Shown piece by piece: positions 1-64,000 of a stretch of 64,000 nucleotides of DNA. The notes beneath the pieces were generated by a model. That model searched no databases. It saw nothing but the letters and a program-made list of their open reading frames with translations, and was not told where the DNA came from. Origin of the DNA: Halomonas meridiana (GTDB lineage Bacteria; Pseudomonadota; Gammaproteobacteria; Pseudomonadales; Halomonadaceae); the NCBI RefSeq assembly GCF_009846525.1, contig NZ_CP024621.1:2108001-2172000 (forward strand), in the 5' to 3' direction. The translations under genes were made by a program, and so were the position numbers. Each line of letters opens with the position of its first letter. The first letter of the stretch is position 1.

Positions 1-1
1 C

Positions 2-1006
2 CTGCCCGACCTGATCGACAAAGCACAGTCAAAGCTCGCTAGTGTTATTGGTCAGCGCGCAGGCACTGTGCAACCAGTTCAATCATGGTTGTCGAGCTGG
101 ATCGATGACCTGGAAGCTAGGAATGAGGGAACGATCGACCCCATGGGGCTTTTGTTCAACATACCAGAGCTTGATGCAAAAACCAGCGGCATGCACCCCG
201 AGGACCTCATCGTCCTGGGCGGCGAATCCGGCATGGGTAAAACCGTGGTGGCGGCTCACATTCTCGACAGCGTATGCCTACGGCAGAAGAAACCGGCGCT
301 CATGTTTCAGCTTGAGATGCGGAAAGAGCAGGTTTTTAACCGGGTTCTGGGCTCATTTTCTGGTGTGAAGCTGGACGCCCTGAAAAACCCGCGCCGTTTC
401 ATGAACGACGAAGGATGGAGCCAGGTTTCGGCGGGCCTTGCTGCTTCAAAGGAAGCTGGGCTTGTTATTGATGACCGCCCTGGACTCACACCTTCTCAAA
501 TGCGGGCCGCCGCGAAGCGCTGGAAAGAGCATTACGGCGAGCTGGGCTGCGTGATCATTGACCACGCGGGCATCGTACAGCCAGACGACAAGACCATCCC
601 GCGTGAACAGCAGATGGCCGAAGTATCCAAGTCGGCCAAGATCCTTGCCAAGGAGCTTGGCTGCCCGGTCATTCTCCTGGCGCAAATCAATCGTGAGAAC
701 ACCAAGCGAAGCGATAAGCGGCCTGTTATGTCAGACCTACGCGAATCAGCGTCGCTTGAGCACAACGCCGACATGATCCTGTTCATCTACCGCGAAGCGA
801 AGCACAACCCGGATTGCGAATACCCCGGCGTTGCTGAGCTGATCGTGGCTAAGCAGCGTGATGGCGAGGTCGGCACTGTTCGCGTTGTGTGCGACTTGAG
901 CCGATCCCAGTTGAAGCCAGCGACTGCCGAGAACATCGCCGACTATCACCGCGAGTTTCCGCGTCAAAACTCCGCGCCCACGCAAGCCGACAAGTTCGCC
1001 GTATAG
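2..1006 (+). CDS. Phage replicative DNA helicase, DnaB-like C-terminal domain (5' partial)
   Basis: RecA-fold ATPase domain of the DnaB family, which unwinds DNA at the phage replication fork. The frame is open to the left edge of the window, so the N-terminal part lies outside; an internal GTG at 68 is not needed as a start. Walker A reads GGESGMGKT and is followed by the typical LEM-R segment (FQLEMRKEQ), a Walker B-like VIIDH, the LAQINR sensor stretch and the DLRESASLEHNAD segment near the end, all characteristic of DnaB. It heads a run of overlapping recombination genes. It could be a DnaB helicase with its own primase-like N-terminus or a short helicase-only form; the upstream sequence would decide. 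Confidence 0.9.
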   Translation: MPDLIDKAQSKLASVIGQRAGTVQPVQSWLSSWIDDLEARNEGTIDPMGLLFNIPELDAKTSGMHPEDLIVLGGESGMGKTVVAAHILDSVCLRQKKPALMFQLEMRKEQVFNRVLGSFSGVKLDALKNPRRFMNDEGWSQVSAGLAASKEAGLVIDDRPGLTPSQMRAAAKRWKEHYGELGCVIIDHAGIVQPDDKTIPREQQMAEVSKSAKILAKELGCPVILLAQINRENTKRSDKRPVMSDLRESASLEHNADMILFIYREAKHNPDCEYPGVAELIVAKQRDGEVGTVRVVCDLSRSQLKPATAENIADYHREFPRQNSAPTQADKFAV

Positions 1007-1016
1007 GGGGTGATGT

Positions 1017-1208
1017 ATGTCTTTATCCGTCAAACAACGCGCCCAGCTCCGCGCCAAAGGCATCGTCGTTCGCATCGAGTACGGCAACGGCAGCGTGAAG
1101 TGCTCAACGCCCGAGGGTGAGCGGTATTACACGGCAGCCGACCTCAAGGCGATGGCTAAGCCTGGGTTTATGGATCGGTTTACCGCATGGATTGGAGGTG
1201 CTGCATGA
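1017..1208 (+). CDS. Small hypothetical phage protein
   Basis: A 63-residue protein I do not recognise. It begins 10 bases after the helicase stop, with a GGGGGTGAT ribosome-binding stretch upstream, and its stop overlaps the next start (ATGA). The sequence is basic at the N-terminus and ends with an amphipathic stretch; no transmembrane segment or metal-binding cysteines. The tight packing between recognisable replication and recombination genes supports it being real. Confidence 0.6.
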   Translation: MSLSVKQRAQLRAKGIVVRIEYGNGSVKCSTPEGERYYTAADLKAMAKPGFMDRFTAWIGGAA

Positions 1209-1696
1209 CCACAACATTCACCCCCTGGGAAGCCGTCGAGCTAGAGCTGGTCGCCCAAACCTATGGCGACCCGGACTGGACGGTGAAGCGGATCGCCGAA
1301 AAGCTGGAGCGCAGCGAGAACGAGATTTATGCCGCCGCCAAGCTGTTAGGCGTACAGCGTCCCAAGCGCCGCCTGGACTATGCCCGCATTGCCGAGCTGA
1401 AAAGCCAAGGGCTGAGCGATGACACCATTGCCAATCTCTTGGGATGCAGCAAGGGCGGCGTACAAGGCGCGTTGCGGTCAATGAACGAAAAGCAGCATGT
1501 CGAGAAGCGCAAGCAGCGCGAACTCCGCGAAAAGACCAACAAGCCCTGGCAGCCGAAGGAAAAGCAGTTCCTGGCGGACCATTACTCGAAGCCTAACTGG
1601 GACTGCCATCGCATCGCTGTTGAGCTGCGCCGAAGCGAGGCAAGCGTTTACCGCAAGGCGTTTGACCTGGGACTGAAAAAGGGGAAAGCGGCATGA
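1205..1696 (+). CDS. Predicted phage DNA-binding protein (helix-turn-helix repeats)
   Basis: 163 residues from the ATG that overlaps the previous stop; an upstream in-frame start at 1187 is rejected because it lies inside the previous gene without a better ribosome site. The protein shows three short helical units that each end with a recognition-helix-like pattern: IAEKLERSENEIYAAAKLLG, IANLLGCSKGGVQGAL and IAVELRRSEASVYRKAFDLG. This looks like tandem HTH or Myb/SANT-like repeats, so sequence-specific DNA binding is inferred. Strongly basic C-terminus. Its exact role (regulator or replication accessory) cannot be read from the sequence. Confidence 0.6.
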   Translation: MTTTFTPWEAVELELVAQTYGDPDWTVKRIAEKLERSENEIYAAAKLLGVQRPKRRLDYARIAELKSQGLSDDTIANLLGCSKGGVQGALRSMNEKQHVEKRKQRELREKTNKPWQPKEKQFLADHYSKPNWDCHRIAVELRRSEASVYRKAFDLGLKKGKAA

Positions 1697-2202
1697 GTAA
1701 GCCAGCCAACAAGCCGTTCGTCAGTCGTGCCGCCACTCTACAAGAGGCTATGGCTGCTATCTCCAAACTGCCCCGCGTCCTAACCGACGCCATTCAGCTA
1801 TGGGGAGACGTGGAGATCATCGTTCAGAAGCGCCAAGTGAAGCGCAGCGTTGATCAAAACAAGCTCCAACGTAAGTGGCTCCTTGAGGCAGAGGCCCAAG
1901 GCGACCACACCGCTGAAGAGTATCGCGGTTTCTGCAAGCTGCACTTTGCGGTACCGATCCTGCGTTGGGAGCTTCCCGAGTTCAAAGAGAAGTACGACCG
2001 CATCGTTAAGCCGCTGCCTTATGAGGCCAAGCTGGAATTGATGCAGGAGCCTTTGGACTTCCCTTGCACGCGCCTAATGACCAAAGAGCAAAAGTCTCGC
2101 TACCTCGATGCGATTTACCAGCACTTCACCGCCCAGGGTATGCGCCTGACTGATCCTGGCCTAAAGGGCATTAACCCGCACGATTACAGAGAGGTGGCGT
2201 GA
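1693..2202 (+). CDS. NinB-like phage recombination protein
   Basis: 169 residues, start overlapping the previous stop. The layout resembles NinB/YbcN-type recombination proteins of lambdoid phages: an N-terminal region, a central 'S-x-x-QN' motif (KRSVDQNKLQRKWL), an aromatic EEYRGFCKLHF stretch and a C-terminal TRLMTKEQKSRYLDAIYQHF helix typical of the family. NinB-type proteins bind single-stranded DNA and assist phage recombination together with YbcO/NinG-type nucleases and RusA, which are encoded just downstream. Similarity is judged by eye and could instead reflect another small phage family in the same position. Confidence 0.55.
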   Translation: MSKPANKPFVSRAATLQEAMAAISKLPRVLTDAIQLWGDVEIIVQKRQVKRSVDQNKLQRKWLLEAEAQGDHTAEEYRGFCKLHFAVPILRWELPEFKEKYDRIVKPLPYEAKLELMQEPLDFPCTRLMTKEQKSRYLDAIYQHFTAQGMRLTDPGLKGINPHDYREVA

Positions 2203-2534
2203 TGCTCAAAGCAACCCGTATCGAATCAAGACACATCCGCAACGCTGCCCGTGGTGAGCAGTGCACGCTCGGCATCATCGGCGTCTGCAACGGCAATCCA
2301 GAAACAACCGTACTGGCACACCTGCCGGATGAATCGCACGGCATGGGGCGCAAGAGTAACGACATTTCCGCTGCGTTCTGTTGTTCATCCTGCCACGACT
2401 GCATCGATGGCCGTACTAATTGGCCGCACGGAGACGCTGGCCCGCGCGAATGGTACATGCGCCGCGCTCAGACGCGGACGCTCCTGCGCCTTATCGAGCT
2501 GGGCGTGGTGACTATCAAAGGAGTGAAGCTATGA
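2202..2534 (+). CDS. YbcO-like (DUF1364) phage nuclease
   Basis: 110 residues. The core matches the DUF1364/YbcO family closely: SRHIRNAARGEQCTL, VCNGNPETTVLAHL, and a cysteine pair with CCSSCHDCIDGR. The family has a zinc-binding HNH-like nuclease fold and is grouped with recombination functions of lambdoid phages. ATG at 2202 overlaps the previous stop as TGATG; a GTG at 2199 is the alternative start. The next gene starts within its stop codon, so this is part of one translationally coupled operon with ninB-like and rusA. Confidence 0.85.
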   Translation: MLKATRIESRHIRNAARGEQCTLGIIGVCNGNPETTVLAHLPDESHGMGRKSNDISAAFCCSSCHDCIDGRTNWPHGDAGPREWYMRRAQTRTLLRLIELGVVTIKGVKL

Positions 2535-2653
2535 CCGCCCTATGGACCATTCCCGTCCTACTGTCGATCGGCGCCGTGGTGCTGATCGCGTTCACGGCGT
2601 TCATTTTCAAAGGCCTGGATGACCAGGGTGAGCCGCTGGAGGACGAGCAGTGA
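2531..2653 (+). CDS. Small phage membrane protein
   Basis: A 40-residue protein, ATG overlapping the previous stop. It is one hydrophobic helix (about residues 5-28) followed by an acidic tail ending EPLEDEQ, so it is predicted to be a single-pass inner-membrane peptide. The next gene (rusA) starts inside its stop codon. Nothing links it to a known family; presence of a membrane peptide between two recombination genes is unusual but the start/stop coupling on both sides argues that it is translated. Confidence 0.5.
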   Translation: MTALWTIPVLLSIGAVVLIAFTAFIFKGLDDQGEPLEDEQ

Positions 2654-3033
2654 GGATATTCATCCCCTTCTACGGCCCAAGCACCAACGAGATTTACTCA
2701 GGCGTTCACTGGTCGGTACGCAAGCGCGCCAAGGATGGTGCGCTGAAGGCGGTCAAGGCGGTCGTTCGTCAGCTCGATATCGACATACCGATATCGACCC
2801 GAGTTGACCTGGTGTTCACGCCGCAGCTCGGAAAAGGCGTCCGCAAGCGCGACACCAGCAACAACAGCATGACGGCCAAGCTGGTCGAGGATGCGCTGGT
2901 GAAGGCCAAGGTGCTGCATGACGACACCGACGAATACGTGCGCAACGTCACCAATACGCCCGCGCTGATTGATCGCAAGGGCGATACCGGCGTGTGGGTC
3001 GAAATTATCCCGGTAAGCGAGGTAGCAGCGTGA
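2650..3033 (+). CDS. rusA: Crossover junction endodeoxyribonuclease RusA
   Basis: 127 residues with a GTG start overlapping the previous stop. RusA family dimeric nuclease that resolves Holliday junctions. The family pattern is clear: an N-terminal beta-rich segment with PSTNEIY, the K-RDTSN motif followed by K-LVEDALVKAKVLHDDTDEYV, which contains the conserved aspartates that bind the catalytic metal. Its neighbours (NinB-like and YbcO-like) form the usual phage recombination cassette, where RusA processes branched replication intermediates before packaging. Confidence 0.9.
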   Translation: MRIFIPFYGPSTNEIYSGVHWSVRKRAKDGALKAVKAVVRQLDIDIPISTRVDLVFTPQLGKGVRKRDTSNNSMTAKLVEDALVKAKVLHDDTDEYVRNVTNTPALIDRKGDTGVWVEIIPVSEVAA

Positions 3034-3224
3034 AATGGCGTCTCAAAGACAAGGCGAACGATCGCTGCATCGTCTCCGATTGCGGCCAGTACCAGATAAG
3101 CAAGTTCACCTGCGGCGGCGTTGATCTATTCATCGTCTACCACCAGGGCAGCGAAATCGGCGACGCACAGAATGGCAATCAGGCGCGGCGTATCGCGGAA
3201 AAGCACAAACAGGGGGCGGTATGA
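3030..3224 (+). CDS. Small hypothetical phage protein
   Basis: 64 residues from a GTG at 3030 that overlaps the rusA stop; the longer frame back to 2994 lies inside rusA. Basic N-terminus, then an alternating beta pattern (GQYQISKFTCGGVDLFIVYHQG) and a short C-terminal helix. It resembles small phage proteins of unknown function found beside ninB/rusA genes. No catalytic motif seen. Confidence 0.55.
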   Translation: MKWRLKDKANDRCIVSDCGQYQISKFTCGGVDLFIVYHQGSEIGDAQNGNQARRIAEKHKQGAV

Positions 3225-3856
3225 ATTACGACGACTGGTTAAACGTATCTAATCCATGGGCGGTTGTAGAGGCTGCTGCGCGTAGCGATGTGGCAAGAGA
3301 CGCAGCAGTTAAGCGCATCATCGACACCATGCTTGAGCTACAACTTGATATGCGGCACGAAAATATCGGCTACCAGCCCTTTAGCGTTGCGTCGATGGCT
3401 GGTGAGGTGATGGGAGGTGGCGGGCGTTCAGATCAAGCCATGATCGCCGCAATGCGATACCACCCAGAAAGCGCATGGCATCGCGCCTGCGCCGCGCTAC
3501 TGGATAGGCTGCCGAAGCGTCAGGCTGCGGCAATGTTGCTTCAGGCCGCCCGCATCCGCCCTGAAAAGATGGGTGATAGCGACTTCATGGTCACGGCGCG
3601 GCAAATGATTGAGAGGCAAGACCTGCTATTACGTCGCATTGGGTTTCGCGCAAAAACCGCACTGCCTGATAAAGAAGAGCTGAAAGAGCTTTGCGAGGAA
3701 GTGTCGGCAATGAGTAAAGAGGAGATGGAGATGTACAAACCGCCAACTCCGGTGCGTCCATTCCACACAGTTAAGGCGCTGCAGGATTGTGCATTTAAGG
3801 CTCGGCGATTACTGCAGGTCTGGATTGAGCAAAAAGAGATTCAAGGCGCAGCGTGA
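3221..3856 (+). CDS. Hypothetical phage protein at the late-regulator position
   Basis: 211 residues, ATG overlapping the previous stop. I do not recognise the family. It is mostly helical, with a glycine-rich loop (VMGGGGRSDQ) near residue 65 and two long charged helices in the second half. Its location after rusA and before the late genes is where lambdoid phages keep a Q-type antiterminator, but there is no CxxC zinc motif or other recognisable Q signature, so that role is only a positional guess. Confidence 0.55.
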   Translation: MNYDDWLNVSNPWAVVEAAARSDVARDAAVKRIIDTMLELQLDMRHENIGYQPFSVASMAGEVMGGGGRSDQAMIAAMRYHPESAWHRACAALLDRLPKRQAAAMLLQAARIRPEKMGDSDFMVTARQMIERQDLLLRRIGFRAKTALPDKEELKELCEEVSAMSKEEMEMYKPPTPVRPFHTVKALQDCAFKARRLLQVWIEQKEIQGAA

Positions 3857-3865
3857 GGAGGACCT

Positions 3866-4438
3866 ATGAACGATAGGAAATCACTACCATCTTTTGTTGA
3901 TCTCAGGGCTCAATTTATCTACGACGCTGAAACAGGTTCATTGCAATATCGAAAGAAGAAAAACTCAAAACGCCTTCTGAGCAAAGAGGCTGGCCGAATA
4001 GTTGAGTCTACTTCAGGTATAAAGTATCGGGTGGTTACTGTGGAGTACCCTTCCGGTCCATCAAAAACCTTTTTCGCCCACCGGGTGGCATGGAAGCTTG
4101 AGACTGGAGAGGAGCCGCCAGAGCAGATTGATCATCGCGATGGAGATGGGCTCAATAACGCCTTTTCAAATTTACGGGACGGCACTGGATGCAAAAACGC
4201 CCGAAACCGAGTAATGAGCAAGAACAATACGTCGGGCTATAACGGCGTAACGCCCGTCAAAGGCGGTCGCTGGCTGGTTAGGTTCAATTGCGATGGTCAA
4301 AGCGTGTACGTGGGTCGCTTTACAGATCTTGATAAGGCTGGCGAAGCCGCGAGAAAAGCCAGAATCCAACGGGGTTTTACAAAAAGGCACGGCCTACCAA
4401 AAAATAAATTGCAAAAACGAGTGGATAGCTTAGAATAA
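3866..4438 (+). CDS. HNH endonuclease with AP2 DNA-binding domain
   Basis: 190 residues. The middle carries the HNH_3-type active site: HRVAWKLETGEEP, then QIDHRDGDGLNNAFSNLR and a downstream asparagine-rich CKNARNR. The C-terminal third (NNTSGYNGVTPVKGGRWLVRF through VGRFTDLDKAGEAARKARI) is an AP2/ERF-like DNA-binding domain. This architecture is typical of stand-alone, self-propagating homing endonucleases in phages. It has its own ribosome site (GAGGAGGACCT), is not start/stop coupled to its neighbours and looks more AT-rich, all consistent with insertion as a selfish gene between the early and late regions. Confidence 0.85.
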   Translation: MNDRKSLPSFVDLRAQFIYDAETGSLQYRKKKNSKRLLSKEAGRIVESTSGIKYRVVTVEYPSGPSKTFFAHRVAWKLETGEEPPEQIDHRDGDGLNNAFSNLRDGTGCKNARNRVMSKNNTSGYNGVTPVKGGRWLVRFNCDGQSVYVGRFTDLDKAGEAARKARIQRGFTKRHGLPKNKLQKRVDSLE

Positions 4439-4481
4439 ATTCCAAGCTGTGACAGCTACGCTTAATCAGCACCTAATTCAA

Positions 4482-4508
4482 AGCCTCGCCATCGTGCGGG
4501 GCTTTTTG
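4482..4508 (+). terminator. Rho-independent terminator, first of three in series
   Basis: Stem AGCCTCGC / GCGGGGCT (one G-T pair) around an ATCGT-type loop, followed by TTTTT. It lies just after the HNH gene and is followed by two more hairpins before the endolysin gene. Confidence 0.75.
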
Positions 4509-4519
4509 CTTTCCGATCC

Positions 4520-4544
4520 AGCCCGCCGCAGCGCGGGCTTTTTC
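4520..4544 (+). terminator. Rho-independent terminator, second of three
   Basis: Perfect stem AGCCCGC (4520-4526) / GCGGGCT (4533-4539) followed by a T run to 4543. Confidence 0.75.
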
Positions 4545-4571
4545 GTTCCTGTTCCTGTTTCGACGGTCTTT

Positions 4572-4599
4572 GCCGCCTCTCCCCTTTGGCGGCTTTTTT
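4572..4599 (+). terminator. Rho-independent terminator, third of three
   Basis: Perfect stem GCCGCC (4572-4577) / GGCGGC (4588-4593) followed by six T. It ends 16 bases before the endolysin start, so the ribosome site of the endolysin sits directly behind it. Confidence 0.75.
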
Positions 4600-4615
4600 A
4601 TTTCCGAGGTGTCCA

Positions 4616-5251
4616 ATGGCTACCAGCCTAAAACAACGGTTGGTGGCCTCGGTCATCGACCGCGAAGGCGGTTACGTAAATCATTCGTCTGACCGTGGCG
4701 GGCCGACCAACTACGGCATCACCGTCGCAGTCGCTCGAGAGAACGGATACCGGGGTGATATGCGCAGCCTGCCCAAGTCGCTGGCCGTGCGTATCTACGA
4801 AGCCCGCTACTGGACGAGTATTCGACTCGACCGCATTGCGCCGATTAGCGCCACGCTTGCGGAGTACCTGTTCGACTTTGGCGTTCACTCTGGCCCCGGG
4901 CGCGCCGCCCAGGAGCTGCAGCGCACACTCAACGTGCTGAACGCTCGCGGAAAACTGTTTCCTGACCTCAAGGTCGATGGCGCTGTTGGCCCAAGCACGC
5001 TGAACGCTCTAACTGATTTCCGACAGGCGCGTGGCGGCGCTGGCGTATATGTCCTGGCTGAGTCAATCAACGGCGTGCGCATCGCCTTCTGTCGCGGGCT
5101 GGCCGAGCGCGACGAGCGTCAAGAGGATTTCGCCTACGGCTGGTTTAAGCGCGTCGTCAACCTGCGAAATGAAGTAGAGAGCGATCACGCCGACCGATTG
5201 GCGGTATCGCTTTACTCCGAAATTGAGACAGGGGGCCGCAGTGTCCGATGA
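4616..5251 (+). CDS. Phage endolysin: glycosyl hydrolase 108 muramidase with peptidoglycan-binding domain
   Basis: 211 residues. The N-terminal domain is GH108-type: VIDREGGYVNHSSDRGGPTNYGIT contains the catalytic glutamate in the EGGY motif and the conserved D-x-GG-x-TNYGIT segment. It is followed by YLFDFGVHSGPGRAAQELQR and a PG_binding_3-like C-terminal part. The enzyme cleaves the glycan strands of peptidoglycan during host lysis. ATG 4616 is preferred over an upstream frame start at 4586 because the earlier residues lie in the terminator. It has no signal peptide, so access to the wall would need a holin; candidate membrane proteins follow directly. Confidence 0.9.
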   Translation: MATSLKQRLVASVIDREGGYVNHSSDRGGPTNYGITVAVARENGYRGDMRSLPKSLAVRIYEARYWTSIRLDRIAPISATLAEYLFDFGVHSGPGRAAQELQRTLNVLNARGKLFPDLKVDGAVGPSTLNALTDFRQARGGAGVYVLAESINGVRIAFCRGLAERDERQEDFAYGWFKRVVNLRNEVESDHADRLAVSLYSEIETGGRSVR

Positions 5252-5459
5252 ACTAGACAAGCTGGAGCGCAAAGCCTGCGGTGACCCTTGCTTTGACGAC
5301 GACGAAAAAGCCCTGATCCGCGAAATGATCAGGATTTACCGAGGCTGGGTATTCGTGGCCCGCGTGAGCAAGGGTACGGTCGTAGCGCTCGGCATCATGG
5401 CCGCTGGCATCGCTTCATGGGGTGCTGTCGGGGAGGCTATCAAGAAATGGCTAAGCTAA
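5241..5459 (+). CDS. Small phage membrane protein of the lysis cassette (possible holin)
   Basis: 72 residues from a GTG at 5241 that overlaps the endolysin end. The first half is charged and acidic and has two cysteines; the second half is one transmembrane helix (about residues 42-62) ending with a lysine-tryptophan tail. A one-helix protein next to an endolysin is a candidate holin or antiholin, but no holin family signature is visible. Confidence 0.5.
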   Translation: MSDELDKLERKACGDPCFDDDEKALIREMIRIYRGWVFVARVSKGTVVALGIMAAGIASWGAVGEAIKKWLS

Positions 5460-6016
5460 AACTGAGTTTGCGGTTTTTGTTCTTCTCATGGCCGATGGTC
5501 GCGGGCTCACTGCTCGTGCTCTGGCTGTTCGCCCAATCAACGACGGGCGCGCAGCTATACGGCCGTTTTTATCCTGTCACCACACCGCTACAAGTGACGT
5601 CGGTCGTGCCTGCAGACGTGAATGGCGCGCCTGGATCGCGCATTGCAGGCACAGCTACGCTCAACCGCGAACAGTGCGACTACCTGGATATTCGGTGGAC
5701 GCTGCACGGCGATGCCAAGAACGTGCGTGCGACCGCGTTTTTCGCCGATGAAGCCCAGGTCAGACGCGCAGGCGTTCAGCAATGGGAAGCGCTGCTAGTG
5801 GGCGTGCCGCCTCACAAGCTTAAAGAGACAACCGGCGACGTCGTGCACCGCTGTGGCCTGTTCCCGGTAATGACCCCCTTCTTCCGACCTGATCAATCCA
5901 TTTTGCCCGAAGCGGTAGGCGCGAAAGCCCGCTGTGTATCCGGCGCGTTTAGTGGCTCCACCGGCCCCGGCACTTGCTCAGGCCATGGTGGCGTCGAGGA
6001 GTGGCTGAATGGCTAA
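5447..6016 (+). CDS. Phage membrane-anchored protein of the lysis region, unknown function
   Basis: 189 residues from ATG 5447, overlapping the preceding gene. A basic N-terminus and one hydrophobic segment (about residues 8-28) suggest an uncleaved signal anchor, with the rest exported. The exported part is beta-rich with conserved-looking cysteines (EQCDYLDIRW, VHRCGLFPV, ARCVSG, GTCSGH) that could form disulfides in the periplasm. Located inside the lysis cassette; no family recognised. A role in lysis or superinfection exclusion is possible but not shown by the sequence. Confidence 0.5.
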   Translation: MAKLKLSLRFLFFSWPMVAGSLLVLWLFAQSTTGAQLYGRFYPVTTPLQVTSVVPADVNGAPGSRIAGTATLNREQCDYLDIRWTLHGDAKNVRATAFFADEAQVRRAGVQQWEALLVGVPPHKLKETTGDVVHRCGLFPVMTPFFRPDQSILPEAVGAKARCVSGAFSGSTGPGTCSGHGGVEEWLNG

Positions 6017-6245
6017 GCTGATCCCCGAATGGCGCGCCGGTCATCGCATGTGGTCGGTGCGCCTCGGCGTTGCGGCCGCCCTACTCTATGGCCTGCAGCC
6101 CGTGCTCCCGCATTGGGAGGGCGTGATTCCCGAATGGGTCTATGCCGTGCTGGCGTCCGTGGTAGCCATTGCTGGCGTCGTTGCGCGCCTGATCCCGCAG
6201 CAGCCTGTCGAGCAAGAGCGACGCCGGAGGAAGCCCGATGTTTGA
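6009..6245 (+). CDS. Putative phage holin-like membrane protein
   Basis: 78 residues, start overlapping the previous stop. Two predicted transmembrane helices (about residues 16-34 and 42-60), a short turn between them and a highly charged C-terminus (EQERRRRKPDV). This is the topology and size of class II holins, and the opening PEWRAGHRMWSVRL resembles small holin-like proteins of Pseudomonas phages. It sits directly before the spanin pair. Family assignment is by resemblance only. Confidence 0.6.
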   Translation: MAKLIPEWRAGHRMWSVRLGVAAALLYGLQPVLPHWEGVIPEWVYAVLASVVAIAGVVARLIPQQPVEQERRRRKPDV

Positions 6246-6528
6246 GATCATCGCCGGAGTCATTGCGTTACTGGTCGGCGCGCTGGGCGTACTGCTCAAG
6301 CAGCGGAACAGCGCCCGCAAGCAAGCCGATGACAACGCCCTGGCCGCCAGTCAGGAGCGCGCCCGGCGCGAGCAAGAGCAGCGCATCACCGCCAATCGAG
6401 AGAAGGCCAGAGAGGAATCCCAGCATGTACAGCGTGAAAACGATCAGCACAAGAGCGCTGGCACTCGCCCTGCTGTGTTCGGTGATCCTCGGCTGCGCCA
6501 ACACTCCTCCGGCCCCGACACCGACTAG
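6238..6528 (+). CDS. Inner-membrane spanin, Rz-like
   Basis: 96 residues. One N-terminal transmembrane helix (residues 2-20) is followed by a long charged coiled-coil helix rich in Arg, Glu and Gln. This is the plan of Rz-type i-spanins, which join the inner membrane to an outer-membrane lipoprotein and fuse the two membranes in the last step of lysis. The gene for the matching lipoprotein starts inside it in another frame (6425), which is the classical embedded/overlapping Rz/Rz1 arrangement. Confidence 0.75.
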   Translation: MFEIIAGVIALLVGALGVLLKQRNSARKQADDNALAASQERARREQEQRITANREKAREESQHVQRENDQHKSAGTRPAVFGDPRLRQHSSGPDTD

Positions 6529-6688
6529 CTGCAGTATTCCCTCGCTGGCCAGCCTGCCCGAGATACCAGCCAGCCAGCTCAGCAAGCTGGATGACTCGGC
6601 ATACTGGGCCCTGGTCGAGCGCGAGAAACGAATCACCGATTGGGCGCTGGATATGCGGGCAATTCTACTGGAGGTATGCGATGGCTAA
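6425..6688 (+). CDS. Outer-membrane spanin lipoprotein, Rz1-like
   Basis: 87 residues encoded in the +1 frame relative to the Rz-like gene, starting inside it at 6425. A lipoprotein signal peptide ends in the lipobox ILGC, so the mature protein begins with a lipid-modified cysteine, followed by a proline-rich stretch (NTPPAPTPTS) as in Rz1. It is longer than lambda Rz1 and ends in a helix. The start of the next gene overlaps its stop. Confidence 0.75.
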   Translation: MYSVKTISTRALALALLCSVILGCANTPPAPTPTSCSIPSLASLPEIPASQLSKLDDSAYWALVEREKRITDWALDMRAILLEVCDG

Positions 6689-7055
6689 ATACCGCAAGAA
6701 GCCGGTCTTAATTGAGGCGGCGCAATGGTTCAAGAATGGCGACCACCCCAAGGACTACAGCGTTACGCATACTGGTTATGACAAGGCGCTGGATGACCTG
6801 CGCGAATACTCACCAGAAGAGCGCAAGGCAAATGAATGGGAGGGGGACATTGTTCGCTACTACCGAGACCCTGAAGTGTCTGGAGAGAAAGAGTGCAGCT
6901 ATTGCGGCAAGACAATGCATGTTCATGGCTGGATTGACACTCTAGAAGGCGGGCACATCGTTTGCCCAGGGGACTGGATCATTACTGGAGTCAAGGGTGA
7001 ACGGTACCCATGCAAGCCCGACATTTTCGAAGCGACCTATGAGGCTGTTGAATGA
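6681..7055 (+). CDS. Hypothetical phage protein
   Basis: 124 residues starting at an ATG that overlaps the Rz1-like gene; the longer frame back to 6591 is unlikely. A central CSYCGKTMHVHGW zinc-ribbon-like pair of cysteines and a C-terminal GGHIVCPGDWIITGVKGERY segment followed by KPDIFEATYE are familiar from small conserved proteins encoded by many phages, whose function is unknown. No catalytic motif identified. Confidence 0.65.
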   Translation: MAKYRKKPVLIEAAQWFKNGDHPKDYSVTHTGYDKALDDLREYSPEERKANEWEGDIVRYYRDPEVSGEKECSYCGKTMHVHGWIDTLEGGHIVCPGDWIITGVKGERYPCKPDIFEATYEAVE

Positions 7056-7264
7056 GCAAGGCCTCCAAACTCCACCGCAACAGCGCAGACAAAACGCTTG
7101 AAGACGCCATGCAGGCCGACCTGGCTGAATGCGTGGTGATCGGTAAGACCAAGGACGGCGAAGTCATCTGCTACTACGGCGATGACACCACCGCCGAGAC
7201 CATGGCCGTTGCCGCACTGATTGTTCAGGACAGCGCGACACGGCTGCTCATTGATGACGATTAA
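7052..7264 (+). CDS. Small hypothetical phage protein
   Basis: 70 residues, ATG overlapping the previous stop. Acidic, with an N-terminal basic stretch and a C-terminal helix ending in aspartates. No family recognised. After it there are 137 bases without a gene up to the terminase small subunit; that stretch holds a weak hairpin (AGAGCG 7349-7354 with CGCTCT 7368-7373) and would be a reasonable place for a packaging site, but I see no specific signal. Confidence 0.5.
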   Translation: MSKASKLHRNSADKTLEDAMQADLAECVVIGKTKDGEVICYYGDDTTAETMAVAALIVQDSATRLLIDDD

Positions 7265-7401
7265 CTCAAGGCAAGCGCCGGAGGTGATCCATCTGAGAGG
7301 CGGGCTACTCATCCCGTCACCACGTCGAGAGACGTAGATGCGCATCAAAGAGCGTTCCTATCCTGGGCGCTCTCTAATGTGTGTTAACCATAGGTAACGA
7401 C

Positions 7402-7996
7402 ATGACCAAGAAGGCTGCCAAAGAGGCTGTCGCGCCTGACGGCTCGGCAGTCTCGCTTTGTTGATGAGTACCTGATCGATTTGAATGCCAAGCAGGCCGC
7501 TATTCGTGCTGGCTACGCCGAGCGAAGCGCCGAGGTGACGGCTAGCAGGCTGTTAAGTAATGCTAAGGTCGCAGCCGCTATTCAGGAGCGCATGAGTGAG
7601 CGCTCAGAGCGTACCAAGATCGACGCCGATTATGTACTTCGCCGCCTAGTTGAGATCGACCAGATGGACGTGCTCGACATCCTGGCTGATGACGGATCCT
7701 TGAAGCCTGTACACCAATGGCCATCATCGTGGCGCCGGTACCTGTCGGGCATGGATGTTTCCGAGCTATGGGAATGGCAAGACGAAGAACGTAAGCAGGT
7801 TGGTCTGCTCAAGAAGATTAAGTGGCCCGACAAGGTGAAGAATCTGGAGTTGCTTGGCAAGCACGTCGATGTTCAGGCGTGGCGAGAGCAGCACGGTCAC
7901 GGTAACCGAAAGGGCGGGCCCATTGAGGTGCTTGGTATAACCACTGACAACCCTCAAGAGGCTGCTCGCCTGTACCGCGAAATGATGGGTGACTGA
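7402..7996 (+). pseudogene. terS: Terminase small subunit, frameshifted near the start
   Basis: Recognises the packaging site and recruits the large subunit. The readable body (from about 7436) has the terS signature LTARQSRFVDEYLIDLNAKQ and AAIRAGY, with a following helix-turn-helix-like region (ASRLLSNAKVAAAI), then a coiled-coil. The plausible start MTKKAAKEAVA at ATG 7402 is one frame away from this body, so one extra base lies between 7402 and 7436. Without a shift the first start in frame is a TTG at 7481 inside the conserved segment, which has no ribosome site. The stop overlaps the terL start. See the finding on clustered indels. Confidence 0.8.
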
Positions 7997-9593
7997 TGCC
8001 AATACCGTTCCCATTTGACTTCCGCAACCCTGATTATGTCCAGGTTTTTGAATGGCGTGCCGAGAGGCTTCGCAGGATTCGAGAGAACCCTAGCTGCATT
8101 CCGGCTATGAAGGCCTATTACCGGGACCACCCTGCCCAATTCATTATTGATTGGGGTATGACCTACGACCCCAGGAACCCGGAGCGCGGGCTGCCTGCCA
8201 GCATCCCTTTCTTGTTATTCCCAAGGCAAGAGGAGTGGATAGAATGGTTTATGGAGCGATGGGCTAGCCAGGAGCCAGGGATTACTGAGAAGACCCGCGA
8301 CATGGGCATGTCTTGGCTGACGATTGGCCTGGGCTGTACTGTCTGCCTGCATCGGCAAGGCATGGCAGTAGGCTTTGGCTCGCGCAAAGAGGAGTACGTT
8401 GACAAGATCGGGTCTCCGAAGTCCTTATTTGAGAAAGCGCGCACGTTCATGGGTATGCTGCCGCGAGAGTTTCGAGGTGGCTGGAATCGCAAGCTGAATG
8501 CGCCTCATATGCGCGTCATCTTTCCAGAAACAGAATCAGTCATGACAGGCGAGTCTGGCGATGGAATCGGTCGTGGTGATCGCGCTGGTTTCTATATTGT
8601 CGATGAGTCCGCCTTCCTTGAGCGACCACATCTTGTGGATGCCTCGCTATCGGCCACCACAAACTGTCGTCAAGACATATCGACGCCGAACGGCATGGGG
8701 AACTCCTTTGCGCAACGTCGCCATAGCGGAAAGGTGAAGGTATTTACCTTCCATTGGCGGGACGACCCCAGGAAGGATCAGGCGTGGTACGACAAGCAGG
8801 TTGCTGAGCTTGACCCTGTGACTGTGGCGCAAGAGATTGACATTAACTACAGCGCTTCGGTCGAAGGGGTTTTGATCCCGTCCGCCTGGGTGCAGGCAGC
8901 CGTCGATGCCCACAAGAAGCTTGGCATTGAGCCGACAGGTGAACGATTTGGCGCACTTGACGTGGCCGATGAGGGTAAGGACAAGAATGCTTATGCCGGA
9001 CGTCACGGAATCCTGCTCAACTTGATCGAAGAGTGGTCAGGCAAAGGCTCGGACATTTTCGGTACCGTTCAGAAAGCATTTGATCTGACTGACGAGCATG
9101 GCGGAGAGCGGTTTGATTACGACGCCGACGGTCTGGGCTCAGGTGTTCGCGGCGATGCTCGCGTAATTAATGAGCAGCGCACCGAGCAAAAGCGCTCCTT
9201 ACTGCAGATACAGCCATTTCGAGGCTCTGGCGGCGTGATTGACCCCTGATGGCGAAATGGTGGCCAAGCGAAAAAACAAAGACTTTTTCGGCCAACCTCA
9301 AAGCGCAATCATGGTGGGCGCTGCGCATCCGCTTTCAGCGCACGTACCGAGCAGTAGTTGAGGGCATGGAATACCGCCCAGACGAGATCATATCCATAGA
9401 CAGCCGCTTATCAATCCTATCCAAGCTAACCCTTGAGCTGTCTCAGCCTACCTATCACATCAATGGCACTGGAAAGGTGGTGGTCGACAAATCCCCTGAT
9501 GGCACCCAGTCACCCAACCTCGGTGATGCCGTCATGATTCTTTACGCACCAAACAAGGCGCCAATTGACCGCTTCCAAGCAATGGCCGAATAG
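7996..9593 (+). pseudogene. terL: Terminase large subunit, split by two single-base insertions
   Basis: ATP-driven packaging motor and nuclease. The first part (7996-9249, 417 residues) has the terminase ATPase region ([20 protein letters not shown] as the Walker A-equivalent, IVDESAFLE as Walker B) and the start of the nuclease domain ([23 protein letters not shown]). It stops at TGA in GACCCCTGATGG; dropping one C from 9243-9246 restores [17 protein letters not shown], and dropping one G near 9290 then joins the frame of the C-terminal part (ANLKAQSWWALR to 9593). The joined product would be about 531 residues, normal for the family. Confidence 0.85.
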
Positions 9594-9601
9594 GAGACAC
9601 C

Positions 9602-10853
9602 ATGCCGAGTTACAACGAGGACGGCTATCGCTCGGCATTGACCGGCGGTCGCCGCCAGCAGGCCACAGCCATTGGATTACGCCGCGATGTATGCCCGCGG
9701 CGGAATCTTTGCGCGAGTGATCGATATTCCCGCAGACCTCTCGATGTCGCGAGGTATTGAGGTAGAGGGTGACGATGACGACGTCATCACAGACGAGTTC
9801 GACCGACTGGATTTAGTGGGCAACATGTCGGACGCGCTGCGTTGGGCTCGCCTGGACGGCGGCTCGGCGTTGATGCTGCTGACCGATACCGGCGAGCTGG
9901 ACGAGCCGATGCCGGAGAAGCATCGGCCAGATCACCGAGATTCGGGTCATTGGAATCGATCAGTTATCCGTTTGCCCCGGGCGGTTATTACGACGATCCG
10001 GGGCAAAGCAACTACGGCCAGCCTGAGATGTATCAGGTGCGCCCCATTCAGATGGGGAACTCCAGTAGTACCGGGTTTTTTCACCGTCCATGAGTCGCGG
10101 ATTCTGCCTGTTTATGGCGACCCCCTGCCCGCACGTATGCGGCTAGGCGCTCGGGTGCCTTGGCTAGGCCGCTCGGCAGCCATCGAAGGCTATGCCGCTA
10201 TCGAGCGCTACCAGAAGTCTGTTCGCCTTGGCCTGGAAATCATGAAGCGCAAGCAGCAGGCCGTTCACAAAATGAAAGGGCTGGCCGAGCTGATCCAAAA
10301 CCGGCAGGAGGACTTGGTACGAAAGCGTGTTGATCTCGTAGATGACGTGCGCTCGCTCATGAACGGCGTGGCCGTGGACGCCGAAGACGACTATATCGTC
10401 TACGACCAGAACCTGTCTGGCGTGAAAGACGTGATCGGCGAATGCCAGGTCGACGTTTCGGCGCAGTTCGGTATTCCGGTGACGGAGATTTTCGGACGCT
10501 CTGCGGCTGGACTGAACAACACGGGCGAGCACGATCTTGAGGGCTTGTACGACTTGTGCGAGGGCATCCAGAAAACATCCGCGCAGCCCGCTATCGAGCG
10601 ATTGATCGAGGCCATCGGACGCCAGCAAGGCGTCGCCCTGCCCTCGTCTTACAAGATCAAGTGGCCATCACTCTGGACGCCCACCGACGAGCAGGCAGCC
10701 GAGACGCGGCACAAAAACGCCCAGGCCGAGAAGGCCGAAGCCGAAGCTCGCCAAATCGACTTTGATATGGGCGTGGTAAGCGAAGCCGAGCTGCGAGCGG
10801 ATGCTGCAAACGAGGGTCGCTACGGCCTGGGGGTGTCGAATGGCTCGGCCTAA
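9602..10853 (+). pseudogene. Phage portal protein (DUF1073 type), four single-base insertions
   Basis: Forms the ring through which DNA enters the capsid. The frames together give a DUF1073-like portal: YAAMYARGGIFARVIDIPAD, LRWARLDGGSALMLLTD, the FFTVHESRI segment, then DDYIVYDQNLSGVKDVI and FGRSAAGLNNTGEHD near the end. Four breaks are seen: between ATG 9602 and 9672, an extra C at 9921 (restores EKIGQITEIRVIGIDQ), one at 9979-9985 (restores YYDDPGQSNYG) and one T in the six-T run at 10076-10081. The last three cancel, so the 9672-10853 frame stays open although about 50 residues in it are out of register. Confidence 0.8.
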
Positions 10854-11667
10854 GTGGGCGCATCCCGAAGCGATTGAACGCGAGTATCAGCTTGACATTG
10901 AGCGGGTGGCCAAGCAGTGCCGGGTGGAGATTAATAAGCAGGTAATGCCGGAAGTGTCCGCCTTGCACGAAATGGCGACCCGCTACCGCCCTGACTCCAT
11001 TGGCGGAGAGATTGACGAAGGCACATGGGTGGACCGCCTCAATAAGCTGCTGAACTCGGTTCTTCAGGTGACGCTAGGCTCGACTGCTTTTCGCGCCTTC
11101 ACTGGCTCAACAGCAAGCTTCGACGGTGTAGACGTTCGCCGCTTCGCTGAGCGCATCAAGGACTTCAATCTGCGGCAAGTGCGCAAGCTCACCAGGGCGC
11201 GCTATGGCGAGGCGTATAACCGCGCTGAACCGTGGCTTGATGACCTGATGCGCGCCTGGGAGCTGGAAAACCTGAAGCTCATCCGTTCCATCCCCGAGCG
11301 GTACGTCGACAACCTGCAAGGCACGATCATTCGGGCGATTAATGAAGGCCAGAACGTCACGCAGCTTAAAGAGACGATACGCGCTACTTATGACCAGCCA
11401 GTTAACCGCGCTCAGCTCATCGCCAACGACCAAGTGGGCAAGCTAAACGCCAACCTGACCGAGTACCGGCAAAAAAGCGTAGGCATTGCTGAGTACACTT
11501 GGCGCACTGTCATGGATGGTCGGGAGCGGCCGGAACATGGGCGGCGCAACGGCGAAACGTTTAGCTGGAAGCGTCCACCTAGTGACGGCCATCCTGGTAT
11601 GGCCGTTCGCTGCCGCTGCTTTGCTGAGCCCAAATGGCCTGAACGCGACGAGGCAAGACTGACATGA
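10840..11667 (+). CDS. Phage head morphogenesis protein (MuF-like minor capsid protein)
   Basis: 275 residues from ATG 10840, overlapping the portal end; this start is preferred over 10801 because MARPKWAHP begins the recognisable domain. The C-terminal half has the MuF-type pattern: an RAQLIANDQVGKLNANL helix, then TVMDGRERPEHGRRNGE and a final HPGMAVRCRCFAEP with paired cysteines. Members are minor capsid proteins ejected with or bound to the portal. Unlike its neighbours it is intact. Confidence 0.85.
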   Translation: MARPKWAHPEAIEREYQLDIERVAKQCRVEINKQVMPEVSALHEMATRYRPDSIGGEIDEGTWVDRLNKLLNSVLQVTLGSTAFRAFTGSTASFDGVDVRRFAERIKDFNLRQVRKLTRARYGEAYNRAEPWLDDLMRAWELENLKLIRSIPERYVDNLQGTIIRAINEGQNVTQLKETIRATYDQPVNRAQLIANDQVGKLNANLTEYRQKSVGIAEYTWRTVMDGRERPEHGRRNGETFSWKRPPSDGHPGMAVRCRCFAEPKWPERDEARLT

Positions 11668-12740
11668 GCGTAAACCGCTATGACCGGGTGCCTATTGGTG
11701 CGAAGTTCACCGAGGACGGCTACCTAGAAGACTCGCCCGTGCTGACCCGCACGGGCGTTTTCGTTTACAGAGACGGCAACGGCAAGGAGCGGCGAGAGCT
11801 GCGGCGGCCGGAAGACGTTTTCAAGGCCGATTCTCTGGCCACCTACCGCAACAAGCCCATCACCAAAGGCCACCCGGGCAAGGTCAACGCTGGCAACCTC
11901 AAAGCCCACCAGATCGGCACGGTGACCAGCGAGGGTCGCCAGGACGGCGACAACGTGGTGAGCGATATCGTCATCCACGACCCGCGTGTGATCAAGCAAG
12001 ACGGCTGGAAAGAGCTATCCGTGGGCTACGCGGTCGATCTGATCGAAGAGCCCGGCGAATACAACGGTGAGCGTTACGACGCCCGCCAAACGAACATCCG
12101 CGTAAATCATATAGCGGTTGTGCCCATCGGTCGGGCCGGTAACGGCCGCCTCAATCTCGATGCTGCTGACGCGGCAACACCCATTGATGACGAGGATTTA
12201 CCTGTCATGGAAAAAGTACGTCTCGATAGCGGCCTCGAATACGATGCCGCGCCAGAGGTCGCCAACGCCTACCGCAAGACGCGGCAAGACCTGGACGACG
12301 CCAACACCAAACTGAGCGAAGAGAAAGCCCGCGCCGATTGCTGCCGAAGCCGCCAAGAAAGAGGCCGAGGACAACGCTGAGAAGATCAAGCAAGACGCCG
12401 TTGATCAGGCCCGTGCCCGCCTTGAGCTGGAAGCCGTGTGCAAAGAGCAAGGCGTCGACATCAAGCAGGATGCGACCGACCGCCAACTGAAAGAGGCGGT
12501 GACGCTCAAGCTCATTCCCGGCATGAAATTCGACGGCCAGGATGACGCCTACGTGAATGCCTCGTATGACATCGCAATGAAAAGCGCCGGACAAGCGCCG
12601 CGACGACGCCGCCAGTCAGCGCAAAAAAGCGACGCCCATCCACCAAGATGGCGCGGCAAAACCAACAGCCAGTGCCGCATCAGCGCGCCAGAAAATGGCC
12701 GCCCGTCAGCGGCGGCGAGAAAGTGGAGGGTGACCAATGA
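11664..12740 (+). pseudogene. DUF2213 phage head protein (likely prohead protease/scaffold), frameshifted
   Basis: The N-terminal 200 residues match DUF2213: MSVNRYDRVPIGAKFTEDGY, FKADSLATYRNKPITKGHP, LSVGYAVDL and VNHIAVVPIGRAGN. DUF2213 is related to U35-type prohead proteases, and the charged helical C-terminus looks like a scaffold. The frame breaks with an extra T near 12338 and an extra G near 12589; the restored tail runs AAEAAKKEAEDNAEKIKQ to QRKKATPIHQDGAAKP. A third insertion near 12712-12722 would end the gene at 12740, overlapping the next start as ATGA; without it the stop is a few bases earlier. End coordinate is therefore tentative. Confidence 0.75.
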
Positions 12741-13167
12741 TCTACGAAATGGATAAAGCTCGCGCAGGCATGAAGGCAGACGCTGGTTTTTGATCGCGTC
12801 GAATCCTTCCCGGCGGCAGGCGTGGTCCAATTTTGGCCATGTGGTCGGCGTCAATGCCGATGGTGCTGTTGTGAACGGTGCTGGTACTCGCTTCGCGGGC
12901 ATCGCGCTGCATACGCACACCAAGATCGATAACTACGACCAGTACGACGATGTGTCTGTGCTGACGCGCGGCTTGGCGTGGTGCGTAGTCACCGACGCGG
13001 GCACCGGTGACCGATGGCGGCGCCGTTGAGATCGATGCTACGGGCAAGGTGCAAGACGCGGACGCCGGTACCGGCCGTGCCTAACGCCGTGTTCCGCTCT
13101 GCGCTCGGAAGTCATGGGTGACGGCACTCGCCTCGCCTGCGTCGAGCTGGCCCACCCCTTCGCATAA
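12737..13167 (+). pseudogene. Capsid cement/decoration protein (DUF2190), at least five frameshifts
   Basis: The pieces in three frames assemble into a DUF2190-type capsid stabilising protein: MIYEMDKARAGMKADAGFD, RVESFPAAGVVQ, FGHVVGVNADGAVVNGAGTR, DVSVLTRGLAW, VTDGGAVEIDATGKVQDAD and a final RLACVELAHPFA. Each junction needs one base removed: a T in 12787-12791, a T in 12831-12834, a G near 13006, a base near 13082 and a G near 13107. Five breaks in 431 bases is exceptional. No single frame encodes a complete protein. Confidence 0.75.
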
Positions 13168-13178
13168 GGAACTGAGAA

Positions 13179-14151
13179 ATGTTCGAACAGCATATGAACT
13201 ACGACGCCGCTGATCTGGCGGCGGTGATGGATGCAGGCGAGCGCCTGGGCATCGAGCGGGAGGATGAAGGCATCTTCCTGGCGCGTCAGCTCGACTACGT
13301 GAAGACGCGAATTTACGGAAGTCCTGACGCCGCAACTGACCGGCTTTGCAGTTGGTGCCGGTATCCACCGAGGTGCCTGAGTACGCCGAGTCGTTCACGT
13401 ACCGCACCTACGACGAAGTCGGCATGGCCAAGTTCATCTCGAACTACGCTGATGACCTGCCTCGCGTCGATGTGGTCGGCAAAGAGGAAACGCTCAAGCT
13501 GAAAAGCATGGGTGATGCCTACGGCTACAGCCTGGACGAAATGCGCTTGGCTAATGCAATGGGGCACCAACCTATCGGAGCGCAAAGGTCGTGTTGCCCG
13601 CAAAGCGATTGACCAGCTGGTGAACAAGGTTGCCCTGGTCGGCGATGCCGCTCACGGCTTCTACGGCTTTACCAACCATCCCAACCTGGGCGAAACCGCC
13701 GTAACAGGCGACTGGACCAACCCGGCGACCACCGGCCAGCAAATCCTCGATGACCTGCTGGCGATGTACGACGCCGTGCAAATCCAGTCATTCGATAACC
13801 ACATCCCGAACACGCTGGCCCTGGCGCCGACTCGCCGCTCTGCGCTGATGCGCAAGAACGTCAACGAGGGCGGCAACTGGGAATCGGTCATGGCGCGCTT
13901 CCGCTCTCTCTATCCGGGCGTGAACATTATCGCTTCGACCGAGCTGGAACCCAGCGCAGCCAACGGCAACGAGTCGACTGCCGTCATGTATGAACGCGAC
14001 GTCGACAACATGAAGCATCGAGATTCCGCGCCCGTTCGAGCAGCTGCCTGCCGAGAAGCGCAACCTCGAAATGGTGATCGACTGTATCGCCAAATGCTCC
14101 GGCGTGGCTATCTACCGCCCGCTGTCACTCACTAAAGCCGTGGGAGTTTGA
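13179..14151 (+). pseudogene. Major capsid protein (DUF2184 type), four frameshifts
   Basis: Shell protein. Reading through the breaks gives a DUF2184-like capsid protein of about 322 residues: LGIEREDEGIFLARQLDYV, EVLTPQLTGFA, VPVSTEVPEYAESFTYRTYD, DAYGYSLDEMRLANAMGTNL, NHIPNTLALAPTRRSALM and a final AIYRPLSLTKAVGV. Breaks: extra G at about 13317, extra G at about 13351, extra G in GGGG 13561-13564, extra C at about 14019. Start chosen at ATG 13179 after a GGAACTGAGAA ribosome site. Order DUF1073-MuF-DUF2213-DUF2190-DUF2184 is a recognised head-gene layout. Confidence 0.85.
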
Positions 14152-14154
14152 TTC

Positions 14155-14351
14155 ATGGGTTTGTATCGCAACACCACCAAGGGCGTCATCAATGTGGGCG
14201 GCGCGTTCTGCGCCCCCGGCAAGACCGCCGAGTTTTGAACGACAAGGCTCCTGGCCTGGACCGCATGCTCAAGCGCGGCGTGCTGGCCAAGTCAACGGCA
14301 AGCAAGCCCGACCCGGTGCCGACCAAGAAAGACGGCGGCAAAGCCGAGTAA
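14155..14351 (+). pseudogene. Small head/connector protein, one frameshift
   Basis: MGLYRNTTKGVINVGGAFCA and PGKTAEF then stop at TGA in GAGTTTTGA. Adding one T to the TTTT at 14233-14236 continues the frame with LNDKAPGLDRMLKRGVLAKS and a lysine-rich end. The product, about 65 residues, resembles small proteins that follow capsid genes in related phages; function unknown. This is the one break in the region that needs a deletion rather than an insertion. A GC hairpin without T run follows at 14355-14373. Confidence 0.55.
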
Positions 14352-14392
14352 CCCGAGGGGCTGCGGCCCCTCCCTGATTCCAAGAGGCTGCC

Positions 14393-14797
14393 ATGCAATA
14401 TGTCACCGTTGCCGATGTAGACGAGAAGCTGGGCGACGCCTGGGCGCCAGAGGCCGACAAGACTCGCTTTGTCGCCATGGCAAACGCCTATCTATCGGCC
14501 CAGCGCATTCAGATACCTGACCCTGTGCCGGAGGAGATCAAGCTGGCCGGTGCTGAGCTGGCAGCGGCGGCGGCTGACGGCAGCCTGTACGTCACGCAGA
14601 CGCAAGGCGCGCTGACGCAGAAACGCGTTAAAGCCGACACTGTAGAGAGCGAAAAGCGCTATGCAGACGTGTCGGCCACCTTCGGCAAAAATGCCGCCCT
14701 GCCTGAGCGCGTCCAATTCGCCCTAGCGCTGATCGAGCAATACCGCATCATCCCGATGGGCATCACTGTGGGGTATGGCAACCATGAGCTTACGTGA
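14393..14797 (+). CDS. Phage head-tail connector protein (DnaT-like domain)
   Basis: 134 residues, intact. The opening VTVADVDEKLGDAWAPEADK, the AMANAYLSAQRIQI helix and the closing LPERVQFALALIEQYRI match the family often called putative DnaT-like, which occupies the head-tail connector position after the capsid gene. It is expected to bind the portal ring and form the start of the neck. Start has a clear ribosome site (AAGAGGCTGCC). Its end overlaps the next gene. Confidence 0.7.
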   Translation: MQYVTVADVDEKLGDAWAPEADKTRFVAMANAYLSAQRIQIPDPVPEEIKLAGAELAAAAADGSLYVTQTQGALTQKRVKADTVESEKRYADVSATFGKNAALPERVQFALALIEQYRIIPMGITVGYGNHELT

Positions 14798-15179
14798 CGA
14801 GCTACAGGCCGATATTGCCGAAGCGTTCAACGATGAAGACGGTCTGGCCGACGCCGTGACCGTGTTTAGCTGTACGCGCGAGGTGGTCACCGGCGGCTAT
14901 GACCCCGAGACTGGCACCACGCCCCAAACCACTATTGGTTATCAGGGTCGTGGTGTATTCGGCGGCTTCCGGTCATTTGAGATCGACGGCGCTCGCATCC
15001 TTGCTACGGATACCAAGCTGACGGCCATGCAGAACGAGATATGGCGCGTCGAGAATGGCGAGGTCACGAATACGCCGGACGCACCGCAGGTTGACGACAT
15101 TATCAACGGCCTGACCGTGATGGATGTTAAGCAAGACCCGGCCCGCGTCGCTTGGACGTGCCAGCTTCGGAGGACGTGA
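14784..15179 (+). CDS. Phage head-tail joining / head closure protein
   Basis: 131 residues from ATG 14784; an in-frame ATG at 14775 is possible but leaves no room after the GTGGGG ribosome site. Small beta-rich protein with GYQGRGVFGGFRSFEIDGAR, DTKLTAMQNEI and NGLTVMDVKQDPARV, the style of head closure/stopper proteins, which read out of the capsid connector. Supported mainly by size, beta pattern and position between connector and tail completion genes. Confidence 0.65.
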   Translation: MSLRDELQADIAEAFNDEDGLADAVTVFSCTREVVTGGYDPETGTTPQTTIGYQGRGVFGGFRSFEIDGARILATDTKLTAMQNEIWRVENGEVTNTPDAPQVDDIINGLTVMDVKQDPARVAWTCQLRRT

Positions 15180-15181
15180 CC

Positions 15182-15566
15182 ATGGCTAGAGGATGGAGTC
15201 GTCCGCTCGCGGGCTTTGCCGCTCAATCGCGCGACATGATAATGGTCAACATGACGGCGGCCTCAGAGCAGGCGGCGCGTGATGTGATCTATGAGTCGCC
15301 CAAAGACACTAGTCGATACCTCGCCAACCATAACTTCTCGATCAATGAGCCAGACGAAACATTTGACCGAGGGGCGCCGAGACGTTTCACGGAACGACGC
15401 TCTTGCCAATGCGAGACGCGCCATCGCCGCGCTTCGTCCCGGCGACGTCTTTCATGTGGTTAACACCACGCCCTATGGCGAATTCCTCGAGTACGGCACC
15501 TCGCGCATGGCTCCGTATGCCGTGTATCAAAAGGCTGCCAATAATTTGAGGGGGAAGTATGGCTAA
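15182..15566 (+). pseudogene. Tail completion protein (HK97 gp10-like), one frameshift
   Basis: The first half reads MARGWSRPLAGFAAQSRDM to SINEPDETFDRG, the second (one frame later) RRDVSRNDALANARRAIAAL then VVNTTPYGEFLEYGTSRMAP, which is the gp10-type ending with the NTTPYGEFLEYG motif. One extra G in GGGG at 15371-15374 explains the break. The family joins the tail to the head-completion complex. The stop overlaps the next start. Confidence 0.7.
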
Positions 15567-15969
15567 CCCAACTTTTGAAGGCATCCGCCTAGCCATCGAG
15601 CGCCGACTGGCGAGCTGGGACGGCGCACCGGTCGAGTATGACGGCGCGCAGCAATCGCCAGCGTTGAAAGCAGCCATCGAGGCCAAGCAAAGCTGGGTGC
15701 GCTGCACGATTCAGCATGGTGATAGCTTCGCTCCCTACAAGGGCGCTTCCACCAGGCGTTCGCCGGACAGGCTTGACCCAGTTCCAAGTCTTTACGCCGG
15801 AACGACAAGGGTCCTCGGCCTGCCGCCCTGCTCGCAGACTCACTTGCCGGAGCACTTTCAATTTTACCGAGACGCCGGGCTTGAGCTGCTAACGGCTAGC
15901 GTGCAGCGAGTGGGGCCGGAAAACGGCTGGTACATGTATTTGGTCAGCCTGCCATGGCGCGCTGGCTAA
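15559..15969 (+). pseudogene. Tail terminator protein, open frame but scrambled in the middle
   Basis: 136 codons. The start (ANPTFEGIRLAIERRLASW, AKQSWVRCTIQHGDSFAPY) and the end (EHFQFYRDAGLELLTASVQR, WYMYLVSLPWRAG) fit a DUF4128-like tail terminator, which caps the tail tube. Between about 15738 and 15850 the conserved peptide is found in two other frames (VRRTGLTQFQVFTP, then NDKGPRPAALLADSLA). Three extra bases therefore cancel each other: near 15738-15755, at about 15800 and at about 15849. A gene caller would report this as a normal CDS although about 35 residues are out of frame. Confidence 0.7.
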
Positions 15970-15990
15970 CCTAAACAACTCACCCCAATG

Positions 15991-16012
15991 GCCCGCTTGC
16001 GCGGGCTTTTTT
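15991..16012 (+). terminator. Rho-independent terminator between connector and tail genes
   Basis: Perfect stem GCCCGC / GCGGGC with a TTGC loop and six T (16007-16012). Confidence 0.85.
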
Positions 16013-16042
16013 ATGCCTGTGAAACGGCCATAGGAGATACCC

Positions 16043-16960
16043 ATGTCTAGCGGCTCTCAGATTGTCAGCTATTTAGTCGCAGAAACCACGCCCGGCGTGA
16101 CGCCCATTGAACCCGCTTGGGATACATTGCGCCTGACCGGAAACAGCATGACGCCGAATGTCAGTACCGAGACGAGCGAGGAAATTCGCGCTGATCGAAT
16201 GGCGGGCGGCTCGATTATTACCTCCCTCGACTATCAAGGGGATTTGAGCGCTGAGTTCTCGGCGGTGTCGTTTGACCAATTACTCGAAGCCGCCTTTTAC
16301 GGCGACTGGACCGCAGACGTTCTCGAAGTGGGGAGCTCTCGCCACACCTTCACCCACGTCAAGGGCTATCAGGACATTGGCGTATGGGCCACGTTTCGAG
16401 GCCTGCATATCGGCACGCTGGCGTTGGAAATCCCCGAAGAAGGCAAGATCACCTGCACCTTCACGGGCATGGCGCTTGAGAGCGAGGACGGTACCACCAA
16501 CCCCACGACCGGCGATACCATCAACCCGCCCACAGAGACCGTCCCAATGGGTTCGGCCACCTCAGTCGGCGACGTCCTAATTAACGGACAAACGCTGGCG
16601 GGCGAAGCCTGCGTATCTGCCCTGTCGATGACGATCGACAACACCATGCAGGTACAGCGCTGCCTTGGTCGAGCCGGTCCTGGCGCGCTGATTGCCACGC
16701 GAGCCAATATCACCGGTCAGGTCACGCTGGCATGGTCGGCAGCCTCTTACCAAATCTGGAAAAAGATGCTGACCCGCGAGGCTGTGGGCATCGTGTTCCC
16801 GCTGGAAGACGCGGCGGGCAATAGCTACACGTTTGAGATTCCTGCCGCTGAGCTGGACGGCGATCTTCCTGATGGTGGTAACGAGTCAATTATTCAGGTT
16901 CAGCTCAACTTCACCGCGAAGCTCACGCCCGTAAAAGTGACGCGCGTACTCGCACCTTAA
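16043..16960 (+). CDS. Phage major tail tube protein
   Basis: 305 residues. Begins MSSGSQIVSYLVAETTPGVT with TLRLTGNSMTPNVSTETSEEI, RADRMAGGSIITSLDYQGDL, a layout typical of siphophage tail tube proteins that stack as hexamers to form the tail lumen. The C-terminal part (about residues 185-300, INGQTLAGEACVSALSMTID and GQVTLAWSAASYQ) looks like a second tube-like or Ig-like beta domain. Its strong independent position between two terminators fits high expression. Intact, unlike the head genes. Confidence 0.8.
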   Translation: MSSGSQIVSYLVAETTPGVTPIEPAWDTLRLTGNSMTPNVSTETSEEIRADRMAGGSIITSLDYQGDLSAEFSAVSFDQLLEAAFYGDWTADVLEVGSSRHTFTHVKGYQDIGVWATFRGLHIGTLALEIPEEGKITCTFTGMALESEDGTTNPTTGDTINPPTETVPMGSATSVGDVLINGQTLAGEACVSALSMTIDNTMQVQRCLGRAGPGALIATRANITGQVTLAWSAASYQIWKKMLTREAVGIVFPLEDAAGNSYTFEIPAAELDGDLPDGGNESIIQVQLNFTAKLTPVKVTRVLAP

Positions 16961-16968
16961 CCCTTTAG

Positions 16969-17005
16969 GTAGTCAGGGAATACCGCGCCCTGGCTGCCTT
17001 TTTTA
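16969..17005 (+). terminator. Rho-independent terminator after the tail tube gene
   Basis: Stem GGTAGTCAGGG / CCCTGGCTGCC (one wobble pair) followed by TTTTTT. It would reduce transcription into the low-dosage chaperone and tape-measure genes. Confidence 0.7.
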
Positions 17006-17028
17006 TTGCGGAGCGGAAGGAGATACCC

Positions 17029-17424
17029 ATGGCATTTAACTTTAACCGGTATGATCAAGAGAAAATTTCTGATGGCACATGGGAGGAAATCGATGGTGGG
17101 CAGTTCAAGATAGCCAAGAGCGGAAACCCTCGACATCTTGAAGCTATTGAGCGCATCGGAAAGGAGTTGCAAGAAAAGTGGCCAAATGGCGATATACCTG
17201 TCATTAAGCGAATCGAAGCTAAGGCGAAGGAGTTTGCTGAAGGTGTTCTACGCGACTGGAAGGAGGTTGCTAACACTGATGGTGATAGTGTTCCTTACAG
17301 CGTAGAAAACGCGACAACGCTTTTGATGAATGACGAGCCTCTGTATGAAGCTTTAATGCGCAAGTCGCGCGATATGGCTCGCTTTGAAAATAAGCGGATT
17401 GAATCACAGAAAAAAAAGCGGTAG
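17029..17424 (+). CDS. Tail assembly chaperone, short form (lambda G-like)
   Basis: 131 residues, helical and charged, ending in a lysine run (SQKKKR). It sits directly between tail tube and the second chaperone frame and before the tape measure gene, the position of the lambda G/GT pair. Chaperones of this kind coat the tape measure protein during tail assembly. Its last codons run through eight A and contain the slippery heptamer A AAA AAG in the correct phase, so a fraction of ribosomes should shift -1 into the next frame. The sequence looks more AT-rich than adjacent genes. Confidence 0.75.
   Translation: MAFNFNRYDQEKISDGTWEEIDGGQFKIAKSGNPRHLEAIERIGKELQEKWPNGDIPVIKRIEAKAKEFAEGVLRDWKEVANTDGDSVPYSVENATTLLMNDEPLYEALMRKSRDMARFENKRIESQKKKR
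17412..17418 (+). other. Programmed -1 ribosomal frameshift site (A AAA AAG)
   Basis: In the frame of the short chaperone the codons are AAA (17413) and AAG (17416) with A at 17412, a canonical X-XXY-YYZ slip site, the same heptamer used in E. coli dnaX. A -1 slip continues as KKAVAVLEYDLRA and on to the stop at 17762, giving a 244-residue fusion. The 0-frame stop TAG comes at 17422, four bases after the slip site. Confidence 0.75.
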
Positions 17425-17426
17425 CC

Positions 17427-17762
17427 GTGCTGGAGTACGACCTACGGGCGTCCGGGAAAGAAACCAAAATGGCCGCCATTGCCGCCAAGCTTGGCATGTC
17501 AAAACAAGCCGAGAGGCCAGACGCCGATGAGCGGACCCTGTTCTGGCTCGACACGTACTGGCTGGCGGCAAGAGGTCGTCCGCACACGCACGGCATCCCG
17601 CTGCCCTTGCCGCCGCTAGATATCATCGATCTGATTGAAAAGCTGGAGCTGCCAGCCGAAAGCGACGAGGCCGTGGCCGTGATATGCGCCATGGACGACG
17701 CCTGGATCCGCTGGAAAGACAGTCAGCAAAAGAAGCCTAGCAAAACCAAAGCCGCCCACTAA
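17427..17762 (+). CDS. Tail assembly chaperone, downstream frame (T part of a G-T fusion)
   Basis: The frame is open from the slip site (17412) to 17762. A GTG at 17427 is listed as the formal start but it lacks a ribosome site, so the product is most likely made only as the C-terminal extension of the 17029 gene by -1 frameshifting. The segment reads MLEYDLRASGKETKMAAIAA with a helical body and a lysine-rich end. This is the usual way siphophages make the longer chaperone that contacts the tail tube protein. The stop lies in the following terminator stem. Confidence 0.7.
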   Translation: MLEYDLRASGKETKMAAIAAKLGMSKQAERPDADERTLFWLDTYWLAARGRPHTHGIPLPLPPLDIIDLIEKLELPAESDEAVAVICAMDDAWIRWKDSQQKKPSKTKAAH

Positions 17763-17774
17763 GGCGGTTTTTTT
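17752..17774 (+). terminator. Rho-independent terminator after the chaperone genes
   Basis: Stem CCGCC / GGCGG with a loop that contains the TAA stop codon, then seven T. Confidence 0.8.
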
Positions 17775-17855
17775 GTGCGCCATGCCCGGCTGAACATCCC
17801 CCCTACCCCTTAACCTCCCGATGCGCTACGATTATGAAAACCAAGGAGAAAGCCT

Positions 17856-17891
17856 ATGAATCACCTGCATCAAGAAGGCTACAGGCCATAA
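17856..17891 (+). CDS. Possible 11-residue leader or remnant ORF
   Basis: ATG AAT CAC to TAA, product MNHLHQEGYRP, with a good ribosome site (AAGGAGAAAGCCT) in front. It ends right against the hairpin at 17893. It may be a remnant of the tape-measure leader left when the accessory genes inserted, or chance. Low confidence. Confidence 0.2.
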   Translation: MNHLHQEGYRP

Positions 17892-17892
17892 A

Positions 17893-17912
17893 AACCCCGC
17901 CGGAGCGGGGTT
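17893..17912 (-). terminator. Terminator hairpin for the HicB-like gene
   Basis: Stem AACCCCGC / GCGGGGTT with CGGA loop. On the - strand it is followed by TTTTTA, so it ends transcription of the HicB-like gene. An 18-base identical copy lies at 18215-18232. Confidence 0.75.
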
Positions 17913-17920
17913 GTGGTTAA

Positions 17921-18202
17921 TCAGGCAAAGGATTGGTAGCTAAGAATCCATCGAAGCCAGTACTGCGCGCGGATGGAGAATGACGACTTCCGGCCAAGCA
18001 TCATTCTCGCCGCCTCCCAATGCCCCTCCTCTGCCAAATCGGCAATGTAGAGAATGTGGCTCGCAATCGTTGCCTCTAGCTTGCGCATAGCCTCGTCTGG
18101 ATTCTCGTGCTGGCATGCAAGCCCAAAATCAATGCAGTGGGCAACGTAAAGGCCTGAGTGTCGGCGGATAAAGCATCGCGGAAAATGCCTTCTTGTGATC
18201 AT
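17921..18202 (-). CDS. Orphan HicB-like protein (moron)
   Basis: 93 residues. The first 60 residues follow the HicB-like N-terminal pattern: a beta strand pair (SGLYVAHCIDFGLACQHENP) and DEAMRKLEATIASHI, the partial RNase H-like fold found in HicB antitoxins. The C-terminal part (MMLGRKSSFSIRAQYWLRWI) is not a clear DNA-binding domain. No HicA-like toxin (small, His-containing dsRNA-binding fold) is found on either side, so it is an orphan. The gene is opposite to the tail operon and has its own terminator. Confidence 0.55.
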   Translation of the reverse strand: MITRRHFPRCFIRRHSGLYVAHCIDFGLACQHENPDEAMRKLEATIASHILYIADLAEEGHWEAARMMLGRKSSFSIRAQYWLRWILSYQSFA

Positions 18203-18213
18203 GGGGTTACCTG

Positions 18214-18233
18214 AAACCCCGCCGGAGCGGGGC
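18214..18233 (-). terminator. Terminator hairpin for the KilA-N gene
   Basis: Same AACCCCGCCGGAGCGGGG hairpin as at 17893, here 8 bases after the KilA-N stop. The T run on the - strand is short (TTTCAG), so read-through into the HicB-like gene is likely. Confidence 0.6.
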
Positions 18234-18240
18234 TGGGTGG

Positions 18241-19203
18241 TTAGTGGCTAAAAATAACAGGGTAGGAAATTTGGCGGCCTAAAGCCTCCAGAATGCGGCT
18301 ATGCACGCTGCTCAGATCGTCTAGCATACTACGCATGGCCTGCACTTCTGCCCGGCAAGCTCCAACGTCATAGCCAGCGGCGACGAGCTCGCCCAGCAGC
18401 ATCAGAGTGGGAGAAACGCTATGGGCTGGATCGCCAGATACATGTTCAGGCCGCACGAATCGTGCTTGACGCCCCTTGCACCCCAAGGGCGGCTGATGCT
18501 TCCAGGCATAAGCCAGTCCTGAGTTAATTTCTGACCAGCGTTCGAGCGGGTAGTGAATTTCCAGGCTTTCGGCTTGATCCGGCAGCGCCGCCTGTGGGCT
18601 GCACAACTCCCCTTCCAGCACTTTGCGAGCAAAGGTGATGCCTAGCTCGATTTGTTCGTGAGTGGCATCTTGAATGCTTTCGAGTCCGAGATAGCCGTTA
18701 ATCTCTCGCCATGCGCTGCTGTAGTCAGACGGATGACCGCGACGAGTGCGAGCATCGACGATGGTGTTGACCAGTTGCTTGAGTGGCGCGCGGTCCTGGG
18801 TGGTGGTTTTGCCGATACGCTTGGGGGTGTGGTCATTTTGAACACGGGTCAGCTTACCCATGCGGTAATCGAGAAACACCTGATTAACCTGTAGTTGAAA
18901 GCGAGCGCTAATCCATCCTGCGTAGCTGACAGCTAATAACTCATGAGCGTACGTGCCTCGGCTTGAACCGCCATGCTTTGAGCCGATTGCAGCAAAGCCC
19001 GATTTCGGGCTTTGGGATTCAAGCTCCTCAATAAGCTCTTTTGCCTGGGCTGTTACCGTCCATTTTGATGGGCGCTTATGCTCACCTTCTCCGCTGGCCT
19101 TATGGATAGCATTAAGGCTAAAACGACCATGCTCATCAGTTGTAATTTCATGCCCAGCGATAACGGGTAGCTGCGAAGATTCGGTTGCGATGTTAGAATT
19201 CAT
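18241..19203 (-). CDS. KilA-N domain protein, phage antirepressor-like
   Basis: 320 residues from ATG 19203, which has a good ribosome site (AAAGGTGAC); a GTG at 19299 would add 32 low-complexity residues and would overlap the upstream RHH gene. KilA-N domain: ITTDEHGRFSLNAIHKASGE, HKRPSKWTVTAQAKELIEEL, then THGGSS-type loop and YAHELLAVSYAGWISARFQL. This domain binds DNA and occurs in phage antirepressors. The C-terminal half (from PSDYSSAWREINGYLGLESI) is a separate helical region found in some phage antirepressor proteins. Two ribbon-helix-helix genes adjoin it, as with ant in P22 immI. Confidence 0.75.
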   Translation of the reverse strand: MNSNIATESSQLPVIAGHEITTDEHGRFSLNAIHKASGEGEHKRPSKWTVTAQAKELIEELESQSPKSGFAAIGSKHGGSSRGTYAHELLAVSYAGWISARFQLQVNQVFLDYRMGKLTRVQNDHTPKRIGKTTTQDRAPLKQLVNTIVDARTRRGHPSDYSSAWREINGYLGLESIQDATHEQIELGITFARKVLEGELCSPQAALPDQAESLEIHYPLERWSEINSGLAYAWKHQPPLGCKGRQARFVRPEHVSGDPAHSVSPTLMLLGELVAAGYDVGACRAEVQAMRSMLDDLSSVHSRILEALGRQISYPVIFSH

Positions 19204-19276
19204 GTTGTCACCTTTCGTAGTGGTTTGGTCGACATTCGAGGCCTCAAGTGTTCCAGCACTTGGGGCTTCTTTCGTT

Positions 19277-19432
19277 TCAGGCTGGCTTTTGCTGCTCACG
19301 CTGCATCATCTCCCGTATTGCTTGGTTGGCTAGCCATGTCTTGCTTAGGCGTAGCTCTTTCGCCCGTTTCTCAAGCCAAGCATTTAGCTCTGGCTCAAGG
19401 CGGAGGTTGAATTGAGGATGTTGTCTGGTCAT
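19277..19432 (-). CDS. Arc-like ribbon-helix-helix repressor
   Basis: 51 residues, too short for most gene finders. MTRQHPQFNLRLEPELNAW then LEKRAKELRLSKTWLANQAI is a complete ribbon-helix-helix fold of the Arc/Mnt type: a beta strand with polar alternating residues that contact DNA, then two helices. It lies upstream of and slightly overlaps the extended KilA-N frame, so both probably share one transcript from the divergent promoter region at 19433-19531. By analogy with P22 Arc it would repress the antirepressor transcript. Confidence 0.7.
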   Translation of the reverse strand: MTRQHPQFNLRLEPELNAWLEKRAKELRLSKTWLANQAIREMMQREQQKPA

Positions 19433-19531
19433 AAGGCACCCATATAGCTAATGGCTTTGTTTTTGCTGCATAGCTGAATGCTAGCTCATTGCTTCATTGG
19501 CAGCAATACCCTTTTGCTATATTTTTGCTGC
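19433..19531. promoter_or_regulatory. Divergent operator/promoter region with repeated elements
   Basis: Between two divergent RHH genes. A 12-base exact repeat TTTTTGCTGCAT occurs at 19460-19471 and 19522-19533 (the second covers the ATG of the rightward gene). Three copies of a TAGCT-(G/A/C)A(A/T)TG-like element start near 19445, 19471 and 19482. A possible rightward promoter is TTGGCA (19497) and TATATT (19518), spacer 15. The transcript would begin almost at the ATG and no ribosome site is seen, so the rightward mRNA may be leaderless. Confidence 0.5.
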
Positions 19532-19780
19532 ATGAATGAAGAAACCGTACAGCTCAACTTAAAAGTGCCCGCCTCGTTGCGCGATCAACTGCGTGATGCG
19601 GCTGCGGCCAACCACCGTTCAATGACTGCTGAACTCATTTCCAGGGTGAGCATGTCGTTTGAATACGACACGCCTATAGATCGGGTTAACACACTGGAAA
19701 CGAGGATCTTTGAGCTCGAAATGTTCCTGAAGAAACAGTTTCCAGATGAATACGAGCCATGGGAAAGGAGGCGGCGATGA
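19532..19780 (+). CDS. Arc/Mnt-like ribbon-helix-helix regulator with coiled-coil tail
   Basis: 82 residues from ATG 19532. MNEETVQLNLKVPASLRDQL, RDAAAANHRSMTAELISRV is an RHH fold (strand VQLNLKVP, then two helices), followed by an acidic helical tail (VNTLETRIFELEMFLKKQF) that probably tetramerises, as in Mnt. Divergent from the Arc-like gene at 19277, sharing the repeat-bearing intergenic region. The stop overlaps the start of the exported protein gene at 19777, so both are likely co-transcribed. Confidence 0.75.
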   Translation: MNEETVQLNLKVPASLRDQLRDAAAANHRSMTAELISRVSMSFEYDTPIDRVNTLETRIFELEMFLKKQFPDEYEPWERRRR

Positions 19781-20139
19781 AGCTTTTAGCAGCAGCCCTG
19801 GCGGCTTTGGCGTTTTTGGCAAGCAGCTCGGCTTACGCTGAGGCTATTGAAGATGTCGATGCTTTTGTGGAAGAACTTCCTGCCAGAATAGAGCTAGCTT
19901 CGTTTGCAGCGGAACGGTGTAGATCAGCCTTGCGGTCTAATGGTGACCCCTCTTCTAAGCACTGCATCGACCTTCTGGACAAACAGGCGGATGTTGTAAT
20001 TATGATGCGCAATGCGATCATTTTTAGCGAGGAACGGCCTGGCGTACTCGACTCAAGGTTTGATCAGGATACCGTCATGCGAATGGATATGCAGCGTAGA
20101 GAGATTGATAGAGTAGTGAACATGATAATGATCGACTGA
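19777..20139 (+). CDS. Small exported protein, unknown function (possible lysogenic conversion gene)
   Basis: 120 residues, ATG overlapping the upstream regulator stop. A clear Sec signal peptide (KLLAAALAALAFLASSSAYA, cleavage after AYA) leads to a mature helical protein with two cysteines (ERCRSALRS, SKHCIDLLD) likely to form one disulfide in the periplasm. No family recognised. Co-expression with an RHH regulator rather than with the tail genes suggests it is made in the lysogen. Ends 20 bases before a strong terminator. Confidence 0.55.
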   Translation: MKLLAAALAALAFLASSSAYAEAIEDVDAFVEELPARIELASFAAERCRSALRSNGDPSSKHCIDLLDKQADVVIMMRNAIIFSEERPGVLDSRFDQDTVMRMDMQRREIDRVVNMIMID

Positions 20140-20159
20140 AATTTAAGCCTTAAATCACA

Positions 20160-20184
20160 GCCCCGCCATTGAGCGGGGTTTTTT
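20160..20184 (+). terminator. Rho-independent terminator before the tape measure gene
   Basis: Perfect stem CCCCGC / GCGGGG with CATTGA loop and six T. It separates the accessory genes from the tail genes. Confidence 0.85.
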
Positions 20185-20201
20185 ATTTCATGGAGATAAC
20201 C

Positions 20202-22463
20202 ATGGCCTACAAAAGCACGCTCCATATCGCAATCGATAGTACAGGTGCCGAAAAGCAACTCAAGCGCTTAGAGGATCGGTTAGAGCTGACGGAGAAGTCC
20301 GGCAAGAAAACTTCAGGCTCCATCGGCAGGCTCACGGCCACAATGAAGGCGGCAGGCGGAGTCATGCTCGGACTTGGTGCTAGCGCTGGAGTCTTTACCG
20401 CTATTGCTCGTAACGCCGCCCAATCAGCCGCCGAGATCGACAATCTATCTCGCCTAGCCAACACCAATGCGCAGGATTTTCAGCGGTTAGCCTTCGCATC
20501 AAGCGCTTATGGGGTAGAGCAAGAAAAATTAGCCGATATTCTCAAGGACACCAACGATCGTGTTGGTGACTTCCTGAGTACCGGCGGCGGCGAGATGAAA
20601 GACTTCTTCGAGCAGATAGCGCCGCAGATCGGCATTACCGCTGAGGAGTTTCGCAACCTTTCCGGCCCTGAGGCGCTACAAAAATACTATGACGGCTTGC
20701 AGGCTGCGAACCTCAGTCAAGCTGAGATGACGTTTTACATGGAATCCGTGGCTGATGAAGCAACCGCCCTGATCCCATTGCTGCGCGATGGCGGAGCCGA
20801 GATGGATAGGCTAGGCAAAGAAGCGGACGACCTGAACGCCGTGCTTAGCAACATGGAAATCCAACGATTAAAGGATATTCGCGGCGAGTTTAGCCAGCTT
20901 GGGCAGCAACTTAGCACTGAAACTATGCGCGCCGTATCGCAATTTGACGAATTGTTCAAATCCTCACTGGAGGGAATTAGCACCGGCGTCAATAGCGTGG
21001 CACGCGGCTTCAACGTCTTTATGGATTCGTTTAGAGATGCCGAGGCGATGCGCAGCCTCACCGCTATCGATCAGCAGATAGCTGAGATTGAGGGGCGCTT
21101 AGCGGGCGGCACGGTCGGGTCGGGAGTTCTCGGAATGGGTGGCGGCACCTTTACTGAGACGGCTCTAGCCGCAGCAGGGGCATCCGCCACTATCAATGAG
21201 TTCAATGCTGAACTTATTACTCTGCGCGCCCGAAAAGAGGAGCTACAAAGGGGCGGCCCTGTGGTTGAAGAGCCAGAGATTGTATCAATCTCAAGGGCCA
21301 CTGCTGGCACTTCTGAACTTGCTGACGCTATCAAAGACGTCCAGCAAGAAGCCGACCGCTTCGCCTCCACCCTACAATCCCTCACCGATCGTCTATTCCC
21401 CGTAGAGGCTGCGCAGCGCGCCTATCGAGAAGAGCAAGCCGCCCTCACCCGCGCATGGAACGAAGGGACCATTACCGCCGATCGCTACACCGAGGCCATG
21501 CTACGCCTGGAGCGTGCGCAGCTCAGCACGCAAACGGCAGCCGGTGCTTACGGTAGCGGCGGCGGCTTTGGCTCCGAGATCGGCAGCCGTGGCGGCGTGG
21601 GCGCACCGACTGACCCGCTGGCTGGTATTGGCGGCAACCAGGATAAAGACTACTGGCAGAAGTGGCTCGACAGCGCTGAAACTGCGCTGACCGACTTCGA
21701 CCAGCTCGCTGCGAACACCGCCGAGAATTTCCAGCGCGGCTTTGGAAATGCGTTTGAGTCGATGGTATTTGACTCGGAGAGTACAGGTGATGCGGTTCGC
21801 AACATGTTCCAAGGCATTGCCAGAACCTTGGTCAACACCCTAGGCCAAATGGCTGCGCAGTGGCTCGCTTACCAGGCCGTGCAGCTTGCCATGGGCAAAT
21901 CCTCGGAAGCGGCGGCGATAGGCTCAGCCGTAGCCACGGGCTCATCCATTGCAGCTGCTTATGCACCGGCGGCGGCGGCCGCCTCTCTTGCATCGTTTGG
22001 CGCAAACTCGGTGCCTGCGATGGCGGGAATGTCTGCCACATACGGATTGAGCAGCACGCTCGCTTTAACGGGATTCTCTAACGGCGGCTACACCGGACCT
22101 GGCGGCAAATACGACCCCGCTGGCATTGTCCACGCGGGTGAATTCGTCGTGCGCAAAGAGATGGTCGAGCGCCCTGGCGTGCTGGCGATGCTTGAAGGGT
22201 TGAACCGAGGCTATGCCAATGGCGGGTATGTTGGTTCTTCGCCCGCGGCGAGTGACAGGCTTGACAATTACCGCTCTGGCTCAATGAGAGAGGGAAGCCA
22301 GCCTGCTCTTGTGATCGAAAAGGCCGGCAACCACTACTCATTCCAAGGCAAGCCAGACAAGCAGACGATCAAGCTGATCGAGCAGGCCGAGGAGCGGGCA
22401 TATCAACGAGTTCTCAGGGATGCTCGGAGAAATCTGGACATTAGACAAACGCTAGGCGTCTAA
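20202..22463 (+). CDS. Phage tail tape measure protein
   Basis: 753 residues from ATG 20202 (ribosome site TGGAGATAACC); the frame upstream to 20169 runs through the terminator. The protein sets tail length and helps channel formation at injection. Evidence: long charged helices in the first 130 residues, GGVMLGLGASAGVFTAIA hydrophobic stretch, repeated NLSRLANTNAQDFQRLAFAS-type segment typical of siphophage tape measures, hydrophobic and alanine-rich segments at about residues 545-625, and a C-terminal GGYTGPGGKYDPAGIVHAGE region (hydrophobic glycine-rich, 'FVVRKEMV') seen at the end of many tape measure proteins. Transcription starts afresh after the accessory genes. Confidence 0.9.
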   Translation: MAYKSTLHIAIDSTGAEKQLKRLEDRLELTEKSGKKTSGSIGRLTATMKAAGGVMLGLGASAGVFTAIARNAAQSAAEIDNLSRLANTNAQDFQRLAFASSAYGVEQEKLADILKDTNDRVGDFLSTGGGEMKDFFEQIAPQIGITAEEFRNLSGPEALQKYYDGLQAANLSQAEMTFYMESVADEATALIPLLRDGGAEMDRLGKEADDLNAVLSNMEIQRLKDIRGEFSQLGQQLSTETMRAVSQFDELFKSSLEGISTGVNSVARGFNVFMDSFRDAEAMRSLTAIDQQIAEIEGRLAGGTVGSGVLGMGGGTFTETALAAAGASATINEFNAELITLRARKEELQRGGPVVEEPEIVSISRATAGTSELADAIKDVQQEADRFASTLQSLTDRLFPVEAAQRAYREEQAALTRAWNEGTITADRYTEAMLRLERAQLSTQTAAGAYGSGGGFGSEIGSRGGVGAPTDPLAGIGGNQDKDYWQKWLDSAETALTDFDQLAANTAENFQRGFGNAFESMVFDSESTGDAVRNMFQGIARTLVNTLGQMAAQWLAYQAVQLAMGKSSEAAAIGSAVATGSSIAAAYAPAAAAASLASFGANSVPAMAGMSATYGLSSTLALTGFSNGGYTGPGGKYDPAGIVHAGEFVVRKEMVERPGVLAMLEGLNRGYANGGYVGSSPAASDRLDNYRSGSMREGSQPALVIEKAGNHYSFQGKPDKQTIKLIEQAEERAYQRVLRDARRNLDIRQTLGV

Positions 22464-22469
22464 GGCCAG

Positions 22470-22703
22470 CTACCCCTTCTCAGCCCAGATTGCTTTCAGC
22501 TCGCTATCAAATGGCAAGACATTGCCTTCGAGGATGGCCTTGAATTTCTCTTTCGCCTTATCAATAGCTAGGCGACGAAGCTCTTCCCTGGAATCAATGT
22601 CGTTGGGTAATTCGACCGTCACGCTTACTTGCTCTGGGCGTTGCCCAAAGATGATCTTGGCTAGCAGCATGCCATCCTCATAAGACTGTTCAATTTCCAG
22701 CAT
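22470..22703 (-). CDS. Small hypothetical protein opposite to the tail operon
   Basis: 77 residues from ATG 22703, which has AAGGAGCGCCTG in front; a GTG at 22721 is the alternative. Acidic/basic mix with a beta-rich middle (VSVTVELPNDI) and a C-terminal helix (KAKEKFKAILEG). Family unknown. Opposite orientation inside the late operon marks it as another accessory (moron) gene. Confidence 0.45.
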   Translation of the reverse strand: MLEIEQSYEDGMLLAKIIFGQRPEQVSVTVELPNDIDSREELRRLAIDKAKEKFKAILEGNVLPFDSELKAIWAEKG

Positions 22704-22772
22704 CAGGCGCTCCTTATTCACGTTATCTAATCTGCATGGCGTTAATTCGCCGTGCGGTTAAGGAATATTAGC

Positions 22773-23354
22773 ATGCAAGAGTGGCCCGGCGAGATTATCC
22801 CAAGCTCCATGAGCTGGAATATCGTCTCTAACAATTTCGCGTTCACGTCCCCCTTCACCAACTCACAGCAGATTGTTGGGCACCCCGGTGGATATTGGGA
22901 GTGCAGCATCGACTTGCCCCTGCTTGATCAACAGCAAGCTAGGCTCATGTCCTCCTTCATCCACTCGCTTCACGGCATGATGGGAACGTTCCGGCTGTAT
23001 CCATGGAATCGGCGCCCTGCCCCTGCAGCCGGGATTGGCGTCGTTGATGGTGGAAGTCAAGCAGGCGGCCAGCTCATAGCGCGTGATTGGACGCCTAGTA
23101 AAACCGTGCTGCGCCGGGGTGATTACATCACGGTCAATGGGCAGCTGCTGGAAGTACTTGAGGACGTGGAGAGCAACGCCCAGGGTCAGGCAGTGATCCT
23201 TATTGCCCCATGGCTTCGCGTACCGCCCGCTGACGGCACGGCGATTAACTACCAGAACCCTTATGCTGTTATGCGATTAACCGAGGACGGCGCCGAAAGC
23301 TCTTATCAGGGCATTATTGGTAGTGCGTCACTTTCATGCCGGGAGGCGTTCTAA
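22773..23354 (+). CDS. Phage minor tail protein
   Basis: 193 residues from ATG 22773. Beta-rich protein whose start WPGEIIPSSMSWNIVSNNF and QARLMSSFIHSLHGMMGTFR resemble a minor tail protein that follows the tape measure in many siphophages, probably at the tail tip ring. The stop overlaps the next start (TAATG). Function inferred from order: tape measure, this gene, next minor tail protein, NlpC-like, tip protein. Confidence 0.6.
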   Translation: MQEWPGEIIPSSMSWNIVSNNFAFTSPFTNSQQIVGHPGGYWECSIDLPLLDQQQARLMSSFIHSLHGMMGTFRLYPWNRRPAPAAGIGVVDGGSQAGGQLIARDWTPSKTVLRRGDYITVNGQLLEVLEDVESNAQGQAVILIAPWLRVPPADGTAINYQNPYAVMRLTEDGAESSYQGIIGSASLSCREAF

Positions 23355-23950
23355 TGATCAACTTCCCGTTTTCGGATTCAGTTATTGACCTCATGTCACG
23401 ACCCACCGTCCGCATCGCCTATGCGGGCGAGCTCGACTTCAAGGAAGGTGTCGCTCGTTTTCACACAGGTACCGGGCCGCTAGTGATCAACGGGCAAACA
23501 TACGAGGGCGTGGGCCAATTTGGCGATGTTGAGAGCGTCCCGGAACAGCTCAATAGTTCATCACCCATGTCGGTAACGTTGACGCTGTCAGGGATTGATG
23601 CCCAGGTTATGCGCGATACCCTGCAAGACCGATGCCGCGGTCGGCCTGGACGCCTGATGCTGGTGGCTTATGACGAGGACGGTAGTTATGCGGCTGATAT
23701 TCTTTTCAGCGGGACCATGGATGCGGCAAGTATGAGCTACGGCGGGAATCAAGGTGAAAACGCGATTAGCGTGGAGCTGACGGATCGTATGGCGGACTGG
23801 CGGCGCGGCGGCACTGAGCGCTGGACGGACGAAAACCACCGTGCACGACATCAAGGGGACCGCTTCTTTGCCGTTGTGGCCCAGCTTGCTGAGTGGCCTA
23901 TCTATTGGGGTGGCGCCAAAAACGCCCCTCCCTTCAAATATTCGGATTGA
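23354..23950 (+). CDS. Phage minor tail protein
   Basis: 198 residues from ATG 23354, overlapping the previous stop. Beta-rich tail tip protein with RIAYAGELDFKEGVARFHTG and VTLTLSGIDAQVMRDTLQ, GTMDAASMSYGG segments typical of baseplate hub/tip-type proteins that precede the peptidase and the tip attachment protein in this gene order. Assignment is by order and general pattern. Confidence 0.6.
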   Translation: MINFPFSDSVIDLMSRPTVRIAYAGELDFKEGVARFHTGTGPLVINGQTYEGVGQFGDVESVPEQLNSSSPMSVTLTLSGIDAQVMRDTLQDRCRGRPGRLMLVAYDEDGSYAADILFSGTMDAASMSYGGNQGENAISVELTDRMADWRRGGTERWTDENHRARHQGDRFFAVVAQLAEWPIYWGGAKNAPPFKYSD

Positions 23951-23953
23951 TCT

Positions 23954-24367
23954 ATGCGACATCGCGATTGGGCAACACGACTACATCAAGAAATACAGGC
24001 TGCTTCCGAGCGGCCTTTTTTGTGGGGTGAATTTGACTGCTGTCTTTTCGCGGCTGATTGCTGCGTGGCGGTTTGCGGTATTGACCCTGCTGCTGACTAT
24101 CGCGGTCGTTACACCACTGAGACAGGCGCAAAACGCGTGCTTCTCAATACGCATGGAAGCCTTGAGGGCGCATGGGATGCCTGCTTTGAGCGTGTGCCGG
24201 TCGCCCTGCGGCAGCGTGGCGATGTGGTGTTGTTCACATCCGATTTTGGCCGCTGTGTTGGCGTAGTGTGGGCAGGTGCGATTTGGGCCGTCACCGAAGA
24301 TGGTGTTGCCCGCGTGGCTGCCGACCCCGAGGTTTGCTGGAGAGTCGATAATGTCAAAGGCGGTTAA
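23954..24367 (+). CDS. NlpC/P60-like tail peptidase-like protein (DUF6950 type)
   Basis: 137 residues. PFLWGEFDCCLFAADCCVA has the catalytic cysteine motif (W-G-x-FDC) of the papain-like NlpC family as seen in small DUF6950-type tail proteins; the downstream RQRGDVVLFTSDFGRCVGVV carries the RGDVVL motif, but the canonical histidine of the active site is not evident in the usual place (VVWAGAIWA). It therefore may be structural rather than catalytic. It overlaps the start of the tail tip gene by 17 bases. Confidence 0.65.
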   Translation: MRHRDWATRLHQEIQAASERPFLWGEFDCCLFAADCCVAVCGIDPAADYRGRYTTETGAKRVLLNTHGSLEGAWDACFERVPVALRQRGDVVLFTSDFGRCVGVVWAGAIWAVTEDGVARVAADPEVCWRVDNVKGG

Positions 24368-27300
24368 GTCAGTCACGAGAGCTGTAACCGGTGTTTTTGA
24401 TGCCGTTTTAAAGCCTGTTCAGAAGGTCATCGGCAAGCTATTTGGCGTGCCTGATCTCCCAAGTGGCGGCGCTGGCAATTCGGCTAGCGAGCTAAAGCAG
24501 ATTATTCGCAGCTCTAAAGAGCCAGCTCGCTATGTTTTTGGTCACATTGGGGTTGGCGGGCTGCAGCTATGGGCGCAAGAGCAAGATGGCGATCAAACTG
24601 AAGGTGAGGAGCTTTATCAGGTATTCGCTATTAGCGAGGGCGCTATTCACAGTCTAGATAATGTCTATCTTGACCAAGCGCCAATCAGCGAGACTGGCAG
24701 CCGTGCTAGCTATGCGCTGCTAAAGACGCCTACGGCTGCAGACACCTATCTGCTGACCAACTCCCCTGGCTGGCAAAGCAGCATGATCGGGCGCGGTTTA
24801 TCTGCCGTCAGGCTCACGCTGCGCTACGATCCCGACTATTTTAGCTCTGGCTTGCCTACGCCTCTATTTGAGGTGCATGGGCGTAATGATGTGTATGACC
24901 CGCGCACCGAGACTAGCAGCTATAGCGATAACGTCGCCCTTGTGACGCTTTGGTATATCCGTAATCGGCTAGGCGTGCCCGATGATGAGATTCTATGGGA
25001 GTCGTTCATCGAAGCGGCGAATATTTGTGATGAAATTGTCACAAACCCTGACGGCAGCACAGAGCGCCGCTACACCATGGCGGGCGGCTTCAAGGCTGAC
25101 GAGCGCAAAGACCGTGTTTTAGCTGACTTAGAGATGGCTTGCTCGGGCACCCTGCTCCGCATCGGCGGGAAGTTTGGGTTGCTAGTGGGCGCTTATTACG
25201 GCCCCTACGACTTCACTATTGATGAAAATATGGTGATTGGCCCTGTGTCTGGCCAGACCGAGGTTTCCCGCGCAGATGCAGTAAATACGATGCGCGGTAA
25301 ATTCGTTGATCCATCGCAGCGCTGGGCTGAAACCGACTACCCTGCCGTAGTGGTTGACCAGTGGGTAGCCGAAGACGGCGGCCCGATTGAAGACAGTCTC
25401 GACCTACGTTTCGTCACGTCCGCCTTTCAAGCCCAGCGCCTCGCTAACATTGCACTACGCCGCAAGCGCGCAGGCGGCACCCTACGCATCCCCCTTAACT
25501 TTCGTGGCTATGCCTGTCGCCCGGGGCGCGTTATTCGCGTGAATCTGCCGACTATTAACGTCGATGGCGAGTTTCGTGTCGTTAACTGGGAATTCAGCGG
25601 CACCGAGGGCTGCATCGTTACGCTGGAACAGGAGGACGCGGCGATTTATGACGACGCCGTCGGCCAACCCTTCAACCCGTTCGGCTTCATCCAGCTACCC
25701 ACGGGCGGCATCGGCTCGCCTACGGGCCTGCAGTACGTGCTCCAAAACGTTGGCGAGGTGATTCAAGGCCGTTTGGTGTGGAATCCGGTAGACGCCGCGC
25801 TGCACTACAACGTGGTGATCAAGCGAGAAGGCGTGGCCGTACAAGCCGCGCAAGTGCCCGCAGGCGTGGAGCGCTGCGACGTGGGCGGGCTGGAGGCTGG
25901 GAACTATACCGCTGAGGTGCGCGCGCGTGGGCGGTTGGGGCAGTCTGGCCCGGCGGTGGTGTCATTTGCCATCAACGTACCGCCGATGCCTGAAAGCGTC
26001 GGTATCTCTGCCGCTAACGACAGCATCACCCTGACGCCACGCCTCAGCGGTAGCCATGGCCGCGTGGAGTTCGAGTTCCGCTGGCACCCCACGCCGCTGC
26101 CGCTCAACCAGGTAGCCGCCAGTGCCGAGTATTTGAGCATCGGTGCCAGCTACACGCACACCGGGCTCACCTGGGGCACCGACTACCACTACTACGTGCG
26201 CAGTGTGAACGCCTACGGTGCCAGCCCCTGGCTCTACGTGCCTGCCTCTACCACTGCTGACGTCGAGCAGATCCTGCAAGGGCTCACTGGCCAGATTCGC
26301 GAAAGCGAGCTAAACCAAGCCCTACAGGAGCGTATCGACAAAATCGACGGCCCCGACACGCTCGACGGCAGCGTTGCCCAGCGTATCGCCGCCGAGGCCG
26401 AGCAGCGTAGCGAGGACGTCGAGACGGTGCGGAGCGAGCTGATCGACGGCTTTGAAGCCGAAGCGCTGGCCCGTGCCCAAGCCATCCAGCAGGAAACCGA
26501 CAATCGCACGGTGGCCATTACCCAACTGAGCGAACAGGTAGAAACCGAGTTCGGGCTGCTGGGGTTAGAGATCAACGCCATTGCAGCGGCCTACGATGCC
26601 ACGGCGGCGTCGATCTACACGATGACGCAAATCCGCATTAACGAAGCGGAAGTGGTCGCCACTCAGATCAACCAGCTGAGCGGGCGTGTAGAGGACAACG
26701 AATCGCTGATTCTGGACGAACGGCAGATTCGTACTAACCAGTACAGCAGCTTGGCCACGCAGGTAGGCATCCTCTCGGCACGGCTGGATGCCCGCCCATC
26801 GCTTAATAGCGGCTTTGAGCCGGGTGCGGATTTTAATGCCTGGAGCGCGACCAGCGGCAACGCCATTAGCGCGGTCACCAGCGGGGTGTATAGCGGGCTG
26901 CAATCGGCGCTGGTCACGTCTACCACCGCCAGCGCGAACCCTAACAGCGGTGGCGTTCGCCGCATTATCGCGCCGGAAACCGCCGCGGAGTTTGCGGGGC
27001 ACGAGATCCGCCTAGCGGTGTATGCCAAACAGCCCGCCACCGGCGCGGCCGCAGAGTTCGCGCTGGCGTATCAGATTGCGGGCGAGTCGGTGCAGTGGCA
27101 GCGGTTTACGCCGGGCGCTGAGTGGGCGTTTTATGACGTAGTGATCGACGTACCCGAGGGCACCGGCGGCGCTCAGCACGCTGTGGCGATTTGGGGCAGC
27201 ACTGCCGGTGGCGGTAACGGTGTGCAGGTCGACCGCCTGTTAGTCACGTTCGCGGAGACAGACATTCCCGAGGTCACCGCCGCTATTGAGCAGATACAGC

Positions 27301-28847
27301 AAGCGCTAGTCGATCAACAGCAGGCCGTGGCGCAAGAGCTGAGCGGCTTTGAAACGCAGCTCAACAGCAACAGCGCCGCTATTCAGGAGGAAATAACTAC
27401 CCGCAGCACGTTAACCGACTCGCTCGCCACCAGCGTGCAGACCCTGCAGGCGCAAACCCAGGACAACACCGCCGCGATCATTGCCGAGCGCGACGCGTGG
27501 AGTAGCGAAACCAACGCCCTTGCTCAGCAGATTGAGCAGCTGGTCGCGGATCTAGGCGACGGCGGGGCAGCCTCGCTGGAAGAAGAGCGGCAGGTGCGGG
27601 CGAGTGAAGATGAATACCTGGCGTCTATTCAGCGGGTGCTTGCCGCTGCCGAGGGCGTCAACTCTGCCGCGTATCAGTTCCAGACCACTACCCGCATCAC
27701 CGCCGAAGAAGCCGAAGCGCGCCGCAATGAGCAGCTGCAAGCGCAAATAGGCGACAACAAAGCCGCAATACAGAACGAAGCCAACGTGCGCGCGACAGCG
27801 CTCAGCGCGCAGGCGTCGCAGATCAGCGCCCTACAAAGCGCCGCCAGCGGCAATACCGCCGCGATTCAGCAAGAGGCTAGCACGCGGGCAGACCAGTACG
27901 GCGTACTTGCGCAGCAGATCAACACCGTTCAAGTGCAGTTCAATGAAGAGCTCGCCAGCGTTCAGCAGAACACCCAAGCGCAGTACAACGAAAACACCCA
28001 ACGGCTGGAAGCGATGTGGACGCTGCGCATCGACAACGGCGGGCGGGTGTCGGGCTTTGGGTTAGCCGACGACGGCCAAGAGAGCCTGCTGGGATTCCGC
28101 GCCGACCGTATCTACTTCGCCCACCCCAACAGCGGCGACGAAGTTTTCCCCATGGTGCTGGATGGCGGTTCGGTCGTGATGAACGACGCGCTGATCAAGC
28201 AACTGCTGTTCACCAAGCTGCGCAGCTCAGACGGCACCTTGGTATTTAAAAACGGCAAGCTGCAGGCGTCGTACATCGCTGCTGATCAGCTCACGGTGAA
28301 TTGGGCGCAGATTCAGAACGTCACTGTTCAGCGGGCGCAAATTGCCGATGCGGCTATCTCCGCCGCCAAGATTGGCATTGCAGAGGTGGACACCCTGCGA
28401 ATCCAAGGGAACGCCGTCACGATTCCGCTGGCCGTGCAAAACGCTGGGGCTGTTCAGATTGCCCACGGCTCCACAGGGTTTAGCGGCTGGCAGCCGGTGG
28501 CCAACGTCAATACGGGCCGCGTGATGGATGGGGGAGGATCTGTGCAGGGGGTGGTGTTCGTCGCGTGGGAAACCTTCATGGACACCGACAGGCCTGGATC
28601 AGTGAGTGAAATGGAAGTCGAGCTATTCAGTAGCGTGACGGGCATCACACTGTTTCGGGGCGTGTATACCCACACCTATGGTAGCGCCCGTCGTGAATCG
28701 TTCACGCTCGATAGCCGACTGATCGGATTACCTGTATCTGGCACTGATTTACGACTACGTGCGCGGGCTAAAAGCAATGTGGGCGCCGGTATACATGACT
28801 ACCGGGTGATTAACGCCCGTATCACTCTCATCATCACAAAACGGTGA
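24351..28847 (+). CDS. Phage tail tip attachment protein (J-like host specificity protein)
   Basis: 1498 residues from ATG 24351 (overlaps the preceding gene). Large central tip protein that contacts the receptor. Visible layout: tail tip J-like N-terminal part (residues about 40-480; includes VFGHIGVGGLQLWAQEQDGD), two fibronectin III-like domains (about 480-645; ALHYNVVIKREGVAVQ, YHYYVRSVNAYGASPW), coiled coils, a beta-sandwich region (about 820-980) and further coiled coil repeats with QEEASTRADQYGVLAQQI-type segments, then a C-terminal region of about residues 1220-1498 resembling DUF1983 and a fibre tip. Intact throughout, in contrast to the head genes. Confidence 0.9.
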   Translation: MSKAVKSVTRAVTGVFDAVLKPVQKVIGKLFGVPDLPSGGAGNSASELKQIIRSSKEPARYVFGHIGVGGLQLWAQEQDGDQTEGEELYQVFAISEGAIHSLDNVYLDQAPISETGSRASYALLKTPTAADTYLLTNSPGWQSSMIGRGLSAVRLTLRYDPDYFSSGLPTPLFEVHGRNDVYDPRTETSSYSDNVALVTLWYIRNRLGVPDDEILWESFIEAANICDEIVTNPDGSTERRYTMAGGFKADERKDRVLADLEMACSGTLLRIGGKFGLLVGAYYGPYDFTIDENMVIGPVSGQTEVSRADAVNTMRGKFVDPSQRWAETDYPAVVVDQWVAEDGGPIEDSLDLRFVTSAFQAQRLANIALRRKRAGGTLRIPLNFRGYACRPGRVIRVNLPTINVDGEFRVVNWEFSGTEGCIVTLEQEDAAIYDDAVGQPFNPFGFIQLPTGGIGSPTGLQYVLQNVGEVIQGRLVWNPVDAALHYNVVIKREGVAVQAAQVPAGVERCDVGGLEAGNYTAEVRARGRLGQSGPAVVSFAINVPPMPESVGISAANDSITLTPRLSGSHGRVEFEFRWHPTPLPLNQVAASAEYLSIGASYTHTGLTWGTDYHYYVRSVNAYGASPWLYVPASTTADVEQILQGLTGQIRESELNQALQERIDKIDGPDTLDGSVAQRIAAEAEQRSEDVETVRSELIDGFEAEALARAQAIQQETDNRTVAITQLSEQVETEFGLLGLEINAIAAAYDATAASIYTMTQIRINEAEVVATQINQLSGRVEDNESLILDERQIRTNQYSSLATQVGILSARLDARPSLNSGFEPGADFNAWSATSGNAISAVTSGVYSGLQSALVTSTTASANPNSGGVRRIIAPETAAEFAGHEIRLAVYAKQPATGAAAEFALAYQIAGESVQWQRFTPGAEWAFYDVVIDVPEGTGGAQHAVAIWGSTAGGGNGVQVDRLLVTFAETDIPEVTAAIEQIQQALVDQQQAVAQELSGFETQLNSNSAAIQEEITTRSTLTDSLATSVQTLQAQTQDNTAAIIAERDAWSSETNALAQQIEQLVADLGDGGAASLEEERQVRASEDEYLASIQRVLAAAEGVNSAAYQFQTTTRITAEEAEARRNEQLQAQIGDNKAAIQNEANVRATALSAQASQISALQSAASGNTAAIQQEASTRADQYGVLAQQINTVQVQFNEELASVQQNTQAQYNENTQRLEAMWTLRIDNGGRVSGFGLADDGQESLLGFRADRIYFAHPNSGDEVFPMVLDGGSVVMNDALIKQLLFTKLRSSDGTLVFKNGKLQASYIAADQLTVNWAQIQNVTVQRAQIADAAISAAKIGIAEVDTLRIQGNAVTIPLAVQNAGAVQIAHGSTGFSGWQPVANVNTGRVMDGGGSVQGVVFVAWETFMDTDRPGSVSEMEVELFSSVTGITLFRGVYTHTYGSARRESFTLDSRLIGLPVSGTDLRLRARAKSNVGAGIHDYRVINARITLIITKR

Positions 28848-28850
28848 CCC

Positions 28851-29246
28851 ATGAGCATGAGCACTAAGCATTTCCTGTTTTACGACGCCGATGGTCGCAT
28901 CACTGCGCAATTCTCGGCACCTTCAGCGCGCTATGCGCGGCGGCAGGGCCAGCGTTACGCCCTGGCCAGCGGTCATGAGTCCGCCGCCACCCACTATGTG
29001 GACGTGGCTACCCGGCAGGTGCGGGCTAAGCGGACGCTCGACATCGATCAGCACGTTGAAGGCATGACCATCACGCTAGACGGCATACCCGCCGGTGTGA
29101 CGGTGGCTACCAATGGCCAGCAAGCGGTAACCGATGGCACGCCGCTAGTTGTCACGTACGACCTTCCTGGCACATATGAAATCCGGTTAAGCGGCCATAT
29201 CGAGTACCTAGATAGGGTGGAGGAGGTGACCGTTGACGACGCTTAA
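28851..29246 (+). CDS. Hypothetical protein between tail tip and fibre genes
   Basis: 131 residues (ATG 28851; a second ATG at 28857 is possible). Opens with FLFYDADGRITAQFSAPSAR, common to small tail-associated proteins that lie before fibre genes, and ends with a bacterial Ig-like strand pattern (VTVATNGQQAVTDGTPLVVT, YEIRLSGHIEYLDRVEEVTV). Function unknown. The next gene starts inside it. Confidence 0.5.
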   Translation: MSMSTKHFLFYDADGRITAQFSAPSARYARRQGQRYALASGHESAATHYVDVATRQVRAKRTLDIDQHVEGMTITLDGIPAGVTVATNGQQAVTDGTPLVVTYDLPGTYEIRLSGHIEYLDRVEEVTVDDA

Positions 29247-29592
29247 CGCGCACACGTTCGCAAGCCGCGACGATGCCGAGAAACACTACCTGGCATTGAT
29301 CGACAGCGCAGCCGCCACGGCGCGGTATATCGACCCCGCGCTGGCTGAGGTGTACCGGGAAAAATTGGCAGAGGCGAAAGCAGGCGGTGGGCCACGGCTC
29401 ATTGCCGAAGCCGCCGCGCTGGGCATTGACGCTGAGACAGTGCTTAACGGAGTACTCAAAAACCACGAACAGCGGCAGCAGCATATCCACCGCATCGAGC
29501 TAGCCCGCATCACCGCCAAAGCCGCAGTGCGCAACGCCGCAAATGCTGCAGCTATGCACCGCATTTATCGAGAGTATCAGGAGGCGCTATGA
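29233..29592 (+). CDS. Hypothetical tail protein with TTG start
   Basis: 119 residues from TTG 29233. The start is decided by a perfect ribosome site, AGGAGGTGA at 29221-29229, just before it. Helical, alanine-rich protein (AAATARYIDPALAEVYREKL, HRIELARITAKAAVRN), possibly a fibre assembly helper. No family recognised. The following gene overlaps its stop as ATGAG. Confidence 0.5.
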   Translation: MTTLNAHTFASRDDAEKHYLALIDSAAATARYIDPALAEVYREKLAEAKAGGGPRLIAEAAALGIDAETVLNGVLKNHEQRQQHIHRIELARITAKAAVRNAANAAAMHRIYREYQEAL

Positions 29593-30917
29593 GCGCAGAG
29601 CAGGATTTAGCCAACGCCAACGTGCAGATCGCGAACTTGATTGCAGAAGTGACGCGTTTCCGCGACGCGGCGATGGGCATCAACAACATCTGGCCGACAA
29701 TCACCGAGGGGCGGAACAACACGGCGGATGGCAAGTATTTCTCGGTACCGGGCGATGGTGCTTACCTAAAGCTTTACCGCCGTGCCGGTACTAGCCAAAC
29801 GCTGATCGCAGAGTTTCCCGATCGTGCTCAAGTGCAAAGCTTGATTGATACGTTGGGTGGGCGTGGGGTCGTGGGTGGTTCTGGGGATTTGATGGCTGTG
29901 GGGGCGTTTGGTTTGGGCTCTAACTCAGCACCAATATTACAAGATGCTGACAACAATGAAATGCAGATTGGATTGTATACTATTCGCAGCGGCGTCACGG
30001 TCGGCGGCTCCCCAATCGCCAATGGATTTCTATTCAATAATAAGTATACAAGTGGGCGTGTCTGTCATATATACGTAGACGAGTCAGTTAATCCAAGAGC
30101 TTTTTTGCGCACATACAATTCTGGAGCGGGCGGTTGGGGTCAGTCGTTCCAGTTTTATACAACACGTAATACCACAGTTGACAGCAACGGTTTCATCAAG
30201 GCTGCATCGCCCATTTTCCGCATCGCCAACAGCGCAGAGAGCGCGACCGACGAAAGCCATAATTTCACCGCCGCGGGAGCGGGCGCGGCAAATAGCCAAG
30301 CCCAAGGCGTCACTGCTTCACACAATGGCGTCGGATTTTACACCGTTGCAGGTTCTGTAGGCTTCGCTGCTAATGGCTGGACAGTTGAGATACCCCAGGA
30401 CAGCAACGGCAATCGTTTGTGTGTTGTGGAAACTGAGCAAGCAGACGATGGCACTATCACTGTGCGCACGTTCTCCAAAAAGGTCGATTCAGCGACGGGT
30501 GATGTAGTAGCCGATCAGCCGATGGATATTCCCGAAGGGCGCTGGATCGATCTACGCCTGAGGATGCCGGAACCACCGACCAACGACCACCCCGACGACG
30601 CCCCAGAGCCACCCGCACCGTTGACACCAGAAGAACAGGAGCAGCAGCGCATCGAGCAGCTAGAACGCTGGCGGGCGAGTGCTTCTATCACACCTCGGCA
30701 GGCGCGTCTGGTGCTGGCGAAGCATGGGCTACTAACAGGCGTTACCGATGCCATCGCAGCGATTGAAGACGAGCAGCAGCGGCAGGTGGCAGAGATCGAG
30801 TGGGAGTATGCCACGACCATCGAGCGGGCAGCGCCGTGGGTGAACGATCTTTATGGATCGCTGGGGTTGACACCGGAGGGGGTGGACGAGCTTTTTAGAG
30901 AAGCGGCGTTGCTTTAG
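29589..30917 (+). CDS. Phage tail fibre protein
   Basis: 442 residues. N-terminal coiled coil, GDGAYLKLYRRAGTSQTLIA segment, a variable middle (residues about 85-200), then the IFRIANSAESATDESHNFTA region also seen near the end of pyocin-like fibres, followed by a proline-rich linker (EPPAPLTPEEQEQQ) and a helical C-terminus. The middle section (29900-30180) has a clearly higher A+T content than the ends, as expected for a receptor-binding region that recombines. Tail fibre function is inferred from this architecture and the last position in the tail operon. Confidence 0.75.
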   Translation: MSAEQDLANANVQIANLIAEVTRFRDAAMGINNIWPTITEGRNNTADGKYFSVPGDGAYLKLYRRAGTSQTLIAEFPDRAQVQSLIDTLGGRGVVGGSGDLMAVGAFGLGSNSAPILQDADNNEMQIGLYTIRSGVTVGGSPIANGFLFNNKYTSGRVCHIYVDESVNPRAFLRTYNSGAGGWGQSFQFYTTRNTTVDSNGFIKAASPIFRIANSAESATDESHNFTAAGAGAANSQAQGVTASHNGVGFYTVAGSVGFAANGWTVEIPQDSNGNRLCVVETEQADDGTITVRTFSKKVDSATGDVVADQPMDIPEGRWIDLRLRMPEPPTNDHPDDAPEPPAPLTPEEQEQQRIEQLERWRASASITPRQARLVLAKHGLLTGVTDAIAAIEDEQQRQVAEIEWEYATTIERAAPWVNDLYGSLGLTPEGVDELFREAALL

Positions 30918-30943
30918 GGCGGCATCACGCAACCGCACACGGG

Positions 30944-30962
30944 CCGCGAAAGCGGTTTTTTT
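30944..30962 (+). terminator. Rho-independent terminator of the tail operon
   Basis: Stem CCGC / GCGG with GAAA tetraloop, then seven T. Confidence 0.8.
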
Positions 30963-30977
30963 GTGCATGGAGGATTT

Positions 30978-31025
30978 ATGATGACTTTCCTGATCGGCGC
31001 TGCGTGCGGTAGTTACGCGCGGTAA
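30978..31025 (+). CDS. Tiny ORF, probably remnant
   Basis: 15 codons (MMTFLIGAACGSYAR) preceded by GGAGGATTT. A complete small protein cannot be supported; it overlaps the end of the opposite gene at 31013. It may be the truncated start of a lost gene after the tail fibre. Confidence 0.2.
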   Translation: MMTFLIGAACGSYAR

Positions 31026-31327
31026 GGTAGCTCACGGGCATTCATCCCGATCTGCCCGCCGTTCGATAATCGCCACACGCCCTCGGTCATAAGGTCTCTG
31101 CGGCCGATCACATAGGCGATGCTACCCGGCTGGGTAAAATCCCCGGCCGGGTAAGCGCCGATGCACCGGCCTGAGTACAATTGGCCGCGGTGAATGACGT
31201 GAAAATCGATGAGGCCGTTCGGCAGCTTGTATTTGTCCAGCCGCTTCCAACCTCGTCGCTCAAGCGCTTTTCGCCATAGCGTCGCTTTATAGTCCACACC
31301 ACGCCTGCCCTGACTGACCAGTAACAT
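31013..31327 (-). CDS. Hypothetical protein downstream of the thermonuclease
   Basis: 104 residues from ATG 31327, or about 94 from a GTG at 31297; it overlaps the thermonuclease end by 41 bases in another frame. Basic N-terminus (KATLWRKALERRGWKRLDKY), central YSGRCIGAYPAGDF and a final stretch with GRRDLMTEGVWRLSNG. Family unknown. The overlap suggests co-expression with the exported nuclease. Confidence 0.45.
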   Translation of the reverse strand: MLLVSQGRRGVDYKATLWRKALERRGWKRLDKYKLPNGLIDFHVIHRGQLYSGRCIGAYPAGDFTQPGSIAYVIGRRDLMTEGVWRLSNGGQIGMNARELPYRA

Positions 31328-31730
31328 AGGGCAGCGCGTGCCCCGCCTCTAACATTTCATGCCCCACGTTCTCGCCGTCTGCCCATACCTCGGCAATGAT
31401 GCGGAAAAACGAACCGCGCTCAATGCGGCGAAGCTCGACGACGTCAGTACTGCGCAGGCGCTCCACTAGATAGATGCGAGCGTTGGCGGCCAGCTCTCGC
31501 TCCCGCTCTTTCTCGGCTTCGGTGTCGCAGCGGCTTCTACGTTCCGGCGCATTAATGCCGCTAATCCGTATTTTGATCCGCTCGCCGATCACTGGCGGCC
31601 ATTCGCTGATTGTGGCCGTGAAGGTGTCACCATCGTATACCGCGGCTACCTCGTCAACGCGAACGCTGCCGTAGTCGGCCTGGGCGATGGCTGGCAGCAA
31701 CGCTGTGAGCAAGATGGCGCAGCGGCGCAT
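31287..31730 (-). CDS. Exported thermonuclease (staphylococcal nuclease-like)
   Basis: 147 residues from ATG 31730, with GAGGGGTG as ribosome site; an in-frame extension to 31784 is unlikely. A signal peptide (MRRCAILLTALLPAIAQA) directs export. The SNase domain is clear: VYDGDTFTATI (metal-binding aspartate), IRISGINAPERRSRC (metal-binding and catalytic arginine region) and FRIIAEVWADGENVGHEMLE (second catalytic region). Enzymes of this fold cut DNA or RNA. Placed between the tail fibre and the attachment site on the opposite strand, it looks like a lysogenic-conversion gene. It lacks a large C-terminal domain. Confidence 0.85.
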   Translation of the reverse strand: MRRCAILLTALLPAIAQADYGSVRVDEVAAVYDGDTFTATISEWPPVIGERIKIRISGINAPERRSRCDTEAEKERERELAANARIYLVERLRSTDVVELRRIERGSFFRIIAEVWADGENVGHEMLEAGHALPYVTGQSGQAWCGL

Positions 31731-31802
31731 CACCCCTCCTCTGCCGTATCGGCGTAAACAATCTAACCTGCTATGCCCAAGCATAGCGCGTGAGACTGCC
31801 CG

Positions 31803-31852
31803 TGTGACCCGAATGTGACCCGTTGACGATATACATACTGCCGATTGTGACC
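31803..31852 (+). repeat. TGTGACC direct repeats beside the attachment site (possible integrase arm sites)
   Basis: TGTGACCCG at 31803-31811 and 31814-31822 (11 bases apart, one helical turn), TGTGACC at 31846-31852, and the inverted TGTCACA at 31867-31873. They lie within 150 bp of the attachment core on the phage side, as tyrosine-integrase arm-type sites do. Function inferred from position and spacing. Confidence 0.4.
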
Positions 31853-31944
31853 TAGCAACCCCTATCTGTCACACTTGCCGATTGCGCCCGGCGCGTAAGT
31901 GTTTGACGTTGATAGCTTTATGGTTTATCTTTCGTAGCGCTATC

Positions 31945-32000
31945 AGATTTAGGTTCTAGTGCCGTAAGGTGTGGGAGTTCGAGTCTCCCCATCCGCACCA
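31945..32000 (+). other. Prophage attachment site (3' end of tRNA-Leu(UAG))
   Basis: The 56 bases are the 3' part of a tRNA-Leu with UAG anticodon: the anticodon arm (AGATTTAGGTTCT), the long variable arm (GCCGTAAGGTGT), the T-arm with GTTCGAGTC, and the 3' acceptor with CCA. The acceptor partner and D-arm are missing upstream, where phage sequence begins. This is the mark left by integration into the 3' end of a leucine tRNA gene; the intact tRNA should lie at the other prophage end, left of the window. Confidence 0.85.
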
Positions 32001-32031
32001 ATTTGATTTAAAGCGTAACACCTCAATCAAT

Positions 32032-32061
32032 TCGGCAGCTTTTAGCTGACCGATTTTTTTT
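32032..32061 (+). terminator. Terminator after the tRNA-Leu fragment
   Basis: Stem TCGGCAGCT / AGCTGACCGA (one bulged A) followed by a run of T. It is the original terminator of the tRNA-Leu gene, kept outside the prophage. Confidence 0.65.
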
Positions 32062-32160
32062 GTTTTTAACTTCCCCATTTTGATCTAACTAGCTGACTCG
32101 GCCCTCTTTTTACGCTACGTTATCGATCTTTATACGCCGCTTAATTTGAGAAGGATCTCA

Positions 32161-32793
32161 ATGATGGAATGGCTGAACGACAACGCTCAGGCAATTTCTG
32201 CAGTGACAAGCATCTGCACGCTGTTGGTGTGGGTATTTTACGCGCAGCTGCTTTATAACGGCTACGTTCGTCAGCGTCGACCTCGTATTATCGTCAACCG
32301 AGGTAAAGGCGTGGGCACTAACGCGCTGTGCTTGATTAGTAACATGAGCAGCGAGGCCATCTATATTCAGCATTTGGTTGCCGTACTGCATACTCATGAA
32401 GGGGTGTACGAGCTGGACGTCGTCGAGTACCAGCAGCAAAGTGGCGACGACGATGAGGCATGCTACCGCACTCACCAAGGCCCTTTGGCATCGGGCGACT
32501 ATTTGCACATTCAATCCTTCGGTTCGATCGTCGATCAGATCGCTCAGCATTGGCAGCTAGATCAAGACGCACTGCATCGCCAAACGCCCGAGCTTGAGAT
32601 ACGAGTGATCGCCATTTATGGCTCGGAGGATATGCCAGTAGGCGCCTCGCGGCGTTTTGCCTTGGACTTGAACGCCAGCCCGCTCCATCAGCTCACTCCG
32701 TTAAAAGTCGATACCGAACGCATGAACAGCCGAAAGGACCGCAAGCGAGTGCTGAAGTGGGCAAAAGCCATCGAAATGCATAAAGCACAATAA
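32161..32793 (+). CDS. Hypothetical inner-membrane protein
   Basis: 210 residues from ATG 32161 (ribosome site GAGAAGGATCT). One N-terminal hydrophobic segment (about residues 13-31: AVTSICTLLVWVFYAQLLY) anchors a mostly cytoplasmic domain that is beta-rich up to residue 170 and ends basic (RKDRKRVLKWAKAIEMHK). No family recognised. It is the first host gene after the attachment site and stands alone between two promoter-size gaps. Confidence 0.6.
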   Translation: MMEWLNDNAQAISAVTSICTLLVWVFYAQLLYNGYVRQRRPRIIVNRGKGVGTNALCLISNMSSEAIYIQHLVAVLHTHEGVYELDVVEYQQQSGDDDEACYRTHQGPLASGDYLHIQSFGSIVDQIAQHWQLDQDALHRQTPELEIRVIAIYGSEDMPVGASRRFALDLNASPLHQLTPLKVDTERMNSRKDRKRVLKWAKAIEMHKAQ

Positions 32794-32828
32794 TGCGTGC
32801 ACATAATTAAAACGTTGGGGACGACCTT

Positions 32829-33821
32829 ATGAAACCAGTCATTGCGTTTATCTGCCTTGGCGCACTTGCCTCCCTGTCGCTTGATATCTATGCCGCCGAG
32901 GAAGATAGCGATTTACCGGACTGGGCCGAAGAGCGGGTAGAACCTTTCCGCACCCGCGTTGGCAACTGGGTCGACAACACCTCTCGCAATATTGATGCTT
33001 TTTTTGGCGGCGACCAGTCGGCCACGGTCGAAAATAAATCCTACCTTCGATTAGGCCAGGAAATCGATTGGATGGAGGGCGACGGGACCAGCGGTGACAT
33101 CAGCGTTCGCTATCGAATCGACCTCCCCACTACCGAAGAGCGCCTTAGGCTTGTGGTAGAGAGCGATCCAGAAGAGTCACAGGGCACACTAGCGGAGCAA
33201 GGCTCTGGGCGACTCTACAACGATCAACAAGACCGCAGCACTTCGACGTTTGGTCTGGATTGGCTTGAAAGCCGGGACAAACGAGAAAACTGGAGCAACC
33301 GGATAGGCGCGGGAATTCGTCTGCGCATGCCGCTCGACCCCTATGTGCGCTTTACCAGTGAACGGTTATGGGACCTTGGCGACGGGCCCTGGCAACTCGA
33401 ATCGTTCAACCGCGTTTCCTGGTTCAACAATGAGGGCTACTCTGCGCGCACGACCTGGGATGTCGGTCGGCCGCTGTCCGCCAACCGACACCTGCGCTTC
33501 ATCACCACCGTGCAATGGCGAGAGGAAGAAGACAAGCTGGAGTATAGCGAAGTCGCTCAGCTCAACCAGCGCCTCAACGACCGCAGCGCGCTGCGCTACT
33601 CGGCCATCGCCATTGGCGAAAGTGCTTCTAATCCCCGCATGACCAACTACTACTTACAAACTCGCTATCGCCGGGATATCCATAAAGGCATTCTCTTTGG
33701 CGATGTGATTCCAGAGCTGCATTTTCAACGCGAGGATAGCTACGATCCTCGCTGGGCAATGACACTGCGTTTGGAAATGTACTTCCAGCGTGACATCCAA
33801 CGTGACTACTTCCACTTCTAA
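32829..33821 (+). CDS. Predicted outer-membrane beta-barrel-like protein
   Basis: 330 residues. A signal peptide (MKPVIAFICLGALASLSLDIYA) is followed by an acidic region and then many amphipathic strands alternating polar and aromatic residues, ending in phenylalanine (DYFHF), which is typical of outer-membrane barrels recognised by the Bam complex. Substrate and function cannot be read from the sequence. Conserved in appearance with proteins of other gammaproteobacteria but no name can be given. Confidence 0.6.
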   Translation: MKPVIAFICLGALASLSLDIYAAEEDSDLPDWAEERVEPFRTRVGNWVDNTSRNIDAFFGGDQSATVENKSYLRLGQEIDWMEGDGTSGDISVRYRIDLPTTEERLRLVVESDPEESQGTLAEQGSGRLYNDQQDRSTSTFGLDWLESRDKRENWSNRIGAGIRLRMPLDPYVRFTSERLWDLGDGPWQLESFNRVSWFNNEGYSARTTWDVGRPLSANRHLRFITTVQWREEEDKLEYSEVAQLNQRLNDRSALRYSAIAIGESASNPRMTNYYLQTRYRRDIHKGILFGDVIPELHFQREDSYDPRWAMTLRLEMYFQRDIQRDYFHF

Positions 33822-33849
33822 GCGCCATCATCAGCGATGATAAGCGACT

Positions 33850-34611
33850 CTATAGCCGCAACCCCCCGTCACACTCGATGATGCGCGCAGTGAAATAGTC
33901 GTTCTCGAAAATGAAACCGACGCTTTGCGCAATGTGGTCCGGCTCGCCCAACTGTTGCAACGGGACGCTCGACGCGATTTTTTCCAACATATCGGGCCGC
34001 ATAGAAGCGGTCATATCGGTGTCGATAAAGCCCGGTGCCACCGTGCCAGTACGAATCCCGTAGCGTGCCAACTCTTTGCCCCACGTTACGGTCAGAGCGT
34101 GCACTCCGGCCTTTGCTGCGGCGTAGTTGCTTTGCCCCATATTGCCCGCGCGGGAAATGCTGGAAATATTGACGATAACACCCTCATGCCCCGCCTCGAT
34201 CATCTGCGTGGCCGCCTCACGACCGCATAAGAATACGCCCGTTAAGTTGACGTCTAGTACTCTTTTCCACGAGGAGAGCGTCATGCGCTTTTCCACGCGC
34301 CCCTCTTTGGCTTTGATCAGTAGGCCATCATCGGTAATACCAGCATTGTTCACGCAGCCGCTAATGGGACCCATGCGCTCGGCGATATCCGCAAACCCAC
34401 GCTCGACAGAGGCCTCATCGGCCACGTTGACCACGAACGCCTGAGCCGTCAGGCCCTCGGCGCCCAAGGCGGACACCGCATCATCCAGAGCCTCAGCACT
34501 CCTATCCAGTAACGCCACGTGGGCACCCTGCCTGCCCAGTCGTTGCGCGATGGCAAATCCTAGCCCTCGTGCTCCACCCGTAATGGCAATGACTCTGTTA
34601 TCCACTCGCAT
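33850..34611 (-). CDS. Short-chain dehydrogenase/reductase (FabG-like)
   Basis: 253 residues. Classical SDR: nucleotide motif TGGARGLGFAIA at the N-terminus, CVNNAG for the adenine pocket, active-site serine in INVISS-type strand (VIVNISSISRAG) and the YxxxK motif in SNYAAAKAGVHALT. It ends with the C-terminal EPDHIAQSVGFIFENDYFTA pattern of 3-oxoacyl-ACP or acetoacetyl-CoA reductases. The short insertion DDGLLIKAKEGRVEKRMTLS is common in FabG-like enzymes of this group. Substrate not certain. Read in the opposite direction to neighbours. Confidence 0.8.
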   Translation of the reverse strand: MRVDNRVIAITGGARGLGFAIAQRLGRQGAHVALLDRSAEALDDAVSALGAEGLTAQAFVVNVADEASVERGFADIAERMGPISGCVNNAGITDDGLLIKAKEGRVEKRMTLSSWKRVLDVNLTGVFLCGREAATQMIEAGHEGVIVNISSISRAGNMGQSNYAAAKAGVHALTVTWGKELARYGIRTGTVAPGFIDTDMTASMRPDMLEKIASSVPLQQLGEPDHIAQSVGFIFENDYFTARIIECDGGLRL

Positions 34612-34805
34612 TTTTCTCTCTCCTTATGCAGGTTTATCCGCAACATTGCCGTCCACCAGCTCGCCCAAAACACTTTTTGCATTGCAGCATAGAAGAGCCC
34701 GCTATGAATATCGAGCGTTTAAGGCCGGCAGTGACCTCTCAGAACGGCTTGTTTTTTATATTTCTGTCACCATATTGAGCAATTACGCCTGTTTTGGAGT
34801 TGGCT

Positions 34806-35294
34806 ATGCCCATTCTTCTCTTTATATCGCTCTTTACGCTAATGGACTTTGTGCTGCTTTTCTCAGTCGGCAGCCAGATAGGCTTATTGAGCACCCTGAT
34901 CTTGGTGTTAGGCACCGGTTTCATCGGCCTTCATCTGATTCGAAAAGAAGGTGTTTCCACCTTTGCACGCGCCCGACAGCGGATGCAAATGGGTGAAATA
35001 CCCTCTCAGGAGCTACTGACTGGCGCTGCCCTCATCTTTGGTGGCGCCCTTTTGCTTGCCCCAGGGTTTCTGTCCGATGCGCTGGGTATCGCATGCTTGA
35101 TTCCCAATGCTCGACAACTGCTCATGAAAGCGCTCACTTGGGTGGGGTTAAAAGGCGCTGCTACCAAGCAGCACACCTATCAACGTGGCGCCTCGGGCTG
35201 GGACGCATCCGGTGAGAAGCCTTCGTCAAACGGCCAAGAGGGCCCTATCGAGGGCGAGTTTATTAGTGGTGATGACGATTCGCGCCGCCGCTAA
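34806..35294 (+). CDS. fxsA: FxsA family membrane protein
   Basis: 162 residues from ATG 34806. FxsA family: LLFISLFTLMDFVLLFSVGS, an N-terminal pair of membrane helices with GTGFIGLHLIRKEG between them, a third pair around LTGAALIFGGALLLAPGFLSD and ALGIACLIPNARQLL. The family overproduction alters exclusion of phage T7 in F-plasmid strains of E. coli, and it precedes groESL in many gammaproteobacteria, as here. The C-terminus is longer than in the family core, with a charged tail (EGEFISGDDDSRRR). Confidence 0.8.
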   Translation: MPILLFISLFTLMDFVLLFSVGSQIGLLSTLILVLGTGFIGLHLIRKEGVSTFARARQRMQMGEIPSQELLTGAALIFGGALLLAPGFLSDALGIACLIPNARQLLMKALTWVGLKGAATKQHTYQRGASGWDASGEKPSSNGQEGPIEGEFISGDDDSRRR

Positions 35295-35344
35295 ACCCTC
35301 CCTTTCATCTCTAGGGTGGCTGGTAATTTTTTTCTTATCCACCC

Positions 35345-35372
35345 CTTGAAAGGTGTTGGCTAGCCCCCACTT
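35345..35372 (+). promoter_or_regulatory. Heat-shock (sigma-32) promoter of groESL
   Basis: -35 CTTGAAA at 35345-35351 and -10 CCCCACTT at 35365-35372, spacer 13 bases. This matches the sigma-32 consensus (CTTGAAA, CCCCAT) closely. It drives groES from a start near 35380, leaving a leader of about 140 bases. Confidence 0.8.
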
Positions 35373-35392
35373 TTGAGTCAGCACACAGGTTC

Positions 35393-35438
35393 GGCGAAAG
35401 CTTCGCTTTCGCCATTGACATGAAGGCATGATGCCTTC
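35393..35438 (+). other. Two hairpins in the groESL leader
   Basis: Perfect 9-bp stem GGCGAAAGC (35393-35401) / GCTTTCGCC (35405-35413) with TTC loop, and a 7-bp stem GAAGGCA (35422-35428) / TGCCTTC (35432-35438) with TGA loop. Neither is followed by a T run, so they are not terminators. They may stabilise or regulate the transcript. Confidence 0.6.
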
Positions 35439-35521
35439 GCTTTCCGAGGGCTTGGCCCGCGGAAATCACTTTAAGCTAACTGCCCTTTTAGGGCTTTGAC
35501 GATACTCAGGAGAACGTGAGC

Positions 35522-35815
35522 ATGAATATCCGTCCTTTGCACGATCGCGTCGTGATCCGTCGCGTGGAAGAAGAGCAGAAAACCGCTGGCGGCATCGTGC
35601 TACCGGGTAATGCACAGGAAAAACCCACGCGTGGCGAAATCCTGGCCGTTGGTAATGGCCGCATTCTCGATAACGGGGACGTACGCCCGCTGGACGTGAA
35701 AGTTGGCGATACGGTGATTTTCAAAGACGGCTACGGCGTTGAGAAGCAAAAAATCAACGGCGAAGAAGTTCTGATCATGAGCGAAGCCGATATCCTGGCC
35801 GTCGTTGAAGGCTAA
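35522..35815 (+). CDS. groES: Co-chaperonin GroES
   Basis: 97 residues from ATG 35522 (a GTG six bases earlier is not used). Caps the GroEL cavity. The family is obvious: [20 protein letters not shown], the mobile loop [24 protein letters not shown] and the C-terminal [21 protein letters not shown] strong ribosome site (AGGAGAACG) precedes it. Co-transcribed with groEL 55 bases downstream, from the heat-shock promoter at 35345. Confidence 0.97.
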
Positions 35816-35858
35816 TCCGCCTCGGCTAATTACTTTCCCATTTTATTTCAATTGTTAG

Positions 35859-37514
<1,656 letters not shown>

Positions 37515-37553
37515 TGCACCCATGAGCCTAACGCTCTGACGTTTAACGTCATT

Positions 37554-37581
37554 AAGAACCCCGCTTCGGCGGGGTTCTTTC
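37554..37581 (+). terminator. Rho-independent terminator of groESL
   Basis: Stem AAGAACCCCGC / GCGGGGTTCTT with TTCG loop, followed by T residues. Confidence 0.9.
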
Positions 37582-37659
37582 GTTGCTGCCGCCTTCATGG
37601 CGTCATAAAGCGTGCTACCATCACCGACTTTATTTGGCAGCTTTTAGGTTCGACTTCCC

Positions 37660-38394
37660 GTGCTTTCCAATATTCGTATCGTGCTGGTGCAAACATTCCA
37701 CCCGGGCAACATTGGCGCTACAGCCCGCGCCATGAAAACCATGGGGCTGACAGAGCTTGTGCTGGTCAATCCCCGTACATTTCCCGATGAAGAAGCCACT
37801 CGCCTAGCCGCCGGTGCCACGGACGTACTGGAGAATGCTCTCTGTGTGAGCACGCTAGAAGAGGCCGTACGCGACTGCGTGCAGGTAATCGGCGCCAGCG
37901 CTCGGCTACGCAGCATGCCGCTGCCCCATTTCGACGAGCCTGACGAGATGGCCCAGCAAGTCATCGACAACGCCCACCAAGCACCGGTGGCACTGGTGTT
38001 TGGCCGCGAACGCTCGGGGCTGACCAACGATGAGATTCGTTGCTGCAGCCACCAAGTCAGCATTCCCGCCAACCCCGAGTATGGCATTCTCAATTTATCG
38101 CAAGCGGTTCAGATTCTTGCCTACGAAGTGCATCGCGCCTGGCGCAAGCGCGACGTCAGCAGCTTTGCGTATCAGCGCCCGCTGGAAGCCACGCCGCCTA
38201 GCCGCGAACAGTTTGGTTACTTCCAGGAGCATCTTGGCCGCTTGATGCAGCAAAGCGGCTTTTTAACCCAGCCTCACGCCCGTACCGAAGAGCAGCTTCA
38301 AGCGCTGTTTGCCCGTGCACAGCCGAGTCGCAAAGAGCTGTCCCTACTCCGCGGTCTACTAAGCGCCTTTGAAGCGCACTTGCCCAAGCAGTAA
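37660..38394 (+). CDS. trmJ: tRNA (cytidine/uridine-2'-O-)-methyltransferase TrmJ
   Basis: 244 residues with a GTG start. SPOUT-fold RNA methylase. Motifs: VLVQTFHPGNIGATARAMKT near the N-terminus, then VALVFGRERSGLTNDEI and IPANPEYGILNLSQAVQI with LAYEVHRAW, which form the knotted S-adenosylmethionine site. The enzyme modifies position 32 of certain tRNAs. It sits alone after groEL with its own terminator. Confidence 0.9.
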   Translation: MLSNIRIVLVQTFHPGNIGATARAMKTMGLTELVLVNPRTFPDEEATRLAAGATDVLENALCVSTLEEAVRDCVQVIGASARLRSMPLPHFDEPDEMAQQVIDNAHQAPVALVFGRERSGLTNDEIRCCSHQVSIPANPEYGILNLSQAVQILAYEVHRAWRKRDVSSFAYQRPLEATPPSREQFGYFQEHLGRLMQQSGFLTQPHARTEEQLQALFARAQPSRKELSLLRGLLSAFEAHLPKQ

Positions 38395-38423
38395 TTCCTT
38401 ACCCGCTCAACGCATTTCCATTA

Positions 38424-38450
38424 AAAAGGGCAGCTTAGCGCTGCCCTTTT
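38424..38450. terminator. Bidirectional terminator between trmJ and the antiporter gene
   Basis: Stem AAAAGGGCAGC / GCTGCCCTTTT flanked by A and T runs. It can stop both the + strand trmJ transcript and the - strand antiporter transcript. Confidence 0.85.
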
Positions 38451-38468
38451 GGTAAATATTGCGTGTGC

Positions 38469-39812
38469 TTAAAGCGACATGGCCGCCAGCCAGCCAAATG
38501 CAATCAACGGAAGGTTATAGTGTAGGAACGTGGGCACCACGCTATCCCACATATGGTCATGCTGACCGTCTACGTTCAAACCTGACGTTGGCCCCAAGGT
38601 GGAATCCGACGCCGGCGAGCCAGCATCCCCCAATGCGGCAGCGGTGCCCACCAGTACCACGGTCGCCATGGGAGAGAACCCAAACTGCACGGCCAGCGGT
38701 ACGAAAATCGCCGCAATAATGGGAATGGTAGAGAACGAAGAGCCAATGCCCAGGGTAATGAACAGGCCAACCAACAGCATCACCAAAGCGGCCAAGCCAC
38801 GATTATCGCCAAACAGATCGAAAGCACCTGCGACCAGCGATTCGATATCACCGGTGGCTTTCATGACTTCCGCAAAGCCTGCCGCCGAAATCATGATAAA
38901 GCCAATCAAGGCCATCATACGCATGCCGCTGGTGAACAAATCATCGGCCTCGCGCCATTTGAAAATGCCACCCAGCGACAGCAAGCCGATACCCACCAAA
39001 CCGCCAACGATCATCGAGCCGGTGTAGAGTTGAAGGCCCAGCGCGGCCACGATCGCCACGCCTGACATGACCAACCCTAAGAGGTGCGGTTCGACAGGTG
39101 TGTGCGCCTGGCCATTGGGCGCGGCCACGTCCTTAGTTGCGTAGCTGCGCTGGCCGCGGTAGCTAAACAGCAGGGCGACCAAAAGGCCGATGGCCATGCC
39201 GCCCACCGGAATGGCCATGGCCAGGGGCACCATGCCACGAGAGATCTCCAGTCCTAGCGGCTCTCCGGCACTGTTGAGATTGGCTAACAGAATATCGTTC
39301 AAGAAGATCGCCCCGAATCCTACCGGCAGCAGCATATAGGGCGCAGTAAGACCAAAGGTCAGAGCGCAAGCCACGGCGCGGCGGTCGAGTTGCAGACGAT
39401 TCATCACCGCCAGCAGCGGTGGAATCAGCACGGGAATGAACGCAATATGGACTGGAATGGCATTTTGTGAGGAGATCGCGACCAGCAGTACGGCCACCAG
39501 CAGCAGCATCTTCACCCGTGCTTGGTGGGCGGCGGTCGCTTCTTTACCCAACAGAGTGATCAATCGGTTCGCCAGCATGTCCGGCAACCCAGAACGAGAA
39601 ATGGCCACAGCAAAAGCGCCTAACGTTGCGTACGCCAGCGCCACCTGCGCGCCCCCACCGACGCCCTCGTTGAACGCGCTGAGCGTATCGTCTAAGGAAA
39701 GGCCTCCGACTAGCCCCCCTACCAACGCACCGACCACCAGTGCGAAAACGACGGACACGCGAAGAAGTGACAGTGCCACCATGACGAGCACTGCAAGAAT
39801 TACTGCATTCAT
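38469..39812 (-). CDS. Na+/H+ antiporter family protein (YuiF/NhaC-like)
   Basis: 447 residues, about 11-12 membrane helices. PF03553-type antiporter features: [59 protein letters not shown] and [20 protein letters not shown]. Such proteins exchange Na+ (or an amino acid) for protons; the precise ion cannot be set from sequence. The gene's promoter faces the GntP gene at 40020, so the two form a divergent pair. Confidence 0.8.
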
Positions 39813-40019
39813 GGAAATACCCAGGGTTATTGGAAGGTCATCAACGCCAAAGATGGCGGATTTTAACAGATGGGGCGCGCTTAATCAGGCGAAAGTGACG
39901 CTCTCTTTTGGTTACGACTTTAGTCACAACGCTATTGCTGCTATGCAACATTATGCCTAGTATCCCGGCCTTTGTTTAAACACACCGCTTACTAAATTAA
40001 CAAATGCTTAGGAGCCTGT

Positions 40020-41414
40020 ATGGGCATGCTCGCCATTATTCTTTCGTTGTCGCTATTGATGCTGCTTGCCTATCGCGGCATTTCGGTCCTCCTCCTTGCG
40101 CCGTTGATGGCCGCGTTAGCGGTTTTACTATCAGGCGACGGTGCTTTTTTACTGCCCATTTACACCGACACCTTCATGGGCGCCCTGGGCAACTATGTCA
40201 TGCAGTTCTTCCCTCTCTTCTTGCTGGGCGCGCTCTTCGGCCAGTTGATGGCAGACTCAGGCGCCGCCCAGTCGATCTCCAATGGCATCGTAAAGCGGTT
40301 GGGTACCCATCACGTGGTACTGACGGTGGTCATGGCCTGCGCGGTACTGACTTACGGCGGCGTCTCGCTGTTCGTCGTGGCCTTTGCCATTTACCCGATC
40401 AGCCGTGAACTGTTCCGCCAGGCCAATGTGCCCAAGCGCCTTATCCCCGCCTCCATCGCTCTAGGCTCTTTCACCTTTACCATGACGGCGCTCCCCGGCA
40501 CGCCGGCCATCCAAAATGCCATTCCCATTCCTTACTTTGGTACCAACAGCTTCGCGGCACCGGGGCTTGGCATCGTCGCTGGGTTGATCATGCTGGGGTT
40601 GGGCACCCTGTATCTGCAGTCGCGGGTCAATAAAGCGGCGCTTCACGGCGAGGGCTATGGCACGCATACCGAGCGGGAAACAGACGCCCAGAGTGACACC
40701 GGCACTACGCCCAGCATGCCACTGGCAGTCGCGCTGGTTCCGCTGGTCATGGTGATTGGCCTCAACGCTCTCTTCACCTACGGGATATTCCCGGCCATGG
40801 ACCTGAGCTTCATCAGCGATGCATTCGACAACGTCACGCCCAGCCGCCAAACAGGGCTTTGGGCCATTCTGATTGCCCTGCTCAGCGCCTCGGCTTGGCT
40901 CATCATCACGCGCTGGCGTCACTGGCAAGACTTGAAAACCACCATCAATCAAGGCTGCTTTGGTTCGCTGCTACCGATTTTCAACACGGCCTCGGAAGTA
41001 GGTTACGGCGCGGTCATCGCCAGCTTGGCAGGCTTTGCCATCATTCGTGATGCCGTGCTCAATGTGTCTCCGAGCAACCCGCTCATCTCCGAAGCCATGG
41101 CGATGAGCGTGCTGGCAGGCATCACCGGCTCCTCCTCAGGCGGCCTCTCCATTGCGCTCCAAACGTTGGGCAGTGAATATTTGGCCATGGCACAGCAAGC
41201 AGGCATCGATCCTGAGCTCATGCACCGCGTGGCTACGTTGGCCGCGGGCGGCATGGACACGCTTCCCCACTCGGGTGCCGTGATCACGCTACTGGCTATT
41301 TGCGGGCTGACCCACCGCCAGTCGTATGGCAATGTGGCCATGGTCACCATCGTGCTGCCCATCGCCGCGCTGATCAGTGTGATTACGCTCGGCACGCTGT
41401 TTGGAAGCTTCTAA
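40020..41414 (+). CDS. GntP family permease
   Basis: 464 residues with about 12 helices. GntP family: LLAYRGISVLLLAPLMAALAV, FFPLFLLGALFGQLMADSGA, LTYGGVSLFVVAFAIYPISR, and the C-terminal TGSSSGGLSIALQTLG and MDTLPHSGAVITLLAICGLT. The family takes up gluconate, hydroxybutyrate-type acids or similar compounds with protons. Substrate unknown here; 3-hydroxybutyrate is a plausible candidate from the length and sequence style but is not proven. Confidence 0.8.
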   Translation: MGMLAIILSLSLLMLLAYRGISVLLLAPLMAALAVLLSGDGAFLLPIYTDTFMGALGNYVMQFFPLFLLGALFGQLMADSGAAQSISNGIVKRLGTHHVVLTVVMACAVLTYGGVSLFVVAFAIYPISRELFRQANVPKRLIPASIALGSFTFTMTALPGTPAIQNAIPIPYFGTNSFAAPGLGIVAGLIMLGLGTLYLQSRVNKAALHGEGYGTHTERETDAQSDTGTTPSMPLAVALVPLVMVIGLNALFTYGIFPAMDLSFISDAFDNVTPSRQTGLWAILIALLSASAWLIITRWRHWQDLKTTINQGCFGSLLPIFNTASEVGYGAVIASLAGFAIIRDAVLNVSPSNPLISEAMAMSVLAGITGSSSGGLSIALQTLGSEYLAMAQQAGIDPELMHRVATLAAGGMDTLPHSGAVITLLAICGLTHRQSYGNVAMVTIVLPIAALISVITLGTLFGSF

Positions 41415-41476
41415 AGTCGCCAATGCCATGCGATAGTTGATTAACGCGTTAACCAATCCACCATAAGAGACGTGCC

Positions 41477-42685
41477 ATGGCCCTCCAGAAACACCACACG
41501 CTGCTGTTGATCGTGCTCGCCAGCTTGGTTATTTCCACGGCCATGGGACTACGTCATGGGTTCGGGCTGTTTCTCGAACCCATGAGCAGCGATTTCGGCT
41601 GGGGACGCGGCGTCTTTGCGTTTGCACTGGCCGTCCAAAACCTCATTTGGGGGCTGTCTCAACCGTTTACCGGGGCGCTGGCAGATCGGTTTGGCGCGGC
41701 TAAAATCATCGTGGTGGGTGGCATCCTCTATGTCCTGGGGCTTTGCTTCATGAGCCTCTCGACCAGCGCGCTCGGCATGACCGTCAGCGCTGGCCTGCTG
41801 ATTGGCTTCGGCTTATCGGGAACGACGTTCTCGGTGATACTCGGCGCCGTGGGCCGGGCCGTGCCCCCTGAGAAGCGCAGCATGGCCATGGGGATCGTCA
41901 GTGCGGCGGGGTCGTTTGGTCAATTTGCCATGCTGCCCGGCACGCTGGGATTGATCGAGTGGCTAGGCTGGTCCTCTGCGCTGTTGGCCATGGGGGCCAT
42001 CGCAGCGCTCATGATACCGCTGGGCGCCATGGTCAAAGACCGGCCAAGCCCCAAAGCGCTGGGCGATCTGAGCCTGCGCGATGCGCTTAACGAAGCGGCG
42101 GGGCAAAAAGGGTTTTGGCTACTTTGCCTGGGCTTTTTCGTGTGCGGCTTCCAAGTGGTGTTCATTGCGGTCCACTTGCCAGGCTACCTGTTCGATAACG
42201 GCTTAGCCGTCCAAGTCGGCACCACGGTGCTCGCTCTGGTTGGTCTGTTCAACATCGTAGGCACCTACACTGCTGGCTGGATGGGGGGTATCTGGTCGAA
42301 ACCGCGTCTATTGAGCTGGCTTTACCTCATCCGGGGCGTGATCATCACGGCCTTTATCGTCCTTCCCCTGACGACGACCAGCGCTTATCTGTTCGGGATT
42401 GCCATGGGGCTGTTATGGCTCTCCACCGTTCCGCTCACGAACGGTATCGTCGCATCGGTGTTTGGCGTTCGGCATCTCTCCATGCTGGGCGGCATCGTGT
42501 TTCTCTTTCATCAGCTAGGCTCGTTCATGGGCGTGTGGCTGGGTGGTTTTTTGTACGACCTCACCGGCCACTACGATACGGTGTGGCAGATTGCCATCGT
42601 ACTGTCCGTGGTCGCCGCCGCGCTCCACTGGTTCATCAGCGAGAAGCCGCTGGCACGCCCCTCTGCGCCACAGGTGACACCATGA
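41477..42685 (+). CDS. MFS transporter
   Basis: 402 residues, 12 helices. MFS of the monocarboxylate/oxalate-like type: MGLRHGFGLFLEPMSSDFGW, QPFTGALADRFGAAKI (loop 2-3 motif), GTYTAGWMGGIWSKPRLL and the second half LLWLSTVPLTNGIVASVFG with QLGSFMGVWLGGFLYDLTG. Substrate unknown. It is followed without gap by a 42-residue membrane peptide whose start overlaps its stop, suggesting a shared transcript. Confidence 0.85.
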   Translation: MALQKHHTLLLIVLASLVISTAMGLRHGFGLFLEPMSSDFGWGRGVFAFALAVQNLIWGLSQPFTGALADRFGAAKIIVVGGILYVLGLCFMSLSTSALGMTVSAGLLIGFGLSGTTFSVILGAVGRAVPPEKRSMAMGIVSAAGSFGQFAMLPGTLGLIEWLGWSSALLAMGAIAALMIPLGAMVKDRPSPKALGDLSLRDALNEAAGQKGFWLLCLGFFVCGFQVVFIAVHLPGYLFDNGLAVQVGTTVLALVGLFNIVGTYTAGWMGGIWSKPRLLSWLYLIRGVIITAFIVLPLTTTSAYLFGIAMGLLWLSTVPLTNGIVASVFGVRHLSMLGGIVFLFHQLGSFMGVWLGGFLYDLTGHYDTVWQIAIVLSVVAAALHWFISEKPLARPSAPQVTP

Positions 42686-42810
42686 CAGTGTCGGCAGCAG
42701 GCTGGGCCGTGATCGGCCTACTGGCGTTGGGTGGCTTGGCTCTGTTGGCTTGGTGGGGGTGGCATACGCTCGACCCCGCCCTTTTGCTGCTGGGGAGCCG
42801 ACTGTGCTAA
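42682..42810 (+). CDS. 42-residue membrane peptide downstream of the MFS gene
   Basis: ATG overlaps the MFS stop (ATGA). The peptide has one hydrophobic helix of about 24 residues (GWAVIGLLALGGLALLAWWG) and a short tail with one cysteine. Translational coupling argues that it is real. It may be a small partner of the transporter, but no family is recognised. Confidence 0.5.
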   Translation: MTVSAAGWAVIGLLALGGLALLAWWGWHTLDPALLLLGSRLC

Positions 42811-42848
42811 ATCACGTGTCACCTCAACGTGCTGGCAATTGATAGCCC

Positions 42849-43298
42849 ATGGCGATTCCCTATCCAGGCCATATAGCCGTCGTCTTGACGACCTTCATTG
42901 CCGTCGTGCTCGCCGTGTTACTGCATTACGAGGCGCTGTGGCTCATCTCTCGCCAAATCGAACGCTCCCACCGCCCTCATCGCCAGCGCATTTTGATCAT
43001 GGCATTCGGCGTGCTGACCACCCACATCGCCGAAATTTGGCTCTTTGGGATAACGGGCTGGTGGCTGTCAGCCATCCATGGTATCGGCGCGTTGAAAGGG
43101 TACGAGAGCTTTCAGCTATTGGATTACATTTTCTTTTCCGCCGTGACGTACACTACCGTCGGCTACGGCGATATCTATGCCGTCGGCCCGGTGCGTTTTC
43201 TCTACGGTACGCTGGCGCTGACCGGCTTCGTGCTGATCACCTGGTCGGCGTCCTTTACGTTTATCGAAATGCAAAAACATTGGCGTATACATAAGTAG
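42849..43298 (+). CDS. Two-helix potassium channel
   Basis: 149 residues with about three or four membrane helices; the final pair surround the selectivity filter TTVGYGDIYAV, the hallmark of K+ channels (PF07885-like). It lacks regulatory RCK or cyclic-nucleotide domains, so it would be a simple pore, similar to small bacterial channels of the KcsA type with an added N-terminal pair of helices. It precedes a K+ efflux/antiporter-like gene by 30 bases. Confidence 0.85.
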   Translation: MAIPYPGHIAVVLTTFIAVVLAVLLHYEALWLISRQIERSHRPHRQRILIMAFGVLTTHIAEIWLFGITGWWLSAIHGIGALKGYESFQLLDYIFFSAVTYTTVGYGDIYAVGPVRFLYGTLALTGFVLITWSASFTFIEMQKHWRIHK

Positions 43299-43328
43299 CT
43301 CACTCCCTTCGCTGGTTAAGGACACCGC

Positions 43329-44873
43329 ATGTTCGAAGTGCTGATTTTGTCGTTTGCATTCGTATTCGGCATTGCCGCCCGTCATCTCAATCTTCCTCCG
43401 CTCGTAGGTTTTCTAGCCGCTGGCTTTGCCTTAAACGCCTTTGGCCCTAGCGTTGGTTTACCCGATGAGGCCGGCCCGCTGCTCGAGCACCTCGCTCATT
43501 TGGGTGTCTTACTACTGCTCTTCACGATTGGCTTGAAGCTGAATATCAGGAGCCTAGCCGAACCCGTGGTATTGGGTAGCGCCCTGCTGCATCTCGCCTT
43601 GACCGCGCTGATTTTCACCGTAGGCTTCTTGGTTCTGCTATCGCTACCGCTGGAGACTGCGTTACTGCTCGCCATCGCGCTATCGTTTTCGAGCACGGTA
43701 TTGGCCGCTAAAGTTCTGGAGAGCAAGCGTGAACTGCGGGCGCTACACGGCCGCATTGCGATTGGCATTTTGATCATTCAGGACTTGGCCGCCCTGGCGG
43801 TGTTGAGCATCTACAGCGGTCAGTCGCCTAGTCCCTGGGCCTTGCTGGTGTTTCTCCTTCCACTGCTGCGGCCCGTGCTGTACTGGCTGATGAGCGTTGC
43901 GCAACACGATGAAATGCTGGTACTGACCGGCGCCGTGCTGGCCATTGCCGTGGGGGGAATGGGCTTTGAAATGGTAGGGCTGAGTTCGGAGGTAGGGGCT
44001 TTGGTGATGGGGCTGCTGCTTGCTCACCACCCTCGGGCCCAAGAGCTCTCGAAAGCGCTGTGGGGGCTCAAGGAAGTGCTGTTGATCAGTTTCTTTCTAC
44101 AAATTGGGATGGCTGGCCTCCCCGACACCCAAGCACTCCTTTTTGCGCTCGCCCTGGCCGTGGCGCTGCCACTGAAGGGGCTACTCTTTTTTGCCCTGTT
44201 GATTGCCTTTCGGTTGCGTGCGAGAAATGCGTTCCTGGGCAGCCTTAGCCTGACCGCTTACAGTGAGTTTGGCCTGATCGTCGCGTCGAGCATCCTTGAG
44301 GCGTGGTTGGTACCACTGGCCATTGCCGTCGCGCTTTCTTTCGTGATGGCCGCGCCGCTCAACCGTTTGGCACACAGCCTGTTCGATCGCTGGGAGCGAC
44401 ATCTGACGCGCTTCGAGCGCGGCTCGAGACACCCGGACGAACAGCCCGTCAATTTAGGCGCGGCCACCGTTCTCGTGCTGGGGATGGGACGCACGGGCAG
44501 CGCTGCCTACGACTTCTTTCACGATAAGGGTTTGGAGGTCGCCGGTATCGATTCCGACCCCAATAAAACCGACAGCCAACGCCGCGTGTTTTATGGTGAT
44601 ATCGAGGATGTCGGTTTTTGGCACCATCTCGATCTTGATGGCCTGACTGCGGTGACACTGGCCACCCCAGAAATGGAAAGCAAGCTGATTGCCAGCCGAG
44701 AACTGCGCAAGGCTGGTTTTACCGGCCAACTGATTGCGGGCATTCACTATCAAGATGAAGCCGAGCCGCTTCGCGATGCCGGCGTCGATCAAACCTACTT
44801 ATTAATGACCGGCGCGGGTATTGGTATTGCTGAAAAAACCTGGGAGAAGCTTCACGGCGATGCAAGCCGATAA
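43329..44873 (+). CDS. KefB-like cation:proton antiporter with TrkA-N domain (YbaL type)
   Basis: 514 residues. The N-terminal 360 residues form a CPA2 exchanger (AARHLNLPPLVGFLAAGFAL, LLLFTIGLKLNI, LSFSSTVLAAKVLE, IIQDLAALAVLSIY, and LTAYSEFGLIVASSIL). The C-terminal part has an N-terminal NAD-binding fold of TrkA-N type (VLVLGMGRTGSAAYDFFHD, VAGIDSDPNK). The layout matches Kef/YbaL K+ efflux systems, which are gated by nucleotides. The transporter is shorter than KefB; no glutathione-binding ancillary protein gene adjoins. Confidence 0.85.
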   Translation: MFEVLILSFAFVFGIAARHLNLPPLVGFLAAGFALNAFGPSVGLPDEAGPLLEHLAHLGVLLLLFTIGLKLNIRSLAEPVVLGSALLHLALTALIFTVGFLVLLSLPLETALLLAIALSFSSTVLAAKVLESKRELRALHGRIAIGILIIQDLAALAVLSIYSGQSPSPWALLVFLLPLLRPVLYWLMSVAQHDEMLVLTGAVLAIAVGGMGFEMVGLSSEVGALVMGLLLAHHPRAQELSKALWGLKEVLLISFFLQIGMAGLPDTQALLFALALAVALPLKGLLFFALLIAFRLRARNAFLGSLSLTAYSEFGLIVASSILEAWLVPLAIAVALSFVMAAPLNRLAHSLFDRWERHLTRFERGSRHPDEQPVNLGAATVLVLGMGRTGSAAYDFFHDKGLEVAGIDSDPNKTDSQRRVFYGDIEDVGFWHHLDLDGLTAVTLATPEMESKLIASRELRKAGFTGQLIAGIHYQDEAEPLRDAGVDQTYLLMTGAGIGIAEKTWEKLHGDASR

Positions 44874-44880
44874 CGCCAGC

Positions 44881-44899
44881 GGGGGCTAAGAAGCCCCCA
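44881..44899. terminator. Hairpin between converging genes
   Basis: Stem GGGGGCT / AGCCCCC with a short AAGA-type loop; it overlaps the stop of the permease gene on the - strand. No T run in either direction, so activity as terminator is uncertain. Confidence 0.4.
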
Positions 44900-45818
44900 C
44901 ATGGCGATGCCGCCATAGGCGCATCAGCACACCGTGCTTCGGTGAAAACAGCAGCGCCAGGAAGAAACACCCCGTCGCCACCAGGACGATGGTGCCGCCG
45001 GAAGCCACGTCAAACGCAAACGACAGCCATAACCCCAATACCGCAGACCCTACCCCAACCCCGATGGAGATAAACAGCATCGTTTTGAAGCGGTCGGTCA
45101 GCAAGTGGGCCGTGGCGCCCGGCGTAATCAGCATGGCCACGACCAGGATGATACCGACGGTTTCCAGACTAGCGACAATGGTGAGCGTGAGCAGCAGAAT
45201 CAAGCCGTAATGAATCACTCCGGTATTGAAGCCGAGTGCCTGTGCCTGAGTCGGATCGAAGGCATAAAGCATGAGCGGGCGATAAGCCAGCCATACCACC
45301 AGCAATGCGATCACGCTGGCAGCGAGCGTCAGCATCAGTGCAGACTGCTGAACCCCCAAGACGTTACCGAATAGAATGTGCATCAAGTGGGTGCTGGAAG
45401 CGATTTTACTGATCAGCACGACGCCCAGCGCAAACGCCCCGGTAAACATGATGCCCATGGCGGCATCGGACTTGATCCGCGTGTGCCGCTCGATCGCCCC
45501 AATGCCAAGCGACGTCAGCGCCCCCGTGACGAAAGCGCCGATAAAAAAGGGCAGGCCCAGCAGGTAGGCGATTGCCACGCCAGGCAACACGGCGTGCGAG
45601 ATCGCATCCCCCAGTAGCGACCAGCGCTTGAGGACGACATAACAAGACAGCATGCCGCAGATGGCCCCCACCATCATCGACGTGAGCAGCGCGCGCTGCA
45701 TGAACGCGTACTGAAACGCCTCTGAAACGCTATCGGGCATCAGATTCACGGGCACCATCACCGCCGAGATGAGCCCAGCCACCAGGGCACTACTCAAAGA
45801 GTCCAACGTTTGTAACAT
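44886..45818 (-). CDS. Mn/Zn ABC transporter permease (ABC-3 type)
   Basis: 310 residues, about 8-9 helices. ABC-3 family: FMQRALLTSMMVGAICGMLS near the start, CYVVLKRWSLLGDAISHAVL, PGVAIAYLLGLPFF, DAAMGIMFTGAFALGV and SLETVGIILVVAMLITPGAT. It forms the membrane pore of a Zn/Mn importer with the ATPase and binding protein encoded directly upstream. Neighbouring mntR and a palindromic operator support Mn as the main substrate. Confidence 0.9.
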   Translation of the reverse strand: MLQTLDSLSSALVAGLISAVMVPVNLMPDSVSEAFQYAFMQRALLTSMMVGAICGMLSCYVVLKRWSLLGDAISHAVLPGVAIAYLLGLPFFIGAFVTGALTSLGIGAIERHTRIKSDAAMGIMFTGAFALGVVLISKIASSTHLMHILFGNVLGVQQSALMLTLAASVIALLVVWLAYRPLMLYAFDPTQAQALGFNTGVIHYGLILLLTLTIVASLETVGIILVVAMLITPGATAHLLTDRFKTMLFISIGVGVGSAVLGLWLSFAFDVASGGTIVLVATGCFFLALLFSPKHGVLMRLWRHRHVGAS

Positions 45819-45827
45819 GCAAATTGC

Positions 45828-46652
45828 CTATTCTTTGCCAGCGAACGCAGGCACGCTGGCACGCCCAACACCCTGAGCAGATGGCTCGATGGCACTCACG
45901 GCGAGTTCGGCCAGCTTGCTATCGCTCAGCATCTCGTCGGGCGCACCTTCACCGCGAATGAATCGATTGATCAGCACCACGTGGTCCACGTAGCGACGCG
46001 CGCCCGGCATATCGTGCGTCACCATCACGATGGTTCGTCCAGCTTCGCGCTCGCGTTTGAGCACGTCGAGAATGAGCTGTTCGCTGGGTGGGTCGACCCC
46101 CGCGAGCGGCTCATCGAGCAGCAGGATACTCGCCTCTTGCGCCAACGCACGCGCCAGCAGCACACGCTTTTTTTGACCGCCCGAGAGAGCACCGATGGGC
46201 CGGTCGGCAAACGCCAGCATGTTGACGTCGTATAACGCTTTTTCCACCGCAACACGGTGACGTGGCGCATGCCAGCGCGCAGGTAGCAGTCTCCGCCACC
46301 ACGCGTCTTGGCGCATGTGGCCATAGCGGGCGCTCATCACGGTTTCCCATACCGAAATAGGGAAATCCCATTCGATGGCCTCTCGCTGGGCCATGTAAGC
46401 AATGCGCCCAGCTTTCCGATGGTGCTCGATGGCTTGACCAAATGCCGTCACGCGGCCGCGCAGAGGCTTCATGCTGCCGGTCAACACGTGAAACAGCGTC
46501 GATTTTCCTGCGCCGTTCGGCCCCACGATGGCCGTCCAACGCCCGCGAGGCAACGAGAGGTGAATGTCCTCTAACACGGGCTGACGCTGATAAGCCGCAT
46601 AAACACCGCTCACTTCGATGGCGCTGGCTGGTTGAGACGGTAATGAGGACAT
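45828..46652 (-). CDS. Mn/Zn ABC transporter ATP-binding protein
   Basis: 274 residues. Walker A GPNGAGKSTL, signature LSGGQKKRVLLARA, Walker B LLLDEPLAGVD, and H-loop VTHD. Family features of Mn/Zn importers: the loop MSARYGHMRQDAWWRRLLPA. Part of the binding protein, ATPase, permease operon (46659-47579, this gene, 44886-45818), all on the - strand with short gaps. Confidence 0.9.
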   Translation of the reverse strand: MSSLPSQPASAIEVSGVYAAYQRQPVLEDIHLSLPRGRWTAIVGPNGAGKSTLFHVLTGSMKPLRGRVTAFGQAIEHHRKAGRIAYMAQREAIEWDFPISVWETVMSARYGHMRQDAWWRRLLPARWHAPRHRVAVEKALYDVNMLAFADRPIGALSGGQKKRVLLARALAQEASILLLDEPLAGVDPPSEQLILDVLKREREAGRTIVMVTHDMPGARRYVDHVVLINRFIRGEGAPDEMLSDSKLAELAVSAIEPSAQGVGRASVPAFAGKE

Positions 46653-46658
46653 CGTGAT

Positions 46659-47579
46659 TTACTCGGTAGCCAAGTAGCGACGCAGCAACGCAACGTTATG
46701 ACGCTGCATGGCAAAGTAATCGGCAGCCTCCCCGTCAGGCTCACTCAAAGAGTCGACATACAGCGGTCCGGCAACGGGCAGTCCGGTGTCACGTGCGATA
46801 CTGGTCACATGGCGGTCAGAAATCGTACTTTCCCAGAAGAGGGCCGCCGGTTGGCGTTCGTTGATTCGGTCGATGACCCGCATCAACTGCCGTGGGGAGC
46901 CCTCTGTTTCGGCATTGGTACCCCAAATACCATCGTGCTCGAACTGATACGCATCGGCAAAATAGAGAAAGGCCGCTTCACTGGAAAGCAGTACGCGGCG
47001 ATCTTCGGGAATGGCTTCGAGCGTTTCTTGAAGTTCGACATGCAGATCATGCAGCTGTGCTTCCAGTGCCGCTGCGCGCTGCTGAATCGCATCGGCTTGA
47101 TGGGGCAAGCGATCCTCCAACGTGTTGGCGATGGCTTGCACGTAGCCACTGGCAGCCCGAGGATCCATCCACATGTGCGGGTCCACGTCGCCTTCCATCT
47201 CACCGGTGACGATCGTTTGCGTCCGGTAACCCGACGCCTCTGCCACAGCGATCATGGGTACGTCGTCATTGACCGTCGCCGATACTTGGCGCATCCACTG
47301 CTCTAGCTGATAGCCGTTATAAAAAACCACATCGGCATCTTCGAGCGCAGCAAAATTATCAGGGGTGAGTTCCCACTCGTGCACTTCGGCGTTAACCGGT
47401 GTCAGTACCGTGACGTTCGCATCATCACCGGCCACTTTCTTAACCAAGTCGCCAAGAACCGAAAACGTCACGGCAATCTCGATGGGCGGGTTTTGCAACT
47501 CATCGGCCTGAGCACTGGTCACAACGCCACACCAAGCGAACGACACGCCCAAGGCTGCTAGCAAGTATGGTTTAGCCAC
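46659..47579 (-). CDS. Mn/Zn ABC transporter substrate-binding protein
   Basis: 306 residues with a signal peptide (LLAALGVSFAWCGVVTSAQA). Cluster A-1 binding protein: AVTFSVLGDLVKKVAGDDAN, the metal-binding loop VHEWELTPDNF (conserved histidine), DPHMWMDPRAASGYVQAI (second histidine) and ALFWESTISDRHV. It lacks the long His-rich loop of ZnuA, which favours Mn2+ rather than Zn2+, in line with the MntR box upstream. Confidence 0.85.
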   Translation of the reverse strand: MAKPYLLAALGVSFAWCGVVTSAQADELQNPPIEIAVTFSVLGDLVKKVAGDDANVTVLTPVNAEVHEWELTPDNFAALEDADVVFYNGYQLEQWMRQVSATVNDDVPMIAVAEASGYRTQTIVTGEMEGDVDPHMWMDPRAASGYVQAIANTLEDRLPHQADAIQQRAAALEAQLHDLHVELQETLEAIPEDRRVLLSSEAAFLYFADAYQFEHDGIWGTNAETEGSPRQLMRVIDRINERQPAALFWESTISDRHVTSIARDTGLPVAGPLYVDSLSEPDGEAADYFAMQRHNVALLRRYLATE

Positions 47580-47647
47580 TGGATCTCTCCTCTGTGCTAG
47601 GCTCGCGTTACTGATAACTTTAGCTCAACAAAAAAGCATTGTGCAAA

Positions 47648-47667
47648 CAGTTTAGCCTTGGCTAACA
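47648..47667. promoter_or_regulatory. Probable MntR operator
   Basis: Palindrome TTAGCC-TT-GGCTAA at 47652-47665, with partly symmetric flanks (GTTTAGCC...GGCTAAC). It resembles the E. coli MntR boxes (ATAGC...GCTAT core) and lies between mntR and the importer operon in their divergent promoter region, so Mn-loaded MntR could repress both. Confidence 0.6.
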
Positions 47668-47732
47668 ATTATCGTGAAAAATGCGCTACCATCGCCAATT
47701 AACGTTTCCACTAACTTTGATAACCTTTGCCA

Positions 47733-48212
47733 ATGAGTGATCACCAACAGCGGCGCACCCCACCTCCCTCCGGACACAGCGGTGATGCGCTGCCGCCAGT
47801 GGAACAGCACGCCCAGCAGTACGAGGCCGTGCGCAACGCCCACGAAACGGAGCTAATCGAAGATTACGTCGAATTGATTGGCGACCTGATTCGTCATCGC
47901 GGCGAGGCCCGCGCGGCCGATATTGCTAACCGAATGGCCGTCAGCCAAGCGACGGTGTCGAAAATGATTCGTCGCTTGAACGAGTTAGGTTTGGTGACCA
48001 GCAAGCCGTATCGCTCGCTGTTTTTGACCGATGAGGGTCAAAAAATGGCGGAGACGTCCCGTGCGCGTCACGATATCGTGCTGCATTTTTTGCGAGCGCT
48101 GGGGGTGGACGACAGCACTGCCCGCATCGATGCAGAAGGGATGGAACACCATGTTAGCGATGAGACGCTCACGATCATGCAGCGCTATACCGACCAGCAG
48201 CAAAATAACTGA
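47733..48212 (+). CDS. mntR: Manganese transport regulator MntR (DtxR family)
   Basis: 159 residues from ATG 47733. DtxR-family winged helix: RAADIANRMAVSQATVSKMI, RRLNELGLVTSKPYRSLFLT as recognition helix and wing, then TDEGQKMAETSRARHDIVLH and the metal-site residues of the dimer domain (IDAEGMEHHVSDETL). A proline-rich N-terminal extension (TPPPSGHSG) is longer than usual. It lies divergent from the importer operon, which it probably represses when manganese is abundant. Confidence 0.85.
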   Translation: MSDHQQRRTPPPSGHSGDALPPVEQHAQQYEAVRNAHETELIEDYVELIGDLIRHRGEARAADIANRMAVSQATVSKMIRRLNELGLVTSKPYRSLFLTDEGQKMAETSRARHDIVLHFLRALGVDDSTARIDAEGMEHHVSDETLTIMQRYTDQQQNN

Positions 48213-48231
48213 GCCTCTTTTCCGCACGCCT

Positions 48232-48927
48232 CTATGGCTGGGTGACACGTAGATGATTCACCTGGGTGATGGTGCCGTTCCAGATCATCTCTAGGTGGGT
48301 GGTCTGGATGATGTCCGTCACATGGCGCGGCGTCATGAGCGCCCAGCAGTGCGCCCCGGGTCGGCGCACCGAATGGTAACGAAGGCCGTTCAACGTACGC
48401 CGAACGTCTGCACCGAACGGCTGCGACGCCGTATAGTGATCGGGTGCGTAGACGAGATGATCGCTGGGCAGCGTCAGCGCATCGCCTATTGACACCTCCC
48501 TGAAGGTGCCTCTCAACCCTCGAAAAACGAACCGCTCATAGCGCAGCTCGGGCACACGCTGCCAGTACGCTTGCTGATGGTGCTTGACTTCCGTAATCGC
48601 GGTTTCCAACTTATCGGCAAGGTACAGCACGCCAAAACTGCCGTCGCTAAAACGTGATCCTTCTGGATTGATATGCGTAAAGGGGGCCACGGCATACGAA
48701 CAGCCACGAATACCGAAAGGAATCTGCTCGAGCGGCAGCAGCGCCAGGTCACCTACCTCATTCTGCAAACGCGGATTGGTGAGTGATTGAAGTGCATGGA
48801 GAGCGGCGAACTCGTCGGGGTCAGCTACATCATCGAACAGATCGATCGGCGGAAACTTACTGTTGACCAATCGATAGCCGATCACATCACGGGCTGGCAA
48901 TACGGGCAAATCAGCCGCCTTTACCAC
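48232..48927 (-). CDS. RES-domain toxin (NAD-degrading)
   Basis: 231 residues. RES domain: an N-terminal arginine (GYRLVNSKFP), the acidic EFAALHALQSLTN region, NPEGSRFSDGSFGVLYLAD and TAITEVKHHQ, the conserved R-E-S residues. RES toxins phosphorolyse NAD+ and are paired with Xre/MbcA/ParS antitoxins, encoded here directly upstream with an overlap of 7 bases. It is longer than many members (usually about 160 residues). Confidence 0.85.
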   Translation of the reverse strand: MVKAADLPVLPARDVIGYRLVNSKFPPIDLFDDVADPDEFAALHALQSLTNPRLQNEVGDLALLPLEQIPFGIRGCSYAVAPFTHINPEGSRFSDGSFGVLYLADKLETAITEVKHHQQAYWQRVPELRYERFVFRGLRGTFREVSIGDALTLPSDHLVYAPDHYTASQPFGADVRRTLNGLRYHSVRRPGAHCWALMTPRHVTDIIQTTHLEMIWNGTITQVNHLRVTQP

Positions 48928-49319
48928 TGACCACCCCGCAGGCTATCGATGCGCTTATACGTTTCGTAAAGCGCGGCAAAATCTCCAGTCCCCATGATGG
49001 CCATGGGCGTGCGACCATTGAAATAGGGGTTGTGATTGACCATGTTCACAAACCCGTACAGGTTGTCGGGGTTATCGAATACCACACGCAGCGCCGCATG
49101 GATGTTCAGCACGTAGCTGATGCGCGCTAGCTGGTCACTATCCAGTTTGATCGCTGCCAGATCGCCGCGCCGAGCTCGAGCGTAGGTACTGTGAGAGACG
49201 CGCAGAATCGCTTCCCCCTGCTCTCCCGAGGCTCGCCACTTCTCTAGAATGCGTACCGCTGCTTTGAGGCCCACCGCGGCGGCTGCCTTATTCTGGGCAA
49301 ACTCTTGCGCTGTTTGCAT
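48921..49319 (-). CDS. Xre/MbcA/ParS antitoxin
   Basis: 132 residues from ATG 49319; the longer frame back to 49388 runs across the operator. Typical Xre-MbcA-ParS plan: a helical N-terminal DNA-binding region (ILRVSHSTYARARRGDLAAI) and a C-terminal toxin-binding domain with DQLARISYVLNIHAALRVVF and NPYFNGRTPMAIMGTGDFAA. Translation is coupled to the downstream RES toxin. Probably autoregulated by the palindrome upstream. Confidence 0.85.
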   Translation of the reverse strand: MQTAQEFAQNKAAAAVGLKAAVRILEKWRASGEQGEAILRVSHSTYARARRGDLAAIKLDSDQLARISYVLNIHAALRVVFDNPDNLYGFVNMVNHNPYFNGRTPMAIMGTGDFAALYETYKRIDSLRGGQW

Positions 49320-49339
49320 TGCACTTCCTAGCCTAGTGT

Positions 49340-49357
49340 CTACAAATACTATTGTAG
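49340..49357. promoter_or_regulatory. Palindromic operator of the RES-Xre pair
   Basis: Perfect inverted repeat CTACAA and TTGTAG around a 6-base spacer (CTACAAATACTATTGTAG), 21 bases before the antitoxin start. Probably bound by the antitoxin or the complex. Confidence 0.6.
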
Positions 49358-49411
49358 GATAAAAGTGTCTGAGAATACATTTCCACACGCAATGGGGCTT
49401 GCATGGCTAGA

Positions 49412-50194
49412 TCACAGTGCCACCGAGGATGTGTGACCGCCACCCGCCACCTTGGCAGGCATACCCAACCGGCCGATGCCAGGTAATTTAAGGGCGGGGC
49501 GCAGGATATCGATGCCGACACTCATACCCAGCAGGTTGAACTCAATGCCCTCCTCCAGCGCCAGCATGATCCCCACCACACCTCCCAGCGACAGTTGGTA
49601 TCCAGTTCCGCTGGGGGTGGGAGCAACGACACCATTGAAGAGGTAGTCTTTACCCACCGCCGTGGTCGGCAGCGCAACCTCAAAGCCCTCGACTTCACGT
49701 ATCACCCAGGCAATAAAGCTGTTGCTATTGGGGCCAGGCCAAACTCGGTACAAATCCGCTTGCGGATAGCGCGCCACAGCGTCTTGAATACGAGGTATTA
49801 ATTCAGCGGCTTCGGCACCTCGATAATCGGCGAGCAGCTCAGGCGGATGCCCAAACCAAGCGCGATCAGGCTTGTCGATGGAAGAAACCACCGTGGGGCG
49901 GCGCCAGCTCAACACCTGATGCAGTTGATAATCTCGCGCCCCCTCTGCTTTTGTCGCAATCCAGATATGCACACCAAAGGCTCCGCGCCAGCTATAGGCA
50001 CGTGCCGCGTATACCTGTACGACGGCGTCTTGGACGCGATCAGGATGGGGCGCCAATCCCGCAGACGAACGGTCGAGATTCGACCAGTGGCCATCGGTAA
50101 TGACCTGGTTACTGGCCAATATCCACACCGGCCCAGCCAGCAATAAGACCAATAACGCCATTACGGCAGCCAGCCAACGCAATACGGTTTTCAT
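49412..50194 (-). CDS. DUF3750 family protein
   Basis: 260 residues from ATG 50194. A hydrophobic N-terminus (LRWLAAVMALLVLLLAGPVW) is a signal peptide or anchor, followed by a beta-rich domain that contains WRGAFGVHIWIATKAEGA, GPNSNSFIAWVIREVEGFEV and SLGGVVGIMLALEEGIEFN, the DUF3750 pattern. Function unknown. A GTG at 50206 is another possible start. Confidence 0.75.
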   Translation of the reverse strand: MKTVLRWLAAVMALLVLLLAGPVWILASNQVITDGHWSNLDRSSAGLAPHPDRVQDAVVQVYAARAYSWRGAFGVHIWIATKAEGARDYQLHQVLSWRRPTVVSSIDKPDRAWFGHPPELLADYRGAEAAELIPRIQDAVARYPQADLYRVWPGPNSNSFIAWVIREVEGFEVALPTTAVGKDYLFNGVVAPTPSGTGYQLSLGGVVGIMLALEEGIEFNLLGMSVGIDILRPALKLPGIGRLGMPAKVAGGGHTSSVAL

Positions 50195-50249
50195 CGGGGT
50201 ATCCACATCAAGAGCATACGAGGAACGACGCGCATTAAAGGATTCATCA

Positions 50250-51143
50250 TCAAAGCCTTAGCCGAGGTGCCACGAAATCGAGAAACGCACCAATTCTGCC
50301 CGAAAGCGCCGTATTACGATAATAGACCGCTTGAACCATTTCACGGGGGTTCGGGCTGATCATACGATCCATCATCAACCCCACCAGCGCGCCTTTCTCT
50401 AAGTCGTGACGAATCATAAACCGAGACATACAAGCGATACCCTCGCCTGCCAAGCACAGCTGCCGCATGACCTCGCCGCTCGAGGTTCGCAGGTGCGCTT
50501 GAATATTGGGGCCTTCCTGCGGTAGCCCTTCGACCGGCCAGCGATCCAGACTGTCTGCGTTCAGAAACCCAAGTAACTGATGATCTCGCAATGCTGCCGG
50601 GCTAACCGGCACACCGTGACGTTCCAAGTAATGTGGGTTTGCCACTAGGTGCAGTGGCGAGCGCCCCAGTAGGCGGGCGTGAAGCGTGGAGTCCTCTAGC
50701 CCACCAATGCGGATCGCGACATCCGTACGCTGCTCCAACAGATTGATGATGCTATCAGAGGCGGACAGCTCGAGCTCGATACCCGGATAATGATCGCGAA
50801 ATGCGCCAATCAAAGGCACCAGTTGATGCAGTACGAAAGGCGTCGCCGCATCGACTCTAAGCCGCCCACTCGGTCGCACCTGGCTTAATCGCATCGCCTC
50901 TTCGGCTTCTTCCAGCGTGCTCAACCCCACCCTGACCCGCTCGATAAAGGCGCGCCCTTCACTGGTGAGGGTCACACTGCGGGTCGTACGGTTCAGTAAT
51001 GGAATACCCAGCCGCTGCTCCAAACGCTGCACAGCACGGGAGACCTTGGCGACGGGCACATCCATCTGCCGAGCTGCGGCGCTGAAACCACCGCTATCCA
51101 CGACGGCAACCAGGAGCTGCAGATCTTCGGTGCGGCTCAGCAT
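50250..51143 (-). CDS. LysR family transcriptional regulator
   Basis: 297 residues. N-terminal winged helix (LLVAVVDSGGFSAAARQMDV, SRAVQRLEQRLGIPLLNRTT) is of the LysR type, with the C-terminal effector domain (LRVDAATPFVLHQLVPLIGA). It faces an MFS exporter gene 130 bases away, the usual arrangement for a regulator and its target. Confidence 0.85.
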   Translation of the reverse strand: MLSRTEDLQLLVAVVDSGGFSAAARQMDVPVAKVSRAVQRLEQRLGIPLLNRTTRSVTLTSEGRAFIERVRVGLSTLEEAEEAMRLSQVRPSGRLRVDAATPFVLHQLVPLIGAFRDHYPGIELELSASDSIINLLEQRTDVAIRIGGLEDSTLHARLLGRSPLHLVANPHYLERHGVPVSPAALRDHQLLGFLNADSLDRWPVEGLPQEGPNIQAHLRTSSGEVMRQLCLAGEGIACMSRFMIRHDLEKGALVGLMMDRMISPNPREMVQAVYYRNTALSGRIGAFLDFVAPRLRL

Positions 51144-51164
51144 GATGAACTCCTAGCGCACACA

Positions 51165-51177
51165 TTATTGTCGATAA
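51165..51177. promoter_or_regulatory. Possible LysR-type box between the regulator and the MFS gene
   Basis: TTATTGTCGATAA has the T-N11-A form with a TTAT/ATAA dyad and lies in the 131-base divergent promoter region. Low information content. Confidence 0.3.
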
Positions 51178-51274
51178 CGTAAAAGTGTTTCTATTTTAGT
51201 ACTGTTTATCGCATAAGGCATCCGGCGCAAACTCCGCAGCGTTACGTCGTCCCTCTCTTTTCAGGAGATTTGCC

Positions 51275-52456
51275 ATGCCTATTGCACTGTTCGCACTGAC
51301 CCTCAGTGCCTTTGCTATTGGCACCACCGAATTCGTCATTGTCGGATTGGTGCCTACCATCGCCCAAGACTTGGGCGTTTCGCTGCCTTCGGCAGGACTG
51401 TTAGTAAGCCTCTACGCCGCTGGTGTTGCCGTTGGCGCACCGGTGCTGACCGCCCTCACTGGTCGTATGAATCGCAAGCTGGTGCTGCTCGGCCTGATGG
51501 CGCTGTTCATCGTCGGTAACTTGCTGGCCTGGCAAGCGCCGGGCTACGGCTCGTTGATTACCGCACGTATTTTGACGGGGCTTGCCCACGGCGTCTTTTT
51601 CTCTATCGGCTCGACCATTGCCACCAGCTTGGTCAGCAAAGATAAAGAAGCGAGCGCGATTGCCATCATGTTCACAGGTCTTACCGTGGCGCTCGTGACC
51701 GGCGTACCGTTAGGCACGTGGATTGGACAAAACTTCGGTTGGCGCGCCACCTTCTTGGTGGTGTCGTCTCTAGGCCTAATCGCCTTGATCGGCAGCGCCC
51801 TCCTCGTCCCCAACAACTTGAAAAAGTCCGCGCCGGCGACCCTCGGCCAACAGCTCAAGGTACTTACGCACCCTCGCCTTCTGCTCGTGTACCTGATCAC
51901 TATTCTGGGCTATGGCGGCACGTTCACGGCGTTCACGTACTTGGCACCCATCCTGCAAGAGGTGAGCGGCTTTGGAAATAATGCCGTGAGCTTGATCATG
52001 CTGGTCTATGGCGTATCGGTCGCCTTCGGCAACATCTACGGCGGTAAAATGGCGGACCGCATGGGGCCCATACGTGCGCTGACAGTAATCTTTTCGGGCC
52101 TCATCGCCATTTTACTGATGCTGACTCTATCAGCGGCCCATCCCATCGCCGCCGTGCTGACGGTGCTGATCTGGGGAGCCTTTGCGTTTGGTAACGTACC
52201 GGGGCTGCAAGTGTATGTGGTACAGCAAGCCGAGCGCTTCGTCCCTGAAGCTGTCGATATCGCGTCAGGGTTGAACATCGCTGCGTTCAACATTGGGATT
52301 GCGCTGGGCTCTGTCATCGGTGGCTACGTCGTCGATGGAATGCAGCTCACCGACACGGCCTGGATGGGGGCGGGTATCGTTGCGCTTGCCCTGGCGCTCA
52401 CACGGCTTTCCGGCCACTGGGATCGCCAAAGAGAAAGCGATGTTACTGCACGCTAA
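51275..52456 (+). CDS. MFS exporter, DHA1/AraJ-like
   Basis: 393 residues, 12 helices. Typical DHA1-type: ALTLSAFAIGTTEFVIVGLV (motif GTTEFVI), VGAPVLTALTGRMNRKLVLL and LTGLAHGVFFSIGSTIATSL, motif C of drug exporters (GVPLGTWIGQNFGWRATF). Exports sugars or drugs; substrate unknown. Probably under the LysR regulator encoded divergently upstream. Confidence 0.85.
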   Translation: MPIALFALTLSAFAIGTTEFVIVGLVPTIAQDLGVSLPSAGLLVSLYAAGVAVGAPVLTALTGRMNRKLVLLGLMALFIVGNLLAWQAPGYGSLITARILTGLAHGVFFSIGSTIATSLVSKDKEASAIAIMFTGLTVALVTGVPLGTWIGQNFGWRATFLVVSSLGLIALIGSALLVPNNLKKSAPATLGQQLKVLTHPRLLLVYLITILGYGGTFTAFTYLAPILQEVSGFGNNAVSLIMLVYGVSVAFGNIYGGKMADRMGPIRALTVIFSGLIAILLMLTLSAAHPIAAVLTVLIWGAFAFGNVPGLQVYVVQQAERFVPEAVDIASGLNIAAFNIGIALGSVIGGYVVDGMQLTDTAWMGAGIVALALALTRLSGHWDRQRESDVTAR

Positions 52457-52745
52457 GGCCCGTTGAAGACGTCATGAGCCTCCCGCACGACTGATCTCCC
52501 ATACCCCGTAGCACTACGCCACTGCCCTGTCGATCTCTTCTCAGCCATCTGCAAGAAGAGGCAGCGCCCGGCAGTGGTTTTTTCGTGCGCGCAAGACGAA
52601 GAAACACGCGCCCTGCCAAGCTGGCTAGCAGAACCAAAAGGAGCTTTAGCGACAAGAAATAGTGTGGATAGCGACCGATAACGCCGACGCAAAGCGAAGA
52701 AGTCGACATCTGGAAAGGAGGGAAAAGGTACAGCTAAATGGAGGC

Positions 52746-52849
52746 GGCCCCAAAAGCCACATCCCGGCACACGCAGCCACCACTACCGTTGCTCCCTTCC
52801 GGGCCTGGCGGGGTTCGCAGTTTAGCGTTGCGGGAGGACCTAAGGGGCC
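52746..52849 (-). ncRNA. ffs: Signal recognition particle RNA, small bacterial type (4.5S RNA)
   Basis: On the - strand the sequence folds as a long hairpin: GGCCCC at one end pairs with GGGGCC at the other. The apical domain has the conserved CAGGCCCGGAAGGGAGCA, matching the 4.5S SRP element (GGUC-AGGUCCGGAAGGAAGCAGC in E. coli). The product binds Ffh. Boundaries are set by the terminal stem and could be off by a few bases. Confidence 0.9.
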
Positions 52850-52889
52850 ACCATAATCGTATGCTTTTGAACCGCATACTGGCGCTGAT

Positions 52890-52966
52890 TGGTGGCTACG
52901 CCCTGATTTGAACAGGGGACCCCATCATTATGAGTGATGTGCTCTAACCAGCTGAGCTACGTAGCC
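52890..52966 (-). tRNA. tRNA-Met (CAT), elongator
   Basis: 77 bases with CCA encoded. Acceptor GGCTACG, D-arm AGCTCAGCTGGTTAGAGC, anticodon arm CATCA-CTCATAA-TGATG with CAU, T-arm CCTGTTCAAATCAGG, and acceptor CGTAGCC-A-CCA. The stem ends in G-C rather than the C-A mismatch of initiator tRNA, so it is the elongator form. Confidence 0.9.
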
Positions 52967-53008
52967 TTTTTGACATCAGCGGGTGCAGAGTATGCCTATA
53001 TTAGCGTC

Positions 53009-53039
53009 AAAAGGCAAGCCGAAACGGCCTGCCTTTTTT
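53009..53039. terminator. Terminator downstream of the choline-binding gene
   Basis: Stem AAAGGCAAGCCG / CGGCCTGCCTTT with an AAA loop, a run of T on the + side and of A on the other. It can act in both directions. Confidence 0.8.
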
Positions 53040-53069
53040 CATCGTGCGATTCACTAAGCGCAAACGGGC

Positions 53070-54002
53070 TTACAGCGCTGCTTTGACAACAGGCAGTGCC
53101 TCTTCACCTTCACGCGTGGTCACGCCTTCTAACCAAGCCTCGAGTACTTCCGGGTGATCATTGAGATACGTACGCGCCGCTTCGCGAGGTTCGACACCCT
53201 CGTCCATAATGGCGCTCATCAGCTGGTTTTCCATCTCCAGCGTGAACGTCATGTTGCTCAGCAATTCACCGACGTTCGGGCAGGACTCAACGAAACCAGC
53301 ACGAGTATTGGTGTAGACCGTCGCACCTCCGAGATTCGGGCCAAAGTAGTCGTCTGCATCAGACAGGTACGCCATCTCAAAATTGGTGTTCATGGGGTGC
53401 GGCTCCCAACCCAAGAAAACCATCCACTTTTCATTGGGAACCCGTGCGCTCAACTCGGCCAGCATGCCTGCCTCGCTGGAGTCGATCACCTGCCAATCGC
53501 CTAGCCCGTATGCATCATCGTCGATCATTTGCTGAATGAGTTCGTTGCCATCATTGCCCGCTTCGATGCCATGAATGCGCTGCTCGAACCGATCGGCATG
53601 TTCGGCCAAATCGTTCACCGAGGTCACCCCAGAGTCGTACACGTATTGCGGCACTGCCAGCGTGTACTTGGCACCTTGGAGGTTGGCCGTTAAGCGTTCG
53701 ACGTCGCCACGCTCGATGTAGGGATCGCTAATGGACGCCATGGAGGGCATCCAGTTACCCAAGAAGACGTCGAAATCGTCATTGCGCATGCCCGCGTAGG
53801 CAATGGGGACCGAGACCGTATCGACACGGGGCTCGTAGCCTAGCGCCTCCAATACTTCGCTGGCCAAGGCGGTCGTAGCCGTGATATCGGTCCAGCCCAC
53901 CTCGGCGAAACGCACGCTACTACACTCATCGGCAGCGGCCGTCATCGGCAGACAAGCGGTCACGAACAGAGCACTCATATGACGTTTGGTTAGCTGTTTC
54001 AT
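53070..54002 (-). CDS. Choline/betaine ABC transporter substrate-binding protein (ChoX/ProX-like)
   Basis: 310 residues from ATG 54002, with a signal peptide (LFVTACLPMTAAA). Type F/ProX-OpuAC-like binding protein for quaternary amines: ECSSVRFAEVGWTDITATTA, AYAGMRNDDFDVFLGNWMPS, MVFLGWEPHPMNTNFEMAYL with the aromatic residues that form a cage. The gene lies divergent to betI with the BetI operator between, so it is probably induced by choline. No permease or ATPase gene is found next to it. Confidence 0.85.
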   Translation of the reverse strand: MKQLTKRHMSALFVTACLPMTAAADECSSVRFAEVGWTDITATTALASEVLEALGYEPRVDTVSVPIAYAGMRNDDFDVFLGNWMPSMASISDPYIERGDVERLTANLQGAKYTLAVPQYVYDSGVTSVNDLAEHADRFEQRIHGIEAGNDGNELIQQMIDDDAYGLGDWQVIDSSEAGMLAELSARVPNEKWMVFLGWEPHPMNTNFEMAYLSDADDYFGPNLGGATVYTNTRAGFVESCPNVGELLSNMTFTLEMENQLMSAIMDEGVEPREAARTYLNDHPEVLEAWLEGVTTREGEEALPVVKAAL

Positions 54003-54085
54003 TCGTCGTCTTTCCTCGTTATCTGTTTTATTGAAACGCGCTCTACGGCGAGCAATGCAGAGGCGAGAAACTGCTCGACACACTT

Positions 54086-54109
54086 TTATTGATTGAACGT
54101 TCAATAAAA
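54086..54109. promoter_or_regulatory. Probable BetI operator
   Basis: Palindrome TTGAACGTTCAA at 54093-54104 within TTATTGATTGAACGTTCAAT, similar to the BetI target in E. coli (TTGAACGTCCAAT-like). Located between the choX-like gene and betI, in the region expected for control of both directions. Confidence 0.7.
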
Positions 54110-54196
54110 AAATGCCATCATATTCAGGTAACCATGCCTACTCCTGCTTTTCAAGGCGAGGAGCCAATGGGCATTCAACGTCATTAGGAGATAGCT

Positions 54197-54820
54197 GTGC
54201 CTAAGGTGGGAATGGAACCAATACGCCGCCAACAGTTGATCAAGGCTACGATGGCGGCCATTGACGAAGTGGGGCTGGCCGAGGCAACGGTCATGCGCAT
54301 CGCCCGCCATGCGGGTGTCTCTGCCGGCATCATTAGCCACTATTTTGGCGGCAAGGATGGCCTGCTCGAAGCCACCATGCGTCAAATATTGACGGATCTA
54401 AGCGATGCCGTCGCGGCACGACGCCATGCGTTGGAAGACGACTCTCCACGCGCTCACATCGGCGCCATCATCGAGGGCAACTTCGACCGCACCCAGGTCA
54501 CCGGGCCCGCCGCGAAGACCTGGCTTGCCTTCTGGGCCAGCAGCATGCACAAGCCGGTGTTGCAACGTCTTCAATACGTTAACGACCGCCGCTTGTACGC
54601 CAATCTCTGCCACCAGTTCCATCGGGTCATGCCGCGCGCCGACGCTCGCAACGCGGCCCGTGGTTTGGCTGCCATGATCGATGGCCTGTGGCTTCGCGGC
54701 GCGCTGGCCCCGGAAGGCCTAGATGCCGCAGAAGCGCGCCATCTTGCGCACACCTATCTCGACCAGTTACTGACACATTACGGATGCTTTCAAGATGCAT
54801 CCACTGCCGAACTTTATTAA
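54197..54820 (+). CDS. betI: Choline-responsive transcriptional repressor BetI
   Basis: 207 residues with GTG start. TetR-type repressor: [40 protein letters not shown] and the ligand domain [13 protein letters not shown] and [16 protein letters not shown], all typical of BetI. It represses bet genes and is released by choline. First gene of betI-betB-betA; betB begins 10 bases after its stop. Confidence 0.92.
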
Positions 54821-54830
54821 GGAGATCAGC

Positions 54831-56300
54831 ATGGCCGCTCAAGACGTACAGCCCCTCTACATCGATGGTCGCCCGGTTGATGCCACCTCCGGCGAAACGT
54901 TTACCGTCACCAACCCTTATGATGGCAGCCTGCTGGCCACGATTGGCCAAGCGAGCCAAGCCGATGTCGACAGCGCCGTTCAAGCTGCACAGCGTGGCCA
55001 GCGTGAATGGGCCGCGATGACTGGCATGGAGCGCTCGCGCATCCTGCTACGTGCCGTGGCGCTTCTTCGTGAACGCAACGACGAGCTTGCCGAGCTGGAA
55101 ACCCGCAATACTGGCAAGCCCATCAGCGAAACCGCCAGCGTCGATATCGTGACCGGTGCCGATGCACTGGAGTACTACGCAGGTCTCGCCCCCGCCATTG
55201 AGGGCCACCAAATTCCCTTGCGTGACAGCTCGTTCGTTTATACCCGCCGCGAACCGCTGGGCGTGATTGGCGCCATTGGTGCCTGGAACTACCCGATTCA
55301 AATCGCCTGCTGGAAAGCGGCTCCGGCGCTGGCAGCGGGGAACGCTATCGTGTTCAAGCCCAGCGAAGTGACGCCGCTGACGGCGATGAAGCTTGCCGAA
55401 ATTTTCACCGAAGCAGGCCTACCGAACGGCGTGTTCAACGTGGTGCAGGGCGATGGCCGCGTCGGTGCCATGCTGACCGAGCACGAAGGGATTGCCAAAG
55501 TCTCGTTCACCGGTGAAGTGGGCACTGGCAAAAAGGTCATGGCCGCTGCCGGTGGTTCCACGCTGAAAGACGTGACGATGGAACTCGGCGGTAAATCTCC
55601 GCTGATCGTGTTTGCAGACGCGGACCTTGACCGCGCAGCCGATGCCGCCATGATGGCGAATTTCTACTCCAGCGGCCAAATCTGCACCAACGGCACCCGC
55701 GTGTTCGTCGAGCGCAGCGTCAAAGACGCGTTCGAAGCCAAGTTGGTAGAGCGTGTAGCGCGTATCAAAGCGGGCGACCCGATGGACCCAAGCGTCAATT
55801 TCGGTCCGCTCGTCAGCTTCGAGCATCAGGAAAAAGTGCTCTCCTACATCGCGCTCGGAAAAGAGCAAGGCGCACGCGTGCTGGCCGGCGGCGACGCGTG
55901 GAACAGCGGCGAATGGGCCAAAGGCGCCTGGGCAGCCCCCACCGTATTCACCGACTGCACTGATGAGATGCGCGTTGTCAAAGAAGAGATCTTTGGCCCG
56001 GTGATGTCAGTACTCGCCTTTGATGACGAAGACGAAGTGATCCGCCGCGCCAACGACACCAAGTACGGCCTGGCTGCTGGCGTCTTCAGCGAAAGCCTGA
56101 ACCGCGCGCACCGCGTCATTCATCAGTTGGAAGCAGGCATTTGCTGGGTCAACACCTGGGGCGAATCCCCGTCTGAAATGCCGGTCGGTGGCTATAAAGA
56201 GTCCGGTATTGGCCGTGAAAACGGCGTGGAAACGCTGAATCACTACACACAGACCAAGTCCGTGCAGATCGAGATGGGGCCGTTCGAGTCCGTGTTTTAA
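54831..56300 (+). CDS. betB: Betaine aldehyde dehydrogenase
   Basis: 489 residues from ATG 54831 with an AAGGAGATC ribosome site; the frame before it lies in the betI tail. NAD(P)+-dependent oxidation of betaine aldehyde to glycine betaine. Features: [20 protein letters not shown], the cofactor site [10 protein letters not shown], catalytic glutamate in [11 protein letters not shown] (VTMELGG) and catalytic cysteine in [12 protein letters not shown]. Second step of osmoprotectant synthesis; the first step is by betA, just downstream. Confidence 0.95.
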
Positions 56301-56355
56301 AGGCGGAGCACAGCTTTCGAACACGCCACTCCCCTTTCTTGATGAGAGAACCCCT

Positions 56356-58032
56356 ATGTCTCAAGCAACCGAGTTTGATTACATCGTCATTGGTGCTGGT
56401 TCAGCAGGTAACGTGCTGGCCACGCGCCTGACCGAAGATAGCGATGTCAGCGTGCTGCTGTTGGAAGCCGGTGGACCTGACTACCGTTTCGATTTTCGTA
56501 CCCAAATGCCCGCAGCCCTGGCCTACCCGCTGCAGGGCAAGCGTTATAACTGGGCGTTCGAAACCGATCCCGAACCGCACATGGACAACCGCCGCATGGA
56601 GTGTGGCCGAGGCAAGGGCCTCGGCGGCTCCTCGCTGATCAACGGCATGTGTTACATCCGTGGCAACGCGTTGGATTATGACAACTGGGCCAAACAGCCC
56701 GGCTTGGCGGAGTGGGACTACTTGAGCTGCCTGCCCTACTTCAAAAAGTGCGAAACCCGCGATATTGGCCCGAACGACTACCACGGTGGTGATGGCCCCG
56801 TTAGCGTGACCACGCCCAAAGCGGGCAACAACCCGCTTTATCGCACCTTTATCGAGGCGGGCAAGCAAGCGGGCTATCCGGAAACCGACGACGTCAACGG
56901 TTACCAGCAAGAGGGCTTCGGCCCGATGGACCGCTTCGTGACGCCGAAAGGCCGCCGTGCCTCGACTGCTCGCGGCTACCTGGACACGGCCAAACAGCGC
57001 AGCAACCTGACCATCGAAACCCACGCCGTCACCGACGTGATCGAATTCGATGGTAAGCGCGCCGTCGGCGTGCGCTACGAGCAAAAAGGCCAGCCCAAAC
57101 AGGCTCGCGCACGCCGTGAAGTGCTGCTGTGCGGTGGCGCGATTGCCTCTCCACAAATTCTCCAGCGCTCCGGCGTGGGTAACCCAGAGTGGCTGAAAGA
57201 GCTAGGCATTCCCGTAGTGCATGAGCTGCCGGGCGTCGGCGAAAACCTGCAAGACCACCTGGAAATGTACATTCAGTACGAGTGCAAGGAGCCGATTTCG
57301 CTCTACCCGGCGCTGAAATGGTACAACCAGCCGAAGATTGGGGCCGAGTGGCTGTTTAACGGCACGGGCGTGGGCGCGAGCAATCAGTTCGAATCCTGTG
57401 GCTTTATTCGCAGCCGCGATGACGAGGAGTGGCCGAACCTGCAGTACCACTTCCTGCCGATCGCCATTAGCTACAACGGCAAGAGTGCCGTTCAAGCGCA
57501 TGGCTTCCAGGCCCACGTAGGTTCCATGCGTTCAGAAAGCCGCGGCCGTATTCGTCTCACGTCCAAAGACCCCCACGCGGCACCGAGCATTCTGTTCAAC
57601 TACATGGCCAAAGAGAAAGATTGGGAAGAGTTCCGCGATGCGATTCGCTTGACTCGCGAGATCATCGCTCAACCCGCGTTTGATCAATACCGAGGCCGGG
57701 AAATCGCCCCTGGCCCAGACGTGCAAAGCGACGAAGAGCTCGATAACTTCGTCAAACAGCACGCCGAAACCGCCTACCACCCCTGCGGCAGCTGCCGCAT
57801 GGGCGAAGGCGAGATGGCCGTCACCGATGCCCAAGGCCGGGTACACGGGCTTGAAGGGCTGCGCGTGGTGGATGCCTCGCTGTTCCCGGTCATTCCTACC
57901 GGCAACCTGAACGCGCCCACCATCATGTTGGCGGAGAAAATTGCCGACCGCATTCGAGGTCGCGAGCCCCTGCCGCGTGCCAACGTCGACTACTACGTCG
58001 CCAACGGCGCGCCTGCCAAGCAGGTATCGTAA
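56356..58032 (+). CDS. betA: Choline dehydrogenase
   Basis: 558 residues. FAD-dependent GMC oxidoreductase of the membrane: N-terminal dinucleotide motif [40 protein letters not shown]-like region ([20 protein letters not shown]), and the C-terminal catalytic His in CGSCRMG and [17 protein letters not shown]. Oxidises choline to betaine aldehyde. Length and motifs fit the BetA type used by gammaproteobacteria for osmoprotection. Confidence 0.95.
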
Positions 58033-58070
58033 GCCGATATCGACACGGGTACGCCAACCCGCTGCGTCAA

Positions 58071-58102
58071 AACGCCATGGTGCCTCACCATGGCGTTTTT
58101 TT
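58071..58102 (+). terminator. Rho-independent terminator of the bet operon
   Basis: Perfect 12-bp stem AACGCCATGGTG / CACCATGGCGTT with a CCT loop, followed by seven T. Confidence 0.9.
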
Positions 58103-58239
58103 ATGCCCTAACTGCGCTACATTGAAGATATAAAGCGAACGTATAACGGTGAAATGCTTGCACAAGACGCAATGACTCTGCGAATATTCAAACATACGTT
58201 TAAATACGTTCTTTGATAACCACCCACGGAGATTCCCCC

Positions 58240-60726
58240 ATGCTCACCTTACTCCTCATCGTGCTCGCCGTTGCCGGCTTGCTCGTGGTGATGCGTCGCG
58301 AGGCAGGTGCCACACCCGCCCTGGCCCTACTAGGCGTATTGGGCTTAGTCGGCCTAGTGCTAGGTGCCCCAGTCATCGGCTCGCTGTTGTTGATCGGTGC
58401 AGTTGCAGTGGCCGTCGCAGGCCTACCTGCGCTGCGCCGTAAATGGCTCACTCCGCGCATCTTTGCCATCTTCAAAAAAGTAGCCCCCAAAGTATCGGCG
58501 ACCGAACGTACCGCGCTGGAAGCCGGCAGCGTGTCTTGGGACGGCGAACTCTTTTCAGGCAAGCCCCAATGGCAATCGCTGCTCGACTTTAAAGATGACG
58601 GTTTGAGTGACGAAGAGCAGGCGTTTTTAGACAATCAGTGCGCCAAAGCCGCTGGCATGTGCAACGCTTGGGATATCGCCCGTGAACGCGCCGACCTGCC
58701 CCAGGAGCTGTGGGATTACCTGAAAAAAGAGGGCTTCTTCGGGATGATCATTCCGAAGGAGTACGGCGGCTTGGGCTTCTCGGCCAAGGCGCAATCCATG
58801 GTGCTGCAAAAGCTCTCCGCCAACGAGACGCTGATGGTCACCGTGGGCGTGCCCAACTCCCTCGGCCCGGGCGAACTGCTGCTGAAGTACGGCACCCAAG
58901 CCCAGAAAGATCACTACCTGCCGCGCCTGGCCGATGGCCGCGAAATTCCCTGCTTTGGCCTCACCGGCCCCCGTGCAGGCTCCGATGCGACCTCCCTTCC
59001 CGATACCGGCGTGGTCTGTAAGCAGGTCATTAATGGCGAAGAAGTCGTGGGCGTGCGCCTGAACTTCGAGAAGCGCTGGATCACCCTGGCGCCCATCGCC
59101 ACCGTGGTTGGCCTAGCATTCCGTCTCTTCGACCCGGAAAACCTACTGGGCGAAGAAGAAGATCGTGGCATTACCCTGGCGCTGATTCCCCGCGATACCC
59201 AAGGCATGGAGATTGGCCGTCGTCACCACCCAATTGGCAGCCCGTTCATGAACGGCCCAATCAAAGGTAAGGACGTGTTCGTACCGCTGGAGACCATCAT
59301 CGGTGGTCCGGATATGATCGGCCAAGGCTGGCGTATGCTGGTCGAGTGTCTCTCCATTGGCCGCTGCATTACGCTGCCCTCCGGTGCCACCGGCACCGCG
59401 CGCTACGCGCTGGGCTGGAGCGGCGGTTTTACCCGCGTGCGTCGTCAGTTCAACGTGCCGGTGGCCGAGATGGAAGGCGTGCAAGAGCCTTTGGCACGTA
59501 TGGCATCGCTGGCCTACATTTCGGCGGCCACGGTTTACCAAACCGCTAACCTGATCGACCACGGCGAAAAGCCAGCGGTCCCCTCTGCCATCCTGAAAAG
59601 CCAGCTGACCGAGTTCCAGCGCGTGCTGCTGAGCGATGCGATGGACGTTCACGGCGGTAAAGCAGTAACGCTTGGCCCGCGCAACTACCTGGGCATTGGC
59701 TATAGTGCCAACCCGGTAGCCATCACCGTGGAAGGTGCGAACATCATGACCCGCAACCTGATGATCTTTGGTCAGGGCGCGATTCGCTGCCACCCTTATG
59801 TGCTGGAAGAGCTAGCCGCCAAAGACGCCAACGATGTAAACGCCTTCGATAAAGCCTTCTTCGGCCATGCGGGCTTGATCTTCGGCAACGCGGCGCGCGC
59901 CTTCACCCTGGGGCTTGGCCTTGGCAAGCCGAGCGTCCCGTTCAGCGGCCCCGCCGCTGGCTACGCCCAGGATATCGCGCGCCTTTCGGCGGGGTTCGGC
60001 CTGTGTGCGGATGCCGCCATGGCCAGCCTAGGCTCTGCACTGAAAAAACGCGAAATGCTCTCGGCGCGCCTAGGCGACGTACTTTCTAATCTCTACCTCG
60101 CCTCCATGGTGCTCAAGCAGTGGCATAACGGCAATAAAGTAGAAGGCGAAGAGGCGCTGCTTCATTACAGCCTGCAGTTCCTCCTTCATCGCGCGGAGCA
60201 AGCGTTCGTCGAGATCTTCGATAACTTGCCCAACCGTGCGCTGGGTAACGTATTAAAAGTCGTCGTCATGCCCACGGGTCGCCGCTGGCGCAAGCCGCAG
60301 GACGACTTGGCCCGTGATATTGCCCAGCGGGTATCCACTCATAGCGCGCTGCGTAGCAAGCTGCTTTCGAACACCTGGGACAAAGATGACGGCGCGGTGA
60401 GCAACCCGCTAGCACGCTACAACGCGTTGCTCGGTGATTACGACCGCGCTGAGAACATCTACCGTACGGTGAACAAAGCCTATGCCAAAGGCGAACTACC
60501 GCAAACGGCTCTCCACCCTGAAGCACGGGTAGAAGCAGCGCTTGAAAAAGGCTTGATCAATGACGACGAGGCCGCCTTCATGCGCACCTTTGAAGCCGAA
60601 GTACTGGAGATGCTGACCGTCGATGACTTCGCTTACGATGCCTTTGCCAATGATAAGTCGACGCTGATCGACCACAACGCAGCACCGGCCAAGGCCTCTT
60701 CGCCAACGGAAACCAGCGTCAAGTAG
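58240..60726 (+). CDS. fadE: Acyl-CoA dehydrogenase FadE
   Basis: 828 residues from ATG 58240 (site CCACGGAG). First step of beta-oxidation: FAD-dependent dehydrogenation of acyl-CoA. Two membrane helices lie at the N-terminus (residues 1-25 and 30-72), followed by a linker, then the acyl-CoA dehydrogenase fold (GFFGMIIPKEYGGLGFSAKA, NSLGPGELLLKYGTQ, FGLTGPRAGSDATSLPDTGV, KRWITLAPIATVVGLAFRLF) and a C-terminal DUF1974-like helical domain (LSARLGDVLSNLYLASMVLK) with an acidic tail. This size is typical of FadE in gammaproteobacteria. Confidence 0.93.
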   Translation: MLTLLLIVLAVAGLLVVMRREAGATPALALLGVLGLVGLVLGAPVIGSLLLIGAVAVAVAGLPALRRKWLTPRIFAIFKKVAPKVSATERTALEAGSVSWDGELFSGKPQWQSLLDFKDDGLSDEEQAFLDNQCAKAAGMCNAWDIARERADLPQELWDYLKKEGFFGMIIPKEYGGLGFSAKAQSMVLQKLSANETLMVTVGVPNSLGPGELLLKYGTQAQKDHYLPRLADGREIPCFGLTGPRAGSDATSLPDTGVVCKQVINGEEVVGVRLNFEKRWITLAPIATVVGLAFRLFDPENLLGEEEDRGITLALIPRDTQGMEIGRRHHPIGSPFMNGPIKGKDVFVPLETIIGGPDMIGQGWRMLVECLSIGRCITLPSGATGTARYALGWSGGFTRVRRQFNVPVAEMEGVQEPLARMASLAYISAATVYQTANLIDHGEKPAVPSAILKSQLTEFQRVLLSDAMDVHGGKAVTLGPRNYLGIGYSANPVAITVEGANIMTRNLMIFGQGAIRCHPYVLEELAAKDANDVNAFDKAFFGHAGLIFGNAARAFTLGLGLGKPSVPFSGPAAGYAQDIARLSAGFGLCADAAMASLGSALKKREMLSARLGDVLSNLYLASMVLKQWHNGNKVEGEEALLHYSLQFLLHRAEQAFVEIFDNLPNRALGNVLKVVVMPTGRRWRKPQDDLARDIAQRVSTHSALRSKLLSNTWDKDDGAVSNPLARYNALLGDYDRAENIYRTVNKAYAKGELPQTALHPEARVEAALEKGLINDDEAAFMRTFEAEVLEMLTVDDFAYDAFANDKSTLIDHNAAPAKASSPTETSVK

Positions 60727-60749
60727 CCTTATTCCGCCATCTCCCAACC

Positions 60750-60778
60750 TACCGGCCCTTTCTGGGCCGGTTTTTTTT
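60750..60778 (+). terminator. Rho-independent terminator of fadE
   Basis: Perfect stem ACCGGCCC / GGGCCGGT with TTTCT loop and eight T. Confidence 0.9.
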
Positions 60779-61100
60779 GCCCTCTTGCCATGTTCCAAAA
60801 CGAAGCAAACGAACATGCGCACCACCCAGAGCCGATCATGGCGCACCACACCGTTTTGCCAGCCGTTTGAAAAATCGCTTTTTTGCGCTTTTCTACGCCT
60901 AAAAGCGAATACAAACGGCCATCAAAAGCGTTGCAAGTTCGCAAATGATCAACTAGCCTTTCGTTAATGAAAATATCGCATGGGTCGGTTGCCTCACAAT
61001 AAACGGCAAACAAGTACGGCCAACCACCCTCCCTCGCGATCAGCGCACTACACAATTATCGATACCACCTATCAATAACAACGACGCTAGCGAGATCGGC
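60779..61100 (+). other. Promoter-size gap before the glycerol importer
   Basis: 322 bases without a credible gene. It must contain the promoter of glpS-glpT-glpP. I see short AT-rich stretches (around 60930-60980 and 61050-61080) but no operator or promoter that I can name with confidence. Confidence 0.4.
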
Positions 61101-62193
61101 ATGTCCTTACATTTGCAAAATATCGACCACGTCGTCGGGGGTCAGTCCCATATCAGTGGGGTGGATCTCGAACTGGAACCCGGTTCCTTTAACGTATTGC
61201 TGGGACGAACCTTAGCGGGCAAAACCACGCTCATGCGTCTAATGGCAGGCTTGGAGCAACCCACCCGCGGGCGCATTTTCATGGATGGCAAAGACGTCAC
61301 CGGCGTATCGGTGCGTAAACGCAACGTGTCGATGGTGTACCAGCAGTTCATCAACTACCCCAGCCTGACGGTGCGCGACAACATTGCTTCGCCGCTGAAG
61401 CTGGCCAAAACGCCGCAGCAGGAAATCGATCGCCGCGTGGGCAGCATTGCCGAAATGCTGCATATCGAACATCTCCTCGACCGCTACCCCCAAGAGCTCT
61501 CCGGCGGGCAACAGCAGCGTACCGCTATGGGCCGGGCGCTGGTCAAAGATGCCGACCTGATTCTGTTCGACGAGCCGCTGGTGAACCTGGATTACAAACT
61601 GCGCGAAGAGCTGCGTGACGAGCTGCGCGAACTCTTCAAAGCGCGCAACTGTATTGCCGTTTACGCCACTACAGAGCCCAACGAAGCGCTGGCATTAGGC
61701 GGCAATACGGCGGTACTGCATGAAGGCAAGCTACTGCAGTACGGCCCCACCGAACAGGTATATCGCGAACCCAACGGCCGTCACAGCGCCGAGATGTTCT
61801 CCGAACCGCCGATCAACATCGTGCCCGGCAAGCTGACCGAGACGGACATCACCTTTGACCAGTCGCTGCACTTTCCTTGCGATCCTGGCCTCCAGCAGCT
61901 TGCCCCCGGCGATTACGACTTCGGCGTGCGCGCCTCGCACATTACCCTCAAACCGCAGTCTGCCGATGATGTAGAGCTGCCGGTTCTGGTCGACGTTGCG
62001 GAAATCAGCGGTTCGGAAACGTTTTTGCACGTGCGCCATGAACGTTTCCCGCTGGTGCTGCACTTGGCAGGCATTCACGAGTTCCACGTGAACGATGCGA
62101 TTAACGTCTATTTCCCGTCGTATCAACTGTACGCCTTCGATAAACAGGGCAGCACCGTGCACATCCCCTCCTCTGCTCAAGGGAGCGTTGCTC

Positions 62194-62201
<8 letters not shown>
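61101..62201 (+). CDS. glpS: Glycerol ABC transporter ATP-binding protein (GlpS-like)
   Basis: 366 residues. ABC ATPase of the sugar importer type with a C-terminal OB-like regulatory part. Walker A is GRTLAGKT, which fits GxxxxGKT but is unlike the usual GPSGCGKS; signature LSGGQQQRTAMGRAL, Walker B LILFDEPLVNLD. The switch histidine is replaced (AVYATTEPNEALAL). The pairing with a second ATPase that has a degenerate signature just downstream, and an EAA-type permease, matches the Rhizobium glpSTPQV glycerol importer. Overlaps the next gene by 8 bases. Confidence 0.8.
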
Positions 62202-63286
<1,085 letters not shown>

Positions 63287-63294
<8 letters not shown>

Positions 63295-64000
63295 CAAAGT
63301 ACTCAATAATCGCGCATGGCTGCTGGTACTTCCCATGCTGGTGCTGGTGGCGTTTTCCGCCATCATTCCCTTAATGACCGTGGTCAACTACTCGGTGCAG
63401 GACGTGTTGGGCCCTAACGCCCGCTTCTTCACCGGCACCGAGTGGTTCCACAGCATTCTGAACGACTCTGCGCTGCGCGACGCGTTCGTGCGCCAGATTC
63501 TGTTTTCCCTGACCATTCTCGCCATCCAAGTGCCTTTGGGCATTGGCATTGCGCTGATCATGCCCAAACGCGGTTGGCAGGCGTCCGCCGTGCTGATTCT
63601 GATTACTCTACCGCTTCTGATCCCATGGAACGTGGTGGGCAGTATTTGGCAAATCTTCACCCGTGGCGATATCGGCCTCATGGGCTACGGTCTGCGCGAG
63701 CTAGGGATCAACTACAACATCACCCGTAATGCGGGCGATGCCTGGGCAACGATTATTTTGATGGACGTTTGGCACTGGACACCGCTGGTGGCCATGCTCT
63801 GCTACAGCGGGCTGCGTTCTATCCCCGAGGCTTACTACCAAGCCGCGCGTATCGACCGCGCCTCCAAGTGGGCCATCTTCCGCTACATCCAACTGCCCAA
63901 ACTCACCAACGTACTGGTTATTGCGGTGCTGCTGCGCTTTATGCACTCGTTCATGATTTACGCCGAGCCCTTTGTACTGACCGGCGGCGGCCCGGGTAGC
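63287..64000 (+). CDS. glpP: Glycerol ABC transporter permease (GlpP-like), cut by the window end
   Basis: 238 codons from ATG 63287 in the window, without a stop. It is a MalF/UgpA-type permease with hydrophobic helices (WLLVLPMLVLVAFSAIIPLM, LILITLPLLIPWNVVGSIW) and the EAA motif EAYYQAARIDRASKWAIFRY that contacts the ATPases. Overlaps the glpT end by 8 bases. The remaining genes (second permease and binding protein) would lie beyond the window. Confidence 0.8.

Follow-up and report, generated by a model that had tools for sequence, protein, structure and literature searches.

A probable P22-type immI module, with a predicted antisense RNA of the sar type, among the tail genes of a Halomonas meridiana siphoprophage

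Why would a set of repressor and antirepressor genes stand inside a tail operon, flanked by tail chaperone genes on one side and by the tape measure gene on the other? The question is raised by the window, the whole stretch of 64,000 nucleotides of Halomonas meridiana DNA that was analysed. It carries a prophage of ~49.5 kb, bounded on both sides by a direct repeat 60 or more bases long, and in this prophage a gap of 2439 bases separates two tail chaperone genes from the tape measure gene. From left to right, the gap holds a 93-aa gene, a KilA-N gene and an Arc-like gene, all on the minus strand, then 99 bases, and then a Mnt-like gene and the gene of a 120-aa secreted protein, both on the plus strand. 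We consider it probable that the gap holds a P22-type immI module ("ant moron") within the tail operon of a siphoprophage, working by the Mnt/Arc/Ant/sar circuit proposed below. The features are the following.

17029..17762, plus strand: two tail assembly chaperone genes, the left border of the junction
17921..18202, minus strand: 93-aa gene, phrog_12841 (PHROG, 7e-14), downstream of ant
18217..18232, no strand assigned: terminator-like hairpin CCCCGCCGGAGCGGGG behind ant, seen in the sequence
18241..19203, minus strand: ant-like antirepressor gene, 320 aa, with a KilA-N N-terminal domain and a P22-Ant-like middle part
19191..19199, plus strand: candidate Psar with an extended -10, TGTTAGAAT, that falls within the initial codons of ant, proposed from the sequence
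19204..19277, plus strand: predicted antisense RNA of the sar type, directed at the leader and ribosome site of ant (Rfam RF00262, model R1, covariation)
19277..19432, minus strand: Arc-like RHH repressor gene, 51 aa, sharing the PQFNLR strand of P22 Arc (phrog_3180, 2.9e-6)
19433..19531, no strand assigned: divergent control region, 99 bases, with the 12-mer copies and TAGCTGAATGCTA at 19471-19483; putative operators
19478..19506, minus strand: weak candidate Pant, -35 at 19506-19501 and -10 at 19483-19478 (7/12 matches)
19497..19525, plus strand: candidate Pmnt, TTGGCA-17-TATTTT (promoter scan)
19532..19780, plus strand: Mnt-like RHH repressor gene, 82 aa (Pfam Arc, 3.5e-10, above cut-off)
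19777..20139, plus strand: gene of a 120-aa secreted protein (signal peptide by eye), its start overlapping the mnt stop as ATGA
20159..20180, plus strand: terminator between the secreted-protein gene and the tape measure gene (terminator scan)
20202..22463, plus strand: tail tape measure protein gene, the right border (PHROG, 2e-85; start picked by eye)

On the left border, 17029-17424 matches the tail chaperone phrog_8233 (8e-14, PHROG), and 17427-17762 matches both phrog_1189 (function not annotated, 1.7e-9) and the tail chaperonin phrog_3817 (6e-5). It is uncertain whether the 93-aa gene belongs to the module. The hairpin at 18217-18232 is not among the entries of the computed hairpin and terminator scan of the stretch. 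Its stem recurs at 17893-17912, and the two terminator-like copies flank the 93-aa gene.

A KilA-N antirepressor-like gene and an Arc-like gene reading leftward and a Mnt-like gene reading rightward had been described in a first, sequence-only reading, and all three are present by open reading frames, Pfam and PHROG. The ant frame (18241-19299) opens at a GTG, but a good ribosome site, CGAAAGGTGACAACATG on the minus strand, belongs to the ATG at 19203. The product joins a KilA-N domain on residues 17-114 (Pfam PF04383, E 1.3e-19) to a middle part homologous to P22 Ant, which gives an Ant match on residues 126-219 (phrog_245, 1.5e-7) and aligns at 32% with P22 Ant over residues 132-204 (E 2e-7). 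The Arc homologue of a P22-type immI, an RHH protein of about 53 aa, is represented by the 51-aa product through its PHROG match and a short match to P22 Arc (10/21 identical, E 0.001), the Pfam models HicB, RHH_1 and Arc all scoring under their cut-offs at 13.5-16.5 bits. The Mnt homologue, also an RHH protein, most likely starts at 19532 (82 aa), and a start at 19478 was set aside. It aligns with P22 Mnt at 31% over 49 aa (E 1e-7), matches the Mnt of P22-like phages in tblastn (38.8% over 49 aa) and has a putative coiled-coil tail, heptad-like by eye. The mnt gene reads divergently from the arc-ant operon, as in a P22-type immI.

The circuit that we propose follows the behaviour of P22 as reported in PMC11016777, and we infer each of its steps of binding, expression and function. 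A lysogen would keep arc and ant silent through Mnt, which would come from a probably leaderless promoter of its own and block Pant, and the mnt transcript would also yield the secreted protein, probably excluding superinfecting phages. The entry of the phage into a Mnt-free cell, or a drop in Mnt, would let Pant fire and produce a burst of Ant. This would bind and block a CI/C2-type repressor, either the S24 repressor of its own prophage or that of a resident prophage. Arc would then shut Pant, while the sar RNA would pair with the ant leader and stop its translation. An S24-type repressor gene is indeed present in the same prophage and is a possible Ant target. The role as a second switch or in superinfection, which had been put forward from the letters, would follow naturally.

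The KilA-N protein may instead target other resident prophages or the host and serve phage-phage competition, not self-induction; this is a variant of the circuit, compatible with it, which we regard as rather unlikely. The C-terminal part of the window Ant is 87% identical to that of the Ant of L005/L263, whose N-terminal domain and control differ, the N-terminal KilA-N domain is common to the window Ant and P1 KilA, and P22 immI was held dispensable for lysis and lysogeny, though PMC11016777 reports that its deletion lowers the lysogeny frequency; these points speak for such a use. The fitting S24-type repressor in the same prophage argues against it.

The region between the divergent genes had been measured in the sequence-only reading as 99 bases, as is the case for 19433-19531, and credited with a duplicated 12-mer and further repeats. 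The 12-mer TTTTTGCTGCAT does occur at 19460-19471 and 19522-19533, but only 10 bases repeat exactly inside the 99, because the second copy enters the mnt start codon by two bases, and such a length is reached in 4.4% of 5000 dinucleotide shuffles. The further repeats are present as six TAGC/GCTA half-sites (reached in 2.8% of shuffles) and one TAGC-N5-GCTA (1.5%, for a motif picked after looking), whereas some 4-N5-4 inverted repeat arises in 52% of shuffles, which counts against an operator signal. With these rates, the repeats are modest and non-decisive. The Pant candidate is a poor sigma-70 match and falls under the threshold of the promoter scan, which gave 4 promoter-like sites in the stretch against 2.0 expected. 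The Pmnt candidate ends 6 bases 5' of the mnt ATG, and the mnt mRNA is likely leaderless.

The operator candidates of the window are weak and lack the clear palindromes found in the divergent regions of relatives. When unlike phages are compared, these palindromes mostly vary together with the beta strand of Mnt. The strand RSQFRLP goes with TAGTGACA/TGTCACTA palindromes (G150, G233, G024), a class in which the roles of Arc and Mnt are indistinguishable because both strands change together. PYPLRMP goes with ATCCAC/GTGGAT (G056, Halomonas sp. SSL-5, G224), with the exception of the Comamonas Mnt, which has the same strand but palindromes built on GACTC...GAGTC. DPQYKLR goes with GGTACC-type repeats (L004, G065); AGGTACCT is present in its loci G047 and G007, where no inverted repeat with six or more bases per arm is found. 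For the window strand, VQLNLKVP, the relatives compared offer no counterpart whose site is known. On the Arc side, TAG-N7-CTA, as in the P22 Arc operator, occurs in 15 of 22 loci with QFNLR, the window included, against 4 of 58 others, the 22 being mostly close P22 kin. Our best guess is that this motif would be the window operator.

Downstream of mnt, the 120-aa protein shows nothing significant in Pfam and one weak PHROG match (function not annotated, 0.0018). No relative was found in the other 274 genomes or in the viral contigs; one of these searches used exact peptide seeds, which distant kin may escape. The single-sequence structure model of the protein (pLDDT 62.9) is too poor for searching. 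By gene position only, it is a candidate for a protein that excludes superinfecting phages. This gene coupled to mnt, like the sar-type RNA discussed below, is absent from the sequence-only reading.

That reading had also found the junction of tail chaperone and tape measure genes an unexpected place for immunity genes. P22 immI also lies in the late operon, where PMC2629481 describes it as an "ant moron", and antirepressor modules recur at the junction. Among 275 genomes of the family, 8 have the second chaperone, 7 of them readable into the gap (G041 was left out at a contig edge), and an antirepressor-type gene stands at the junction in 5 of these 7 prophages, the window included. The place is therefore not odd, and the objection falls. 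The antirepressor genes are so identified by Pfam in the window, G150, G143 and G227, and G252 has a Rha-type regulator; the remaining gaps hold only a small membrane protein (G195, 405 bases) or are empty (G029, 133 bases). G227 ends before the tape measure gene, which is seen in the viral contig L264, identical over 4715/4715 bases. In G143, an XRE repressor replaces Mnt and a sar element precedes an ORF6N-type ant. The complete order (ant, sar, arc, mnt, secreted protein, terminator, tape measure) is found again at this junction in G150, with a different sequence, and the G150 Ant gives nothing significant in a protein comparison with that of the window. In both, ant opposes the tail genes while mnt and the secreted-protein gene read with them. 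In G233, G056, G104, L004 and L007, the module adjoins a giant frame of 1116 to 2812 aa, some of these frames touching the edge of the segment that was read, and ant reads in the direction of the frame, like ant beside P22 gene 16.

Other cargo was noted at such junctions. L005/L263 carry a cassette of ~6 kb with an S24 repressor, a CopG-like gene, a P22_AR_N-type Ant and several secreted or unannotated proteins, and L006 has part of this gene set plus a SocA/Panacea gene (Pfam). In L259:9814-11229 (G136), a 471-aa gene lies between the antirepressor gene and the tape measure gene; its product resembles, by eye, a PilX-type protein of type IV pili, with only DUF7305 in Pfam (5e-10) and nothing in PHROGs.

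Could the module be a decaying passenger, formerly a P22-type switch and functionless in a siphophage? The weak operator repeats and Pant of the window are consistent with this, as is the finding of no DNA-level relative of the module in the phage collection. Against it, all frames are open, the starts, terminators and sar hairpin are intact, the end repeat of the prophage is present, and G150 keeps the same order in spite of its different sequence, which makes decay improbable.

P22 sar is a classic case of antisense RNA control. A strong hairpin in the 73-base gap between arc and ant, antisense to the ant leader, was seen on reading the sequence before any Rfam match. In a search of 3.3 kb against 4227 Rfam families, sar (RF00262) was then matched in full length at 19204-19270 on the plus strand, antisense to the ant start, with 32.1 bits and E 8e-4, which falls below the gathering cut-off of 43 bits. 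The match spans both hairpins of the model, its 5' end adjoins the ant start codon as in P22, and it is the sole match of its own genome at E <= 0.1. The terminator hairpin at 19238-19269 has 14 pairs (hairpin scan), and the 3' limit at 19277 is taken from model R1, built with the window locus included. The Psar candidate is not among the entries of the promoter scan of the stretch; P22 Psar is likewise annotated inside the first ant codons (NC_002371).

Over 24 loci, 15 of them chosen by a pattern in which part of the stem is prescribed but its four central pairs are free, the hairpin exceeds shuffles and slid controls on 4 of 5 measures: 97.0% of cells are paired against 86.5% after shuffling, 37 cells show double changes against 14.5, and covariation is 0.422 against 0.219, none of 500 shuffles being as high in any of the three. 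The measure "further pair types" shows no excess over these loci (181/500 shuffles as high). Pairing alone was dropped as proof of sar: of the free cells, 128 of 144 are paired in 36 distinct pattern-hit hairpins from genomes that lack an RHH gene, and 125 of 140 in 35 that have one. Pairing is thus not special, and position and full-length matches carry the weight. The sar of the window, a predicted RNA in the arc-ant gap, is accordingly indicated by a Rfam match under the gathering score, by covariation and by linkage.

In each of the six leaders of Halomonas type or from Comamonas that were compared, the ant frame runs open across the sar hairpin for ~32 codons 5' of the start, and an alternative ant start overlapping arc is possible. 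The same opening is absent in the leaders of P22 and Emek, where the hairpin is kept as RNA and not as peptide, because the leader before ant has ant-frame stops there.

How far does the element spread? Over 369 genomes of the class, its own included, Rfam sar is found in 18 at E <= 0.1, none above the cut-off, and among its 19 loci only those of the window and G498 (Comamonas) combine an ant match with an RHH gene, as judged by a profile search of both strands out to 450 bases. The 32-base pattern gives 56 loci in the genome collection, and at 13 of these the end of an RHH gene lies no more than ~60 bases from the hairpin: two Halomonas, Vreelandella, Pseudomonas aeruginosa PA7, Comamonas, Chromobacterium, Aquitalea, and six genomes of enteric bacteria or Xenorhabdus. 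Of the remaining 43, many resemble plain terminators and a few precede ant-like genes. In viral contigs, the pattern has at least 120 loci, at least 81 with such an RHH gene. Model R1 finds 52 of the 275 family genomes at E <= 1e-3, 23 of 63 rows starting at model position 30 or later (hairpin only). It matches within 0.75 kb of the Mnt-like gene in 13 of the 15 family genomes that have one, the window genome included and G267 and G134 excepted; 8 of these 13 loci lie outside its building set, IMG/VR near copies aside, and the R1 scores of G143 and G150 are by construction, since both are in its alignment. Among 17 further R1 loci read, an RHH gene lies beside the match in 10 and not in 7. R1 has no match in L263, L264 or L288.

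By eye, mnt/arc/sar sets were seen in seemingly P2-like prophages in G007 (L326), G008 (L327), G024 (L331), G065 (L336) and G047 (L328), where the gene behind sar is unmatched by the antirepressor references. Three small proteins behind sar were scanned; one has no PHROG match and two belong to phrog_6684 (function not annotated).

That the sar signal is a mere terminator hairpin between converging transcripts is very improbable: ordinary terminator-like hairpins do fit the pattern, but both Rfam hairpins are covered with the 5' end at the ant start, an extended -10 lies within the ant codons, and the model matches recur beside the Mnt-like genes as counted above.

The P22-type immI reading, which builds on the gene order, the protein families, the sar element with its covariation and the recurrence of the arrangement, can be extended, tentatively and with some doubt. 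Arc-sar may be a mobile, RNA-controlled switch cassette that occurs in unlike proteobacterial phages (P22-like, P2-like, siphophages) and takes varied repressors and antirepressors, and target genes of other kinds as well; where it stands between chaperone and tape measure, it would be a docking unit coupling a lysogenic repressor to an exclusion protein beside a tape measure gene to be spared. The junction is a repeated site of antirepressor modules, which bears on why such genes are found in late operons. With sar present together with the full circuit in loci of the Halomonas family and of Comamonas, and alongside arc and ant in Pseudomonas, its conservation can be tested, and the new loci supply natural variants of operator, RNA and Ant. 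In the papers found, sar is tied to P22 and its close kin, with the exception of a low-homology case in a mycobacterial prophage (PMC6582537), and among the matches listed none describes sar next to arc/ant in phages that are not P22-like. The module is new in its place and its orientation, in joining a KilA-N Ant to this circuit in a phage that is not P22-like, and in having sar together with arc far outside the enteric phages.

Several known systems resemble the module in part. The S24-repressor/CopG-like/Ant cassettes of L005/L263 and L264/G227 share with the window the junction, the orientation and the order of repressor, secreted protein and tape measure, but in them an S24 repressor replaces Mnt, which would tie them to SOS. 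The HK97 gp15 moron, placed between chaperone and tape measure genes, is not known to have an antirepressor switch attached. Its likeness to the window is one of position, a small envelope protein gene adjoining the tape measure gene (PMC10883804). The immI of Salmonella phage vB_SemP_Emek has, like the window, mnt, arc, a sar-type hairpin and an ant annotated KilA-N (NC_018275); unlike the window, it belongs to a P22-like phage, with the place and orientation of P22 and an extra small gene between arc and ant.

The closest logic is that of P22 immI itself (NC_002371), as the sequence-only reading had recognized: mnt diverges from arc-ant, sar lies at the P22 position in the arc-ant gap and the middle part of Ant is common to both, with a divergent gap of 99 bases in the window and 90 in P22 and an arc-ant gap of 73 and 68. 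Both modules stand inside a late operon and have on the mnt side an exclusion gene, sieA in P22 and the candidate in the window, but sieA follows orf59a and has its own annotated promoter, while coupling to mnt marks the secreted-protein gene of the window. The window Ant has KilA-N in front, where P22 Ant has what we take to be P22_AR_N. Unlike that of P22, the window module belongs to a siphophage and is set between its tail chaperone and tape measure genes, and its ant reads against the late genes, whereas P22 ant reads with them. Late read-through would therefore cover mnt, the secreted-protein gene and the sar strand, antisense to ant, where in P22 it gives ant sense.
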